DNA from: Truepera radiovictrix DSM 17093
Lineage (GTDB): Bacteria; Deinococcota; Deinococci; Deinococcales; Trueperaceae
Assembly: GCF_000092425.1 (NCBI RefSeq)
Contig: NC_014221.1
Coordinates: forward strand, 2,547,001-2,611,000
DNA length: 64,000 bases
Direction: 5' to 3'
The notes below the pieces were generated by a model. It did no database searches. It saw only the letters and a list, made by a program, of their open reading frames with translations, and had not been told where the DNA came from. Each line of letters starts with the position of its first letter. Position 1 is the first letter of the stretch. The translations under genes and the position numbers were made by a program. This document shows, piece by piece, positions 1 through 64,000 of this stretch.

Positions 1-194
1 CCATGGACGCGCACCTCGCCGAGCTGCACGCGCGGCGCCTGATCACGTACGAGGCGGGCCTGACTCGAGCCGTCGACCCGAAGGAGTTCGCGCGGCTCGT
101 GAGCAGCCACGGCCCCGGCGCCCCCGCCCCCGACGCCCGGCGCGCCGAAGGCCCCCCCCTACCACCTTTCGGACGGGGCGGGCGCGGCGCTTAG
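1..194 (+). CDS. PilT-like type IV pilus retraction ATPase, C-terminal end (partial)
   Basis: The reading frame is open from the left edge and stops at 194, so only about 63 C-terminal residues are visible. The stretch containing LAELHARRLITYEAGL followed by a DPKEF motif resembles the C-terminal helix of PilT-family ATPases, where a conserved 'L..L...G.I..E.A...A.DP..' pattern follows the RecA-like ATPase core. A Pro/Gly/Ala-rich tail of about 25 residues follows. The Walker motifs lie outside the window, so the call rests on the tail alone. PilT hexamers power pilus retraction at the cytoplasmic face of the inner membrane. It could equally be PilB- or PilU-related. Confidence 0.55.
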   Translation, partial: MDAHLAELHARRLITYEAGLTRAVDPKEFARLVSSHGPGAPAPDARRAEGPPLPPFGRGGRGA

Positions 195-387
195 ACCTAG
201 CGGCGGGCGCGCACGCCCGACGCGTAACGTGCTAAGCTAGCGCCACACGTCGGCACGGTGGCCGCACCCTAACGGACGCCATGCTCGTCGCGGCCTCGGC
301 TTCGTCATCAGCGCATCCTCCCAGCTGCGTCCGGGTACGCAAGGCGGCGTAAGAAATGTGTGAGAAAGGCTGCGCTACGCTGTGGCT
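195..387. other. Intergenic region with leaderless-type promoter
   Basis: There is no convincing gene between the PilT-like end and the next transcription unit. The right end carries a TACGCT hexamer at 376-381, exactly 6 nt before an ATG at 388, the spacing seen in front of many genes in this window. Confidence 0.4.
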
Positions 388-456
388 ATGCGACCCCCTC
401 TCGGCCTCGCGCTAGCTTGCGACGCGCGCTACGCGCTGCGGAAGGATCCGACGTGA
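388..456 (+). CDS. Candidate 22-residue leaderless leader peptide
   Basis: An ATG at 388 lies 6 nt after a TACGCT -10-like hexamer, which is the leaderless arrangement seen elsewhere here. The ORF has 22 codons and stops with TGA at 454-456. That stop overlaps the GTG start (453-455) of the c-di-GMP protein in a GTGA arrangement, so the two would be translationally coupled. The Shine-Dalgarno-like GGAAGGA of the next gene lies inside this ORF. The peptide matches no family I know, and its role as a coupling leader is inferred from the layout only. Confidence 0.35.
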   Translation: MRPPLGLALACDARYALRKDPT

Positions 457-3156
457 CGCTCCGGCTGCGCTTGCGTCTCGTGGTCGTCGTCGTCCTGGTG
501 GGACTTATCGCCACGCTCGCGGTGCTCGTCTGGTCGCTTCTGCTGCGTGACTTGAGCGCCCTGGAAACGCGCGCTTTGCGTCAGGACGTCGCGCGCGTCC
601 TAAGCACCTTGAGCGCCTCGCAGGCGGGCCTCGAGGCGCTCGCGCGCGACTGGGGCCACTGGAACGACACCTACGCCTTTGTCGCGAGCGGCGACGAGAC
701 CCTCTACCAAGAGAACTTAAACGCCCCCTTTTTCGAGACCTTCGACCTCGACCTCGTGCTCATCGCCGACCGAACGGGCCGCCTCGTCTACGCCGCGCAC
801 GCCGAGGCAGCGGGCCTAGGGGCGCTCAGCCCCGACGAGCTGCGCGCGTTCGGCCCCGAGCACCCCCTGTGGCTGCGCGACCCCGCGGCGCGCGAACCGC
901 GCTCGGGGCTGCTGCAGCTCCCCGGCGGGATCGCGCTGGTCGCGCTCAGCCCGATCCTGACGAGTACCGGTGAGGGGCCCTCGCGGGGGAGCTTCCTGGT
1001 CGCGCGCTACCTCACCGAGGCGCGGCTCGCGGCCTACGCGCAGCACACCCTCGCGGCGGTGTCGCTAGCGCCTTACGAGGAGCTCACGGCGCTCGTCGCC
1101 GCCGACCACCCCGGGCTCACCCAGCACCAGCTTGCGGCGCGCACCCTCTACAGCTACCCCCGAGATGACGCGACGCTCCTCGGGTACGCCGCGCTGCACG
1201 ACCTCTTCGGCAGACCGCTGGCGGCGCTGCGCGTAAGCGAACCGCGCGTCTTTTACCAGCAGGGGCTCGTGAGCGCCCGCGCGCTCATCGCCGCGGTTGC
1301 GCTCGTCGGTCTCAGCTTTAGCGCGCTGGTGCTCGTGCTCGTCGAGCGCCTGCTCCTCGCCCGCCTCGGCTTTTTGAGCGCCGAGGTCGCCCGCATCGCG
1401 CAGCGCGGCGACGTCAGCGCCCGCCTCGACCTCCCCGGGGTCGACGAACTCTCCCGCCTCGCCGGGGACATCAACGGGATGCTCGCCTCGCTCGAGCGCG
1501 CCTTTGCCGCGCTGCGCGAGAGCCGTGAGCGCTACGCCCTCGCTGCGCAGGGCGCCAACGACGGGCTGTGGGATTGGGAGGCGGCGCGCGGCGTCACGCT
1601 CTCGAGCCGCTGCGCGGCGCTACTGGGGCTCCCCGAGGTCGAGCAGGTGCGCCCCCCGTGGCAGCTCATCCGGCACGTTCACCCCGACGACCGTCAGCGC
1701 GTCCTCAAGCAGCTCGCCGCGCACCTGCGCGGCGAGAGCGCGCACTTCGAGAGCGAGCTGCGCCTGCGCGACGCAGAGGGACGCTACCGCTGGATGCTGC
1801 TGCGCGGCGTCGCCGTCCGCGCCGAACCCTCGGCAGCCCCCCCCCTCGCGCCAGCGGGGGCGCCCTCGGCGGATGGCGGGGTCGCTCACCGACCTCAGCC
1901 AACGCGGTCTCTTCGACGCGCTCACCGGTCTCCCCAACCGCACCCTCCTCACGCAACGCCTCGCGTTCGTCCTCAAGCAGCGCCGGGCGGGGGGGGCCGT
2001 GCTCTTTCTCGACCTCAACCGCTTCAAAGTCATCAACGACAGTTTGGGCCACAAGGTCGGTGACCTGCTCCTCACCGAGGTCGCCAAAAGGCTCCAGGCG
2101 TGCGTGCGCGGCGAGGACCTCGCCGCCAGGCTCGGCGGCGACGAGTTCGTCGTGCTGCTCCAGGACGCGCCACCGCAGGAGGTCGAGCACATCGTCAACC
2201 GCATCGCGCGCGCGCTGTCGCGCCCCTACGAGCTCGCGGCGCAGCGCGTCACCACGGGCGCGAGCATCGGCGTCGTCAGCGACCTCACGCGTTACAGCAC
2301 CCCCAACGAGGTCCTCGAGCACGCCGACATCGCCATGTACCGCGCCAAAGAGCTCGGCTGCACCACCTTGCACTATAGCGACGCGCTCTACAAAGAGGTG
2401 AGCGCGCGCCAGCGCACCGAAAGCGAGCTGCAGAGCGCGCTCGGCAGCGACGCTCTGCGCCTCGTCTACCAACCCGTGCTGTCGCTCGAGAGCGGCGAGA
2501 CGGTGTTCGTCGAGGCGCTCTTGCGTTGGCAGCACCCCACGCGCGGCCTCCTCGCACCCGAAGCGTTTCTGGAGGTCGCCGAGGAGACCGGTCTGATCGT
2601 CCCGCTCGGGCTCTGGGCGCTGCGCACGGCGTGCGCGGAGCTCGCCGCCGCGGATGTCGCGTTCGGCGTCTCCGTCAACCTCTCGCGCCGCCAGCTGCTG
2701 CGACCCGAGCTTTTGGAGGAGACCGAACGGGTGCTGCGCGACACGGGCCTCTCACCCAAGCGCCTGCGGTTCGAGGTCACCGAGAGCGCGGTCGTGAGCC
2801 ACCACACCGCCGCCGAGCAGCTCCGCACGCTGCGAGCGCTCGGGGTACAGCTGATGCTCGACGACTTCGGTACGGGTTACTCGTCGCTGAGCGCGCTCCA
2901 CCACCTCCCTTGGCAAGCGCTCAAGATCGACCGCGCGTTTGTCCAGGGGATCACCTGCGACCCCCGAAGCCTCGAGATCGTGCGGACGATGCTCGCGCTC
3001 GCCCGCAGTCTGGGGCTCGAGGTCGTCGCCGAGGGGGTCGAGACGGCCGCGCAGGCGCAGAGCCTGCGGGCGCTCGGCTGCCGCTACGCGCAGGGCTACC
3101 TCTTCGCCAAACCACGCCCCCTCGCGGAGCTGACGCTCGCGCAGCAGGTCGTGTGA
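453..3156 (+). CDS. CHASE4-HAMP-PAS-GGDEF-EAL c-di-GMP protein, split by a frameshift
   Basis: This is a membrane receptor-enzyme that would make and/or degrade c-di-GMP. The first half (453 to about 1845) has a TM helix near residues 10-30, a CHASE4-like sensor domain (DWGHWNDTY motif), a second TM, HAMP and a PAS fold. The second half, in the +1 frame, has an intact GGDEF motif (RLGGDEF), an EAL motif (EALLRW) and the EAL-domain residues DDFGTGYSSL, KIDRAF and EVVAEGVE. The frames meet at a C9 run (1837-1845); removing one C gives a continuous protein of about 900 residues with a normal PAS-GGDEF linker. The GTG start at 453 has a GGAAGGA ribosome site. As written, the first frame ends at 2063 and the enzymatic half would not be fused to the sensor. 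This could be a sequencing error, a true pseudogene or phase variation. Confidence 0.85.
1837..1845 (+). repeat. C9 homopolymer at the frame junction
   Basis: Nine consecutive C residues sit exactly where the sensor frame must pass to the GGDEF-EAL frame. Deleting one C restores one reading frame across the whole gene. A nearby G5 run (1856-1860) could also be responsible but is shorter. Confidence 0.7.
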
Positions 3157-3929
3157 TGCGCTCGCCCCTCTACCCGCCGCTCAAGCTGCTCCCCGCCCCC
3201 TTGGGGGCGGCCTACCTAGGGGTGTTGGGGCTAACCTTGCTCACGCTCTTCGGCGGCCTCTCGGCCTTTGTCAGCGAGCTGAGCTACACCGCGCTCGTCG
3301 GCGTCACCGCGTGGCGGCTGCTGCGCCTCGCGCGCCGCAGCCGCGGGCTGCGTTGGGCCAGGGGTATCGGCGCGATGGCGGCGGCCGCGGCCACCACGGC
3401 GCTCGCCAACGTCGCCTGGGTCTACGGCAGCCTCGTCGGCGGCATGCCGCCCGTCGTCGAACTCCTGGGCGCTTCGCTCTACATGGTGCAAGCGGCCCCC
3501 TGGGCGTTCGCCCTGTCGCACGCGCTCTTTATCGTCTACGACCGGCTGTGGGGGACGCTCTACCTCGAGCTGCTCACCCAACTCGTCGGCCTCGCCGCCG
3601 CCGTGACCTTCTTGAGCGCGCTGCTCCTGGGGCTGCTGCTCGACACCCCTCTCGGCATCCAGATCGCCGACACCACCGCGACGCTCTACAGCTCGGTGCT
3701 GCTCCTGCCGGCGCTCGCGCTCCTCTACTCCCCGCAAGAGGCGCGGCTCAACCGGCCCTTTCGGCTGATTAGCAGCGCAACGGTCGCGTGGGCGCTCGCT
3801 GCCAACCTCTACGTCTACCTCCCCGAAGCGCACGCCGACATGGTCTACAACGCCTTCGCCCTCGCGCAGTGGGCGCTCTTTTACAGCGCTGCGCACGTCT
3901 ACGTGCAGCTCCAGGGGGTGCAGCCCTAG
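3156..3929 (+). CDS. Multi-pass membrane protein, unknown function
   Basis: A 257-residue, strongly hydrophobic protein with about seven predicted TM segments and no soluble domain. The ATG at 3156 shares its A with the TGA stop of the GGDEF-EAL protein (TGATG), so the two are translationally coupled and probably one operon. I recognise no family motif. The coupling suggests a membrane partner or sensor for the c-di-GMP protein, which is inference. The reading frame stays open well upstream of 3156, but that part overlaps the EAL coding frame and has shadow composition, so 3156 is the preferred start. Confidence 0.7.
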   Translation: MRSPLYPPLKLLPAPLGAAYLGVLGLTLLTLFGGLSAFVSELSYTALVGVTAWRLLRLARRSRGLRWARGIGAMAAAAATTALANVAWVYGSLVGGMPPVVELLGASLYMVQAAPWAFALSHALFIVYDRLWGTLYLELLTQLVGLAAAVTFLSALLLGLLLDTPLGIQIADTTATLYSSVLLLPALALLYSPQEARLNRPFRLISSATVAWALAANLYVYLPEAHADMVYNAFALAQWALFYSAAHVYVQLQGVQP

Positions 3930-3980
3930 AGGCTCGCAACCTGCCCCGCCAGTCACGTGTCGCACGGCGTCGCGCCGCTT

Positions 3981-4760
3981 TTAGAGCTCGCTAAAGAGCG
4001 GCGCGAAGATCGCCTCGTAGGAGATATCGGCCAGGGTTGCGCAGCCGGTTAGTCGCATCGCGTAGGCGAGCTCGGCGCGCAGGTTGTGGAGCGCGCGGTC
4101 GCAGTCGACCACCACCGCCTCGGCGCCGAGAGCGAGGTAGCGAAAGACGTCGATGCCGCTCCGCACCGCCCCCCCCGCGTAGACCGCGATGGTGCCGGCG
4201 ACCGCGTCGAAGATCTCCGGAAACACCTCCGCCGTCGCCGGAGCGCCCAGAAAGAGCCCCGCTCCGGTATGCACCACGATCCCCTCGAGCCCCGCCTCGC
4301 TCGCCGTCTCGGCGTCCGCGACGCTGCTCACGCCGTAGAGCCACACCGGCACCCCGGCGGCGGCGCGCAGCTCGGCTAGGTCCTCGCGGGTGCGCGGGTG
4401 CCACTCGAGCGGGCCGTAGGGCGGCGTCTCGGCGAGCGCGCCGATGTCGAGCACGAAACCCGGCACCCCGCGCGCGGCGAGCGCGCGCACCTTGGGCATG
4501 AGGTGCCCCATCTTTTCGGGTTTTAAAAGCGGTATGAAGGAGGTCCCCACCGGCCCATCGGGCTGCGCCAAGACCGCGTCGGCGCTGAGCAGCGCGAGCG
4601 TGTCTGGCGTCGTGGGGATGGGCGCCTCGAAAAGCGGCAGGATGGGCGCGGTCAAGGTTCGCCCGAGGAGCTGCACGCTGGTGTCGGGGTTCTCGACGGC
4701 GTGCAGCAGTCTGGGGAGCAGTTGGTAGCTCTCGAGCGCTCGAAGGTCGTGGTCCGGCAC
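3981..4760 (-). CDS. FMN-dependent alpha-hydroxy-acid dehydrogenase-like protein, short and degenerate
   Basis: 259 residues resembling the C-terminal TIM-barrel part of the lactate dehydrogenase/glycolate oxidase (LldD) family. The phosphate-binding stretch AGGAVRSGIDVFRYLALGA matches the family's GGxRxGxDxxxxxALGA. The family is usually about 350-390 residues. The segment that normally reads SNHGGRQ with the catalytic His reads VHTGAGL here, so the usual active-site His is not in place. The GTG at 4760 is chosen because TATCAT lies 6 nt upstream (leaderless pattern). The frame is open further upstream, but that part has no family similarity. It may bind FMN without the classical activity. 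Confidence 0.65.
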   Translation of the reverse strand: MPDHDLRALESYQLLPRLLHAVENPDTSVQLLGRTLTAPILPLFEAPIPTTPDTLALLSADAVLAQPDGPVGTSFIPLLKPEKMGHLMPKVRALAARGVPGFVLDIGALAETPPYGPLEWHPRTREDLAELRAAAGVPVWLYGVSSVADAETASEAGLEGIVVHTGAGLFLGAPATAEVFPEIFDAVAGTIAVYAGGAVRSGIDVFRYLALGAEAVVVDCDRALHNLRAELAYAMRLTGCATLADISYEAIFAPLFSEL

Positions 4761-5441
4761 GCGCCCATGATAGCGCACGCTGTGGCGGGTCTGTCCGGTT
4801 AGCACCGCGCTCAGGAGAGAAACGGGATGTGAGCACGTCCCCCTTAAGCGGGTAGCAGCCGAGACGACACCGGCGACGCGGCGTGGCGCGGCCCCTCGCG
4901 TCGTTAGACCGGTGTGCACCCCCTTTGCCACCGTACACGCCCAAGCCCTAGACACGCCTCAACCGTACAGGGACGCCCGCAGCGCAGCCGAACCGGCCCC
5001 CCCAACGCTTCAGCCGTTAGCCACCTCCGGTCCAGAGGCGCCACGTCGACCAGTTCATCGCAGCTACGGCTTGTCGCAGCCACGATGCCCGCGACACACC
5101 CACGACCGCTAGGCCCCCTTTCGGGGGCGGCGGAGGTGCGCGCTACACCGATCGTCAGGAGCGCAGCGAGGTGGCCGACACCTCACGGGGTTCACCGCGG
5201 CGTCGCGTAAAGTGGCGAAGGGGAGTCCCGGTTGATCTTGCGATGAACCCGAGCGGAGCGAGGGGGAAAGGGAGGGGCTGCCGGCGATCAGGGGGGGTTC
5301 GACCGCTTCGGCCGACACCCGAAAGGGTGCTCAGGAGCGACTGGCAAACGGGGTCACGGGCCGTGGCGGCGCTAGCGGCGCTGCGCCCCGAGGCGAACCT
5401 GCACCCGCGTCGCGCCCCGAGGGGGTCTTCTAGGAGGGATT
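4761..5441. other. Long divergent intergenic region
   Basis: 680 bp between the divergent FMN protein and natA. Short ORFs here have no recognisable family, ribosome site or leaderless promoter. It contains GC hairpins, including a 6-bp stem with TTTC loop (5113-5128) and a 5-bp stem closed by a GAAA tetraloop (5316-5329), and could include a structured 5' leader for natAB. No known riboswitch class was recognised. Confidence 0.5.
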
Positions 5442-6199
<758 letters not shown>

Positions 6200-6203
<4 letters not shown>

Positions 6204-7417
6204 GGCTAGGCCCCACCTGGCTCGTCGCCCACAAGGAGATCCTCTCGACCCTGCGCGACCGGCGGGCGATCCTCTCAAACCTGCTCATCCCCTTTTTTCT
6301 GCTGCCAGCCCTTATGCTCGGGCTGCCGCTCCTTTTGGGCGGGCTTTTCGAGCGGGAAACGGCCGAGGTCGCCGAGGTGGGCGTAGAGGGCCTCGAGCGG
6401 CTGCCCGAACCTTTCGTGCGGGCTCTCGAAGCGCGCGACCTTACCCCCGTTGCGACCGATGACGTCGCCGCAGCGGTGCGAGAGGGTCGGTTTAACGCTG
6501 GCTTGCGCGTTCCCGCGGCGTTTGACGTGGCCCTGACGCGAGGCGACGCGCAGCTCGAGCTCGTCCGCAAGTCGGGGCTGCAGAGCGACCTGCTGAGTGG
6601 CCGCTTGGAGGGGGCCGTGGTCGACGTGCGCGACGAGCTCGTCGAAGTGCGGCTCCGCGCGGCGGGGCTCGACCCCGCGGTGTTAGAACCCGTGGCGCTA
6701 CGCACCGTAGACGCCTCGACCCCCGCCGAGCGAGCGGGCGCCTTTAGCTGGCTCGTCCCCTTTTTCATCATGCTCTGGACCCTTATGGGGGGACAGATGA
6801 CGGCGATCGACGCGACCGCCGGGGAGAAAGAGCGCGGCACCCTCGAGGTCCTTCTCGTCTCCCCCATCCGGCGCGTAGAGGTGGTGGTCGGTAAGTTTGT
6901 CGCGACGCTGCTCTTCGGCCTCTCGGCGGCGGTGATGGCCGTGTTGGGGCTTCTATTTAGCAGCTTTGTGCTGGGCCTGCTCTTTATGGGGCGCCTAGGC
7001 AGCGAGGGGCGGGAGCTGGCGACCGCGATGGGGGGCTCGTTGACGCTAGAGGGCGCTTCGGTGGGGGCGCTGCTCGTCAGCAGCTTGCTCTTAGCCGCGC
7101 TCGTGGCGGCGCTCCTCATGGCCGTCACCCTCTTCGCCCGCTCGTACAAGGAGGCGCAGGCCTACGTCGGGCCGCTCTCACTCGTTCTCATCCTGCCGGT
7201 CGTGGTGCTGCAGTTCGCCGACTTTTTCGAGCTAGGCACCGCCTTCTACGCGGTGCCCGCGCTCGGCACGCTGCTCTTAATGGACGAGCTGGTCACGGGG
7301 GGCGCCAGCGCGAGCGCGCTCGCGCTGGCCTGGGGCTCGAGCTTGCTGACGACCGCCCTGCTCTTGGGTTTTGCGCTCCTCAACTTCCGCCGCGAAAGGG
7401 TGTTGTTTCGCACCTAG
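6200..7417 (+). CDS. natB: ABC-2 type exporter permease (NatB-like)
   Basis: A 405-residue membrane permease. It has one N-terminal TM helix (about residues 27-47), an extracytoplasmic domain of roughly 140 residues, then about five TM helices from residue 190 onwards, which is the ABC-2/NatB layout. The stretch after the domain (ATAGEKERGTLEVLL) is the conserved coupling motif of the family. The GTG start at 6200 overlaps the natA stop. Substrate unknown. Confidence 0.85.
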
Positions 7418-7449
7418 ACGCCCTCTGCGCCGCGGCCCAACACCTCAGC

Positions 7450-8166
7450 TTAGCGGGGCGCGCTGACGCCCCGCCCCGTCACGACGACGTTGCGCCCCGC
7501 GTCGCTCTCGCCCTCGTCGCCCTCGTCGGGGGCTTCGGGCGCGTCGCCCTGGCCCAAAAAGGCCGCCAACGCTCCCCCGAGCACGCCGGCAAGAAGCGGC
7601 GCGATGAGGTAGGCGGCAAACGCGCGCTCGATCACCTGGGCGGCGGTGAGGGCGACGGCAAAGGCGGGGTTGAGGACGCCGCCGCTAGCGCCACCCGCGA
7701 TGAGCACCCCGAGTGCCAGGGCGCCACCGATCGAGAGCGCGCTCCCCGCTTCGGCGACGTTTTTCACCACCACCTGCGCGACGACAAAGGCGAGCACAAA
7801 GGTCCCCAGCAGTTCAAACCAAAAGACGGCGCCGGTCGCCTCGATGGGGGGGACGCGGTGACCGAGCCCGCGCGCCACGGCCACGGCGAGAATCGCGCCG
7901 AGCGTCTGCGCAACCATGTAGAAAAGCCCGTCGACGATCCGGATCTGCCGCGCCACCATGAGGCTTACCGTCACGGCCGGGTTGACGTGCGACCCCGAAA
8001 TCTTGCCGATAGCCGCGACCAGGACCATGAGCGCGAGGCCGACGCCGACGAAGGTCAGGTTCGGCGGGGCGAAGAGCGCGGCGAGTAGGAGCAGACACGT
8101 ACCGACGAGTTCAGCCGTGAGGCTGCGCGTGAAGCGCTTCGGATCTTCCTGCAGCGTGCCTAACAA
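7450..8166 (-). CDS. Aquaporin / MIP family channel
   Basis: A 238-residue channel with about six TM helices and the two pore half-helix motifs, GSHVNPAVT and GGVLNPAFA. It moves water or small neutral solutes such as glycerol across the inner membrane. I chose the TTG at 8164-8166 because GAGGAGG lies about 6 nt upstream; the longer frame to 8235 adds a basic stretch with no family similarity. An acidic 20-residue tail follows the last helix. Water versus glycerol selectivity cannot be decided by eye. Confidence 0.88.
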   Translation of the reverse strand: MLGTLQEDPKRFTRSLTAELVGTCLLLLAALFAPPNLTFVGVGLALMVLVAAIGKISGSHVNPAVTVSLMVARQIRIVDGLFYMVAQTLGAILAVAVARGLGHRVPPIEATGAVFWFELLGTFVLAFVVAQVVVKNVAEAGSALSIGGALALGVLIAGGASGGVLNPAFAVALTAAQVIERAFAAYLIAPLLAGVLGGALAAFLGQGDAPEAPDEGDEGESDAGRNVVVTGRGVSAPR

Positions 8167-8345
8167 GGGGAGCCTCCTCGAGAAGAGCTTTGAGCACAGC
8201 CGGAGCCGACCGCCTCCCGGCACCCAGCCCCGCACGACGGCGCCGCTGCGTTCGACCCCGCCGCGAACGCCTCTAGGTCGCGTGTGCCCCGCAACAGCGT
8301 AGCAACGTAAGCTACAGCACGCTAGGTAACAAAATCCCTATGCTT

Positions 8346-8365
8346 AGGTACTTTATGCAGGTACT
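8346..8365. repeat. AGGTACT direct repeat upstream of the aquaporin gene
   Basis: Two perfect copies of AGGTACT (8346-8352 and 8359-8365) with a 13-bp period lie in an unusually AT-rich intergenic patch (about 8300-8400), upstream of the aquaporin on its strand. This is possibly a regulator binding site; the function is not shown. Confidence 0.35.
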
Positions 8366-8461
8366 CGCTGCAGGGACATGCTGATAACACTTACTTTCAA
8401 CACGTCCCCCTCGTTACGCCCGGCGGGCGCTCGAGCGCGAACCCGTGGCGCCCCGAACGCC

Positions 8462-9583
8462 CTACTTGCCCCCCAAAGCTCGCGCAACGCCTAGCAGCGC
8501 CCCGCTCGCCGCATCCCTAAACCACACCTCGCCGAGCTCAGCGCCGCGAATCGCCACCATCACCCAGGGGTGGGTGAGCGCCTGGGTCGTGAGCGCGCCC
8601 GGCGCGGGTTCGGTGATGACGAGCTCGACGACCACCGCCGACCCCTCTTCGCGCACCGCCCGCACGTCCACGCTGTAGCCGCCCGTAGGGCGGGTGCCGA
8701 GAAACGCTGCCGCCACGCCCCCCTGGCTGAAGTCGACCTGCGGCAGGGGTGGCGGGCTCGTCAGGTTGCCGTAGGCGCGCCGCCAGAGCCCCTCAAACTC
8801 GCTCTGGCTGGTCGCGACCTCGAGCGTCACCCCGTCGCCGCCGGCCGCCTGCGAACCGCTCGCCAAAACCTCCCAGGAGAGCGCCTGCTGACCCTTGTCC
8901 ACGTCCTCACCTGCACCTTCGTCCTCGGCGCTGTCCGCGGCTTCGGGGACGCTCGCCACCGCGACGCCCTCTTGCACCGCCAAGACGGTGTTGCGGTAGC
9001 CGCCCAAACCGCCGATCTGCCGCGTGCGGGCTCCCGCTTCGTCCAGCGCGGCCACCACCAGGGGGCCGCGCGCGGCGAGCGCCGCCTCGAACACCGCCGC
9101 CTCCTCACGGGTCAGCTCGCCTAGCCCGTAGAGCCCCCCCAAACGCGTGCGCGGCACCACGCGGGAGCGGTAGCCCGCGCGCGCCTCTCCGAGCAGGGTA
9201 AACCACCTTTCGCCGTCGTAGTAGAGCGCCCCCGAGAGGTCGCGGCTCACACTGATCACCAGGTCCGACGAAAAGGGCGCGCGCGTCGCGGTAAAGGGGA
9301 AGGGCTCAAGGGGCGGCAGGCTCTGGCTCAGGTAGGGTTCACCGCCCACGAGGAGTGCCCCCGGAACGGCGAGCGGGTCGTCGGCGGTGCCGGCGGTGAG
9401 CTCGAGCGTGCGCCCGCCGACCTCGAGCTCGGTCCCTTCGCCGTAGACGTAGCCGTAGAGCACCCCGCCCTCGGCGCTAAAGAGCGAGATGTCGTGCAGC
9501 ACCGGCGCGCCCGGCTGAAAAGCGGGCAGGCACCCCGCGAGCGCGAGGGGCGCGGCCAGCGTCAGGAGGACTTTGCGTGTCAT
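8462..9583 (-). CDS. Lipoprotein with C-terminal PrcB-type domain
   Basis: A 373-residue predicted lipoprotein: the N-terminus has a hydrophobic stretch ending in a lipobox, LALAGC, with the lipidated Cys at residue 18. The last 100 or so residues (FLGTRPTGGYSVDV onward) match the PrcB_C domain, known from the PrcA/PrcB subtilisin complex of Treponema and from many Deinococcota lipoproteins. An acidic linker separates it from an N-terminal region of unknown fold. TAGAGT sits 6 nt before the ATG (leaderless pattern). It probably works at the cell envelope; the partner is unknown. Confidence 0.72.
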   Translation of the reverse strand: MTRKVLLTLAAPLALAGCLPAFQPGAPVLHDISLFSAEGGVLYGYVYGEGTELEVGGRTLELTAGTADDPLAVPGALLVGGEPYLSQSLPPLEPFPFTATRAPFSSDLVISVSRDLSGALYYDGERWFTLLGEARAGYRSRVVPRTRLGGLYGLGELTREEAAVFEAALAARGPLVVAALDEAGARTRQIGGLGGYRNTVLAVQEGVAVASVPEAADSAEDEGAGEDVDKGQQALSWEVLASGSQAAGGDGVTLEVATSQSEFEGLWRRAYGNLTSPPPLPQVDFSQGGVAAAFLGTRPTGGYSVDVRAVREEGSAVVVELVITEPAPGALTTQALTHPWVMVAIRGAELGEVWFRDAASGALLGVARALGGK

Positions 9584-9687
9584 AGGGAGACTCTAGCACC
9601 TTTCGCTGAGGGGTTGAGGAGTCGCGGGGGGCCGCTTCACGGCTCCTAAGCCCGCCCCTGCGCCCGGCCCTTCTGTTAGATTGGCCT

Positions 9688-11481
9688 ATGCCACCTCACC
9701 GGACGCTCCGGGGCGTGCGACGCGGGCGCGCGCGCCCCACTTCGCTCGTCGGCGGGCTGCTCGCCGCTTTCGTCTGCTTCGCCCTCGCGCCCCTCTGCGC
9801 CGCTGCCCCCACGCCCCTACCCTCCGCGGTCGACGTCCTGGTCGTCGGCAGCGAGCCCGAGGGGATCATCGCGGCCGTCGCCGCCGCCGAGGAGGGCGCG
9901 CGGACGCTCCTGGTGACCGAAGCCGCGCGCGTCGGCGGCCTTTTCGTCACCGGCGAGATGAACTCGCTCGACCTGCGCACCTCGCCGACGCTTTTGCAAC
10001 GCGGGCTTTTCGAGAGGTGGTGGCACCGGGTGGGGCGCGCCTCGGCGTTCGACGTGCGGGAGGCCGAAGCCGCGTTTGAGGCGATGCTCGCCGACGCCGG
10101 CGTCGAGGTCGTGCGAGGCGCGCCGAGCCCGCGCGTGCTGAGCGAGGACGGGCGCGTGACGGGCGTTCAGGTGGGCGCCTGGACGGTTCACGCGCACCAG
10201 GTCGTCGACGCCACCCCCGAAGGCGACCTCGCCGCCGCCGCGGGCGCCCCCTACACGCTGGGCTTCGCCTCGCTCGGCCTAGAGGCGCGCATGGCCGACA
10301 CGCTCGTTTTCCGCATGACGGGCGTCGACTGGCGGAGGCTGCAGCAAAGCGTGCGGGAGCGCGGCCCCGCCTACGCCGAAGCCGACGCTTACGCCGCCTG
10401 GGGGCACTTCGGCGGCTTCCCGGCGGCCTACGAAGCGCAGGAGGAAGGGGTGCGGCTGCGCGGCCTCAACCTGGGGCGGCAGGCGGACGGATCGGTGCTG
10501 GTCAACGCGCTGCTCGTTTACGGCGTCGACCCCTTCGACCCAGCGAGCCGCGCCGCGGGGCGGGCGCGGGCCGAGCGGGAGGCGCCGCGCATCGTCGCCT
10601 ACTTGCGCGCGCTGCCGGGGCTCGAGGGGGCGACCTACGGCGGCGTCGCCGAGACGCTCTACGTGCGCGAGACGCGGCACTTCCGCGCGCGCTGCACCCT
10701 TTCGGTCGACGACGTGCTCGACAACGTCGTCACCGAGCGCGACGTCGCGGCCGGGAGCTACCCGCTCGACGTGCAGAGCTTGACCCCAGCGGACAACGGT
10801 TTCGTCTACGGGGTGCCCGAGGTCTACGGCGCGCAGCTCTGCGTGGCGCTCCCCGAAGGGGTGGATGACCTCTGGATCGCCGGTAAAACCGCCGGTTACG
10901 ACCCGCTGGCGGCCTCCTCGGCGCGGGTGGTGCCCTTCGGGATGGCGCTCGGCGAGGCGATCGGGGTCGCGGCGGCGCAGGCCGCGCGGGGCGGCGTGCG
11001 CGCGCACGCCTACGCCGACGACGAGGCGCTCATCCAGAGCGTGCGCACGCGCCTGCGGGAGCGGGGTGCGTACCTCCCCGAGGTGCGCGCGCGCGCCCCG
11101 AGCGGCCCCGCCGAGCACCCGCACTTCGGCGCCTATCGGACCCTGCGCCGCCGCGGTCTGGCCTTGGGCGGCTACGACAACGACCCCCAGCTCGACGCGG
11201 CGATGCCCGCGCGCGGCTTTCTCTACCTGCTCGCGAACGTCGGCGCGCGCTTCTGGGGGGACGCGGGGCTCGGCGAGGCGCTCGTGGCGGCGTTTCCGGA
11301 GCTGCCCGAACACCTGACGCCCGAGGTCGCCGGGGGCTTGGTCGAAGCGGCGGGTTGCGCGCTGGGGCGCTGCGAGGGGTGGGCGGAGGTCTTAAGCGGC
11401 CTCGAGCCGAGCGGCGTACTGACTCGAGGCGAGGCGTACGCGCTCGCCGCGCACCTGGCTGAGTGGGGGACGCGCGATTAG
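9688..11481 (+). CDS. Exported FAD-dependent oxidoreductase
   Basis: 597 residues. A basic N-terminus with Arg pairs and a hydrophobic stretch ending near APLCAAA suggests export (possibly Tat, though the consensus is imperfect). The dinucleotide-binding fold follows directly (VDVLVVGSEPEGIIAA), with a second conserved stretch RVGGLFVTGEMNSLD typical of the FAD_oxidored family (PF12831). Substrate not identifiable. TTAGAT lies 6 nt before the ATG at 9688. The C-terminal 100 residues are an extension without recognised motif, perhaps an S-layer-like helical domain. Confidence 0.78.
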   Translation: MPPHRTLRGVRRGRARPTSLVGGLLAAFVCFALAPLCAAAPTPLPSAVDVLVVGSEPEGIIAAVAAAEEGARTLLVTEAARVGGLFVTGEMNSLDLRTSPTLLQRGLFERWWHRVGRASAFDVREAEAAFEAMLADAGVEVVRGAPSPRVLSEDGRVTGVQVGAWTVHAHQVVDATPEGDLAAAAGAPYTLGFASLGLEARMADTLVFRMTGVDWRRLQQSVRERGPAYAEADAYAAWGHFGGFPAAYEAQEEGVRLRGLNLGRQADGSVLVNALLVYGVDPFDPASRAAGRARAEREAPRIVAYLRALPGLEGATYGGVAETLYVRETRHFRARCTLSVDDVLDNVVTERDVAAGSYPLDVQSLTPADNGFVYGVPEVYGAQLCVALPEGVDDLWIAGKTAGYDPLAASSARVVPFGMALGEAIGVAAAQAARGGVRAHAYADDEALIQSVRTRLRERGAYLPEVRARAPSGPAEHPHFGAYRTLRRRGLALGGYDNDPQLDAAMPARGFLYLLANVGARFWGDAGLGEALVAAFPELPEHLTPEVAGGLVEAAGCALGRCEGWAEVLSGLEPSGVLTRGEAYALAAHLAEWGTRD

Positions 11482-11507
11482 TCACGACCGGCGCTGCACG
11501 GGTGACG

Positions 11508-11547
11508 ACCGGATGCTACCCGCTAGCTGCAACCGGATGCTACCCGC
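11508..11547. repeat. 16-bp direct repeat
   Basis: ACCGGATGCTACCCGC occurs at 11508-11523 and again at 11532-11547 (24-bp period). A related inverted version lies near 4852. It is probably a small dispersed intergenic element. Confidence 0.5.
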
Positions 11548-11709
11548 CAACCGTAAGCGCAGACGGTCTTGGCGCTCTGGCGGGGGGATACGCTGGTAGG
11601 CGTGGCGTCCGGTGCGCAACCGACCAAATGCGTCTAGCACGCACGGGAGCGGCTGAGCGCCCCTCACGGTTCGGGCACACCGCTGCCAAAAGCTAGCTCA
11701 GGAGGCCCT

Positions 11710-11955
11710 ATGGAGAACTCCCGCTGGAACGCCGCCGCCACCGTCGTCGTGGTCGGCGCCAAAGACGGCGTCATCACCAACCGCCCCGAGGACAAGCAGC
11801 GCTTCCCTACGCTCAGCGAGGCGGCCCGCGTCTTCCCCGACCTCACCCCCGACGTCGGCGGCTACCGCTTTACCGCCGCCCGCTACGACGATGACACCGA
11901 CGAGATGGTCTTCTGGACGCGGGCGCTGGCGGAAGCTCAGGAGGCAGGGTCCTGA
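11710..11955 (+). CDS. Small hypothetical protein
   Basis: An 81-residue soluble protein with no family I recognise; composition is ordinary for this genome. The ATG at 11710 is preceded by a good AGGAGG site. The gene runs convergently into the ABC exporter gene and overlaps its 3' end by 19 bp. The ribosome site and codon choice make it likely real. Confidence 0.6.
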   Translation: MENSRWNAAATVVVVGAKDGVITNRPEDKQRFPTLSEAARVFPDLTPDVGGYRFTAARYDDDTDEMVFWTRALAEAQEAGS

Positions 11956-13763
11956 GGGTCGTAGTAGGGCGACTGGTGCCGGAAGTAGGTGTTGTACAGC
12001 TCGGCGTAGTGCCCGTTGCGCTCTAAAAGCGCCGCGTGCGTACCCGACTCGATCACCTCGCCCTGGCGTAGCACGACGATGCGGTCGGCTTGCCGAACCG
12101 TCGAGAGCCGGTGGGCGATAACCAGAGCGGTGCGGCCCTTTAAGACGACCTCGAGCCCCTCTTGGATCTGCGCTTCGGTCAGGGGGTCGACGCTCGCGGT
12201 CGCCTCGTCGAGGATCAGGATGCTCGGGTCTTGCAGCAGCGTCCGGGCGAGCGCCACGAGCTGCCGCTGCCCCATCGAGATCCCCCGCCCCGCCTCGCCG
12301 ACGTCGGTATCCAGGCCCTGCGGCAGCGCGTCCAACCAGTCGCCGCCGCCGATGCTGCGCGCGGCGGCCAGAACCGCCTCGTCTGAAGCCTCCTGGGCGC
12401 CGTAGCGGATGTTGTCGCGCACCGTCCCGCTAAAGAGAAAGGGGGTCTGCTGCACGATGCCCAGGTGCCGCCGATAGCTGCGGAGGTCGAGCGTGCGGAT
12501 GTCGCGCCCGTCGATGAGCAGCTCGCCCCCCTGAAACTCGTAAAAGCGCGCTACCAACTTGCCGAGGCTCGACTTGCCCGCGCCGGTGTGCCCGACGAGC
12601 GCGACCGTCTCCCCCGCGCCAATGGTGAGGTCAAAACCCCACAGGACCCGCTCCCGCGCGGTGTAGCGAAAGTCCACCCCGCGAAACGCGATGTGCCCCG
12701 CGAGCCGCGCCACGGGCTCGTGCGCGCGCTGCACCACGCGCGGCTCGGCGTCGATAAGCGCGAAGACGCGCTCGCTCGCCGAGAGCCCCAGCTGAAACTG
12801 GCTCCAAAACGAGGCGACGCTAGTGAGAGGAAACCAGAAGAGCGCGACGCTCTCGGCGAACAAAAACCAGGCGCCGGGGGTGATCTCACCGGCGAGCACG
12901 CTGAGCCCGCCGAAATAGACCACGAGCGCCGTCCCGACCCCCGCGATGGTGCCCAGCAGGGGAAAGATAGCGCTAAACACGAGCCCCTGGCGGAGGTTGA
13001 GCCGGTACGCCTGCGCGTTCACACGCCCGAAGTCGCCGTAGATGGCCCCCTCCTGGCGAAAGGTCTTGGCGACCGAGATCCCCGTCAAAGATTCCTGGAT
13101 GTTGGCGTTGACCTCGGCGAGCACGCGCCGCGCGCTCCGCGTGGTGACGCGCGCGACGTGGCGAAAACCGAGCGCCGCGGCGACGATGGCGGGCGCGATG
13201 GCGAGCGCGATAAGCGCGAGGCGCGCGTTGATGGCAAACAGCACCCCGACGATGATGCCGACCTGCAAAAGCTGGCTGATGAGGTTTAAGCTCAGCGTCA
13301 CGACGGTGGCGAAGTCCTGCGTGTCGTTGGTTACGCGCGACACGATCCTGCCGGTGGAAAACTCGTCGTAAAAGGACATGTCGCGCGCCATCACGGCGTC
13401 AAAAGCGTCTTTGCGGAGGTTGAAGACGACGTCGCCGACGACCCGCGCTGTAAGGCGCTGCCGGAGGTAGTTGAGCGTCCACGACAAGATCCCCGCCGCG
13501 AGGAGGGCTAGCAGCAACCACCCCGTGCGGCGCCACAGCTCCCCCGGGGCGACGCGACCCTCTTGCGCGAGCTGATCGATGCCGCGCGCGATGAGAATAG
13601 GGAGCGCCGCGTCGAGCGCGGCGGTGAGCACGATCGCCAGCGCGACAACGAGCATGAGGAGTCCAAAAGGGCGGAAGTAGCGGAGGATGCGGCGCAGCAG
13701 CTGCGCGTCCGAGTAGGAGCGGTCGTAGGCCTCGGCCTCGAGCCCGTCCATCACGAAGCCCAC
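11937..13763 (-). CDS. Heterodimeric ABC exporter, subunit with catalytic Glu and degenerate signature
   Basis: A 608-residue half-transporter: an N-terminal exporter-type TM domain (six helices) and a C-terminal nucleotide-binding domain. Walker A is GHTGAGKSS, Walker B SILILDEATASVD with the catalytic Glu, but the signature is ISMGQ instead of LSGGQ. Its upstream partner has the reverse pattern, so together they form one good and one degenerate ATP site, as in TmrAB, TM287/288 and BmrCD. The GTG start lies 3 nt after the partner's stop codon, with a GAGGGGG site. The substrate is probably drugs or lipids. Confidence 0.88.
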   Translation of the reverse strand: MGFVMDGLEAEAYDRSYSDAQLLRRILRYFRPFGLLMLVVALAIVLTAALDAALPILIARGIDQLAQEGRVAPGELWRRTGWLLLALLAAGILSWTLNYLRQRLTARVVGDVVFNLRKDAFDAVMARDMSFYDEFSTGRIVSRVTNDTQDFATVVTLSLNLISQLLQVGIIVGVLFAINARLALIALAIAPAIVAAALGFRHVARVTTRSARRVLAEVNANIQESLTGISVAKTFRQEGAIYGDFGRVNAQAYRLNLRQGLVFSAIFPLLGTIAGVGTALVVYFGGLSVLAGEITPGAWFLFAESVALFWFPLTSVASFWSQFQLGLSASERVFALIDAEPRVVQRAHEPVARLAGHIAFRGVDFRYTARERVLWGFDLTIGAGETVALVGHTGAGKSSLGKLVARFYEFQGGELLIDGRDIRTLDLRSYRRHLGIVQQTPFLFSGTVRDNIRYGAQEASDEAVLAAARSIGGGDWLDALPQGLDTDVGEAGRGISMGQRQLVALARTLLQDPSILILDEATASVDPLTEAQIQEGLEVVLKGRTALVIAHRLSTVRQADRIVVLRQGEVIESGTHAALLERNGHYAELYNTYFRHQSPYYDPQDPAS

Positions 13764-13766
13764 GCG

Positions 13767-15599
13767 CTACCCCCTCTCCACGCGCGCCGCGCCGTGCGGC
13801 GCGCACGCAGGCTCGTCGTCGTAGCGCGCGAAGAGGCGCCGGTAGAGGCGGCTGCGCGCGAGCAGCGCCTCGTGCGTCCCCTGGTCGACGACCTCGCCCT
13901 GATGCAAGAGCACGATGAGGTCGGCGCGCCGGATCTGCGACAGGCGGTGCGTGATCAGCAGCGTCGTGCGCCCCTCTAGCACCCTGTCGATGGCCCGCTG
14001 GATCGCGTCCTCGGTAGCGCTGTCGACCGCGCTCGTGGCGTCGTCCAGGATGAGGATGCGCGGGTCGGTTAAAAGCGCCCGGGCGATCGCGAGGCGCTGC
14101 CGCTGCCCCCCCGAGAGCGTGACCCCGCGCTCACCGATCACCGTGTCGTAACCGTCGGTAAACCCCATGATGAAGTCGTGCGCTTGCGCCGCCTTGGCCG
14201 CCGCGACGACCGCCGGTTTCGTCGCCCGCTCGCCGAGCCCGAAGGCGATGTTCTCGGCGATGGTGCGCGAAAACAAAAACACGTCTTGCTCAATTACCGA
14301 CACCTGCGAGCGCAGCGCCCCCAACTGCCACGCGCGCACGTCGACCCCGTCGATCAGGATGCGCCCCGCGGTGACGTCGTAGGCGCGGTTGATGAGCTTA
14401 GTCAGGGTGCTCTTGCCCGAACCGGTCTGCCCGACGATGGCGACCGTCGCGCCCGGTGCGGCGCGAAAGGAGACGTTGCGGAGGCTCGGCCGCTCCCCCG
14501 CCTCGTAGGCGAAGCTCACGCCGTCGAAAACGATCTCCCCGCGCATCGGGGCGCTGTAGCCGAGCGCGTTCTCATCGAGCTCGGTCTCCTCGCGGATCAG
14601 CTCCAAGATGCGCGCCGCCCCCGCCAACCCGAGCTGCACGAGCGAAAAGGTAAAGATGGAGATAAAGGCGGGGAAGCGCAGCGCCCCCATCAGCCCCATG
14701 TAGGCGACCAGTTCGCCCGTGGTGAGCTGCGCGCGCGAGAGCAGCACGAGGCCGTGCGCGAAGGCGCCGGTCAGCGCCACGCCGAGCAGCAGCAGCGGCA
14801 AGTAGCGCGCCTGCACCCGCCCCTGCGCGACGAAGGCGTCGCGGTAAGCGGACGCGTGACGCGCGAACTTCGCCTTTTCCTGCGCCTCCTGCGCCGTCCC
14901 CTTGACCACCTCGATCCCGGTGATCGTCTCGTTGAGCCCCGCGTTCATGGTGCCGAACGCGGTGCGCATGGCCGCCGAGACGGGGCTCAGCTGCCGCAGG
15001 TAGTGGCGCAGCGCCAACGCAAACGCCACGACGAAAAGGAGCGGCGCAAGGAGCAGCCGGGGGTCTAAAAAGGCGATGAAGACAAGCGGCACGACGAGCC
15101 CAAAGAGCGCCTCGGTGATGAGCGCCACCCCGGGGTTCATCATGGGGTTGAGCTGCCGCACGTCGCCGTTGGCCCGCGCCATGAGGTCCCCGACGCGCTG
15201 GCGGTTGTGAAACGTCTGGCTCTTACCGAGCAGGCTGACGTAGAGCTCATCCCTGGCGTCGCGCTCGAGGCGCTGCCCCAAGGTCTCGATGGAGAAGCTG
15301 TTGACGAGGTCTACCGCCCCGCGCACGAGCACCGCGCCGAGGATAGCGGCGGCGAGGAGCAGCAACCGGCGGGCGCTGGGGTCACCCCGGAGCACCTCAT
15401 CGAACGCAAGCCCCGTGAGGCGCGGCACCGCCGAGACGAGCACGTTGGTGAGGAGCGCCGCACCGAGAAAGCTCGCCACGAGCCCCTTGTAGCGCCCCAG
15501 GTGCGACAGCACCCAACGCACCGGACTGCGGTGGTCGTAAGCGTAGCGGTCTACGCTAAACTCGCTGCGACTCGCCCGGGTGGGCGGGCTAACGGCCAT
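13767..15599 (-). CDS. Heterodimeric ABC exporter, subunit with canonical signature and Glu-to-Asp Walker B
   Basis: A 610-residue half-transporter with an exporter TM domain followed by a nucleotide-binding domain. Walker A is GQTGSGKST and the signature LSGGQRQRLAIARALL is canonical, but Walker B reads RILILDDATSAVD, with Asp in place of the catalytic Glu. This complements the downstream subunit, which has the Glu but a poor signature. The ATG at 15599 lacks a strong ribosome site and follows a candidate 25-residue leader ORF by about 9 nt. Confidence 0.88.
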   Translation of the reverse strand: MAVSPPTRASRSEFSVDRYAYDHRSPVRWVLSHLGRYKGLVASFLGAALLTNVLVSAVPRLTGLAFDEVLRGDPSARRLLLLAAAILGAVLVRGAVDLVNSFSIETLGQRLERDARDELYVSLLGKSQTFHNRQRVGDLMARANGDVRQLNPMMNPGVALITEALFGLVVPLVFIAFLDPRLLLAPLLFVVAFALALRHYLRQLSPVSAAMRTAFGTMNAGLNETITGIEVVKGTAQEAQEKAKFARHASAYRDAFVAQGRVQARYLPLLLLGVALTGAFAHGLVLLSRAQLTTGELVAYMGLMGALRFPAFISIFTFSLVQLGLAGAARILELIREETELDENALGYSAPMRGEIVFDGVSFAYEAGERPSLRNVSFRAAPGATVAIVGQTGSGKSTLTKLINRAYDVTAGRILIDGVDVRAWQLGALRSQVSVIEQDVFLFSRTIAENIAFGLGERATKPAVVAAAKAAQAHDFIMGFTDGYDTVIGERGVTLSGGQRQRLAIARALLTDPRILILDDATSAVDSATEDAIQRAIDRVLEGRTTLLITHRLSQIRRADLIVLLHQGEVVDQGTHEALLARSRLYRRLFARYDDEPACAPHGAARVERG

Positions 15600-15608
15600 C
15601 GGGGGTGC

Positions 15609-15686
15609 TCAGGGTGCCTTGCACGCTGTTACGCTCCCATAGACCGCTTGCAACAGTGCGGTTGTGTCGCATGTGTGGTCGCTCAT
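15609..15686 (-). CDS. Candidate 25-residue leader peptide before the ABC exporter
   Basis: An ATG at 15686 preceded by GAGGGGAG starts a 25-codon ORF that ends 9 nt before the exporter's ATG. The ribosome site lies in one arm of a 7-bp hairpin (15691-15697 with 15709-15715), and a second hairpin (15714-15720 with 15723-15729) overlaps the first, so the two structures may be partly exclusive. The layout recalls the BmrB leader of Bacillus bmrCD. No experimental support. Confidence 0.35.
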   Translation of the reverse strand: MSDHTCDTTALLQAVYGSVTACKAP

Positions 15687-15958
15687 ACGCGCTCCCCTCG
15701 GCGACAGTGGGGAGCGGGCGAACGCCCGCCTTTCGCACAAGATCAGATGTAGACAAGACCACAGGCCTCCTTAACGCCCGCCCCAATGCCCCGCTCGTCT
15801 GACCGAGAAATGGTGGTGACCGAAAGACAGTGGCACGACCCCATCATGCAACACAACCCCATAACCGCCGCGCCGTCGACAACGAAGCTCTCCCCTCGTC
15901 GGTGCGCGGGGTCCCTCCAAGCGGGTCGGGACTGGCGACGAAACCCTGCGCCGCTCCG

Positions 15959-16006
15959 ATACCTTAAATATTAAGTATCATGCCAGCGCGCCACCGCGTC
16001 TGTCAA
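15959..16006 (-). promoter_or_regulatory. Candidate promoter and operator for the ABC exporter operon
   Basis: On the minus strand TTGACA (16001-16006) is followed after 18 nt by a weak CATGAT, and then by ACTTAATATTTAAGGTAT (15959-15976), part of a near-perfect palindrome in otherwise GC-rich DNA. The same 18-mer with one change occurs at 18481-18498 at another promoter, which supports a shared regulator. Confidence 0.45.
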
Positions 16007-16115
16007 CCCCCACCGGACAGCTCACAACCCCTGACAGGGGACGCCCCTAAACACCGGGATACTTGGCCGTCGCCACCCAAAGGCGCGTCAGCCGGCACCC
16101 CCATAGGCAACCAGA

Positions 16116-16147
16116 CGACTCCTGAGCCCCGCGGGGCTCAGGAGTCG
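16116..16147 (-). terminator. Strong hairpin downstream of the sugar ABC ATPase gene
   Basis: A 32-bp perfect palindrome with arms 16116-16130 and 16133-16147 begins 24 bp beyond the ATPase stop codon. There is no T-tract, so it is either a terminator of the hairpin-only type or a 3' stability element. Confidence 0.5.
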
Positions 16148-16170
16148 CGTGACGTCTCGGCGGCGCTACG

Positions 16171-17268
16171 TTACTCGAAGCGGATGTTCATCTCGTCTTC
16201 AAGGCCAAAAGCGTGCATCTTGCTGGGGTTAGCGAGCAGCTCCACTTGGTCACCCGGGCTCACGCGCGCGTGCGCGTCGATACGCGCGACCAAGCTCTGG
16301 TCGCCGTCGACGGAGGTGATGATCTGCGTCTCGGCGCCCAAGGGCTCGACCACCTCGACGGTCGCCTTGATGACGTTGTCCTGTTCGGGGATGGCGTCGA
16401 CGCCGCGCAGACCCAAGTCTTCGGGGCGGATCCCGAAGTAGACCTTTTGACCGTTGTGGCGCTGCAGCTTCTGCGCCAGCTCGGGGTCGGGGCGGACGCT
16501 AAAGCTCTGCGAGGTGATCTTACCGTCTTGCACGGTGCCGACGAGGAAATTCATGGCGGGCGAACCCATAAAGCCCCCCACGAACTTGTTGATGGGCTTT
16601 TCGTAGAGGTTAATAGGCGAGTCGACCTGTTGGATGACCCCGTCTTTCATCACCACGATGCGCGTTCCCATGGTCATCGCCTCGACCTGGTCGTGGGTAA
16701 CGTAGACGGTCGTAACGCCCAAGCGGCGGTGCAGCTTGGTGATCGAGGCGCGCATCTCGACGCGCAGCTTGGCGTCGAGGTTAGACAGCGGTTCGTCCAT
16801 CAAAAAGACCTTCGGCTCACGCACGATGGCGCGACCCAACGCGACGCGCTGCCGCTGCCCCCCCGAAAGCTCGCGCGGGCGGCGCTCTAAAAGGTGTTCG
16901 ATCTGGAGGATCTTGGCCGCTTCGCGTACGCGCTGATCGATCTCCGCTTTGGGCGTTTTGCGCAGCCGGAGCCCGAACGACATGTTCTGGTAGACGTTCA
17001 TGTGGGGGTACAGGGCGTAGTTCTGGAAGACCATGGCGATGTCGCGGTCTTTGGGCGGCACGTCGTTGACGACGCGGTCGCCGATGCGCAAGGTGCCCTC
17101 GCTGATCTCCTCGAGGCCGGCGATCATCCGGAGCGTCGTGGTCTTGCCGCACCCCGACGGGCCGACGAAGACCATGAACTCTTCATCCTTGATGTGAAGG
17201 TTAAAGTCCTTGACGACCGTGACCGGTCCGTAACGCTTGTAGATGCTGTCCAGCACGACCTCTGCCAT
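16171..17268 (-). CDS. Sugar ABC transporter ATPase (MsmX/UgpC/MalK family)
   Basis: 365 residues: Walker A GPSGCGKTTT, signature LSGGQRQRVALGRAI, Walker B VFLMDEPLSNLD, H-loop VTHDQ, and a C-terminal OB-type TOBE region (FGIRPEDL). This is the CUT1-type import ATPase; in several lineages one such subunit serves many sugar importers. No permease or binding protein lies beside it, which fits a shared (MsmX-like) ATPase. The ATG at 17268 has GGAGGAG directly upstream; the longer frame to 17421 adds non-conserved residues. Confidence 0.88.
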   Translation of the reverse strand: MAEVVLDSIYKRYGPVTVVKDFNLHIKDEEFMVFVGPSGCGKTTTLRMIAGLEEISEGTLRIGDRVVNDVPPKDRDIAMVFQNYALYPHMNVYQNMSFGLRLRKTPKAEIDQRVREAAKILQIEHLLERRPRELSGGQRQRVALGRAIVREPKVFLMDEPLSNLDAKLRVEMRASITKLHRRLGVTTVYVTHDQVEAMTMGTRIVVMKDGVIQQVDSPINLYEKPINKFVGGFMGSPAMNFLVGTVQDGKITSQSFSVRPDPELAQKLQRHNGQKVYFGIRPEDLGLRGVDAIPEQDNVIKATVEVVEPLGAETQIITSVDGDQSLVARIDAHARVSPGDQVELLANPSKMHAFGLEDEMNIRFE

Positions 17269-17476
17269 AACTCCTCCAGTGGCGCGACATCCCAGGCGCG
17301 AACCGTCCCAGGCGCGGTGGTGTAACCCGTGTGAGCAGAGTTTAACACATGCCAGGGGGGGCGTAAAGCGACGCGCGGGGCCGAAGGCGGGCTGCATAAA
17401 CCCCCTTGAGCCCTGCATCAAGTTCCATTTTTGCCGTTCTGATCGCGCTTTTTGCCGCGCGTGCTATCTTGAGGCC

Positions 17477-18379
17477 ATGATCAGCATCCTGGGGATTCCG
17501 ATGGATCTAGGTGCGGGGCGACGGGGCGTCGACATGGGCCCCTCGGCGATCCGGCTCGCGGGGCTCGAGGCCTCCTTAAGGCGCCTCGGCTACGAGGTCA
17601 AAGACTACGGCAACGTCGAGTCGCCCGTCGCCGAGTCCTTGGGCGGTACCCCCGAGGCCGAGCCCAACGGGCTCCTCTACGCCGACACCATCGCGGCCGC
17701 CTGCCGCGCCGCTTACGAGCGGCTGCGCGGACTCCCCGGAGGGTTCCCCATCGTTTTAGGCGGCGATCACTCGGTGTCGATGGGGAGCGTTGCGGGTGTC
17801 GCCCACGCTGCGGAGGGCGCCGGGCGCACGGGGCTCTTGTGGATCGACGCCCACGCCGACCTCAACACCCCGGCCACGAGCCCGAGCGGCAACATCCACG
17901 GGATGCCGGTCGCCCACCTTTTGGGGGAGGGTGACCCGCGGCTTTTGGGCATCTGGGGGGGCGGCGCCGTCATTCGCCCCGAAGACGTCGTCTTTATCGG
18001 GCTCCGCAGCGTCGACCCGGACGAGCGCAGCTTGATTCGCGAACGCGGGCTGCGCGTCTACACGATGAAAGAGATTGACCGGCGCGGGATCGCGCCGGTC
18101 GCCGAGGAGGCCCTGGCGCACCTCGCCCACGTGCCGCGGCTGCACGTTTCGTTCGACGCCGACGTCCTCGACCCGAGCATCGCGCCGGGGGTCGGCACGC
18201 CGGTGCCGGGGGGGCTCAGCTACCGCGAGGCGCACCTCTTGATGGAGCTCTTGGCGGACGCCGACGTCGTGACGAGCCTCGACCTCGTCGAGGTCAACCC
18301 CATCTTGGACGTGCGCAACGCGACCGCCCGCATCACCGTGGAGATGGCCGCGAGCCTCCTGGGTAAGGCGATCCTCTAG
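17477..18379 (+). CDS. rocF: Arginase (ureohydrolase family)
   Basis: 300 residues. Arginase hydrolyses L-arginine to ornithine and urea using two Mn ions. All metal ligands are visible: His98 in GGDHS, Asp124/His126/Asp128 in DAHADLN and Asp227/Asp229 in SFDADVLDP. The SPSGNIHGMP loop is the arginase-type substrate loop, favouring arginase over agmatinase. TATCTT lies 6 nt before the ATG at 17477 (leaderless pattern). It stands alone on its strand, with no other arginine genes nearby. Confidence 0.9.
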   Translation: MISILGIPMDLGAGRRGVDMGPSAIRLAGLEASLRRLGYEVKDYGNVESPVAESLGGTPEAEPNGLLYADTIAAACRAAYERLRGLPGGFPIVLGGDHSVSMGSVAGVAHAAEGAGRTGLLWIDAHADLNTPATSPSGNIHGMPVAHLLGEGDPRLLGIWGGGAVIRPEDVVFIGLRSVDPDERSLIRERGLRVYTMKEIDRRGIAPVAEEALAHLAHVPRLHVSFDADVLDPSIAPGVGTPVPGGLSYREAHLLMELLADADVVTSLDLVEVNPILDVRNATARITVEMAASLLGKAIL

Positions 18380-18480
18380 GGCTCCTCTAGGGCTCACGTG
18401 TGCGGCGCGCAGCGCGTGGCGCGCAGGGAAGGCCACGCGCTACACGCTGCGCGCCACGAGCGCGCTTAGGCTACCAACAC

Positions 18481-18501
18481 ACTTAAAATTTAAGGTATAG
18501 T
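18481..18501 (+). promoter_or_regulatory. Operator overlapping a TATAGT -10 box
   Basis: ACTTAAAATTTAAGGTAT (18481-18498) differs by one base from the site at 15959-15976. Its right end overlaps a TATAGT -10 box (18496-18501), which sits 6 nt before an ATG at 18508. A repressor bound here would block the promoter. Confidence 0.5.
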
Positions 18502-18507
18502 GTCGCT

Positions 18508-18564
18508 ATGACACTCAGCTCCCCTTTGCAAGGCACGTCGTCGAGAGCGGCGCGGCGCATATGA
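18508..18564 (+). CDS. Candidate 18-residue leaderless leader peptide
   Basis: The ATG lies 6 nt after TATAGT. The ORF has 18 codons, and its TGA overlaps the ATG of the next small ORF in an ATGA arrangement. It parallels the leader at 388-456. No family similarity. Confidence 0.35.
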   Translation: MTLSSPLQGTSSRAARRI

Positions 18565-18779
18565 GCCCCGAAGTGGCCGTTTTGGTGCGGGCCGCCCTGG
18601 TGGCGCTCGCCGTCTTTGGGCTCGAGGCCCTCGGTAGCGCCCGCACGCGGCGCAGGGGCGCCCTCGCGGCGAAAACGAGGCCGCCCGCCTCACCCCCCCA
18701 AGCTCCGGGCCCTGCGCCCGCTATTGTGCGGCTCGCCCCCCGCCCTCGAGCGCCGCACCAGGGCGAAAAGGCGGCCTGA
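18561..18779 (+). CDS. Small putative membrane protein
   Basis: 72 residues with one hydrophobic N-terminal segment (about residues 5-24) and a basic, Pro-rich tail. The start overlaps the stop of the 18-residue leader (ATGA). Nothing recognisable. It lies just before dnaE, which has its own promoter. The operator-controlled promoter upstream is the best sign that it is expressed. Confidence 0.4.
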   Translation: MSPEVAVLVRAALVALAVFGLEALGSARTRRRGALAAKTRPPASPPQAPGPAPAIVRLAPRPRAPHQGEKAA

Positions 18780-18822
18780 CCCCCACCCGAACCCACCGAA
18801 GATGGGGGGGTAACATAGGGAC

Positions 18823-21800
18823 ATGGCCGACGCTCCTGAACGCTCCACCCCCCTAGCGGCGCCCGCGCACGGTGCGGACTGCGCTTGCCAACCCGTCAAG
18901 TTCGCGCACCTCCACCAGCACACGGCGTACAGCCTCCTGGACGGGGCGGCGCGGATCAAAGACCTCATGGCGTGGGTCAAGGAGGTCTCGCCGGAGAACC
19001 CCACGGTCGCCATGACCGACCACGGCAACATGCACGGCGCGGTGGAGTTTTACAAAACGGCGGAGAAGTTTGGCGTCAAACCCATCCTCGGTTTCGAGGC
19101 CTACGTCACGGCGGGGAGCCGCTTTGAAAAACGGCGCCCCGCCGGCGCCTCGAAGCTCGACGGCGGTTACTTTCACCTAACGCTCCTCGCCAAAAACTTT
19201 AAGGGCTACCAAAACCTCTGCAAGCTCAACTCGCGGGGGTGGCTCGAGGGCTTCTACATGAAGCCGCGCGTCGACCACGAGCTCCTGCGCGAGTACTCGG
19301 AAGGGGTCATCGCCCTCTCGGGGTGCTTGGGGGCGCAGCTCCCCAGGTACCTGCTCGACTTGGGCGAAGAGGCGGGCGAGGAGATCCTCAAACAGTACCT
19401 CGATATCTACGGCGACAACTTCTTTATCGAGCTGCAAAACCACGTCCCCGAAAACCCGAGCGAGATGACCGAAAGCCTGCGCGAACTCACCGAGCAGCAG
19501 ACGCGCCTCAACCCGATGCTTAAAAGCCTCGCGCACAAGTACGGCCTCGGCATGGTCGCCACCAACGACGGGCACTACGTCAAGAAGGGGGACGCCAAAG
19601 CGCACGAGGCGCTCCTCGCCATTCAGACCAAGACGACGCTCTCGGACCCCAACCGCTTCCGCTTTCCCTGCGACGAGTTCTACGTCAAAACCCCCGAGGA
19701 GATGGCGCGGGCGATCCCCGAAAGCGAGTACGAGGGGGCGCTCTCGAATAGCGTCTTGGTGGCGGAGATGTGCAACGTGGAGCTGCCCATCGGCTCCAAA
19801 CGGGTCTATCAGATGCCCGAACTGCCGGTACCGGCGGGTCGCACGCTCGCCGAACAGCTCCGCGTGCAGACCTATGAGGGGCTTTTGGCGCGCTACCCCG
19901 TCATCGACGAGGCGCTGCTCCGGCGTTACCTCGCCCTGTCGGAGGTAGCCCCCAAATTAGGGCCTCTAAACACGCTTGAAGAGGTGCTGAGCGGCCTCGC
20001 CACCGCCGGGGAGGTGTGTCAGCGGCGGGCGCGCGAGGAGGGCACCAAATACGTCTCTTACGCGCACCTCGAAAAGCTCAAGGCGCAAGGGGGGGTGAGC
20101 GAGGAGGCGCTCACCATCTTGGAGCGCGCCGAGTACGAGCTCGGCGTGATCATCGCCATGGGTTTCCCCGACTACTTTCTGATCGTCGCCGACTTTATCA
20201 ACTGGGCCAAAAGCCAGGGGATCGCGGTCGGACCGGGGCGCGGGTCGGGGGCGGGGAGCCTCGTGGCGTACGCGACGCGCATCACCGACATCGACCCCTT
20301 GGCGTTCGACCTGCTCTTCGAGCGCTTTTTGAACCCCGACCGCGTCTCGATGCCCGACTTCGACGTCGACTTCTCCGACGCGCGGCGCATGGAGGTCGTC
20401 GATTACGTCCGGCGCAAGTACGGCGAGGAGAAAGTCGCGCAGATCGCCACGTTTGGGACGATGGCCTCCAAAGCGGCCGTGCGCGACGCCGCCAGGGTGC
20501 TCGAGGTCCCCTACGCCGACGCCGACGCCGTCTCTAAACTTATCCCCGTCGTCTTCGGACGTTCGACCCCCATCAAAAAGGCGCTCGAAGAGGTTTCCGA
20601 GATCCGCACCCTCTACGAGGGGGGCGCCAAGGAGTTCATGGACGTCGCCATGACCCTAGAGGGTTTGACGCGCCACGCCTCGGTCCACGCCGCGGGCGTG
20701 ATCATCGCGCGCGAGCCCATCCAGGAGCTCGCGCCGGTCTTTCGCAGCGGCGACGGCCCGATCGTCTGCCAGTACGACATGGGTTCGGTCGAGGAGCTGG
20801 GCTTTCTCAAGATGGACTTTTTGGGGCTGCGCACGCTCACCTTTATCGAGACGGCGGTGCGCATCATCGAGGAGTCGCGCGGCGTCACCTTGGATCCCGA
20901 CGCCTTCCCCCAGGGCGACCCGAAGACCTTTGAGCTGCTCTCGCGCGGCGAGGCGGCGGGGGTGTTTCAGTTCGAGTCGCCAGGGATGGTCGACACGCTT
21001 AAAAAGCTCCGTCCCAACCGGATCCAGGACCTGATCGCCGTCTCCGCGCTCTACCGCCCCGGCCCGATGGAAAACATCCCGACCTATATCCGGCGCCACC
21101 ACGGGCTCGAGGAGGTCGACTACACCGCCCAGTTCCCCGTCGCGGGCGAGTATTTGGCCCCCATCTTGGAGGAGACCTACGGCATCCCGGTCTACCAGGA
21201 GCAGATCATGCAGATCGCCCAGGCGGTCGCCGGCTACACCTTGGGCGAAGCGGACCTCTTGCGCCGCGCGATGGGGAAGAAAAAGGTCGAGGAGATGCTT
21301 AAGCAGCGCGAGGTGTTCCTCGCGGGCGCGGCCAAAAAGGGCATCCCGGCGGCCGAGGCGAGCGCCATTTTCGACCTTTTAGAGAAGTTCGCCAACTACG
21401 GCTTTAACAAGTGCTTGGTGGGCGACACGCTCATTCCAAACGCAGAAACGGGCGAACTCGTAACGATAAGAGAGCTTCACGAGGCCGGGTTGCGCCCCAC
21501 AGTCGTCAGCGTGTCGGCGCTCGAGCTGGTTCGGGCGCCCGTTGCGGAGACGCTCGAAAACGGCGTCAAACCGGTTTGGACGCTCGTGACGTCGCTCGGC
21601 AAGCGCATCACGGCGACCGGCAACCACCCCTTTTTGACGCTCGACGGCTGGAAAGACCTCAAAGATCTCCGCGTCGGCGACCGTATCGCTTCACCGGCGA
21701 AGCTGCCCGTGCAGGGCACCGAGCGTTGGGAGCCGCATCAGCTCGTGCTGCTCGGTTGGACGCTCTCCGAGGGCAACACGTGCCACCCTTGTGGGGTCTA

Positions 21801-23982
21801 CCTCTACAGCCAAGACGACCAGGCGGTCGCCGACATGGTGGCAGCGGCGCAGCGCTTCAGCAACACCTGCCCGACCGTCACGCGTCGGCCGGAGCGCCAG
21901 AACACCTACGACGTCTATCTGGGTACGGGGCGGCGTGGCGCCTCCAGCGGGGGCCGCTCTGGCGCACGGTTGTGGCTCGAGTCGCTCGGGGTCGTGGGGC
22001 AAAGCGCTTCAGAGAAGCACTTTCCTAAAGCCGTCTTTTCGCTCACCAACAGCTGCCTCGCCATCCTCCTGGGACGTTACTGGTCGGGAGACGGCTTCGT
22101 GGCCGGCAACGGCAACGTCACACCTTACGCAGCGACCGCCTCGAAAAAGCTCGCCACGCAGCTGCAGCACCTTCTGTTGCGCTTGGGCGTGGTCAGCCGC
22201 GTGACCCAAAAGCACTTCGCCTATAAAGAGGGCCGCGTAGGCTACACCGTACACGTCGTCGGGCGGCGCAGCGTCGAGGCGTTTTTGGAGCACCTCGCCC
22301 CACACATCGTCGGTAAAGAGGCGCAGCTCGCCTGCTTGCGCGAGGTGCTCAAGCGCACCCCGCCAGCGTGTGAAAGCGTCGACACGTTACCCCCGGAGGT
22401 CAAAACGTGGGTGCAGGAGGCGCAGCGCGAAAGCGGCTTGACCTGGCGTGAGATTGAAGCGCGGAGCGGGGTCTGTACAAAGGAGTTCTACAGCTCTTTG
22501 GGGGCGCACAAAAAGGGGTTTCGGCGCGCCACCATCGGCAAGCTCGCCGCGTTTTTCGGCTCCGAAAAGCTTCTGCGCGCGTGCAGTGAGGACCTCTTCT
22601 GGGAGCGCGTCGAGCGCATCGAACCTGCAGGCGAAGCGATGACCTACGACCTCACCGTCGAGGGCACGCACAACTTCGTCGCGGGTGACCTCATCGTGCA
22701 CAACTCGCACTCGGCCGCCTACGGCGCGCTCTCTTACCAGACTGCCTACTTAAAGGCGCACTACCCGGTCGAGTTCACCGCTGCGCTCCTCACCGTCGAA
22801 CGCGGCGACTCGGACAAGGTCGCGCAGTACGTTACCGACGCGCGCAAGTTGGGCGTGCAGGTCCTGCCCCCCGACATCAACGAGTCGCGGAGCGACTTTA
22901 CACCGGTCGGCGAGGTCGTGCGCTTCGGGCTCTACGGGATCAAAAACGTCGGCGACGGGGCGGTCGAGCACATCTTGGAGGTGCGCAAAGCGGGACCTTT
23001 TAAAGACCTCTTCGACTTCTGCAAACGGGTCGACTCGAGCCTCGTCAACAAGCGCGCGTTGGAGCACCTCGTCAAAGCGGGGGCGTTCGACAAACTCGGC
23101 GACCGCAGCGCGATGCTCGCCAACTTAGAGAGCGCCATGAAGTGGGGTGCGGCGCAGCGCGAGCAGGCGGCGGCCGGGCAGCTGTCGCTCTTCGGCGCCG
23201 AGGAGGTCAAACCGCCCGAGGTCAAGGTCGAAAAGCCCTACAGCACCCTCGAGCTGCTGCGCTTTGAAAAGGAGGCGCTGGGGCTCTACATCTCCGACCA
23301 CCCCATGAACTCGTACCCGGGGCTCGCGCACGCGGCGAGCTGCACGGTCGCGGGGCTCGAGGCGTGCTACCGGGAGCTCGTCGCCGCCTCGCGGGGGGAG
23401 ACGCGGCAGCGCCTGGTGCTCGCGGGCATCATGCAAAACGTCGTCAAAAAGGCCGCGCGTTCGGGCAACATGATGGCGTTTTTCGACCTCACCGACGAGA
23501 CCGGCAGCAAGGAGGTGGTCGCTTTCGGGCGCACCTACGAGGAGGTCGCCGACAAGCTCCGGGAGGACGCGCCCGTGGTGCTCGTGGTCGAGGTCTCCGA
23601 ACGCGAGGGGACGCTGCGGCTGATGGTCGACAAACTCATCCGCTGGGACATGCGGGAAAACCTCCCCGAGGTCGCGGTCGTCACGTTCGACCTCAGCGAG
23701 GTCGACGAGCCGCTCCTGACCGACTTTCGCAGCCGCGTCGACGAGCTTGCGGGCACCACCCCTTTGCAGCTCAAGGTGCGCGCCCCGTGGGGCACCGCGA
23801 CCTATCAGACCGAGGGGCTACGCATCGACAGCGCGCGCCTTAAGGAGCTCGAGCACACCTGCCCCTGGCTCCGCGCGGACGTGACGTTAGACCGCGACGG
23901 GCTCCTGCGGGCGGCAGCCAACCGGGGGCGCTTCGGCAAACCCCAGGAGGCGGCGTTCCGCCCCGCCGAGGTGCCCTTTTAG
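18823..23982 (+). CDS. dnaE: DNA polymerase III alpha subunit with intein
   Basis: 1719 residues; about 1288 after intein removal. It is the replicative polymerase. An N-terminal PHP domain starts near residue 25 (FAHLHQHTAYSLLDG), the catalytic Asp motif PDFDVDFSD lies near residue 511, and the helix-hairpin-helix and OB-fold regions follow the intein. The intein (residues 864-1294) interrupts the very conserved GFNK/SHSAAYGALSYQ site in the polymerase core, so splicing is needed for activity. TAACAT lies 6 nt before the ATG (leaderless pattern). DnaX is encoded about 30 kb away. Confidence 0.95.
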   Translation: MADAPERSTPLAAPAHGADCACQPVKFAHLHQHTAYSLLDGAARIKDLMAWVKEVSPENPTVAMTDHGNMHGAVEFYKTAEKFGVKPILGFEAYVTAGSRFEKRRPAGASKLDGGYFHLTLLAKNFKGYQNLCKLNSRGWLEGFYMKPRVDHELLREYSEGVIALSGCLGAQLPRYLLDLGEEAGEEILKQYLDIYGDNFFIELQNHVPENPSEMTESLRELTEQQTRLNPMLKSLAHKYGLGMVATNDGHYVKKGDAKAHEALLAIQTKTTLSDPNRFRFPCDEFYVKTPEEMARAIPESEYEGALSNSVLVAEMCNVELPIGSKRVYQMPELPVPAGRTLAEQLRVQTYEGLLARYPVIDEALLRRYLALSEVAPKLGPLNTLEEVLSGLATAGEVCQRRAREEGTKYVSYAHLEKLKAQGGVSEEALTILERAEYELGVIIAMGFPDYFLIVADFINWAKSQGIAVGPGRGSGAGSLVAYATRITDIDPLAFDLLFERFLNPDRVSMPDFDVDFSDARRMEVVDYVRRKYGEEKVAQIATFGTMASKAAVRDAARVLEVPYADADAVSKLIPVVFGRSTPIKKALEEVSEIRTLYEGGAKEFMDVAMTLEGLTRHASVHAAGVIIAREPIQELAPVFRSGDGPIVCQYDMGSVEELGFLKMDFLGLRTLTFIETAVRIIEESRGVTLDPDAFPQGDPKTFELLSRGEAAGVFQFESPGMVDTLKKLRPNRIQDLIAVSALYRPGPMENIPTYIRRHHGLEEVDYTAQFPVAGEYLAPILEETYGIPVYQEQIMQIAQAVAGYTLGEADLLRRAMGKKKVEEMLKQREVFLAGAAKKGIPAAEASAIFDLLEKFANYGFNKCLVGDTLIPNAETGELVTIRELHEAGLRPTVVSVSALELVRAPVAETLENGVKPVWTLVTSLGKRITATGNHPFLTLDGWKDLKDLRVGDRIASPAKLPVQGTERWEPHQLVLLGWTLSEGNTCHPCGVYLYSQDDQAVADMVAAAQRFSNTCPTVTRRPERQNTYDVYLGTGRRGASSGGRSGARLWLESLGVVGQSASEKHFPKAVFSLTNSCLAILLGRYWSGDGFVAGNGNVTPYAATASKKLATQLQHLLLRLGVVSRVTQKHFAYKEGRVGYTVHVVGRRSVEAFLEHLAPHIVGKEAQLACLREVLKRTPPACESVDTLPPEVKTWVQEAQRESGLTWREIEARSGVCTKEFYSSLGAHKKGFRRATIGKLAAFFGSEKLLRACSEDLFWERVERIEPAGEAMTYDLTVEGTHNFVAGDLIVHNSHSAAYGALSYQTAYLKAHYPVEFTAALLTVERGDSDKVAQYVTDARKLGVQVLPPDINESRSDFTPVGEVVRFGLYGIKNVGDGAVEHILEVRKAGPFKDLFDFCKRVDSSLVNKRALEHLVKAGAFDKLGDRSAMLANLESAMKWGAAQREQAAAGQLSLFGAEEVKPPEVKVEKPYSTLELLRFEKEALGLYISDHPMNSYPGLAHAASCTVAGLEACYRELVAASRGETRQRLVLAGIMQNVVKKAARSGNMMAFFDLTDETGSKEVVAFGRTYEEVADKLREDAPVVLVVEVSEREGTLRLMVDKLIRWDMRENLPEVAVVTFDLSEVDEPLLTDFRSRVDELAGTTPLQLKVRAPWGTATYQTEGLRIDSARLKELEHTCPWLRADVTLDRDGLLRAAANRGRFGKPQEAAFRPAEVPF
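21412..22704 (+). mobile_element. DnaE intein with LAGLIDADG (DOD) endonuclease
   Basis: A 431-residue in-frame insertion starting with Cys (CLVGDTLI) and ending VHN, followed by Ser. Splicing blocks are intact: block B has TATGNH with the conserved Thr and His, block F is YDLTVEGTHNFVA, and block G is LIVHN. The two DOD motifs read LLGWTLSEG (113-121) and LLGRYWSGDG (219-228), so a homing endonuclease is present. Near the C-terminal side there is a helix-turn-helix-like stretch (about 325-375). The insertion point is four residues downstream of the cyanobacterial split DnaE intein site. Confidence 0.93.
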
Positions 23983-24032
23983 GGGTCCGGTGTCGAGCCT
24001 GGGGCGCGCTGCGTGTCCGTATCCGTAGCCCC

Positions 24033-24051
24033 CACGCGCCACGGGCCACAA
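24033..24051. repeat. Dispersed GTGGCC-type repeat
   Basis: CACGCGCCACGGGCCACAA belongs to a family of short intergenic repeats built on GTGGCCTGTGGCTCGTGGC; related copies are at 47708-47732, 48461-48516 and 61998-62027. Confidence 0.45.
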
Positions 24052-24114
24052 CCCCGCGACTGCTCTGGTACCTGCAGCACCCGGTGAGGGCGCTCGAGGC
24101 TGCACACTTGAGGT

Positions 24115-24708
24115 ATGGCTCCCTACCCCGCCAGAGGGCTGCGCCGCACCGTGCTCGCCGTCGCCCTGCTCAACCTCGCCTACTTCGGCCTCGAGTTCGG
24201 CGTCGCGCGGGCGATCGGCTCGGTTGCGCTCTTTGCCGACAGCATCGACTTTTTAGAGGACGGGTCGGTAAACCTGCTGATCCTCTTCGCGCTCGGTTGG
24301 AGCGCCCCCAACCGGGCGCGTTTGGGCGTGGGGCTCTCGCTGTTGCTGCTCGTCCCGGGGTTCGCCGCCCTCTGGACGGCGGGGAGCAAGCTCCTGCACC
24401 CCCTCCCCCCCGACCCGGCGCCGCTCTCGGCTGTGGGCCTAGGGGCGCTCGGGGTCAACCTGCTCTGCGCGTGGCTGCTGGTGCGCTACCGCGAGCACCG
24501 GGGCAGTCTGGTCCGCGCGGCGTTTTTGTCGGCGCGCAACGACGCGCTCGCCAACCTCGCCATCCTCGCCGCCGCACTTCTGACGCTCGCGACCCTCTCG
24601 GCGTGGCCCGACCTCGTCGTGGGGCTTGGGATTGCGGCGCTGAACGCCGGCGCGGCCGCCGAGGTCTACCGGGCAGCCCGCGCCGAACGGCACCCCGCCG
24701 CCCCGTAG
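24115..24708 (+). CDS. Cation diffusion facilitator-like membrane protein
   Basis: 197 residues with about six TM helices. Two stretches resemble the metal-site helices of CDF transporters: LFADSIDFLEDGSVN (TM2) and SARNDALANLAILAAALLT (TM5). It lacks the usual cytoplasmic C-terminal domain, so it is shorter than the typical 280-300 residues. CDF proteins export Zn, Co, Cd or Mn by proton exchange. The ligand residues are Asp-rich rather than His/Asp, so metal preference is unclear. Confidence 0.7.
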   Translation: MAPYPARGLRRTVLAVALLNLAYFGLEFGVARAIGSVALFADSIDFLEDGSVNLLILFALGWSAPNRARLGVGLSLLLLVPGFAALWTAGSKLLHPLPPDPAPLSAVGLGALGVNLLCAWLLVRYREHRGSLVRAAFLSARNDALANLAILAAALLTLATLSAWPDLVVGLGIAALNAGAAAEVYRAARAERHPAAP

Positions 24709-24925
24709 CACCCTCCGTCACGAACCGCGATGCGGGGTCGTGCTGGGGTGAGGTTGGCGAGCCGCGCGCCAATCCGCTAGCAGCGGGGGTGGAGCCACAC
24801 ACCCCCGCGGCGCCCTCACGTCCCGTCACCGCTACGCCAACAGGGTGTCTGGGGGCGGAGGCAGATGAGAGACGTGTGTAAGACGTTGGCCACGTGAGCA
24901 CCCAGGGGTTCGTTATACTGCCCCA

Positions 24926-26038
24926 ATGGCAGATTACTACGAGCTTTTAGGGGTTTCTAGAACCGCGGACGCCGCCGAGATCAAGTCCGCTTACCGAAAG
25001 CTCGCGCTCAAGTATCACCCCGACCGCAACCCCGGCGACAAGACGGCCGAAGAGAGGTTTAAAAAACTCAACGAGGCCTACGCGGTGCTCTCCGACCCGG
25101 AAAAGCGCGCCCACTACGACCGCTACGGCACCGCCGAACCGGGCCCCGTGGCGGGCGACATCTTCGACATCTTCGCCTCGGTCTTTGGCGGCGGCGGGTT
25201 CGGGACGGGCTTCGGGACGCGCGTGCAGCGCGCGCAGCAGGGTGAGGACCTCGAGACCACCTTGACGATCACCCTCGAGCAGGCGCGCGCCGGGGCTGAG
25301 GTCCCCTTGGAGGTCGAGCACCTAGGGGTCTGCAGGCGCTGTGACGGCGCGCGCGCCGAACCGGGTTCGGGGGGGCGGCAGATCTGCCCCACGTGCCGCG
25401 GCGCCGGTCAGGTGCGGGCGCAGACGCAGTCGTTTTTCGGCACCGTGGTGACCAACCAACTCTGCGGGCAGTGCCGCGGCCTCGGCGAGGTGATCACCAC
25501 CCCCTGCAGCGCGTGCCGGGGTGCGGGGCGCACGCGGGTGACGGAGACCGTGACGGTCAAGCTCCCGCGCGGTATCGACGGGGGGTACCGGCTGCGCATC
25601 CCGCGCGCGGGCAACGCCGGGCTCGACGGCGGCCCGGCGGGCGACCTGTACGTCTACATTCAGCTCGAGCCGCACCCGCACTTTTCCCGCGACGGCGACG
25701 ATTTGCGCTACGAGCTCGCGGTCGGCATCGCCCAAGCCGCGCTCGGCTGCGCCTTCGAGGTGCCCACGATGGACGGCAGCGAGGTCATCCAGGTCCCCCC
25801 CGGCACCCAACCCGGCACCGAGTTCCGCCTCCGCGGGGAGGGGATGCCGCGGCTCCAGGGTCACGGCGTGGGCGACCTCATCGTCACCGTCCGGGTCGAG
25901 GTCCCGCAGAAGCTCTCGCCGCGCGCGCGCGAGCTGCTCGAGCACTACGCCGCCGAGGTGGGCGAGACCATCGAACCGCACGAGGGGTTGGGCGAACGGC
26001 TGCGCGGGCTTTTCCGTCGGCCCAAAGTCGAGCGCTAG
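24926..26038 (+). CDS. dnaJ: Chaperone DnaJ (Hsp40)
   Basis: 370-residue type I J protein. The J domain has the HPD motif (YHPDRNPGD), then a short Gly/Phe region, then four zinc-binding CxxCxGxG-type motifs ([32 protein letters not shown]), then the substrate-binding C-terminal domains. It delivers unfolded proteins to DnaK. The first zinc motif ends in AR instead of xG. TATACT lies 6 nt before the ATG. dnaK and grpE are not adjacent. Confidence 0.93.
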
Positions 26039-26144
26039 ACCCGTCCGGCCCGCCGCTGACGACCGGCGCCGTGTCCGGCACGCACGCTTTGGCACGCACG
26101 CTCGGTGGTGACCGTAAAGCGCGGGGGGCGCAGGCGACGCGCGC

Positions 26145-27005
26145 CTACATCCACCGCCGGCGCCGCTTGTACGCCTTGACCTCGCGAAACGACTTGCGCT
26201 CGCCGCCCCCCGTGGTTCCCATGTAGAACTCCTTAACGTCCGGGTTGTCGCGCAAGGCGGCGGCGCTCCCCTCGAGCACGATCCGCCCCCCCTCCATGAT
26301 GTAGCCGTAGTCGGCGATAGAGAGCGCGACATTAGCGTTCTGCTCGACCACCACGACCGTCGTCCCGGCAGCGTTGATGGCCCTGATGCGCTCAAAGATG
26401 TCGCGCACCAACAGGGGCGCCAAACCGAGCGAGGGTTCGTCGAGCAAGAGCAGCTTGGGCCGCGCCATCAAGGCCCGCCCGATAGCGAGCATCTGCTGCT
26501 CACCCCCCGAGGTGTACCCCGCTTGGCGCTGCCGGAGGTCGTAGAGGCGCGGGAAGATCTCGTAGATCCCTTGCAGCTCGGCCCTGACGTCGGTGCCGGC
26601 GGGGCGGGTGATCGAACCGACGCGCAGGTTCTCCTCGACGGTGAGGTGCTTAAAGACGCGGCGCCCCTCGGGCACGCTGACGATGCCCAACTTGACGAGC
26701 GCGCGCCCCCCGAGGGCGTTTGTACGCCGCCCCTCGAAGGTGATGGTGCCCCCCTGCAGCGAGCCGTTTTCGGGCTTTAACAGGCCCGAGAGAGCGCGCA
26801 GCGTCGTCGTCTTGCCCGCCCCGTTGGTGCCGAGCAGCGCGACCACCTTGCCGCGCGGCACCGCGAACGAGACGCCGCGCAGCACCTGGACGATGTCGTG
26901 GTAGACGACCTCTAAGTTGTTGACCTCGAGCTGCAGCTCGCCGAGGTCGCTCGGGCGCACGGGGGCGCTGTGAGGGCCTGAGCTAGGCGCGTCCGCTTGG
27001 GTCAT
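26145..27005 (-). CDS. livF: Branched-chain amino acid type ABC transporter ATPase
   Basis: 286 residues: Walker A GTNGAGKTTT, signature TSGGEQQMLAIGRAL, Walker B LLLLDEPSLGL. The C-terminal tail (KSFREVKAYKRRRRW) is typical of the LivF subgroup found together with an acyl-CoA synthetase. It is the last gene of the operon livG-acs-livH-livM-livK-livF and runs convergently to dnaJ. Substrate is set by LivK and is not certain to be an amino acid. Confidence 0.88.
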   Translation of the reverse strand: MTQADAPSSGPHSAPVRPSDLGELQLEVNNLEVVYHDIVQVLRGVSFAVPRGKVVALLGTNGAGKTTTLRALSGLLKPENGSLQGGTITFEGRRTNALGGRALVKLGIVSVPEGRRVFKHLTVEENLRVGSITRPAGTDVRAELQGIYEIFPRLYDLRQRQAGYTSGGEQQMLAIGRALMARPKLLLLDEPSLGLAPLLVRDIFERIRAINAAGTTVVVVEQNANVALSIADYGYIMEGGRIVLEGSAAALRDNPDVKEFYMGTTGGGERKSFREVKAYKRRRRWM

Positions 27006-27052
27006 AGGTGTCCCGTCGGGCGGGTGTGGGGGCGCTAGGGCCCCCGGGCGCC

Positions 27053-28252
27053 CTAATCGCGAGGGTGAACCTGCGCGAAGGTCTCGGAGTTGTAGGGCTC
27101 GGTGATGGCGACAAACTCGCCCTCTTGCACCTGCAGCAGCCTGAGCGCGTCGACCCCGACCCGGTCGGTGTCGCTAAAGGAGATCGGCCCGACGGCGAAA
27201 CCGGGGTCGAAGGCGCCGTCGGCGTCGTCGTTCATCGCGAGCAGCGCTTCGTACATCGTCGCCGAGGTCACCTCGTCGCCCCGCTCTAGCACCCGCCGCG
27301 CCGCCTCCGCGTAGATCGCGACTTGCATCAGACCGGTGGTGTAGTTTACGTCGGCGATCGTCGTTTCGGAGCGGCCGTAGCGCTCGCCGATCTCACGTTG
27401 CAGCGCCATACCGGGTGCGTCTTCGTCGCTGCGTACAAAGTACGAGGTCGCCCAGATGTACCCCTCGGCGGCGTCCCCCGCGAGGTCGGTGAGCGTCGCA
27501 CCGCCCGTGTAGTGCGCGCCCATAAAGGTCATCGTGTCAAAGAGCCCCAACGCTTGTGCCGCGTTGAGCATCGCCGCTACGGGCGACTCGACCGTCTGCG
27601 CCAGGACGTACTGCACCCCCTGCGAGCTCCAGCGCTGGAGCATGGCGGTGTAGTCGGTCGCCTCGCCGTGCTCTTGCACGTCAATGATCTCGACGCCCAA
27701 AAGCTCCGCCGCCGCCCGCGCGTCGGTTACAGGGTCGCGACCGAACGGGCTCGGGTGGCTCAAGATCGCGATGCGCACCGGGTCCTCACCCTCGTGGTTG
27801 TCGGCGACGTACTCCATCAAGGCGAGCAGCTGCTCGCTATAGGTGGTGATCGGCAGGAAGTTGTACTCGTTGTCGGGCGGGTCGATGACCCCGATGTGGT
27901 AGCTCGCCGAGATAACCGGCATCTCCTCCTCGACGGCGTTGACTTTGAGCTGCAAGGTCGCGCCGGTCGAGTACGAGATAAAGGCGACCATCCCCTCGTC
28001 TAGGTAAGCTTCAAAGTTGCGCAGGGTGTTGTTGTTGTCATACGCGTCGTCGTTGATCAGGCAGCGCAGCGTCGCGCCGTCGGGCAGTAACCCCTCGTCG
28101 TTGACGTAGCGGCAGTAGTCGGTCACCCCCTCGAAGACGAAGCGGCCCGCGTCGCTCGTGGGCCCCGTCGCGGCCCCCGACCACCCGATGACGACCTCCT
28201 GCGCCGACGCGGCGCCCAAGAGAAGCGGCAGTAGCAGTGCAGCTCTTTTCAT
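27053..28252 (-). CDS. livK: Branched-chain amino acid type ABC transporter binding protein
   Basis: A 399-residue periplasmic-type binding protein with a clear signal peptide (hydrophobic stretch ending at AASAQ, cleavage near residue 18). The remainder is the bilobed Leu/Ile/Val-binding fold. A strong GGAGGAG site precedes the ATG at 28252. A cluster of GTAGCTATAC-type repeats lies about 55 bp upstream, so it may have its own internal control. With an acyl-CoA synthetase in the operon, the ligand could be a carboxylic acid rather than an amino acid. Confidence 0.87.
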   Translation of the reverse strand: MKRAALLLPLLLGAASAQEVVIGWSGAATGPTSDAGRFVFEGVTDYCRYVNDEGLLPDGATLRCLINDDAYDNNNTLRNFEAYLDEGMVAFISYSTGATLQLKVNAVEEEMPVISASYHIGVIDPPDNEYNFLPITTYSEQLLALMEYVADNHEGEDPVRIAILSHPSPFGRDPVTDARAAAELLGVEIIDVQEHGEATDYTAMLQRWSSQGVQYVLAQTVESPVAAMLNAAQALGLFDTMTFMGAHYTGGATLTDLAGDAAEGYIWATSYFVRSDEDAPGMALQREIGERYGRSETTIADVNYTTGLMQVAIYAEAARRVLERGDEVTSATMYEALLAMNDDADGAFDPGFAVGPISFSDTDRVGVDALRLLQVQEGEFVAITEPYNSETFAQVHPRD

Positions 28253-28307
28253 CTCTCCTCCTTCAAGCCTTTAGCGCGTGACAAGACGACCGGACATCCA
28301 ACGAGCG

Positions 28308-28343
28308 GTAGCTATACCCTGTAGCTATACGTAGCTGTACCCT
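28308..28343 (-). repeat. Three iterated GTAGCTATAC-type repeats upstream of livK
   Basis: GTAGCTATACCCT (28308-28320), GTAGCTATAC (28321-28330) and GTAGCTGTACCCT (28331-28343) follow each other directly between livM and livK. They look like an operator or internal promoter region for livK. Confidence 0.5.
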
Positions 28344-28407
28344 GGTCGAACCCCCTTTACCTGCAGCCCACGCTTAGGGCGCGGCGCCTGAGCACCGTTA
28401 AGCTGCC

Positions 28408-29520
28408 CTAGTAGCGAAACGGCCAGCGTTTGGCGTACTGCCGCAGCAGGCGCCACCAGTTGGCGAGCCCGCGCGGCTCGAAGATCAAAAAGAGCACGAT
28501 GATAAGCCCGAAAACGGTCGGCCGCATCGCGGTCGCGACGTCGATCGTAGCGGGCATAAAGCCCCCGACAAAGCCGGCGAACGACTCCACCCAGGGATCC
28601 AAAAAGGTGAGGAAGGCGGGGCCGATGAGCGAGCCCACCATCGTCCCGAGGCCGCCGACGATCGCCATCGCGAGGAAGTTGATCGAGATGCCCAGGGTAA
28701 ACGACTCGATGATCACCGAGCCGTCGTAAAGGGCCAAGAGCGCCCCCGCGACGCCCGCGTAAAAGCCGGCGATGGCAAAGGCCATGACCTTCGTGCGCCC
28801 CGGGTCGATCCCCATGGCGTCGGCAGCGCGGTCGTTGTCGCGCACCGCCACGAGCGCCCGGCCGAACTTGCTCCTCAAAAGGTTGCGCATCGCCACCGCG
28901 AGGATGATCACCACCACGAGCGCGAAGTAGTAGTAAAAGGGGCCGATAAGCGCCGAGCCGCGGATCTCCTCGCCGAAAAAGCTCACCCGGGGCACCCGGA
29001 TGCTCCCCCCCTGGTTGAGCCAGGGGGTGTGCCCGACGCTCCAGGTAAAGATGACCTGAAAGGCGAGCGTGGCGATCGCCAGGTAGAGGTGCTTTAAGCG
29101 CAAGCTGGGCAGACCGACGAAAGCGCCGACCGCCGCCGCGACGGCGCCCCCCAACGGGAGGAGCAGCGCGGCGAACCAGAAGGGGATGGTGCTTTCAAAG
29201 CCCAACACGGGGCCCCCGACGTCGCGCGCCAACACCGCCGCGGTGTAGGCGCCGACCCCCATGAACGCCGCCTGACCGATCGAGATCTGCCCCGCGTAAC
29301 CGGTGACGATGTTAAGCCCCATGACCGCGACCGTGTAGATGAGCGCGATGTCGAAGAGGCGAAAGAGCGAGCGCGTCATAAAGGGCGCCTGCGGAAGCCA
29401 GAAGAGCAGCGCCAGCAGCGCGATCAGCGAGGCGAGCTCGCTGTAAGAGGCGAAGATCGTCTGGTCCTCTTTGTAGGTGCGGCGGTAGTTGCCGGACTGA
29501 AACCAGCGGTTAACGGCCAT
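28408..29520 (-). CDS. livM: Branched-chain amino acid type ABC transporter permease
   Basis: A 370-residue permease with about nine to ten TM helices. The stretch NIVTGYAGQISIGQAAFMGVGAY is split across TM helices and is highly characteristic of LivM. The N-terminal soluble segment (FQSGNYRRTYKED) resembles the form associated with acyl-CoA synthetase operons. It follows livH on the same strand after 110 bp. Confidence 0.88.
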   Translation of the reverse strand: MAVNRWFQSGNYRRTYKEDQTIFASYSELASLIALLALLFWLPQAPFMTRSLFRLFDIALIYTVAVMGLNIVTGYAGQISIGQAAFMGVGAYTAAVLARDVGGPVLGFESTIPFWFAALLLPLGGAVAAAVGAFVGLPSLRLKHLYLAIATLAFQVIFTWSVGHTPWLNQGGSIRVPRVSFFGEEIRGSALIGPFYYYFALVVVIILAVAMRNLLRSKFGRALVAVRDNDRAADAMGIDPGRTKVMAFAIAGFYAGVAGALLALYDGSVIIESFTLGISINFLAMAIVGGLGTMVGSLIGPAFLTFLDPWVESFAGFVGGFMPATIDVATAMRPTVFGLIIVLFLIFEPRGLANWWRLLRQYAKRWPFRY

Positions 29521-29598
29521 GGGGGAGGGTCCTGTAGGGTTGCGAGCGAGGGCTTATAGCGTGCTCAGAGGTCCGGGGCCGGGGGGCCGTAGCCACTG

Positions 29599-29631
29599 CT
29601 GACTTCTGGCTTCTGGCTTCTGACTCCTGCC
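29599..29631. repeat. Dispersed TTCTGGC/TTCTGAC repeat
   Basis: Iterated GACTTCTGGCTTCTGG-type units between livH and livM. The same unit forms the inverted repeat between ybaB and recR (52361-52424), so it is a dispersed intergenic element. Confidence 0.5.
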
Positions 29632-30536
29632 TACACACGCTCGATCTCCTCGGTGCCGAAAAGGCCGTGTGGTTTAATGAGCAGAATCAGCAGCAGCACG
29701 ATAAAGGGAAACACCTCGCCGGTGCCGCCGCCGGGGACGTAGGTGTCTAGGTAGCCCGACGAGAGCTGTTCCAACACGCCGATCAAGATCCCTCCTACGA
29801 CCGCGCCGGCGATCGAATCGAGGCCGCCCAAGATGACCGCCGGAAAGACGCGCAACCCCACGGCGGTCAGCCCCGAAAACTCGAGCCCGTAAAGCCCGCC
29901 GACGATAAACCCCGCCGCCGTCGCGCTGAGCCCCGCCGCCGCCCACGCGAGGCCGAACACCCGCTCGACCGAGACCCCGACGCTGAGGCTCGCGAGCTGA
30001 TCGTCGGCGACCGCGCGCATGGCGATACCGAGCGTGCTGCGTTTAAAAAACCACATGAGCAGGGCGATAAAAACGAGCGTAAAAAGGATCGCCAGGGCCT
30101 GCTCCCAGCGCAAGATGAGCGTCCCACCGGCGACGTTAAAGCGCAGCGGCACCTGCGGCAAAAAGTTGGGGTAGCGCGCTGTAAGGGTGCCGAAGGGCGT
30201 AAAGTACACGAGGCCCGAGAGAAGGCTCGCTAGGCCGATCGTTACCATGATGACGCTGATGATCGGTTCGCCGACCATCGGCCGCAGAAAGAGCCGCTCG
30301 ATACCGCGCCCTAAAAAGAACATCAGGGCGAGCGCGAGGGCGAGCGCCAGCCAGATGTTGAGCCCCGCCCACACGGTGAGGCCAAAGACCGCAAAGGCCC
30401 CGATGGCGATAAGCTCGCCGTGGGCGAAGTTGATCACCCGGCTCGACTTGTAGATGAGCACGAAGCCGAGGGCGGCGAGCGCGTAGATGCAGCCGACCGC
30501 TACGCCCGTCAGCAAAAGCTGCAGAAAGTAGATCAC
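29631..30536 (-). CDS. livH: Branched-chain amino acid type ABC transporter permease
   Basis: A 301-residue permease with about eight TM helices. The LivH signature is INFAHGELIAIGAF in the first third, and VFPAVILGGLDSIAGAVVGG near the C-terminus is the coupling loop. Its GTG start overlaps the stop of the acyl-CoA synthetase by 4 nt (GTGA), so the genes are translationally coupled. Confidence 0.88.
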   Translation of the reverse strand: MIYFLQLLLTGVAVGCIYALAALGFVLIYKSSRVINFAHGELIAIGAFAVFGLTVWAGLNIWLALALALALMFFLGRGIERLFLRPMVGEPIISVIMVTIGLASLLSGLVYFTPFGTLTARYPNFLPQVPLRFNVAGGTLILRWEQALAILFTLVFIALLMWFFKRSTLGIAMRAVADDQLASLSVGVSVERVFGLAWAAAGLSATAAGFIVGGLYGLEFSGLTAVGLRVFPAVILGGLDSIAGAVVGGILIGVLEQLSSGYLDTYVPGGGTGEVFPFIVLLLILLIKPHGLFGTEEIERV

Positions 30537-32503
30537 CCGCTCCTCCCAACCGCCTCGCGCGGCTCGAGGCTCCCCACCGCGCGCGGGGCGTAGACCGTCA
30601 CTTCGGTCTCGAAGCGCACGCGCTGCCCGTCTTGGTAGCGAAACTCCGCGCTCACCGGTACCCGCGTCCGCGCCGGGTCGTACAGCGCCTCCAGGAGCGC
30701 TTTGTAACGCTCCGCGATCACCTTGCGCCGCACCTTGCCGGTGCGGGTCAGCTCCTCGTCGTCGGCGTCGAGGAGTTTGTAGAGGAGCACAAAGCGGTGC
30801 ACGCGCTCCTCAGGGCGGAGCGTCTCGTTGGCCCGTTCGACCTCGCCGGTGATCAGCTCGCCCACGGCGGGGAGCTGCGAGAGGTCCATATAGGTGGTGT
30901 AGGAGATCCCCCGCTCTTCGGCCCAGGTGCCGACCGTGAGCGGATCGATGTTGATCATGGCGGTCAAAAACGGTTTGCCCCCTCCGTAGACCACCGCCTC
31001 CTTGATAAAGGGGCTGAACTTGAGTTTGTTCTCGACCGCCTGCGGCGAGAACATGTGCCCGCTCTCGGTGTGCATCACGTCGCTCACCCGGTCGATGATG
31101 ACGAGGTGCCCGCGCTCGTCTAGGTAGCCCGCGTCCCCCGAGCGGAAAAAACCGTCTTCAGTGATGGTCTCCTCGAACGCTTCGGGGCGGCGGAAGTAGC
31201 CGTGGCAGACCCCGGCGCAGCGCGTGAGCACCTCCCCCGCTTCGGAGATGCGCACCTCGACCCCCGGCAGGGGCACCCCGACGGTGTCGGGGCGGATGTC
31301 GCCATCGGGTTGGACGTAGGCGAGCCCAGCCGTCTCGGTCTGGCCGTAGACCTGCTTGAGGTTGACCCCGATCCCCTGGAAAAAGGTGAAGGTGTCGGGG
31401 CCGAGCGCCGCCCCCCCCGTGTAGGCGCGGCGCAGGCGCAAAAACCCGAGCTGGTCTTTGAGCGGCCGGAAGAGCAGCGCGTGCGCCAAGCGGTAGGCGA
31501 GCGCGAGCCCCCAAGGCAGGCGCTCGCCGCGCATGCGGTAGGCCGCCGCGCGCTCGCCGACGCGCATGAGCCGCCGGTAGACCCAACGGTTGAGCGTGTA
31601 CGACTCGCTGATCTTGACCCAGATGGCGGCTTGCACCCCCTCCCAGACGCGCGGCGCACCGAGCATCATGTGGGGGCCGATCTCCTTAAGGTCGCTCATC
31701 GCCGTCTCGCTGTCTTCGGGGAAGTTCACGACCATCCCCGTCAGCAAGGGGAGCGCAACGGCAAAGACCTGCTCGACGATCCAGGCAAAGGGCAGGTACG
31801 ACACGTAGTCGTCGCCGGAGGCGATCGGGTCGACCTGGTGGAGCGCTGTGGCCATCGCGAGGTAGTTGCGGTGGCTGAGCATCGCCGCCTTCGGGCGGCC
31901 GGTGGTGCCCGAGGTCGTCGAGAGGTGGCAGATGTCGTCTGGGTTGCCCTGCGCGACGTGCGCGCGAAAGAGCTCGGGCTCGCGCGCGCCGAGCGCTTCG
32001 CCGAGCCTTAAGAGCTCGCTCCAGGTGATAAACCAGGGGTCTTCTAAGTAGGCGCGCATCCCGCGCGGGTCCTCGACGATGACCTTTTTAAGGTGCGGCA
32101 GGCGTTCGCGCAACCCGAGCACCTTGTCGACCTGCTCCTGGTCCTCGGCGAGCAACACGCTCGCTTCGGTGTAGCTGAGCAAATAGTCGACCTCGTCGGG
32201 GGAGCTCGAGGCGTAGATACCGACCGTCATCGCCCCTAGGCTCTGGGCGGCGAGCTCGAGCAGCAACCACTCGGGGATGTTGTCGGCGAGCACGGCGACG
32301 CGGTCGCCGGGCACCACGCCGAGCGACAGCAGCCCCAGCGCGGCGCGGCGCACCTCGCTTTCGACCTCCCCCCAGGTGCGCTCCTGCCACACCCCGAAGT
32401 GCTTGTGGCGCAGCGCTACGGCCTTCGGCGCGCGCGCCGCGCGCTCCAAAAGAAGCTGCGGCAGGGTTTTGTCGGGCGTTTTTTCGATCACCTCTACGCC
32501 CAC
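30533..32503 (-). CDS. Long-chain acyl-CoA synthetase (AMP-forming)
   Basis: About 656 residues of the ANL superfamily. Motifs include the phosphate loop TTSGTTGRPKAAMLSH, the adenine motif YGQTETAG and the hinge FFRSGDAGYLDERGHLVIIDR. The enzyme activates a carboxylic acid to its acyl-CoA using ATP. It is embedded in the liv operon, overlapping both livG and livH, so it probably traps the imported substrate as a CoA ester. The GTG at 32503 is chosen because GGGGGGA lies 5 nt upstream; a TTG at 32518 is an alternative. Confidence 0.87.
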   Translation of the reverse strand: MGVEVIEKTPDKTLPQLLLERAARAPKAVALRHKHFGVWQERTWGEVESEVRRAALGLLSLGVVPGDRVAVLADNIPEWLLLELAAQSLGAMTVGIYASSSPDEVDYLLSYTEASVLLAEDQEQVDKVLGLRERLPHLKKVIVEDPRGMRAYLEDPWFITWSELLRLGEALGAREPELFRAHVAQGNPDDICHLSTTSGTTGRPKAAMLSHRNYLAMATALHQVDPIASGDDYVSYLPFAWIVEQVFAVALPLLTGMVVNFPEDSETAMSDLKEIGPHMMLGAPRVWEGVQAAIWVKISESYTLNRWVYRRLMRVGERAAAYRMRGERLPWGLALAYRLAHALLFRPLKDQLGFLRLRRAYTGGAALGPDTFTFFQGIGVNLKQVYGQTETAGLAYVQPDGDIRPDTVGVPLPGVEVRISEAGEVLTRCAGVCHGYFRRPEAFEETITEDGFFRSGDAGYLDERGHLVIIDRVSDVMHTESGHMFSPQAVENKLKFSPFIKEAVVYGGGKPFLTAMINIDPLTVGTWAEERGISYTTYMDLSQLPAVGELITGEVERANETLRPEERVHRFVLLYKLLDADDEELTRTGKVRRKVIAERYKALLEALYDPARTRVPVSAEFRYQDGQRVRFETEVTVYAPRAVGSLEPREAVGRSG

Positions 32504-33282
32504 GCGCGGTCCCCCCAACCGTTCTCCCCCACGTAAGCGGCGATGACCGCCGGGTCGGCGGCGACCTCCTGCGGCGTCCCGGCGGCGATGCGCTGGCCGA
32601 AGTCGAGCACCACGACCTGATCGCTAATGTCCATCACCACGCCGAGGTCGTGCTCGATCAACACCACCGTCACCCCCATCTCCGCCTGCACGTCGAGGAT
32701 AAAGCGCACGATATCCTCCTTTTCGGCCAGCGTCATCCCCGCCATCGGCTCGTCAAGGAGGAGCAGCTTGGGTGCGAGCGTCAGGGCGCGCGCCATCTCG
32801 ATCCGTTTGCGCACCCCGTAGGCGAGCTCGCCGACCACCGCCTTGCGAAAGGGCTGCAGCTCCATAAAGTCGATCACGCGCTCTACGTGGGCGCGGTTTT
32901 CGGCCTCTTGCTGGCTCGCCCGCCCGTAAAAGACGAGCGACGACCAGAAACCGTACGCGAGGTGGCGGTGGCGCGCGAGCATGAGGTTGTCGACGACCGA
33001 CAACCCCGAAAAGAGCTCGATGTTCTGAAAGGCGCGCGCGATGCCGAGCTGCGAGACGCGGTGCGGTGGGGCGCCGCCGATCTCGACGCCTTCAAAGCGG
33101 ATGCTCCCGGACTGCGCCCGGTAAAACCCCGAGATGCAGTTGAGCAAACTTGTTTTGCCCGCACCGTTGGGACCGATGATCGAGGTGATGCTCCCCGCTT
33201 CGACGGCTAACGACACCGATGTGAGGGCGTTGAGGCCGCCGAAGGTCAGCGTCAAGTTGTCCACCACGAGCTGCGACGACAC
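32494..33282 (-). CDS. livG: Branched-chain amino acid type ABC transporter ATPase
   Basis: 262 residues, first gene of the liv operon. Walker A is GPNGAGKTSL, Walker B LLLLDEPMAGM, H-loop LIEHDL. The signature position reads AYGVRKRIEMARAL instead of LSGGQ, a variant that occurs in LivG subfamilies. The GTG at 33282 has a GGAGGG ribosome site. A consensus promoter lies about 70 bp upstream. Confidence 0.88.
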   Translation of the reverse strand: MSSQLVVDNLTLTFGGLNALTSVSLAVEAGSITSIIGPNGAGKTSLLNCISGFYRAQSGSIRFEGVEIGGAPPHRVSQLGIARAFQNIELFSGLSVVDNLMLARHRHLAYGFWSSLVFYGRASQQEAENRAHVERVIDFMELQPFRKAVVGELAYGVRKRIEMARALTLAPKLLLLDEPMAGMTLAEKEDIVRFILDVQAEMGVTVVLIEHDLGVVMDISDQVVVLDFGQRIAAGTPQEVAADPAVIAAYVGENGWGDRAWA

Positions 33283-33351
33283 GCCGATAAACCCTCCCTG
33301 GGTGGCTACCCCCCTTGAGCGTCCTCACGTTGTACAGGCCGTTATGGGGGC

Positions 33352-33379
33352 AGTATAGCAGCGCGCAGCGTCTTGTCAA
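33352..33379 (-). promoter_or_regulatory. Promoter of the liv operon
   Basis: TTGACA (33374-33379) and TATACT (33352-33357) are separated by 16 nt on the minus strand, about 70 bp before livG. This is a near-consensus housekeeping promoter. Confidence 0.75.
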
Positions 33380-33416
33380 CCAGCATGCTGCGCCCTTGGG
33401 ACACCGCCCAGAAGGG

Positions 33417-33446
33417 TTGACAAGGCCCCGCCGGGCTCTATAGAAT
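33417..33446 (+). promoter_or_regulatory. Promoter of tRNA-Gln
   Basis: TTGACA (33417-33422) followed by TATAGAAT (33439-33446) about 33-40 bp before the tRNA, divergent from the liv promoter. Confidence 0.75.
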
Positions 33447-33478
33447 CTCTTTCGGCCTCAGGCCTTTGGGGCACGCGG

Positions 33479-33552
33479 TGGGGTGTCGTCTAATGGTAGG
33501 ACCGCGGATTTTGGTTCCGTTAATCGGGGTTCGAGTCCCTGCACCCCAGCCA
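33479..33552 (+). tRNA. tRNA-Gln (anticodon TTG)
   Basis: A full cloverleaf can be drawn: acceptor stem TGGGGTG/CACCCCA, anticodon loop with TTG, and a T-arm with GGTTCGAGTCC. The discriminator is G and CCA is encoded (33550-33552). The tRNA reads Gln CAA and, by wobble, CAG codons. It is followed at once by a terminator. Confidence 0.95.
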
Positions 33553-33585
33553 AAAAGCGCTCAGCGTACGCTGAGCGCTTTTTTT
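33552..33585 (+). terminator. Rho-independent terminator of tRNA-Gln
   Basis: AAAAA, then a perfect stem (GCGCTCAGCG with CGCTGAGCGC around a TA centre), then seven T residues, directly after the tRNA 3' end. Confidence 0.92.
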
Positions 33586-33707
33586 GTCGGCCCGTCTTTT
33601 GTGAACCCGTCGCGGGCCTGACGAAAGCAGCTCCACGAAGGGCTACCGGTAGCCTCCGTACGGGCAGGGGTGGTTGGGACGAGCGCGTTTCCGCCACGCC
33701 TGCTGGG

Positions 33708-34883
33708 CTACCGCGCGCGAGACCGCGGCGGCCGCACCAGCTGGTGGTGTGCGACGAAGCGCGCGGCGCGCGGGTCGCTGAGGAGCGGGCGCCCCAGCTG
33801 CAACGAGAGCACCGCCGGTGCCGGGTTGCCCTCCAACACGTAAAACCCGCCGTCTGTCACCATGACGTCCCAACCGACGCAGCGCAAAAAGGGAAAGCGG
33901 CGCACGAGCGCTAGGAGCTGCCCGGTGATCGCCGACCAGTAGGGGACTTTAAGCCCCCGGATGGCCTTGCCCGTCTCGGGGTGCGCGTCGAAGTACACGG
34001 GGCGCCCCGCCGTCTGCTCGGGGTACCTGAGCGCCGCGCCGAGCGTTCCCGTCGCGACGTCTAAGGGGACGACGATCCCCCCGCGCGACCAGTTGTCGGT
34101 CGGGGCGCTCGAGCGCACCCCGAACTTGTGGTAGGCGGCGGCGATAAAGGGGGCGTCGTCGGCTGCGGGGTCTTGCAGGGTCACGACGCGGAGCGCGTTG
34201 CCCGCCTCCGGAAACACCTCCGTCGCGTAGGCGGCGGGTTGCAGCCAGGGGGTGACGAGGTAAGCGTCGAGGGTGCCGATAAGCGCTAGCGCCGCGGCCG
34301 GCGAGGTCGTCTCGCCGTTGACGACAAACCGCCCTCCGTCGGCGTGCAGGCGAAAGACCCCCTTGCCCTTGCTGCCGTAGATGGGCTTGAAGACGAGCGG
34401 CCGCTGCGCGCGCGCGAGGAGCCCCTGCGGGCTCAGCGCCTCGCCGCTCGGCGACACCACCCGCCCCTGCGCAATGAGCGCTAGGTTGGGCGGCACGCTC
34501 ACGTGCGCCCCCAAAAAGCGCTCGAAGAGCAGCTTGTCGTTAAGCACGCCCATCGCAAGCGCCCCGTTGGTGCCCCGCAGCGCCCTAAACGCCGCGTCGG
34601 GGAGGTAGGCCGAACGGTCCGAAGCGCCGTGCGCGAGGGCGTAAAAGGTCTTCGAGCTCCGCTTGAAGCCGCCGCGCCAGCGCCATACGAGCGCCGCGCG
34701 AAGGCGGCTGAAAGGCCCCTCGGACGCCCCGCTCGAGGGGCCGGGGTTAGGGTGCGGGGGGGCGCTCGCGGGCGCACCGTGGGGCGCACCGTGGTAGGGC
34801 GCCCCCCCTACCGAGCGCCCCGCGGGGCGAGCGGAGGGCCGCGGCGACGGCCGCGGTGAGTTGGGCAGGTTTGGAGGGTTCAT
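33708..34883 (-). CDS. ATP-grasp protein (sugar-transfer-associated type)
   Basis: 391 residues. The N-terminal 60 residues are Pro/Ser/Ala-rich and probably disordered. Then follows an ATP-grasp fold: the ATP-binding strand with KPIYGSKGKGVF and the metal-binding end with LEGNPAPAV. The order of motifs resembles the sugar-transfer-associated ATP-grasp family (PF14397) linked to polysaccharide or polyglutamate-type ligation. TACCCT lies 6 nt before the ATG at 34883. Substrate unknown. Confidence 0.72.
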   Translation of the reverse strand: MNPPNLPNSPRPSPRPSARPAGRSVGGAPYHGAPHGAPASAPPHPNPGPSSGASEGPFSRLRAALVWRWRGGFKRSSKTFYALAHGASDRSAYLPDAAFRALRGTNGALAMGVLNDKLLFERFLGAHVSVPPNLALIAQGRVVSPSGEALSPQGLLARAQRPLVFKPIYGSKGKGVFRLHADGGRFVVNGETTSPAAALALIGTLDAYLVTPWLQPAAYATEVFPEAGNALRVVTLQDPAADDAPFIAAAYHKFGVRSSAPTDNWSRGGIVVPLDVATGTLGAALRYPEQTAGRPVYFDAHPETGKAIRGLKVPYWSAITGQLLALVRRFPFLRCVGWDVMVTDGGFYVLEGNPAPAVLSLQLGRPLLSDPRAARFVAHHQLVRPPRSRAR

Positions 34884-35196
34884 GTGCCTAGGGTAGCGGA
34901 CCTAGCCTGCGCGCCGCGGCGCATCTGCACAGCGGCGCCCCCACACCCGAACGCTCGCGAGCGCCGCGCCCAACGCTCAAATCCGCCCCCGCCGGGGGTG
35001 GGGCGAGGGGGTACACAAGCCCCGGCGTACACCAGCGTTACGGCGTCGCGGGGTGCATAGGGGGTGCATGGGGGGCACAGCTACAGGGCTCCGATAGGCC
35101 AGCGCCGTGCGGCGCGGGACCAAGCGAGGGAGCGGGACCTGTTAGGCTAGAGCAACCCCCCACAGCGGGTGATCTCGCTTGTATCTCACGACCGCT
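34884..35196. other. Intergenic region between divergent genes
   Basis: About 310 bp. No gene is supported. It contains short G-rich direct repeats with TGCAT (around 35056-35075) and the promoter of the ATP-grasp gene at its left end. Confidence 0.5.
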
Positions 35197-36678
35197 ATGT
35201 CGCTTATGACCGACACGCCCCCCGACGCGCCCCCCCTCGAGGCCGCCCTCGCCGCCTTTGCCGACGTGCTCGAGAAGGCCCGGGCCGACCCCGAGCTCGC
35301 CGCAGCGCTGCGGCGAGCAGCGCGCGCGCTGCTCGCCGCGCTCCCCGAGCCCCGTGAGGAGGCCCCGCAGGGCGACGAAGGGGACCCCTCACCGGCCGCG
35401 CCGCCGGCCACGGCGGACGAGGTCGCGGCGCTCGTCGCGACCTTCGCGCGCCGGGCGGCGCCCGAAGCTCCCGTGGCCCCCCAACCCTTGCCGCTCGAGG
35501 CGGTGCCCGCCCGCCTGCGCCTCAAAGCGCGCGCCTGTCGCTGGCTCCGCGAGCACGGCTTTACCAACGACGAGGAGGCTTTGCGAGCGCGCTACCGGCT
35601 GTTAGACGAGGGCCGCGCCGCGGGGTGCCACCTCTGGATGCTCGACCCGAACGTCGTCAACCCCTACGCCACCACCCCCTTGGAGACGCTCGCGGCGGCG
35701 TTTGACGCTGCCGCCCGCCTCCTCGAGGCGTGGCTGGCGTCGCCGCCGCCAGCGCCCGAAACCGAGCTGGCGCCGCTGCTCGACGAGGCGCAGGGCGCCC
35801 TGCGCGGGGCGGTCGCGGCGGTGCATACGCGCGAGGAGCTCTGGTTCGACGAGGACCAACGGGCGATCTTTGAAGACCTCAAGCGCTACGGCGCCGAGAG
35901 GCGGCTCTTTTTGCCCTACTTGAGCCTCAAGCGCCACCCCGACCCCGCGGCGAGCGCCGAGCGCTTGGCGCGGCTCGAGGCGCTCCTCGAGCGCTCGCGC
36001 GGCAGCGCCGCGCAGCTCAAAGAGCGGCAAAAGGCGCTTAACCGGCTCGCCTATCACGCGCGGCAGCTCGTCAAAGGCTCGCCGCAACCGGCGCACGAGT
36101 GGGCGCGCCTCGAGGAGGCGTTCGCGCGCCTTTTGGAGCTCGGCGTACCGGAGAGCGACCCCGCGCTGCGCGAGCACCTAGGGCCGCTCGCCCCGTTGCG
36201 CGCCGCCGCCCCCGCCGAACGGCTCGGGCGCGTGCTCGAGCTGTGCGCGGCGCCCAAACCCGCCCCAGCGCACACGGTACCCCCCCCGCCGCCACCCGAC
36301 CCCCTGGTGGCGGAGGCCGCCGCGCTCCTCGCGGGGCGGACGCTCGTGCTGATCGGCGGCGAGCCGCGCCCCGAGGCCCGAGAGCAGCTCGAGGCCGCCC
36401 TCGGCTGCCGGGTGGACTGGCCGGACGCCCCCAAACACGCCAGCCCAGACCTCTTCAAGCCCGCGATCAGCCGCCAGGAGGTCGGCGCGGTGCTGCTCCT
36501 GATTCGCTGGAGCAGCCACGTCTTCGGCGAGCTCGAGCCGCTCTGCGCGGCGCACGGCAAACCGTTTGTGCGGGTGACCGGGGGCTACAACCCCAGGGCG
36601 CTCGCGCGGGCGATCCTCGAGCAAGCCGGCGAGCAGCTGCGCGCGCAGCGGGCCGCGGGAGCGCTGCCCAGAGCGTGA
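35197..36678 (+). CDS. DUF2325-like C-terminal domain protein, unknown function
   Basis: About 493 residues, largely alpha-helical and rich in Ala, Glu and Arg. The final 100 residues (about 385-490) form a small Rossmann-like domain: GRTLVLIGGEPR, then a middle region, then SSHVFGELEPLCAAHGKPFVRV. This resembles the DUF2325 domain, found at the C-terminus of various uncharacterised proteins. A Pro-rich hinge precedes it. No catalytic motif seen. The start is uncertain between ATGs at 35197 and 35206; the longer frame from 35179 begins with TTG. Confidence 0.6.
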   Translation: MSLMTDTPPDAPPLEAALAAFADVLEKARADPELAAALRRAARALLAALPEPREEAPQGDEGDPSPAAPPATADEVAALVATFARRAAPEAPVAPQPLPLEAVPARLRLKARACRWLREHGFTNDEEALRARYRLLDEGRAAGCHLWMLDPNVVNPYATTPLETLAAAFDAAARLLEAWLASPPPAPETELAPLLDEAQGALRGAVAAVHTREELWFDEDQRAIFEDLKRYGAERRLFLPYLSLKRHPDPAASAERLARLEALLERSRGSAAQLKERQKALNRLAYHARQLVKGSPQPAHEWARLEEAFARLLELGVPESDPALREHLGPLAPLRAAAPAERLGRVLELCAAPKPAPAHTVPPPPPPDPLVAEAAALLAGRTLVLIGGEPRPEAREQLEAALGCRVDWPDAPKHASPDLFKPAISRQEVGAVLLLIRWSSHVFGELEPLCAAHGKPFVRVTGGYNPRALARAILEQAGEQLRAQRAAGALPRA

Positions 36679-36726
36679 CGCCGCCTCACGTTTCGCCCTC
36701 GGCGCGGCGTATGCGATACTGGCCGC

Positions 36727-37572
36727 ATGCAGATCGGTTTGGTCTTAAGCGGCGGCGGCGCCCGCTGCTTCGCGCAGGTAGGGGCGCTTAGAGCCCTCGA
36801 GGAGCAAGGTGCCGAGGTGACCGCGATTGCGGGCAACTCGGCGGGGGCCATTATCGGCGCGTTCTACGCCGCGGGGCACCGCGCCGAAGCCATCGCCGAG
36901 ATCCTCTGCAACGCCGACTACGGCGCCCTCTTGCGCGTCAAAGGCGGTGCGGGGCTCAGCGGACACGAAAACATCGCGGCGTTTTTGGCCGAGCACCTGC
37001 CGGAGACCTTCGACGCGCTCAAAGTCCCCCTCGCGGTTCCCGCTACCGACATTCAGAGCGCCGAGCAGGTGGTCTTTAGCGCCGGCCCCCTCGTCCCCGC
37101 CGTGTGCGCCAGCAACGCTTTTCCGGGGCTTTTCTTGCCCATCGAGCACGCCGGCCGCACGCTCGTCGACGGCGGGCTGCTCAACAACTTCCCCCTCGAC
37201 CTCATCCGCCCCCTGACCTCGGCGCGGGTCGTCGCGCTCGACACCCGCCCCTCCCCTACCGCCCGCCTCGACCTCCCCGCCGAGGACGCGGGGCTGTGGG
37301 GGCGCCTCAAGGGCTCGTTCGACGGCCGCATCCCGATGATCGCGCGCGTGCTTGAAAAAGCCTACACGATCACCCAGTCGCGGCTCATCGAGCTGCTCGC
37401 CGCCATGCACCCCCCCGACCTGTGGATCAGACCGGCGCTCAGCGACGACTTCGACATCCAGGATTTCGGCCGCTTCGAGGAGGCTTACGAGCTCGGTTAT
37501 GAGGCCGTGAGCCGCGCGGCGGACGAGCTCAAACGCGTCACGCGCGCGGTCACGTCCGCCGAAGACGCCTGA
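36727..37572 (+). CDS. Patatin-like phospholipase (RssA-like)
   Basis: 281 residues. The oxyanion loop (LSGGGARC, residues 7-14), the nucleophile elbow GNSAG (Ser38) and the catalytic Asp in LVDGGLLNNFP make the Ser-Asp dyad of patatin-like lipases. The family hydrolyses acyl esters of membrane lipids. The size and simple layout fit bacterial RssA/YlbK-type proteins. GATACT lies 6 nt before the ATG at 36727. No secretion signal, so it is probably cytoplasmic. Confidence 0.87.
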   Translation: MQIGLVLSGGGARCFAQVGALRALEEQGAEVTAIAGNSAGAIIGAFYAAGHRAEAIAEILCNADYGALLRVKGGAGLSGHENIAAFLAEHLPETFDALKVPLAVPATDIQSAEQVVFSAGPLVPAVCASNAFPGLFLPIEHAGRTLVDGGLLNNFPLDLIRPLTSARVVALDTRPSPTARLDLPAEDAGLWGRLKGSFDGRIPMIARVLEKAYTITQSRLIELLAAMHPPDLWIRPALSDDFDIQDFGRFEEAYELGYEAVSRAADELKRVTRAVTSAEDA

Positions 37573-37573
37573 C

Positions 37574-38755
37574 TCACGTCACCCCGCCAGCCGCCCGAAA
37601 CGCCCGGTGCGCCCCGCTCCGCAGCAGCTCCTGCAGCGCCGCGACGGTCTGTTCAAGCTCCGCTTCGGTGTTGTAGAGCGCCACGGGCGCGAGCCGCAAC
37701 AAGTTGGGTGCGCGGTAGTCGGGGATGATGTGGCGCGCGCGCAGCGCGAGGCTCAGCAGGTGCGCTTCGGGGTGCTCGAGCGCGACGTGCGCCCCCCGCG
37801 CGCGCGGGTCGCGCGGCGTCTTGACGGAACACTCCGGCAGGTGCGTATCGGCGAGCGCGATGAGGTAGTCCGTGAGCGCCAGAGACCGCTGCCGGACGTC
37901 CGCGATCGTCACCTCCTCGAAGACGCCCAGAGCGCCCTCGAGCCCTGCAAGCGCCAGGATGCTCGGCGTCCCCATCTGAAAGGCCCCCGCGCCGCGCGCC
38001 TTGCGAAAGGTGGGGGCCATCTCGAACTGCACCGCCTTGTCGCTCCCCCACCACCCCGGCAGCCCCGGCGCGCGCTCAAAGTGCCGTTCGTGGACGAAGA
38101 GCCCCCCCGGCGCCCCCGGCCCCGCGTTGAGGTACTTGTACGAGCACCACACCGCGAAGTCCACCCCGTCGTCATGAAAGTCGTGCGGTACCGCGCCGAT
38201 GGAGTGCGCCGCGTCCCAACCGATGAGCACCCCCGCCTCGTGCGCGGCGCGCGTCAGCGCCGCGACGTCTAGCAGCTGCCCGCTCCGGTAGAGCACGGTC
38301 GGCAGCACGGCCACGGCGACGTCGGGCGTCAGGGCCGCCAGGAGGTCCTCTTCGTGCAGCGTGTGCCCGTCGCGCGAGGGCACGAGTTTAAGCTCGCCGC
38401 CCCCGCGCTCCGCCCACGCCGCGAGCGCGTAGAGGTCGCTGGGGAAGTCCAGCGCGGTCGCCAGCAGGTTGCGGCGCGCCCCCTCGGGGCGGTAGAAGGT
38501 CGCGAGCAGCGCGTGCAGGTTGCTCGTGATGCTGCCCGTGGCGATGACCTCGTCCGGACGCGCCCCCACGAGCTTGGCGAGCGCGGGCGAAAGGCGCTCG
38601 GCGAGACCAAACCACTCCTCCCAGGCGCTCACCGCCAGGTGCTGCCACCCCTTCAAGCGGCGCTCGATGGCCGCCTGCGCCCCGTAGCAGAGGGGTCCCA
38701 GCGAGTTGCCGTCTAGGTAGATGCCGCGCGGCAGCAAAAAGGCGTCGCGTTTCAC
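37574..38755 (-). CDS. kynU: Kynureninase
   Basis: A 393-residue PLP enzyme that cleaves kynurenine to anthranilate and alanine. The N-terminal IYLDGNSLGP, the central WDAAHSIGAVPHDFHDDGVDFAVW (here split by interpretation into DAAHS and DFHDDGVDF) and CSYKYLNAGPG, with the PLP-binding Lys, are diagnostic. The gene follows kynB after 6 bp. Tryptophan dioxygenase, needed for the first step, is not in the window. Confidence 0.9.
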   Translation of the reverse strand: MKRDAFLLPRGIYLDGNSLGPLCYGAQAAIERRLKGWQHLAVSAWEEWFGLAERLSPALAKLVGARPDEVIATGSITSNLHALLATFYRPEGARRNLLATALDFPSDLYALAAWAERGGGELKLVPSRDGHTLHEEDLLAALTPDVAVAVLPTVLYRSGQLLDVAALTRAAHEAGVLIGWDAAHSIGAVPHDFHDDGVDFAVWCSYKYLNAGPGAPGGLFVHERHFERAPGLPGWWGSDKAVQFEMAPTFRKARGAGAFQMGTPSILALAGLEGALGVFEEVTIADVRQRSLALTDYLIALADTHLPECSVKTPRDPRARGAHVALEHPEAHLLSLALRARHIIPDYRAPNLLRLAPVALYNTEAELEQTVAALQELLRSGAHRAFRAAGGVT

Positions 38756-38761
38756 GTCGGC

Positions 38762-39367
38762 CTAGGGCTTGCGCAGCACGGCCCGCACCGGCGAAGCGTC
38801 GGCCTCGGGGAGGTTGAGGGGCAAACAGAGGAGCTCGTAACGCCCCTCGTTCACACCCTGCAGGTTGAGCCCCTCGAGGATAAGCACGTCGCGCTCGGCA
38901 CACGCCCGGTGCGCCGGGAGGTCCTTGCTGTTTAGCGCGTCCACACTCGGCGCGTCCGTACCGATGAGCCGCACCCCGCGGTCCGCCAGCAGGTGGATGA
39001 CCTCGGGTGAAAAGGTGTGAAAGCGCTCCGGAAACGCCTCCCACACCTCGGGCTGACCGGTAAAGAAGAGCACCCGCTCGGGGAGCCTGGGAAAGGGCTC
39101 CAAAAGCCCCGCCTCGAGCCCCGCCAGGGCGTAGATCACCTGCGCGGGGCCGCTTAGCCGCTCGAGCGCCACCTCCCCCAGACGCACCCCGTCCTCGTCG
39201 TAGTGGTACGGCGCGTCGAGGTGCGTACCCACGTGCGTCGAGGTCGAGAGCGCCATGACGTTGACAGCGGCGCCCTCGGCGATCTTGGAGGTGGGCTCGA
39301 GCGTAAAGGGCGTGTCACCGGGCCAGTTGGGGTGCCCCCGATAGAGGGCGCGGGTAAGGTCGATCAT
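38762..39367 (-). CDS. kynB: Kynurenine formamidase
   Basis: A 201-residue cyclase-family hydrolase that deformylates N-formylkynurenine. The metal-binding motif HVGTHLDAPYHY is intact, and the start (MIDLTRALYRGHPNWPGD) matches bacterial KynB. It lies directly upstream of kynU, as in other bacterial tryptophan-degradation operons. TTAGAG is 6 nt before the ATG, 78 bp from the CRISPR array. Confidence 0.9.
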   Translation of the reverse strand: MIDLTRALYRGHPNWPGDTPFTLEPTSKIAEGAAVNVMALSTSTHVGTHLDAPYHYDEDGVRLGEVALERLSGPAQVIYALAGLEAGLLEPFPRLPERVLFFTGQPEVWEAFPERFHTFSPEVIHLLADRGVRLIGTDAPSVDALNSKDLPAHRACAERDVLILEGLNLQGVNEGRYELLCLPLNLPEADASPVRAVLRKP

Positions 39368-39445
39368 GCGCTACTCTAACGCACCCGTCTGAAGCTTTAG
39401 AGCGCTCCAGAACCCGAAACCCTAGCGGCGAACCCCCCTCGTCCG

Positions 39446-40550
39446 GTTTCAATCCCCTGACGGGGCAGATCCTTTTGCAACCCGCATCCGAAACGTAACA
39501 TGGCTTGCGGTTGACGAGGTTTTGTTTCAATCCCCTGACGGGGCAGATCCTTTTGCAACCACCGGCTACGACATGGGCACTTTTGAGTTCGGCGGCACCG
39601 GTTTCAATCCCCTGACGGGGCAGATCCTTTTGCAACAGGTTTTGACGCCGAGGGGAGCGTCCCCCAGACTCAGGCGGGTTTCAATCCCCTGACGGGGCAG
39701 ATCCTTTTGCAACAGAGTCCTGGCACGCGCATGTCGAGCGCGCCGGTATCGAGTTTCAATCCCCTGACGGGGCAGATCCTTTTGCAACCGGGGGACATCT
39801 ACCTCGTCGTACATGGGGCCGCATACTTGTTTCAATCCCCTGACGGGGCAGATCCTTTTGCAACACTCTTAAACATCCCGGCTGAGTTACGGGGTGTCGA
39901 GTTTCAATCCCCTGACGGGGCAGATCCTTTTGCAACTTGACGTTACTGACAACGAGTTCTACTCGGTGGACGAGAGGTTTCAATCCCCTGACGGGGCAGA
40001 TCCTTTTGCAACCTGGGACTCAGGTCAAGTGGGTTGGGCGTACGTCACACGTGTTTCAATCCCCTGACGGGGCAGATCCTTTTGCAACTACTAGAAAGGA
40101 GCGGAGATGCAGTACGAGGACTGCGTTAAGTTTCAATCCCCTGACGGGGCAGATCCTTTTGCAACTCAACCCGAACGTGATCAGAGACGACCGGCGACGC
40201 TTCAGTTTCAATCCCCTGACGGGGCAGATCCTTTTGCAACCACAGACCCTAGGAAAGATAGGACTGCCTACGAGACGCTCCTGTTTCAATCCCCTGACGG
40301 GGCAGATCCTTTTGCAACCGCACCTCGAGCGCCGCAACCTCGACGCCGCCGGTACGCGTGTGTTTCAATCCCCTGACGGGGCAGATCCTTTTGCAACTCA
40401 CAAGCATTTGGAGGGGAGAAATGATAGTTAATTTTAAAGTTTCAATCCCCTGACGGGGCAGATCCTTTTGCAACATGGCGAGTTTGTTGACCGTCTCCGT
40501 AAAACGTGAGATGTGTTTCAATCCCCTGACGGGGCAGATCCTTTTGCAAC
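39446..40550 (-). CRISPR. CRISPR array: 15 repeats, 14 spacers
   Basis: Fifteen identical 36-bp repeats at 39446, 39524, 39601, 39678, 39753, 39829, 39901, 39977, 40053, 40130, 40205, 40283, 40362, 40439 and 40515. Spacers are 36-43 bp, all different. On the plus strand each repeat starts GTTTCAATCCCCTGACGGGG and ends CTTTTGCAAC. The minus strand ends in ATTGAAAC, the usual 3' end of the repeat in the mature orientation, so transcription should run leftwards from a leader beyond 40550. The CCCC-TGAC-GGGG core can form a small hairpin. No cas gene lies within the window. Repeat form suggests type I or III. Confidence 0.97.
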
Positions 40551-40891
40551 TCTACCCTCTGGAAGGGCCGTCTGGCAAGGGGTTTTCGAGGGGTCAATTT
40601 GCACCCTTCAAGTTATCCACAGCTTGGCCTGTGGATAACCCCAAAAGGACGAGGCGCGGGCTGTGGATAACTGCTAAAGATGACTGACAAACGCTGAAAC
40701 GTTCTCGGTCGGCGCGGGTTGTCAAGGTGCGCGTCACGGTGGGGGCGTGACGGTATAAGGATAACATACGCTGCGGGGTTATGCAGCTGGGGAGGTGGGG
40801 TGGCGGGGTGGGCCGGTGCTGGGGTGCTCGCGAAAGCCGCAGCGCCGCGTCACCCGGGTGGGCAACGCGGCGCGCGGTGGGCGCGGGGGGG
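40551..40891. promoter_or_regulatory. CRISPR leader side with three DnaA boxes
   Basis: The region between glmM and the array. It holds three perfect TTATCCACA boxes, all within GTTATCCACAG: 40613-40621 (+), 40630-40638 (-) and 40662-40670 (-). Further right, an inverted repeat GTCACG/CGTGAC lies near 40733-40751. By repeat orientation this is the leader. It could be a DnaA-binding control region for the array or an unrelated DnaA-titration site. Confidence 0.6.
40842..40873 (-). terminator. Hairpin downstream of glmM
   Basis: A 9-bp perfect stem (40842-40850 with 40865-40873) around a 14-nt loop lies 19 bp after the glmM stop codon. No T-tract follows on the minus strand. Confidence 0.45.
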
Positions 40892-42238
40892 TTAAAAGGC
40901 CGCCCGTTCGACCACCGAGGCGAGGTCGCGGGCGACCTGTTCGATCACCACGGGGTCGCGCCCCTCGACCATGACCCGCACCAAAGGCTCGGTGCCGGAG
41001 GGGCGCAAATTGACGCGCCCCTCGCCGTTGAGGCGCGCTTTGGCGAGCTCGAGCGCGGCGACGACGTGGGTGTGCTCGGCGACCTTGGCCTTGGTCTCCG
41101 GCGCCACGCGGACGTTGAGGAGCGTCTGCGGGTACATGGTGATGGCGTCAAACCACGCTTCGAGCGGTTTCCCCGAAGCGCGCACCGCCGCGAGCGTCTG
41201 CAGGGCGCTCAAGATGCCGTCGCCGGTGGGGGCTTTGTCGAGAAAGAGCAGGTGCCCCGACTGCTCGCCGCCCAGGGTGAGGCCTTCGGCGCGGAGCATC
41301 GCGTGTACGTAGCGGTCGCCGACCGGCGCGCGGTGAAAGGCGACGCCGTGCGAGCGCAGAAAGTGCTCGAGCCCCAAGTTGCCCATCACCGTCGAGACGA
41401 CCGCCCGTTCGCCGCGGTGCAGCGCGCAGATGGCGAGCATGTGGTCGCCCGTGACGAGGCGCCCGCGGCGGTCGACGAGGAGCGCGCGGTCGGCGTCGCC
41501 GTCGAAGGTGACGCCGAGGTCTAGGTTTTCGGCCGCGACGAAGCGCTGCAGCGCGGCGGGGTGGGTGGAGCCGCAGCGGGTGTTGATGTTGAGGCCGTCG
41601 GGTTCGGCGTGCAGGGTGCGCACGTCGGCGCCGAGCGCGCGAAAGACCTCCGGCGCGAGGCGGTAGGCGGCGCCGTGGGCGCAGTCGAGGGCGACCTTGA
41701 GGCCGCTCAGGTCGGGGCCGTGCGAGAGCAGAAAGTCGCGGTAGGGGTGCGACCCGTTGGTGGTAAAGGTGCTCGCCTCGCCGATCTCGGCGCCCGTGAC
41801 CTCACCTAGCTCGTGCGTGCGCGCGAGCAGCGCCTCGATCTCGGCCTCGAGCGCGTCGGGGAGCTTTTCCCCCTCGCGGTTAAAGAACTTGATGCCGTTG
41901 TCGTCGAAGGGGTTGTGTGAGGCGCTGATCACCACGCCCGCGTCGGCTTGGAGCTCGCGGCAGAGAAACGACACCCCGGGGGTCGGCAGCACGCCGAGGT
42001 CGCGCACGTGCGCCCCCCTCGAGGTGAGGCCGGCGGCGAGCGCGAAGGCGAGCATCTGCCCTGAGCGCCGCGTGTCGCGGCCGAGAAGGAGGGTGGGCGC
42101 CCCCGAGCGGTCCGCGCGGCCGTGCTGCGCGAGCACCTCGGCGGCGGCGACGCCGACTTTAAAAGCGAACTCCGCGGTCATGGGGGGGCGACCGGCGACC
42201 CCACGGATGCCGTCGGTACCGAAATAGCGTCTCACCAT
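40892..42238 (-). CDS. glmM: Phosphoglucosamine mutase
   Basis: 448 residues. GlmM converts glucosamine-6-phosphate to glucosamine-1-phosphate for peptidoglycan and other amino-sugar polymers. Motifs: FGTDGIRG at the N-terminus, the phosphoserine loop ISASHNP (Ser107), the metal loop FDGDADR and the phosphate-binding loop RPSGTEPLVRV. TACAAT lies 7 nt before the ATG, and a direct repeat of GCTTAAG overlaps the -35 position. Confidence 0.93.
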   Translation of the reverse strand: MVRRYFGTDGIRGVAGRPPMTAEFAFKVGVAAAEVLAQHGRADRSGAPTLLLGRDTRRSGQMLAFALAAGLTSRGAHVRDLGVLPTPGVSFLCRELQADAGVVISASHNPFDDNGIKFFNREGEKLPDALEAEIEALLARTHELGEVTGAEIGEASTFTTNGSHPYRDFLLSHGPDLSGLKVALDCAHGAAYRLAPEVFRALGADVRTLHAEPDGLNINTRCGSTHPAALQRFVAAENLDLGVTFDGDADRALLVDRRGRLVTGDHMLAICALHRGERAVVSTVMGNLGLEHFLRSHGVAFHRAPVGDRYVHAMLRAEGLTLGGEQSGHLLFLDKAPTGDGILSALQTLAAVRASGKPLEAWFDAITMYPQTLLNVRVAPETKAKVAEHTHVVAALELAKARLNGEGRVNLRPSGTEPLVRVMVEGRDPVVIEQVARDLASVVERAAF

Positions 42239-42245
42239 ACCGGGT

Positions 42246-42279
42246 ATTGTAGCGTGAGAGAGCTTAAGGGAAGCTTAAG
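42246..42279 (-). promoter_or_regulatory. glmM promoter with 11-bp-period direct repeat
   Basis: TACAAT (42246-42251 on the minus strand) serves as the -10 box. GCTTAAGGGAAGCTTAAG (42262-42279) holds two GCTTAAG copies with an 11-bp period at the -35 position. This is the layout of OmpR/PhoB-type activator sites. The same 18-mer with one change is at 61952-61969. Confidence 0.5.
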
Positions 42280-42315
42280 ATGCACTTTATCTTGCCCCCG
42301 CTACTTGGCCCCTGA

Positions 42316-44919
42316 CTACTTGGCCTCGAGCCAGTTGCGCCCCCGCCCGACCTCGGCAACTAGGGGTACGCGCATCGCAAAGGCCCCCTCCATGACCGCT
42401 TTGACCTCCGCCGCGACCGCCTCGGCGGCCCCCTCGGGCGCCTCGAGCACGAGCTCGTCGTGCACCTGCAAAAGCAGCTTCGCCCCGTGCGCTTTAAGGC
42501 GCGGCAAAAGCCTCACCATGGCGAGCTTGACGATGTCGGCCTGCGTCCCCTGGATGGGCATGTTGTAGGCGGTGCGCTCGGCGTACTCGCGGGCGTTGCG
42601 GTTGCTGCTCCTGATGTCGGGGATCGGGCGGCGGCGGCCGAAGAGCGTCTCGACGTAGCCCTTGTCGCGGGCGAAGGCGAGGGTCTCGTCGATGTAGGCG
42701 CGCACCTTCGGGTAGCCCTCGAAGTAGGAGCGGATAAAGGCGTCGGCTTCGGCGTAGGGGATGCTCAGCTCGCGCGCCAGGCGGTGCGCCGACATCCCGT
42801 AGAGGACACCGAAGTTGATCACTTTCGCGACGCGCCGCCCTTCCGGTGTGACCGCCTCGGGGGGGACGCCGAAGATCTGCGCGGCGGTGCGGCGGTGGAT
42901 GTCCTCGCCGCGCCGGAAGGTCTCGACGAGCGCCTCCTCGCCGGTGATGTGCGCGAGGATGCGCAGCTCGATCTGCGAGTAGTCGGCCACGAGCAGCGTC
43001 GCGCCCTCGTCGGCGACGAAAGCGCGCCGGATCTCGCGCCCCACGGCGGTGCGCACGGGGATGTTCTGCAGGTTCGGGTTGGCGCTCGAGAGGCGCCCGG
43101 TGGCCGTGGCGGTCTGGTTGAAGGTGGTGTGGAGCCGCCCAGTGTGCGGGTTGATAAGCCGCGGCAAAGGGTCTAAGTAGGTGCTCTTGAGTTTCGCGAG
43201 CTCGCGGTACTCCAGGATAAGGGGCACCACGGGGTGCGCGTCTTTAAGGGGCTCTAGTGCGCTCACGGCGGTCGAGCGTTTGCCGGTGCTCGTCTTGCGG
43301 CCCGCTTGCAGCTCGAGCTTTTCAAAAAGGAGCTCGGCTAACTGGTCGCGCGAGTTGAGGTTGAGGTTCGGGTTGCCCGCGAGCTCGCGCACCTCGCGCT
43401 CGAGCGCGGCGAGCTTCTCGGCCAGGCTTTCTGACTGCGCCGCGAGGGCGGCGGTGTCGAGGCGGACGCCCGTGACCTCCATGTGCGCGAGCACCTCGGC
43501 CACGGGCCGCTCGATCTCCTCGTAGAGCCGCCGGAGCGCCCCCGCCAGCTTGGGGCGCAGGGTGCGGCTCAGCTCGGCGGTCGCGACCGCCCGCGCCACC
43601 GCCGTCGCCCCCCACGCGGGGGTGCCGTAGCGCCGCGTCAGGGTCTCGGGGTCGGCGGCGCTGGGGTCGAGCACGTAGGCCATCAAGAGCGGGTCGTCGC
43701 CCGGGCGGACCTCGAGGCCGCAGCGCTGCGCGTACACCGCCAGCGCCTTGGCGTCGGCCGCGTGCAGCACCTCCTCGCTGCGCAGCAGCTCGAGCGCGCG
43801 CTCCGGCGGCACCTCGGCGACCGCCCCGCCGGCGGCCACGGCGAGCTCCAACAGCTCCCCCGTCATGGGCGAGACGTCGGAGAGCACGAACCCGAGCGAA
43901 CCGCCGAAAAAGAGGTCTTCGAGGCGCGCCGTCCGGTAGCTCTGGCGCGCCGCCGCCTCCGGCGCCCCCCCCTGGGCGGGGGTGAGCCCCAACTCGCGGA
44001 TGATCGAGCCGAACTCGAGGCGCTCCAAAAGCTCGCGCAGCGCCTCGCGCTGCGGTTCGCGCTGCGCCCACACCTCGGGTGTGACCGTAAGGTCGGCGTC
44101 GGTGATGATGCGCGACAGCTCGCGTGAAAACTTCACGTCCTCCAGGCTGGCGCGCACCTTTTTCGCGGCGCTCTCGGGTTTCACCCGCTCCAGGTTCTCC
44201 AAGATGGCGTCGAGCGACCCGTAGTCTTGCAGCAGCTTGGCGGCGGTCTTGGGGCCGATGCCCTTGGCGCCGGGGATGTTGTCCGAGGCGTCGCCGGTGA
44301 GCGCGCGAAAGTCGACCCACTGATCGACGCGCACACCGAACTTTTCAAACACCTCGTCGGGGCCGAAGCGCTCGGCTTTGGCGAGCCCACGCACATAGAC
44401 CCTGTCCGACACGAGCTGATAGGCGTCGCGGTCGGAGGTGACGATCTCGACGGTGTAGCCCTTTTCGGCGCAGCGCGCGGCGATGGTGCCGATGAGGTCG
44501 TCCGCCTCGAGCCCGGGCACCTCGATCCGGTAGAGCCCCAAAAGGTCGACGAGCTGCTTGATGATCCGGATCTGCTCCGGCAGGTCCTCGGGGGTGTCGC
44601 GCCGCCCCGCCTTGTAGCCCTCGAACTGCTCGTGGCGAAAGCTCTTGGCGGGCGCGTCGAAGGTCACCACCGTCGCGTCGAACTCCCCCTCCTCGGCCAA
44701 GATGCGCAGCAGCGAGCGGAGAAAGCCGTAGATCGCGTTTGTCGGCTCGCCGCGCGAGTTGGAGAGCTCGCGAATGGCGTAGTAGGAGCGAAAGGCGAGC
44801 GCGTGCCCGTCGATGATGACGATCTTGTGCCCGTTCGTGGGGCGGCGCGCGTCGCCCGGGTCGTCCGTGGCGCCAAGGCCGAGCGCCCGCTGCGCGCTAT
44901 CCGGCGGCGCCTCAGCCAC
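42316..44919 (-). CDS. polA: DNA polymerase I, Taq-like, without proofreading residues
   Basis: 867 residues: an N-terminal 5' nuclease (from IVIIDGHALAF), a vestigial 3'-5' exonuclease region and a C-terminal polymerase domain with DYSQIEL near residue 643, the O-helix KVINFGVLYGMS and QVHDELVLEAP. In the exonuclease region, GFVLSDVSPM replaces the E. coli DTETDS stretch that carries the catalytic acids, as in Taq polymerase, so there should be no proofreading. The start is GTG at 44919; a slightly later start is possible because the first 30 residues are not conserved. Confidence 0.95.
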   Translation of the reverse strand: MAEAPPDSAQRALGLGATDDPGDARRPTNGHKIVIIDGHALAFRSYYAIRELSNSRGEPTNAIYGFLRSLLRILAEEGEFDATVVTFDAPAKSFRHEQFEGYKAGRRDTPEDLPEQIRIIKQLVDLLGLYRIEVPGLEADDLIGTIAARCAEKGYTVEIVTSDRDAYQLVSDRVYVRGLAKAERFGPDEVFEKFGVRVDQWVDFRALTGDASDNIPGAKGIGPKTAAKLLQDYGSLDAILENLERVKPESAAKKVRASLEDVKFSRELSRIITDADLTVTPEVWAQREPQREALRELLERLEFGSIIRELGLTPAQGGAPEAAARQSYRTARLEDLFFGGSLGFVLSDVSPMTGELLELAVAAGGAVAEVPPERALELLRSEEVLHAADAKALAVYAQRCGLEVRPGDDPLLMAYVLDPSAADPETLTRRYGTPAWGATAVARAVATAELSRTLRPKLAGALRRLYEEIERPVAEVLAHMEVTGVRLDTAALAAQSESLAEKLAALEREVRELAGNPNLNLNSRDQLAELLFEKLELQAGRKTSTGKRSTAVSALEPLKDAHPVVPLILEYRELAKLKSTYLDPLPRLINPHTGRLHTTFNQTATATGRLSSANPNLQNIPVRTAVGREIRRAFVADEGATLLVADYSQIELRILAHITGEEALVETFRRGEDIHRRTAAQIFGVPPEAVTPEGRRVAKVINFGVLYGMSAHRLARELSIPYAEADAFIRSYFEGYPKVRAYIDETLAFARDKGYVETLFGRRRPIPDIRSSNRNAREYAERTAYNMPIQGTQADIVKLAMVRLLPRLKAHGAKLLLQVHDELVLEAPEGAAEAVAAEVKAVMEGAFAMRVPLVAEVGRGRNWLEAK

Positions 44920-45273
44920 GACGCGCGTCCTGCAAGGGGTTAGGCGTAAGCATACGCGAGTTTACCGCGCCGGGCGCCCACGGGCCGTCGGCGGCGGGGC
45001 GCGCCCCGAAGCGCTGGAGCACGCGGCGCTTTGTACCTCGCTCTGCTTTGTACCTCGCTCTATAGTGTTCGGCCGCTAAAGCGCCCCACAGTGGAGGGGC
45101 GGGACCGACCCACCTCGCGTCGTCCTGTGGACGCCGACACCCTTGCCCCCGGTGGATTGCCGTCGGTGCACGCGAGGCGGCTTCCGGTGGGGGGTCCCGC
45201 CCTTTTGCCCCGAGCCCGGAGTGGCGCTGACCCCGGCACGATGGGCGCCCGCACGCGTTGCTATAGTTGCCCC
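44920..45273. other. Intergenic region with 17-bp tandem repeat
   Basis: 350 bp between divergent polA and nnr. GCTTTGTACCTCGCTCT occurs twice in perfect tandem (45028-45044, 45045-45061) and runs into TATAGT (45061-45066), which could be a second promoter. The longer open frame through this region has no family similarity. Confidence 0.55.
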
Positions 45274-46758
45274 ATGAAGCTCTTTTCCGCCCACGAGATG
45301 CGCGCCGCCGACCAGGCGGCCGCGGATGCGGGGATCCCGCTGCTTCTGCTGATGGAGGCGGCGGGGCGCGCGGTCGCGGACGCCGTCACCCGCCACTTTG
45401 CGCACCCCGAGGTGCTCGTCCTCTGCGGTGGGGGCAACAACGGCGGCGACGGCTACGTGGCGGCGCGGCACCTGCTCGCGTCGCGGCGCGTCAGCGTCCT
45501 CGAGCTCTCGAGCGCGCCGCGTTCGGACGACGCCCGCACGATGCGGCGGGCGCTCCTCGCGCACGGCCTCACGCCTCGGCCCCTGGAGGAGGCGGCGCTC
45601 ACGCGCGCGCTCGAGGGGCGCCCCCTCGTCGTCGACGCGCTCTTTGGCAGCGGCTTGACGCGGCCGCTTGAGGGGGAGGTCGCGGCGGCCGTGGCGCGCG
45701 TCAACGCGAGCGGCTGCGAGGTCCTGAGCGTCGACGTGCCCTCGGGCGTCGCGTCGGACACGGGCGAGCTGCTCGGGCCGCACGTGCGGGCGACGCGCAC
45801 GGTGCAGCTCGCTGGTGCCAAGGTCGCCAGCCTCTTTCACCCCGCCCGGGCCGCTTTCGGCGCGGCCGAGGTCGCCGACATCGGGATTCCCAAGGCGATC
45901 CTCGAGGCCCACGCCAGCGTCACGGTGCTCTCCCCCGATGGGGTTCGCGCCCATCTGCCGACGCGCGCCCCCGACACCCACAAGTACGAGGTCGGCACCC
46001 TGCTCGTCATCGCGGGCTCAGCGACCTACTTGGGCGCGGCCGAGATGGCCTGCCGCGCGGCGCTCCGCGCGGGGGCGGGGCTCGTGACGCTGGCCTCAGA
46101 GGGGAGCTTTCCGGGGACCTGGCCGGAGATCATCCACGAACGCCTGGCGTGGGACCACGACCCCTTGGGGACGCTCGCCGAACTCGGCGAGAACCGCGCG
46201 CAGGTGCGCCTGATCGGCCCCGGGCTCGACCGCCGCGCGGCGGCGGTGCTGCCGGCCCTTATCGGGCAGCGGCGCGTACCGACGGTGCTCGACGCGGGCG
46301 CCCTGGGGGGCGGCGACGCTTGGGAGCGCGCGGTGCGCGACCACGGCCGCTGCGTCCTCACCCCGCACCACGGCGAGGCGGCGAAGCTCCTCGAAACGTC
46401 CGCCAAGGCAGTTCGCACCGCACCCCTCGAGGCGGCCCGGACGCTCGCCGAGCGCACCGGCGCGGTGGTCGTCCTCAAGGGCGCGACCACGGTCGTCGCC
46501 GCCCCCGACGGGCGCACGGCCGCCCATGCGGGCGGGCACCCGGGGATGGCGACCGGCGGCACCGGCGACGTGCTGGCGGGCCTTTTGGGCGCCTGGTGCA
46601 GCGATGAGGGGGCGCTCTTCGAGCGCGCCTGCGCGGGCGTCGTCGCCCACGCCCGCGCGGGGGAGCGCGCGGGCGCGCGCTTCGGCGACGGGCTCATCGC
46701 CACCGATCTCATCGGCGCGTTTCCGGAGGCGTGGCGGGAGCTCCGTGAGGGCCGGTGA
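45274..46758 (+). CDS. nnr: Bifunctional NAD(P)H-hydrate epimerase/dehydratase
   Basis: 494 residues that repair damaged NAD(P)H hydrates. The N-terminal YjeF-N domain (about 1-210) has CGGGNNGGDGYVAARHL; the C-terminal ribokinase-like dehydratase domain has GGTGDVLAGLLGAW. Start at 45274 is supported by TATAGT 6 nt upstream and by family alignment. The frame continues further upstream but without similarity. The TGA overlaps the thrB start (GTGA). Confidence 0.92.
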   Translation: MKLFSAHEMRAADQAAADAGIPLLLLMEAAGRAVADAVTRHFAHPEVLVLCGGGNNGGDGYVAARHLLASRRVSVLELSSAPRSDDARTMRRALLAHGLTPRPLEEAALTRALEGRPLVVDALFGSGLTRPLEGEVAAAVARVNASGCEVLSVDVPSGVASDTGELLGPHVRATRTVQLAGAKVASLFHPARAAFGAAEVADIGIPKAILEAHASVTVLSPDGVRAHLPTRAPDTHKYEVGTLLVIAGSATYLGAAEMACRAALRAGAGLVTLASEGSFPGTWPEIIHERLAWDHDPLGTLAELGENRAQVRLIGPGLDRRAAAVLPALIGQRRVPTVLDAGALGGGDAWERAVRDHGRCVLTPHHGEAAKLLETSAKAVRTAPLEAARTLAERTGAVVVLKGATTVVAAPDGRTAAHAGGHPGMATGGTGDVLAGLLGAWCSDEGALFERACAGVVAHARAGERAGARFGDGLIATDLIGAFPEAWRELREGR

Positions 46759-47708
46759 GCGTGGGGGTGAACGTGGGGGGCGACGTGGGGGGCGGTGAAG
46801 CGGAGGGCGCGAGGGTCCGCGTCCCCGCCACGAGCGCCAACCTGGGCCCCGGTTTCGACTGCTTGGGGCTGGCCGTGGGGCTCTACCTCGAGGTGCGCGC
46901 GCAGCTCGCCCCCTGCGACGCGTTTTTCTACCGCGGCCCAGGCAGCGTCCCGAGCCGCCCCGACAACCTCACCCACGAGGGGTTCCGGGCGGCCTACGCG
47001 GCGCTCGGCCGCCCCGCCCCGCGGGTCCGGTTCGAGGCGCACAACGAGATCCCGCTCGCGCGCGGCCTCGGGTCGTCGTCGGCGGCGCTCGTCGCGGGCG
47101 TCGCGCTCGCCGACCACTTTTCGGGGGGGGCGCTCGGGCGGGAGGGGGTCTTCGAGGTCGCTGCGGCGCTCGAGGGCCACCCCGACAACGTCGCGCCGGC
47201 GGTCTACGGCGGCTTTACCGTCTCCGCCAAGCGCGACGGCGACGGCTACCTCACCCAGGTGCTCGCTCTGCCCGCGCGCTGGCGGCTGCTCTTTGCCGTC
47301 CCCGACTTTGAGCTCTTGACCAGCGCGGCCCGCGCCGTGCTGCCCTCGCGCTACGGGCGCGACGACGCGGTCTTTACCGCGAGCCGCTGCGCCCTCTGGA
47401 CGACCGCGGTAGCGCTCGACCGGCCCGAGCTCCTGGGGGTCGCCTCGCAAGACCGGCTGCACGAACCCTTTCGTGAACCCCTCATCCCGGGGCTCGCCGC
47501 CTGTCGCCGCGCGCTGCTTGGGGCGGGGGCGAGCGCGGCCTTTTTGTCCGGCGCGGGGCCGACGCTCGGGGTGATCTACGTCGAACGCCCCGGCGACGAC
47601 GGGCTCGGCGAGCGCCTCAAGGGGCTCTTGCGGGCGTTCGCGGGGGCGGGGGAGGTGCTGGCGCTGCCGCCGAGCGCGGGCTACGTGATAGAGGCCGGTG
47701 GCTCGTAG
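46755..47708 (+). CDS. thrB: Homoserine kinase
   Basis: 317 residues of the GHMP kinase family, making O-phosphohomoserine in threonine synthesis. Motifs: VPATSANLGPGFDCLG at the N-terminus and the ATP loop PLARGLGSSSAALVAG. The GTG start overlaps the nnr stop, so the two are translationally coupled, an unusual pairing. No thrC or hom nearby. Confidence 0.9.
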   Translation: MSVGVNVGGDVGGGEAEGARVRVPATSANLGPGFDCLGLAVGLYLEVRAQLAPCDAFFYRGPGSVPSRPDNLTHEGFRAAYAALGRPAPRVRFEAHNEIPLARGLGSSSAALVAGVALADHFSGGALGREGVFEVAAALEGHPDNVAPAVYGGFTVSAKRDGDGYLTQVLALPARWRLLFAVPDFELLTSAARAVLPSRYGRDDAVFTASRCALWTTAVALDRPELLGVASQDRLHEPFREPLIPGLAACRRALLGAGASAAFLSGAGPTLGVIYVERPGDDGLGERLKGLLRAFAGAGEVLALPPSAGYVIEAGGS

Positions 47709-47732
47709 CGCGTGGCCTGTGGTTCGTGGCGC
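47708..47732. repeat. Dispersed GTGGCC-type repeat
   Basis: GCGCGTGGCCTGTGG followed by TTCGTGGCGC, right after the thrB stop. Same family as 48461-48516 and 61998-62027. Confidence 0.5.
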
Positions 47733-47734
47733 GG

Positions 47735-48262
47735 TCAGTGGGGTTCGGCGTAGGGCGAGCGGCTCAAAGTCGGGGCCTTGGCGCCCCCCTCGGCGACCGT
47801 CTCGAGCGCCTCTAAGCCGAGCGCCAGCCCTGCGGTGATCACCAGGGCGTAGAGCGCGATGCTGAGCCCCGAAAAGACCGCCAGCCGGTAGCGGTCCATC
47901 CCGAGCCCGACGCCCGTGACCGCGAGCGCCCACACCCCGATGAGCGGGGTGGTCGCGAGCACGAGCCACATCCCGTAGCGGTCGGCGAGCGCGCGAAAGC
48001 GTTCGGAGGTGCGCGTCTGGAGCCAAGGGCCGACGCGCGGAAGCCGCCTCAAACGCTCGAAGGCGAGGACGATGAGGAGGATCGGGGTGAAGTTCCCGAG
48101 AGCCGCCCACAGGGTCGCCGAGGCGTAGTCGAGGCCGAGCGCCACGGCTGCGGGGATCGCCACGTAGAGCCCGAAAAAGGGCAGAAAGCCGGCCAGCCAC
48201 GCCGTCGCGGCGCCGATCAGGTACGCCGTCACGGCCCCCTCCGCGGCGCCACGGGCGCGCAT
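47735..48262 (-). CDS. Small multidrug export family membrane protein
   Basis: 175 residues with about four to five TM helices. The pattern FLPFFGLYVAIPAAVALG followed by an LGNFTPILLIV stretch and a TPLIGVWALAVTG stretch fits the Sm_multidrug_ex family (PF06695), whose function is poorly defined. The ATG at 48262 is preferred (CAAGAT, a weak -10, 6 nt upstream); the longer frame to 48358 adds non-conserved residues. Confidence 0.65.
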   Translation of the reverse strand: MRARGAAEGAVTAYLIGAATAWLAGFLPFFGLYVAIPAAVALGLDYASATLWAALGNFTPILLIVLAFERLRRLPRVGPWLQTRTSERFRALADRYGMWLVLATTPLIGVWALAVTGVGLGMDRYRLAVFSGLSIALYALVITAGLALGLEALETVAEGGAKAPTLSRSPYAEPH

Positions 48263-48460
48263 GGGCCCATCTTGGTTGGTGTCACGAATAACCTCACAGA
48301 GTCGTAGCGAGATTGCGGCCGTAGGGCGACGCCAGCGCCCGCCTAGAGGCGCGCACACGCCCCAGAGACGCCCCCCGGCTAGGTCTTGGTTCCTTTGACT
48401 CTACCATACGCTCTGCGGGCAAGAGCGGGGTGTAAAAACGCTCAAAGGGGCTTCATGTTC

Positions 48461-48516
48461 GCGCGTGGCCCGTGGCCTGTAGCTCGTGGTCCACACACGG
48501 GCCACAAGCCACGCGC
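48461..48516. repeat. Imperfect palindrome of the GTGGCC family
   Basis: The arms GCGCGTGGC (48461-48469) and GCCACGCGC (48508-48516) enclose further GTGGCC-type units, making a REP-like hairpin downstream of the DUF815 gene. Confidence 0.5.
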
Positions 48517-48556
48517 AAGACGCGTCGGGGTCCCCCCCGCCACCCGACACCGCGGC

Positions 48557-49750
48557 TTACAGCAACCCCGCCCGCAGCACCTCGATAAACTGCTGCGCCG
48601 TGCGCCCAGAAAAGCCGTTGCCCCAGGCGGCAAAGCGCAGGGCCGCCTCGTCGCTGGCGGCGAGCTGCTCGCGCGCGGCGAGGGCGCGGACGATCTCCAG
48701 GTAGCGCCGCTGCGTGGCGTCGGGAAACGTGATCACGAGGCCGAAGCGGTCGGCCAGGGCCAAGCGTTCGTGCTGCGTGTCCCAGGCGTGCACGTCGTCG
48801 TCTAGGGGGTCGGGGCGGTCGGAGAAGCGCTCGCCGACAAGGTGGCGGCGGTTAGAGGTGGCGCACAAGAGGACGTTCTCGGGGCGCGCCGCGAGCGACC
48901 CCTCGAGGAGCGACTTGAGGGGGGCGTAGGCGGCGCTGCCCGCCTCGAACGCGAGGTCATCGGTAAAGAGCAGGTAGCGGTGCGGGCGCCCCCGCAGCAC
49001 CTCGAGGATCGCCGGAAGGTCGCCGAGGCGCTCCGGCGGGACCTCGACGAGGCGCAGCCCCCGGTCGGCGTAACGCGGCCCCAAGCTCCTAGCAGCGGTC
49101 GACTTCCCCGACCCACGCGGCCCGTAGAGGAGGGTGTGCTGCGCCCCCGGCGCGCCCGAGACGAACGCCTCAATGTTGCGAAAAAGGCGTTCTAGCGCCC
49201 CCTCCAACCCCACGAGGCGCGCCGCGTCGGGTTGCGCGGGGTGGGAAATCCCCCGGACGCCCGCGGCGCTCCAGCGAAACGCAACGTAGCGCGCCAGCTC
49301 GCCCGCGCCGTGCGCGGCGTAGCGCCCGAGCAACCGCGTCAACAGCGCCGCGGCGCCCTCGCGCTGGAGCGCCGCGGCGAGCTCAGCGACGGGCGCGGCG
49401 GGGGGCGGGGCCAGGGGCGACAGCGGGGGCAAGGAGCGCCCCAGAGCGCTCTGGGCGTACGCGTGCCAGTCGCGGCGCACGAGCGGCAAGAGGGCCTCCA
49501 GGTCGGCGCGGCCCCCCCGAACGAGGCCCTCCGGGGGCGCCTCGGCGCGCTTTGAGAGCGGCGTCTCGAGGTAGAGGAGCGCCTCGGCGGCGGCGTCGGG
49601 GAGGCTGCGCGCGCCCGCTTCGCCGAGCGCGCGGTAGAGCTCACAGTAGGCCGCCTCGAGGCTGGTCGCGCACGCCTCGTGGCGCGCGAGCCGCCCGAGC
49701 GCGCGGCACCACGGCAGCTCGGCAAGGGCACCGAAGACGAACAGGTTCAC
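48557..49750 (-). CDS. DUF815 family AAA-type ATPase
   Basis: 397 residues. The C-terminal two-thirds is an ATPase: Walker A GPRGSGKST, Walker B YLLFTDDLAFE, then LLCATSNRRHLVGE with the sensor residue and an arginine-rich lid. This order is that of DUF815 proteins (also called YcgB/YcjX-unrelated AAA). The N-terminus is helical. The GTG at 49750 is chosen because TATCGT lies 6 nt upstream. It is divergent from dnaX. Function unknown. Confidence 0.8.
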   Translation of the reverse strand: MNLFVFGALAELPWCRALGRLARHEACATSLEAAYCELYRALGEAGARSLPDAAAEALLYLETPLSKRAEAPPEGLVRGGRADLEALLPLVRRDWHAYAQSALGRSLPPLSPLAPPPAAPVAELAAALQREGAAALLTRLLGRYAAHGAGELARYVAFRWSAAGVRGISHPAQPDAARLVGLEGALERLFRNIEAFVSGAPGAQHTLLYGPRGSGKSTAARSLGPRYADRGLRLVEVPPERLGDLPAILEVLRGRPHRYLLFTDDLAFEAGSAAYAPLKSLLEGSLAARPENVLLCATSNRRHLVGERFSDRPDPLDDDVHAWDTQHERLALADRFGLVITFPDATQRRYLEIVRALAAREQLAASDEAALRFAAWGNGFSGRTAQQFIEVLRAGLL

Positions 49751-49819
49751 CCCCCTACGATAAACCGGCGCGCACCCCCGAGCGCTACCGGCTCGCGTCG
49801 GGTGATAGCATAAACGCGT

Positions 49820-51388
49820 ATGGCGGCGATCTACCAACGTGCAAGGCCGATCACGTTTGCTCAGGTGGTCGGTCAAGAACACGTCAAGGCGCCCCTGCAA
49901 GCGGCGCTCGCCAAAGGGCGCGTCGGTCACGCCTACCTCTTCTCCGGCCCGCGCGGCGTCGGCAAAACCACCACCGCGCGCCTGCTCGCCATGGCGGTCA
50001 ACTGCGAAGGGGAGGACAGACCGTGCGGCGCGTGCGAGTCGTGCCTCTTGGTGCGGCGCGGCGCGCACCCCGACGTCACCGAACTCGACGCGGCCAGCAA
50101 CAACTCGGTCGAAGACATCCGCGACCTGCGCGAAAAGGTGCGCCTCGCGTCGCTGCGCGGCGGGCGACGGGTGTGGGTGCTCGACGAAGCGCACATGCTC
50201 TCCAAGTCGGCCTCGAACGCGCTCTTAAAGACGCTCGAGGAGCCCCCCGAGGGGCTCGTCTTCATCCTCGCCACCACCGAGCCCGAAAAGCTCCCCCCGA
50301 CGATCCTCTCGCGCACCCAGCACTTCCGCTTCCGCCGGCTTTCCGAAGCGGAGATCGCCAGCAAGCTGCGCGCGCTCTGCCACGAGGCGGGGGTGAGCGC
50401 CGAGGAGGGGGCGCTCGCGCTCGTCGCGCGCGCCGCCGACGGCGCCATGCGCGACGCCGAGTCGCTTCTAGAGCGGCTCCTCACCACGGGCGCGCCGATC
50501 ACCCTGCAGGACGCCGAAGGGGCGCTCGGGCTGCCCCCGCAGGCGCGCCTCCAGGCGCTCGCGCGGCACCTCGCGGCGGGCGACTTGGCCTCGCTCTTCG
50601 CCGAAGCGAGCGCTCTTTACCGCGACGGCTTCGCCCCGCGCACCCTCGCCGAACGGCTCGCCGCCGAGCTGCGCGGGGCGCTCTACGCGCGCGTGGGGCT
50701 CGGCGGCGACTTCACCTTGGAGCTCGGTGAACGCGACCTCTTGCGCGCGCTCCACGCGCTCGACGACGAGATGGAGCGCTTCGTGCGCTACGACGACCTG
50801 TTCTCGCTCGAGGTCGCGCTCATCAAGACGCTCAACGCGCTCACGCACAACGTGCCCGCCGAAGCGGTCGCCGACGTCGCGCCGCAGCCGCCCGCCACGA
50901 GCGCTGAGACCCGCACTCCGGCGCCGGACACCCCGCCCTTTCGCGTAGGCCCGTCGGCCCAAACCCCAGCCGCGGCCGCCGCGCGCGCGCCCCTACCCGA
51001 CTTCGACCCGACCGGCCGCCCCGCCCCCGTCCACCCGCGTTCATCCCAGGCGCCCGCGCCGACCGCCACGACGCCCGCCACGACACCCACAACGACATCC
51101 AGCGCCACGACACCCAGCGCCACGGCACCCGCCGCCGCGAGCGCCGGGGCGCCGCTGCGGTGGCGCGACGTCACCGCCAAAGCGGGGGTGCAGCTGCGCG
51201 CCTTTTTAAACGACGCGCGGGTCACCGTCGAAGACGGGCGCGTGCACCTGAAGTTCGCGCACGACTTTCACTACAAGGAGACGGTTAAACGCCAGGCGGA
51301 GCTCGCGGCGCTCGTCGCGCAGGTCTCGGGGCAGGCGCTCAGCCTCGAGCTCGAGAGCCCCAAGGGGGACCTTGTAAAAAAGCCCTAG
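49820..51388 (+). CDS. dnaX: DNA polymerase III gamma (short product of dnaX)
   Basis: The zero-frame product has 522 residues. It has Walker A GPRGVGKTTTARLLA, a four-Cys zinc module between CEGEDRPCGACESC, Walker B VWVLDEAHML and the clamp-loader AAA+ fold, then a Pro/Thr/Ala-rich linker and the start of the tau-specific region. The stop TAG (51386) lies 4 nt after a slippery A AAA AAG. A TAGCAT hexamer precedes the ATG by 8 nt. The next genes are ybaB and recR, a widely conserved order. Confidence 0.93.
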   Translation: MAAIYQRARPITFAQVVGQEHVKAPLQAALAKGRVGHAYLFSGPRGVGKTTTARLLAMAVNCEGEDRPCGACESCLLVRRGAHPDVTELDAASNNSVEDIRDLREKVRLASLRGGRRVWVLDEAHMLSKSASNALLKTLEEPPEGLVFILATTEPEKLPPTILSRTQHFRFRRLSEAEIASKLRALCHEAGVSAEEGALALVARAADGAMRDAESLLERLLTTGAPITLQDAEGALGLPPQARLQALARHLAAGDLASLFAEASALYRDGFAPRTLAERLAAELRGALYARVGLGGDFTLELGERDLLRALHALDDEMERFVRYDDLFSLEVALIKTLNALTHNVPAEAVADVAPQPPATSAETRTPAPDTPPFRVGPSAQTPAAAAARAPLPDFDPTGRPAPVHPRSSQAPAPTATTPATTPTTTSSATTPSATAPAAASAGAPLRWRDVTAKAGVQLRAFLNDARVTVEDGRVHLKFAHDFHYKETVKRQAELAALVAQVSGQALSLELESPKGDLVKKP

Positions 51389-51939
51389 CGGAGCGCCGCG
51401 AGGCCGCTCCGCGCCCCACCCCGCCAGAGCCCCCCGCCGAACCCGCCGCGCCGCGCGCCGCGGCGGCCCCACCGCCGCAGCCCGACCCGCCACCGGGCCC
51501 CGGCAGCGCGCCGCTCGTCCCGCCCCCCGGGGTGAGCGCGCTCGGCGCCGTCCGCCCCGAGCGCGCCGCGCGGGACGAAACGGCGCCGCTCGGCCCCGAA
51601 GCCCCGACACCCGCTGCGCCCCCCGACGACGCGAGCGCGTTCGCCGACGAGCTGCCACCCGACTTCTGGGAGGAGGTGCCGCTCCCCGACCCGCCGCAGC
51701 GCGCGCCCCAGGACGCCGCCCCCGCCGGAGCGGGCACCGACAGAGCGGCGCAGCACCCCGAGGACGACCCGCGGTTTCGGCTGCTCCAGTCGCTCTTCCC
51801 AGGGCGCCTCGTCGCGTGGCAGGCGCACGCGCCGCGCAGCGAGGAGGACGCGTACGGCGACGCGGCGTATCGTGACACCCCCGAGACCCTGCACGGCGAC
51901 GCACACGACGGCTTGGAGGAGGGCGAAACGGTAGACTGA
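49820..51939 (+). CDS. dnaX: DNA polymerase III tau (frameshifted long product of dnaX)
   Basis: A -1 frameshift at 51376-51382 would avoid the TAG and continue in an open frame to TGA at 51937-51939, adding 185 residues after the slip (total about 706). The extension is Pro/Ala-rich and then acidic, and ends with DDPRFRLLQSLFPGRLVAW, like the C-terminal piece seen in long DnaX products. I infer that this is tau and the 522-residue product gamma. Confidence 0.7.
51362..51412 (+). promoter_or_regulatory. Programmed -1 frameshift signal in dnaX
   Basis: The slippery heptamer A AAA AAG (51376-51382) is in the correct phase. AAGGGGG (51362-51368) lies about 8 nt upstream as an internal Shine-Dalgarno. 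After a 5-nt spacer, GCGGAGCG (51388-51395) pairs with CGCTCCGC (51405-51412) in a perfect 8-bp stem with a 9-nt loop. All three elements match the E. coli dnaX signal. Confidence 0.78.
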
Positions 51940-52030
51940 GGTATTAGGTCGCTAGCGCCCGCGTGAAGGGCGGGTGCCGCCCGACGGAGCCGTTGCGAAG
52001 CCGGGTCGACCCACACACAAGGAGACGCGC

Positions 52031-52351
52031 ATGAACATGCAGAAGCTGATGAAAGAAGCCCAACGCGCCCAGCAGAAGATGCAGGAGGCGCAGGAGCGCC
52101 TCGCTACGCTCTCGGTCGAGGGGAGCGCTGGGGGCGGGCTCGTCACGGCGACCGCCAACGGCGAGGGGACCATCACCGCGATCAAGATCGACCCGAGCAC
52201 GGTCGACCCGGACGACCTCGAGCTTTTAGAAGACCTCGTGATGGCCGCCGTCAACGACGCCCAGCGCAAGGCCAAAGAGCTGCAAGAGAGCGAGATGAGC
52301 GCGGCCATGGGCGGCCTCGGGGGCTTGGGCGGTCTGGGGGGGATGTTCTAA
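52031..52351 (+). CDS. ybaB: YbaB/EbfC family nucleoid-associated protein
   Basis: 106 residues. The opening NMQKLMKEAQRAQQKMQEAQ helix and the middle GGGLVTATANGEGTITAIKID sheet, read as separate motifs, match YbaB/EbfC, a dimeric DNA-binding protein. The tail is Gly-rich. The ATG at 52031 has AAGGAG upstream. It lies between dnaX and recR, the conserved order. Confidence 0.9.
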   Translation: MNMQKLMKEAQRAQQKMQEAQERLATLSVEGSAGGGLVTATANGEGTITAIKIDPSTVDPDDLELLEDLVMAAVNDAQRKAKELQESEMSAAMGGLGGLGGLGGMF

Positions 52352-52360
52352 AGGCTCACC

Positions 52361-52424
52361 AGAAGTCAGGAGGCAGAAGTCAGCCATCTTCTGACGCCTG
52401 GCTTCTGACCCCTGACCCCTCCCT
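52361..52424. repeat. Inverted repeat of the TTCTGAC family
   Basis: Units of AGAAGTCAG on the left and CTGAC/CTTCTGAC on the right can fold into a hairpin in the ybaB-recR gap. The same unit is repeated at 29599-29631. Confidence 0.55.
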
Positions 52425-53015
52425 ATGCGCTACCCCCCCGCTTTGACCCAACTCATCCGCGAGCTCGGCCGCCTCCCCGGGATCGGCCCCAAGAGCGCCC
52501 AGCGGCTCGCGTTTTACCTCTTTAACCAACCCGAAGAGGACGTTAAAAGCCTCGCCGAGGCGCTCCTCAACGCCAAGGGCAACCTGCGGCAGTGCGAGCG
52601 GTGCTTTAACATCACCGACCAGGAGGTGTGCAGCGTCTGCCGCGACCCGGGGCGTGAACAGGGTCTTATCTGCGTCGTCGAGGCGCCCGCCGACCTGCTC
52701 GCCATCGAGCGTAGCGGCGAGTATAGCGGGCTCTACCACGTGCTCCACGGGGCGCTCTCACCGATGAACGGCGTCGGGCCGGACCAGCTGACCATTCAAC
52801 CGCTGCTCGCGCGCCTGGGCGGGGTGCGCGAGGTGATCCTCGCGACCGCCACGACCGTCGAGGGGGAGGCGACCGCGATGTACCTCGCGCGTCTTTTGGG
52901 TGAACTCAAGGTGCCGACCTCGCGGATCGCCTACGGGTTGCCGGTCGGCGGCGACCTCGAGTACGCCGACGAGGTCACCCTGGGCCGCGCCATCAGCAAC
53001 CGGCGCCCACTCTAG
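52425..53015 (+). CDS. recR: Recombination protein RecR
   Basis: 196 residues. RecR loads RecA at gaps with RecF and RecO. It has the N-terminal helix-hairpin-helix (LPGIGPKSAQRLA), the four-Cys zinc module (CERCFN, CSVCRD) and a Toprim domain (ICVVEAPADLLAIE). It ends dnaX-ybaB-recR. No strong ribosome site is seen before the ATG. Confidence 0.94.
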   Translation: MRYPPALTQLIRELGRLPGIGPKSAQRLAFYLFNQPEEDVKSLAEALLNAKGNLRQCERCFNITDQEVCSVCRDPGREQGLICVVEAPADLLAIERSGEYSGLYHVLHGALSPMNGVGPDQLTIQPLLARLGGVREVILATATTVEGEATAMYLARLLGELKVPTSRIAYGLPVGGDLEYADEVTLGRAISNRRPL

Positions 53016-53028
53016 GCCTGTAACCACA

Positions 53029-53056
53029 TTGACAATCTCGAAGCGCTCTATATAAT
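53029..53056 (+). promoter_or_regulatory. Consensus promoter upstream of topA
   Basis: TTGACA (53029-53034) and TATAAT (53051-53056), both perfect, are 16 nt apart. They lie about 150 bp before topA, leaving a GC-rich 5' untranslated leader of roughly 140 nt. Confidence 0.85.
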
Positions 53057-53205
53057 GGCAGCCCGGCTCTGCGCGCGCGGGGGCTGCTTGCGAGCCGTTT
53101 GTAAGCTGCGCGGGCGCGCCGCTCCGGCATGCTAGGCACACTGTCGTAAGGCGCCGCCGTCACCACCCGTCACGGCAGCCGCCGCGCAGCCTGTAAAGGA
53201 GGAAC

Positions 53206-56141
<2,936 letters not shown>

Positions 56142-56145
<4 letters not shown>

Positions 56146-56447
56146 GCGCCTCTGCGGGGTCGCCCCTTAACCTGCTGCACCTCGCCAAGGGCGACCCCGG
56201 CGCGCCCCAAACGGTCCCCGGGACGGCGCTGCAGGTCCAGGCCCTGGCCGAGCCGACCCCCCTGGACGCCGCCCCCATGTGGCTCGCGCTGTTAGCGGGT
56301 GAGCTCATCGTCGACTTGCCTCACGGCGACTTTCGGCTCCTCAAGGTGGGCGAGTGCCTGACGCTGCACACCCCGAGTGCGACCCTGACGCCCCTTGACA
56401 CCGCCGTGGTGCTGCGCTGCCCCCTCGGCGCGGCGACCGGCCAGTAG
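56142..56447 (+). CDS. Cupin-like small protein
   Basis: 101 residues. The strand-rich middle ([22 protein letters not shown], read as [13 protein letters not shown] then VGECLTLH) resembles a small beta-barrel (cupin) without the complete metal ligands. Start GTG 56142 overlaps the topA stop, so it is cotranslated with topA. Function unknown. Confidence 0.6.
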
Positions 56448-56555
56448 GCCGCAGGCCTAGCGCTCGTCAGGCGCCGCTACGCGCGACCGCGCGAGCGGCG
56501 CGCGGGCCCAAGCCCTCAGACCACCGCGCGCGCACTGCGTTAAACTGTAGACCTC

Positions 56556-57236
56556 GTGATCGAGTTTGAGCACGTCACCAAAACCTACCCGCGCACGCAC
56601 ACCCACGCCCTCAAAAACGTCCACTTCAGCATCCAGAAGGGGGAGTTTCTCTACATCACCGGGCACTCGGGGGCGGGTAAGTCCACGCTGCTGTCGCTGA
56701 TCCTGCGCCGCATCACGCCGACCGAGGGGCGCGTCTTTATCTTGGGCCAAGACCTCAGCCGCCTCCGCCCGAGCCGCTTGCCGCTGCTGCGCCGCCGCAT
56801 CGGCATGGTGTTTCAAAACCACCGCCTGCTCCCCAACATGAGCGCGCTCGACAACCTCGTCTTCGCCCTACGCGCCACCGGCGAACGCGGCAACCTCGAG
56901 CACCGCGCGCTGCTCGCTCTGCGGCAGGTCGCGCTCGCACACAAACGCAAAGCCTACCCGGTCGAGCTCTCGTTGGGCGAGCAGCAGCGCGTCGCCATCG
57001 CCCGCGCGATGGTCACCAACCCGCCGCTGCTACTCTGCGACGAACCGACCGGCAACCTCGACCCCGACACGAGTTGGGAGATTTTAGAGCTGCTTAACGA
57101 CATCAACATCAAGGGCACGACGGTCGTCGTCGCCACGCACGCCAAAGAGCTCGTCGACCAGCTCCGCCGCCGCACCATCGTGCTGCGTAGCGGCCAGATC
57201 GTCCGCGACGACGACGCGGGGGGGTACTCGCTCTAA
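56556..57236 (+). CDS. ftsE: Cell division ATPase FtsE
   Basis: 226 residues. Walker A GHSGAGKST, Walker B LLLCDEPTGNLD and the FtsE-type IGMVFQNHRLLPNMSALDN are present; the signature reads LSLGEQQRVAIARAM instead of LSGGEQ. FtsE with FtsX controls peptidoglycan hydrolases at the septum. No ftsX follows; the next gene is on the other strand, so FtsX is encoded elsewhere or this ATPase works with another partner. The ribosome site is weak. Confidence 0.85.
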   Translation: MIEFEHVTKTYPRTHTHALKNVHFSIQKGEFLYITGHSGAGKSTLLSLILRRITPTEGRVFILGQDLSRLRPSRLPLLRRRIGMVFQNHRLLPNMSALDNLVFALRATGERGNLEHRALLALRQVALAHKRKAYPVELSLGEQQRVAIARAMVTNPPLLLCDEPTGNLDPDTSWEILELLNDINIKGTTVVVATHAKELVDQLRRRTIVLRSGQIVRDDDAGGYSL

Positions 57237-57260
57237 CGTCCCGCCGGCCGCCGCTGCGCG

Positions 57261-58469
57261 TTATGCAGGCGCCTGCACGAGCCCCGCGCCCACGTCGAGG
57301 GGGTTAAAACCGGGGGCGAGCGGTTCGTGCGTGGCGCTCGCGATGATCTTGGCGGAGAACGTCGACCACGAAAAGGCGTCTGACCGCTGGAGCGCCTCGG
57401 CGTAGAGCGCCGCGACGCCGGCGGCGTGGGGCGCCGCCATGCTGGTGCCCTGCAAGCTCCGCAGACCGCCTCCTGGCCACGCCGAGACGACCCCGACGCC
57501 GGGCGCCACGACGCTCGGGCGGGTGTTGGAAAAGGGCGCGACCTCGAGCGCCTCGCTGAGCGCCCCTACCGAGATGGCCCCGTCGGCGGCAGCGGGGGGC
57601 GCGGTAAAGATGCGGTAGGGCGGCTCGGAGGGGCGCGCTTTGGCGCCGATGTTGCTCTCGTTACCGGCGGCGGCCACCAAGACGCACGGCGTCTGCAGCT
57701 TGCTGCGCGCCTCCATAAGCTCGACGAGCGCGTCGAACATGCGGACGTTCGCGCGGTAGAGCTCGAGCCCCTGCGAGATGGCCGCGAGCTCCGGCAGGCC
57801 GCGCAGGCGCAGGTCGAGCACGATGTGCGGAAACGAGATGCCGAGCGACATGGAGATCACGTGCGCCCCCTCGTTGATCGCCCAGGTGAGCCCCTTGACG
57901 ACCCCTTCGGTAGTCCCGCTCCCGCTTGTCGTAAGCACCTTGCCGACGAGCAGGCGCGCCACCCCCCGCGCCACCCCGATGCGCCCGCCGGCAGTGTCCT
58001 GACCGCAGAGGGTACCGGCGCAGTGGGTGCCGTGGCCGTTGCCGTCGCCGTCGCCCTCACCCGTAAAGTCGCGCTCGACGAGCGAGAGCCCGCGGAAGGC
58101 CGGGTGCTCCCTGTCGATCCCCGTGTCGAGCACCGCCACCGTCACCCCCGCGCCGTCGTAGGGGCTGACGTCGGCGCGCACCGCCCGGACGCCCCACGTC
58201 ACGGGGGGCGGCGCCGCGACCGCCTCCCCGTCGGTCAGCGGGCGAATAAGCTGCACCGGTACGACGGGGGCGATGCTCGCCACGTCGGGTTCCCGGCGCA
58301 GGGCGTTAAAGTCGGCCGTGCTCAGCGTGTCGATCTCGACGGTGAGGTCGTCGACGCGGGCGTTATCTTTGAGCGCGAAGCTCCCCAAAAAGGGTTCGGC
58401 CAGCGCGGCGCGGGGTTTGTCGATGTCCGGCTGCCGCAGGATGATCTGTTTGAACTCGCTGAGTCTCAT
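57261..58469 (-). CDS. Subtilisin-like serine protease (S8), no signal peptide
   Basis: 402 residues. Catalytic Asp115 (AVLDTGID), His146 (GHGTHCAG) and Ser343 (GTSMAAPHAAG), oxyanion Asn270 (AAGNES). There is an N-terminal prodomain-like region (about 1-95), but no signal peptide, so it is either cytoplasmic or exported unconventionally. An unusual helical insertion lies between residues 212 and 260. GGAGGG precedes the ATG. It lies 41 bp after the TonB-like gene on the same strand and is probably its operon partner. Confidence 0.88.
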   Translation of the reverse strand: MRLSEFKQIILRQPDIDKPRAALAEPFLGSFALKDNARVDDLTVEIDTLSTADFNALRREPDVASIAPVVPVQLIRPLTDGEAVAAPPPVTWGVRAVRADVSPYDGAGVTVAVLDTGIDREHPAFRGLSLVERDFTGEGDGDGNGHGTHCAGTLCGQDTAGGRIGVARGVARLLVGKVLTTSGSGTTEGVVKGLTWAINEGAHVISMSLGISFPHIVLDLRLRGLPELAAISQGLELYRANVRMFDALVELMEARSKLQTPCVLVAAAGNESNIGAKARPSEPPYRIFTAPPAAADGAISVGALSEALEVAPFSNTRPSVVAPGVGVVSAWPGGGLRSLQGTSMAAPHAAGVAALYAEALQRSDAFSWSTFSAKIIASATHEPLAPGFNPLDVGAGLVQAPA

Positions 58470-58510
58470 GGCCCTCCGCTCCCCCCTTGAAACAACCTCG
58501 GCAACAACCT

Positions 58511-60583
58511 CTACGGTGCGGCCGCCGCCCCCTCGGGGGCAAAGACGATCCAGTGCCTAAAGGGCGTCAGGTCGACCACCTCGCCCGCGGCGGTGACGAA
58601 CTGAAAGCCGCCGGCGGGCGTCCAGCGCCCCGGTACCGCTCTGCCGCGCACGTAGAGCGTCGCCGCGCCCCCTTCATACGGAAGGTAGAGGCGGTCCTCG
58701 GGGTCGTTCGGGAAGGGGAAGGCGGTCACCTCCGCGACGACCACCGCGTCGACCACGACGGCGTTGCCGGCGGCGTCGGCGGCGTCCTCCCCCGAGCGCA
58801 CCCAGCGGTACTGGTCGACCTCGCTTACGTAGCGAAAGCCGCTCGAGTAGACCGCCGAGAAGGCGACCGTGACCTCCGCGGCCTCCGGCGCGTCCGCCGC
58901 GGGTTGAAAGACGAGGCCGCTCACGGGGCGACCCGGCAGACGCCCCACGGCGCTGCGCAAGTCGGTGCCGGCGGCGAAGGTGCTGTAGGGCGCGTCGCGG
59001 CCCGGCGCTTGGGCGAAGAGCTCACCCTGCGCGAGCGCGTCGACCGTCGGGATCTCCTGCGAGGCGATGCGGCTGACCGTGCTGGGCGCCCCACCGACGT
59101 GCACCAGGGTGCCGTTCATCCGCAGCGCCGCCTCGAGGAAGTAGTCGCGGGCGCTGCGGATGGGGCCCACCTGCGCCGGTTCGCCCTGGGTGTAGACGCT
59201 CATCAGCCGCGTAAGCCCCCCCTCGACGGGCATCTCGAAGACCGCGGTCGCCTCCTGGAGGCCCATCTGCGGGTAACCGGCGTCGGTGTTGTCGAGCAGC
59301 ACCGCGAGCGGCTGCAAGAGGGTGGCGTTAAAGGTCTGCGGCGCCTGAGCGCCCGCGGCCTCGGCCCCGTCGGGGGCGGCGGCGGCCCCCTGGGCGCCGG
59401 CTTGGGCCGCTTCGTCCGCTTGCGCCTGGGTCGTCGCGGGGGCCGCGCCCGCAGCGGGCTCGGGCGCCTGAGCGGCAGAGGGCGCGACCGCAACGCTCAC
59501 CTCGGGGAGCTCGAGCGGGAGCGTCTCGGCGAGCACCGCCGACGGCGCGACCGCGAGCGGCCGCTCGGCGGGGAGCGCCACCGAAACCTCGGGCTGGGGC
59601 ACGGCGGTCGGCAGCGACACGGCAGCGCCCACCGCCGGTTGCGGCAGCGGCGCGGCCTCCGCGACTGTAGCGCTCGCCGCAGGTTGGGGCACGGCGCGCG
59701 CGGGCACCTCGGCGGTGACGCTGGGGAGCGGCACGGGGTCGGCCTCCGCGACCGTGGCGCTCACCGCCGGTTGCGGCAGCGCACGCGAGGCGACCGAGAC
59801 CTGCACCTCCGGCTCGGGGAGCGGGTCGGCGGCGGCGACCTCGGCCGCCGCTGCGGGCTGCGGCACGGCGCGCGAGGCGACCTCGGCGCGCACCTCGGGT
59901 TGCGGCACCGCCACCGCCTCGGCGAGTTCGACCTGCGGCGTGGCGGTGATAAGCCGCGCGGGGGCGACGCTCACCTCCGGGTTCGGCCGCGGGAGGTCGA
60001 TGGCTTCGGCGAGCGGCTGCGGGGCGATCTCCGGGGCGGCGATCTCCGGCAGCGTGGTGCTCGGCGGTCTCGCGGGGAGCTGCGGCAGCGCCTCGGCGAG
60101 GCTCGGCGTCGGCGGCTCGGGCGCGACGACCTCGGGCGCCGGGGCGCTCGGAGGGGGTGCAGGGGCGTCGACCGCTTCAGCCGGAGCGGCTGGGGGCGGG
60201 GCGGCGGTGCGCTCCGGCAACGCCTCTGAGGCCGCTTCGGGGGCCCGCTCGAGCGCCCCCTCCGGCGGCGTCGGCAGCGCGAGCGTCGCCTCACCCGCGG
60301 TCTCGGCGGCGACCTCGGGCCGCGGCGCCTGCGGGGCGGGGGCGTCGACGCTCGGCGCGTCGACCGCCGCGCTCGCCTCCTCGGGGGGGGCGAGCTCGAG
60401 CACCACCACGCGCTCGTCCGGGCGCGGCCCCACGTAGAACCAGGTCACCCCGAGGAGCGCCGCGAGGTGCAGCAGCAGCGACAACAGCAGCGCGCGGCGG
60501 CGCTCGGGGTCGCGCCAGAGGGGGAGGCGGTCGTCTCGGCGGGCGCGCTTGACGAGGACGCGGTGGCGCGATGGGCGCTGCAC
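58511..60583 (-). CDS. TonB-like protein with C-terminal DUF3048 (YerB) domain
   Basis: 690 residues. A basic cytoplasmic tail (1-30) is followed by one TM helix with the SxxxH motif of TonB (Ser35, His39). A long Pro/Ala/Val/Glu-rich region (about 55-405) follows, containing repeated PQPxVxAxVA-type units. From about residue 412 to the end lies a DUF3048 domain (AVLLDNTDAGYPQMGL, then EGGLTRLMSVY, then GPIRSARDYF). No TonB C-terminal domain is present. The gene follows exbB and exbD, so this is presumably an energised periplasm-spanning protein; its target is unknown. Confidence 0.83.
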   Translation of the reverse strand: MQRPSRHRVLVKRARRDDRLPLWRDPERRRALLLSLLLHLAALLGVTWFYVGPRPDERVVVLELAPPEEASAAVDAPSVDAPAPQAPRPEVAAETAGEATLALPTPPEGALERAPEAASEALPERTAAPPPAAPAEAVDAPAPPPSAPAPEVVAPEPPTPSLAEALPQLPARPPSTTLPEIAAPEIAPQPLAEAIDLPRPNPEVSVAPARLITATPQVELAEAVAVPQPEVRAEVASRAVPQPAAAAEVAAADPLPEPEVQVSVASRALPQPAVSATVAEADPVPLPSVTAEVPARAVPQPAASATVAEAAPLPQPAVGAAVSLPTAVPQPEVSVALPAERPLAVAPSAVLAETLPLELPEVSVAVAPSAAQAPEPAAGAAPATTQAQADEAAQAGAQGAAAAPDGAEAAGAQAPQTFNATLLQPLAVLLDNTDAGYPQMGLQEATAVFEMPVEGGLTRLMSVYTQGEPAQVGPIRSARDYFLEAALRMNGTLVHVGGAPSTVSRIASQEIPTVDALAQGELFAQAPGRDAPYSTFAAGTDLRSAVGRLPGRPVSGLVFQPAADAPEAAEVTVAFSAVYSSGFRYVSEVDQYRWVRSGEDAADAAGNAVVVDAVVVAEVTAFPFPNDPEDRLYLPYEGGAATLYVRGRAVPGRWTPAGGFQFVTAAGEVVDLTPFRHWIVFAPEGAAAAP

Positions 60584-60589
60584 GCTTCT

Positions 60590-61000
60590 CTACTCCCCTC
60601 CGGTCGCGATGGCGACGCGTTCGGCGCCCGCCTGACGGATGAGGTCCATCACGCGCACCGAGACCCCGTACTGGATCGTCTGATCGGCGCGCAGCACCAC
60701 GGTGCGGTCGGGCGCCTCGGCGAGCGCCGCGCGCAGCGCGCTCACGAGGTCGCCCTCGCTCACCTCGGCGCCCGCCAAAAAGATGCGCCCGTCTTGCGTG
60801 ATGGTCACCGTCGGTACGTCCGCGGTTTGCGCTTGGGTGGTCTGCGCCTGCGGCAGGTCGACCGGCAGCCCCGACTCGAGGGTGATAAAGGTCGTCGAGA
60901 CCATGAAAAAGATCACCAGCTGAAAGACCACGTCCACCATCGGGGTGAGGTCGAGCCCGGCCCCTTGGGAGAGCGGGCGGGTGCGCCTCAAGCGGCGCAT
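60590..61000 (-). CDS. exbD: ExbD/TolR family proton-channel subunit
   Basis: 136 residues. One TM helix with the essential Asp23 in LTPMVDVVFQLVIFFMVS, then a periplasmic domain. With ExbB it turns proton flow into work on TonB/TolA-type proteins. An AGGAG site precedes the ATG. It is 25 bp downstream of exbB and 6 bp upstream of the TonB-like gene. Confidence 0.9.
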   Translation of the reverse strand: MRRLRRTRPLSQGAGLDLTPMVDVVFQLVIFFMVSTTFITLESGLPVDLPQAQTTQAQTADVPTVTITQDGRIFLAGAEVSEGDLVSALRAALAEAPDRTVVLRADQTIQYGVSVRVMDLIRQAGAERVAIATGGE

Positions 61001-61025
61001 CGGCAGCTCCTAGGCGCGGCGCGCG

Positions 61026-61757
61026 TCATACGCCCCGTTCGACGACGCTCGCGCGCCGCACCCGCTCGCCGGTCTCGTCGACCGGCACCTCGCGCACCTG
61101 CCCCACGCGGCTCCGCACGTCCTCGTACCCGCCCTCGCGCGGGCTCGGTTTGGTCGAGACCGCCTGCGCCACGTTGCCCATGAGCTCCTCGCGGCGGCGC
61201 TCGATCTCGAGCAAAATCCCCTCGACGCGGCTCGAGAGGTACGAGTGGCCGATCACCGCCGGGATGGCGACGATAAGCCCCGCGGCGGTCGTGACGAGCG
61301 CCTGCCCGATGCCGCCCGCTAACGCCGCCGGGTTGCCGGTGCCCTGCTGCGAAATCTCGGCGAACGCGACGATCATCCCCGTCACCGTCCCCAGAAGCCC
61401 CAAGAGCGTGGCGACTTGCGCAATGGTCGCGAGCGGCCTGAGCCCCCGCGTCAGGCGCTGCTCCTCGCCCAAGTACGCCTCCTGAAAGGCCGCTTCGACC
61501 GCCGGACGCCCGTAGGGGATGCGCGCCAACGCGGCTTTGAGCACCCGCGCGACGGGGCCGCCGTGGTTGTCGCAGGCGATCATCGCCATCTCGAGGTTGC
61601 GCTCGCGCACGGCGCTGTTAACCCGCGCCATGAGCCGGTCGGCGTCGAGGCGCTCTTTGGAGAGTTTAAAGAGGCGTTCGAAAAAGAGGTAGAGCGCGTA
61701 TAAAGAGACCAGCAAAATGGCGACGAGCACCGGGCCACCACTCAGGAGAAGTTCCAT
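61026..61757 (-). CDS. exbB: ExbB/TolQ family proton-channel subunit
   Basis: 243 residues with three TM helices. The MotA/TolQ/ExbB domain is seen from GLRPLATIAQVATLLGLLGTVTGMI to VTTAAGLIVAIPAVIGHSYL (each read as the classic TM2/TM3 motifs). It forms a pentameric channel around an ExbD dimer. First gene of the operon exbB-exbD-TonB-like-subtilase. The C-terminal cytoplasmic tail is about 40 residues. Confidence 0.9.
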   Translation of the reverse strand: MELLLSGGPVLVAILLVSLYALYLFFERLFKLSKERLDADRLMARVNSAVRERNLEMAMIACDNHGGPVARVLKAALARIPYGRPAVEAAFQEAYLGEEQRLTRGLRPLATIAQVATLLGLLGTVTGMIVAFAEISQQGTGNPAALAGGIGQALVTTAAGLIVAIPAVIGHSYLSSRVEGILLEIERRREELMGNVAQAVSTKPSPREGGYEDVRSRVGQVREVPVDETGERVRRASVVERGV

Positions 61758-62059
61758 AGTCCTCGCTATCCTAAAAGCTCGCCCGCTAAACCGTATGAGA
61801 GGCCGGTGCCGAGCAGAGCGGCCCTGAGCGGCGCCAACGCAGCGGCACCAGCGGCACTAACAGCGGCAGGGCGACGGCAACGTTAAAGAGACCCCCTGCA
61901 GGTCGCCGCGTAGAGAGAGCAGCGGGTCTCCCTTGCACCTTAGTGTAGCGCGCTTAAGGGGAGCTTAAGCGGTTTTGTGACCCCTCCGCAGTCTGTAGGT
62001 GGTTCGTGGCCTGTGGCTCGTGGCGCACCGACCCGCAACGTGACGCGGTCGTGAACGGG
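61758..62059. promoter_or_regulatory. Region upstream of exbB with GCTTAAG direct repeat
   Basis: About 300 bp between exbB and the end of ppc. GCTTAAGGGGAGCTTAAG (61952-61969) differs by one base from the site in the glmM promoter (42262-42279). On the minus strand it is followed by TACACT or TAAGGT candidates for a -10 box. A GTGGCC-family repeat lies at 61998-62027. No gene seen. Confidence 0.5.

Positions 62060-64000
<1,941 letters not shown>

Follow-up and report, generated by a model that had tools for sequence, protein, structure and literature searches.

The described systems closest to the locus reported here are the Ton system, the Tol-Pal system, a group of motor-linked force transducers with a vWA head, and the Bacillus subtilis protein YerB. 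In E. coli, Ser16 and His20 of TonB touch Ser34 and Trp38 of ExbB (PMC12215075), and location of tonB in the motor operon is infrequent according to a survey of force transducers (Williams-Jones et al., 2025, PMC12204202). The survey holds that further motor-driven force-transducer systems are still to be found; Deinococcota and DUFs do not appear by name in its main text. YerB (PF11258-PF17479, PDB 2PSB) is a lipoprotein with neither shaft nor motor, and its domain, DUF3048, is still of unknown function in a 2026 survey (PMC13068155), the one paper found to name it. No published coupling of DUF3048 to ExbB-ExbD was found in the literature, in agreement with the original prediction that no described system joins the proton-motive force to this domain.

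The locus of Truepera radiovictrix shares with the Ton system the conserved motor pore residues, an SxxxH-bearing N-terminal helix, a Pro-rich shaft and inner-membrane anchoring, but it differs in that the transducer gene sits in the motor operon, the head is not TonB_C, and the genome lacks Plug-type receptors. With Tol-Pal (TolQ-TolR-TolA) it has in common a transducer encoded beside its motor, NCBIfam scores that lean toward TolQ and TolR while staying below cut-off and, in Atribacterota, a TPR protein upstream of ExbB; the DUF3048 head and the lack of an OmpA/Pal family protein in the T. radiovictrix genome set it apart. The vWA force transducers are likewise motor-linked, with an SHLS-type helix, a novel head and an unknown function, but the head described in the survey is vWA, whereas by Pfam it is only DUF3048 here (Williams-Jones et al., 2025, PMC12204202). 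The head is shared with YerB by profile, sequence and fold, including all invariant residues, but here the domain is carried on a TonB-like arm beside ExbB-ExbD. The best reading of this architecture is a system that would work like a TonB or TolA transducer while belonging neither to TonB (by its head and receptors) nor to Tol-Pal (by Pal).

The window (the whole stretch of DNA analysed, 64,000 nucleotides) lies in a genome that was searched as a single contig of 3,260,398 bases. The features of the locus, in window numbering, are as follows.

61026..61757, minus strand: ExbB/TolQ-like motor subunit, 243 aa (PF01618, 1.2e-30; phmmer to 5sv0_B, 8e-11)
60590..61000, minus strand: ExbD/TolR-like motor subunit, 136 aa (PF02472, 5.4e-33; phmmer to 6tyi_Y, 5.5e-14)
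58511..60583, minus strand: TonB-like transducer with a DUF3048 head, 690 aa (PF11258 and PF17479)
60431..60493, minus strand: N-terminal membrane helix of the transducer, about aa 31-51 (S35xxxH39, read from the sequence)
59315..60406, minus strand: Pro/Ala-rich periplasmic shaft of the transducer, aa 60-423 (by composition)
58946..59314, minus strand: DUF3048 N-terminal domain, aa 424-546 (PF11258, 2.3e-31)
58547..58873, minus strand: DUF3048 C-terminal domain, aa 571-679 (PF17479, 4e-7; AlphaFold2/Foldseek match to 2PSB across the whole domain)
57261..58469, minus strand: S8 subtilase (PF00082, 7.7e-43; D/H/S triad motifs present)

The first three genes form a minus-strand operon (61757-58511) in the order ExbB, ExbD and transducer, with intergenic gaps of 25 and 6 bases, the transducer starting with GTG 6 bases past the ExbD stop. 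An intact subtilase gene follows on the same strand, 41 bases downstream of the transducer, and Pfam matches recovered all four genes as originally predicted. Upstream of the operon lies a phosphoenolpyruvate carboxylase gene (window 62060-63910), the same neighbor being kept in many Trueperaceae (window, L033-L071), with no functional tie to the operon evident. From the other side, a gene for an FtsE-like ABC ATPase is convergent with the operon.

Both motor subunits exceed the cut-offs of PF01618 and PF02472 and belong to the MotA-TolQ-ExbB and ExbD-TolR families. In NCBIfam, the two proteins score somewhat higher as TolQ and TolR than as ExbB and ExbD (for ExbB, 88.9 bits for tolQ vs. 69.8 bits for exbB, both below the equivalog cut-offs), and because neither pair of equivalog cut-offs is reached, the name "Exb" is used by convention. 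The equivalents of E. coli ExbB Ser34, Thr148, Thr181 and Pro190 are retained in the residue alignment, and ExbD keeps the equivalent of the pore residue Asp25 (TPMVD), which bears out the claim of intact key residues, with Leu at the position equivalent to Trp38. An E. coli ExbB sequence served as the ruler, and the same correspondences can be read from the alignment to 5sv0_B. ExbD has one match genome-wide and is therefore the sole ExbD of T. radiovictrix.

The only membrane helix at the N-terminus of the transducer, RRRALLLSLLLHLAALLGVTWFYV, carries S35-LLL-H39 and is preceded by an Arg-rich (inside-positive) sequence. It leads into a shaft of 364 aa containing 28.6% Ala and 19.5% Pro, a Pro-rich periplasmic region of the TonB type, and the predicted combination of the TonB membrane signature SxxxH with a long Pro-rich shaft is thus present. 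Of the SHLS motif, S and H are retained, with V46 and Y50 at the positions of L and the second S, and a profile of the helix gave nothing significant against the TonB and TolA chains in the PDB. "TonB-like" is therefore used here for architecture, contact motif and gene linkage rather than for proven descent. The pattern RRAxxxSxxxH occurs in all motor-linked copies read from Trueperaceae (family f1). In the transducers of a sister family (f4, which we take to be Marinithermaceae, including Marinithermus and Oceanithermus), the His of SxxxH is replaced by Thr or Ser; in the ExbB of this family, 10 of 11 distinct copies have Thr at the Ser34 position, and every copy has Ala at the Trp38 position. 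The joint change at the His and at the ExbB Ser34 position represents a single evolutionary event, yet it fits a physical contact of the helix with ExbB.

The head (residues 424-679) is a complete DUF3048, in which PF11258 (2.3e-31) and PF17479 (4e-7) both exceed the curated cut-offs, and phmmer aligns YerB (2PSB) over transducer residues 419-688 (1.5e-17). An AlphaFold2 model of the head (pLDDT 95) has 2PSB as its sole PDB match at E<=0.001 (Foldseek, E 4e-23), and no further fold relative of DUF3048 was found in the PDB at this threshold. Both Pfam domains and the YerB fold assign the head to the DUF3048/YerB family, with a TonB-like membrane helix instead of the lipoprotein anchor. The strong PF11258 match in the C-terminal part, together with the fold, upholds the prediction that DUF3048 stands in place of the TonB receptor-contact domain. 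A disguised TonB_C was considered for this region and ruled out by the 2PSB-only fold and the lack of a TonB_C match at E<=1. No relatives were found in viral contigs.

All residues that are invariant across 64 DUF3048 homologues are retained in T. radiovictrix, the polar or charged ones being N27, E45, E49, R54, R71, S72, R74 and Y76. Together with the near-invariant H90, R120, H128 and N129, these resemble an active or ligand site, and in Clostridia yerB adjoins the lipid kinase gene dgkA. DUF3048 might accordingly be an enzyme whose substrate is a wall polymer or a lipid-linked precursor, and the motor would position or switch this enzyme rather than pull on a bound target. This explanation is considered unlikely, since the fold has no relative with known activity and since T. 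radiovictrix differs at four otherwise near-invariant positions (S94A, R120Q, H128Y, and N129S), which would be odd for an enzyme.

The partners of the classical systems were searched for in the same genome. Profile searches found no TonB_C at E<=1 and no TonB_2 in T. radiovictrix, nor any TonB_C in the 25 relatives searched; with a single ExbD in the genome, the separate standard TonB that had been named as an argument against the prediction did not appear. The SxxxH helix and the shaft would also suit an ordinary TonB with a diverged C-terminal domain, a reading that is extremely improbable given a complete DUF3048 head with both profiles over cut-off, the 2PSB fold only, and no TonB_C match at E<=1. 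The genome likewise contains no OmpA/Pal family protein and no Plug domain of TonB-dependent receptors. Across Deinococcota, Plug was found in 2/111 genomes, neither of them one in which ExbD was found. The two receptors concerned, at L101 (G076) and L102 (G088), lie in fragmented Trueperaceae genomes and are possible contamination. Three SLH matches are present in T. radiovictrix; in Deinococcus, the outer membrane is tied to the wall by the SLH domain, the tether known for Deinococcota (PMC9388160). According to the genome description of the T. radiovictrix strain, attempts to identify peptidoglycan in it failed (PMC3072082). A Ton-like uptake system, in which DUF3048 would open a non-classical outer-membrane transporter such as an SLH porin, could be proposed because the motor and arm resemble Ton systems, the genome has no other motor of this kind, and SLH proteins exist. 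The absence of Plug from the genome, its rarity across the phylum, and the occurrence of DUF3048 in Firmicutes, Chloroflexota and Patescibacteria with one membrane, where there is no transporter in an outer membrane to open, make this reading improbable, and slightly more so than an enzymatic head.

DUF3048 was found in 43/111 Deinococcota genomes, confined to Trueperaceae (the family of the window) and f4. The order ExbB-ExbD-transducer is kept in 36/37 resolvable loci, the window included (resolvable loci being those not cut inside the gene, and one of the 36 showing ExbD only, at a contig end). The fusion that the original prediction proposed to look for beside ExbB-ExbD across Deinococcota is therefore linked to the motor almost throughout, and because the gene order is kept in dozens of genomes, the arrangement is far beyond chance. 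A second DUF3048 copy at L054 (G080, contig C109), in Trueperaceae, is unlinked to ExbB-ExbD and has the appearance of an exported paralogue; the SxxxH noted in it lies within a probable signal peptide. In about 13 Trueperaceae loci (e.g., L060:3-1187), the other strand carries a LysM/M23 (NlpD/DipM-like) wall hydrolase gene, approximately two genes further downstream.

Deinococcota families without DUF3048, among them presumably Thermaceae, also encode a TonB-like protein after the motor operon. Its helix is of the same type and, where the gene is complete, it ends in an alternative head, a C-terminal domain of about 115 aa with the pattern CAVVVDARGL...SPSPAI.DP.G..VWPD... (L103, L107, L108, L117, L119, and L120). 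This head has no match in Pfam or NCBIfam, and L107, the one searched against the PDB, has none there. One motor thus carries two different heads in Deinococcota, neither of which is TonB_C, and the exchange of the head while motor and helix are kept is an argument for the head determining the target.

The subtilase was also examined in this comparison. Its position on the same strand, 41 bases downstream, could suggest that it is a functional part of the system, processing the transducer for example. This is very unlikely, though slightly less so than a diverged TonB, because the protein has no signal peptide, no in-frame upstream extension that would supply one, and, by phmmer, no homologue in the neighborhood of any other Deinococcota copy, a genome of the same genus included. 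The subtilase, listed in the original prediction alongside the system, is on these grounds regarded as a mere neighbor.

The system is present in Trueperaceae and f4, as its framing in Deinococcota implied, but it is not limited to that phylum, being phylum-wide in Atribacterota too. A scan of named genomes gave at least six loci in Atribacteria where a DUF3048 protein of ~500 aa comes immediately after ExbB-ExbD; in a search of the phylum, DUF3048 was found in 46 of 50 Atribacterota genomes, and ExbD lies within 1.5 kb upstream in 26 of the 30 loci examined, the other four ending at a contig edge. The Atribacterota transducer helices carry SxxxN. Just ahead of ExbB, the operon encodes a large TPR protein with YfiO-like repeats (L131, L132, L135, L136, L155, and L176; its length in L136 is 1,223 aa). 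Some Atribacterota genomes have a second, plain DUF3048 protein of about 315 aa. A Plug receptor occurs in two Atribacteria genomes, in one of them with TonB_C on the same contig, so that Ton and DUF3048 systems may coexist there.

Among the matches listed from Firmicutes, Chloroflexota, Patescibacteria and Riflebacteria, DUF3048 is carried on lipoproteins or plain membrane anchors, and no ExbB-ExbD was found near the loci outside Deinococcota and Atribacterota that were listed and read. In many Clostridia genomes (e.g., L133, L137, and L165), yerB lies beside ybeY as well as dgkA, and it precedes era and recO in many of them, as judged by eye. In the DUF3048 tree, Atribacterota are nearer to Firmicutes, and a single clade of Deinococcota and Atribacterota is weakly rejected (AU p 0.035); the motor tree, which is unrooted and has long branches, differs in placing the DUF3048-linked motors on one side. 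The coupling of DUF3048 to the motor may therefore have arisen twice.

An ExbB-ExbD motor with a TonB-like arm that ends in DUF3048 probably pulls on the cell envelope in an undescribed way. The sequence itself shows the motor, the architecture of the arm, an entire DUF3048 domain and an operon of conserved order, with TonB_C, Plug and OmpA/Pal missing; from this we infer docking of the helix, transmission of force, a wall target and a role in envelope maintenance. ExbB and ExbD would make up an inner-membrane motor driven by protons, and the N-terminal helix of the transducer would dock on the outside of ExbB via S35 and H39, in the manner of TonB and TolA; the Pro/Ala-rich shaft would then span the periplasm, and the DUF3048 head would bind a target that is pushed or pulled by the motor cycles. 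Elsewhere, one-membrane bacteria carry DUF3048 on lipoproteins or on a single membrane anchor; for this reason, the most likely target is part of the cell wall or a protein connecting wall and outer membrane, not a nutrient receptor. That bacteria with one membrane and bacteria with two both use the domain likewise favors the wall or the membrane surface over a receptor in the outer membrane. In these SLH-tethered two-membrane bacteria, the system would then fill the place that Tol-Pal has in Proteobacteria. Points that tell against this reading are the partial SHLS motif, the lack of significant similarity of the helix to TonB and TolA chains, the four altered DUF3048 positions, the single origin of the joint His and Ser34 change, and the failed attempts to identify peptidoglycan in this strain. 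The proton-driven envelope arm, exerting force on a DUF3048-bound target with a role at the wall or where the wall joins the outer membrane, is given a probability of roughly 0.6.

A broader and more tentative proposal, which we would sooner doubt than accept, is that the system is the counterpart of Tol-Pal in SLH-tethered two-membrane Terrabacteria, where it would remodel or tension the link between wall and outer membrane. The wall-facing lipoprotein domain of one-membrane bacteria would thereby have been mounted on an arm, and heads would have been exchanged on one motor in Deinococcota. Few head domains are known on proton-driven transducers of the TonB/TolA type, and DUF3048 adds one. 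The system is widespread in two lineages beyond the range of Tol-Pal, it puts a Terrabacteria-wide orphan domain on a motor, and it offers a tangible way of finding out what YerB does.
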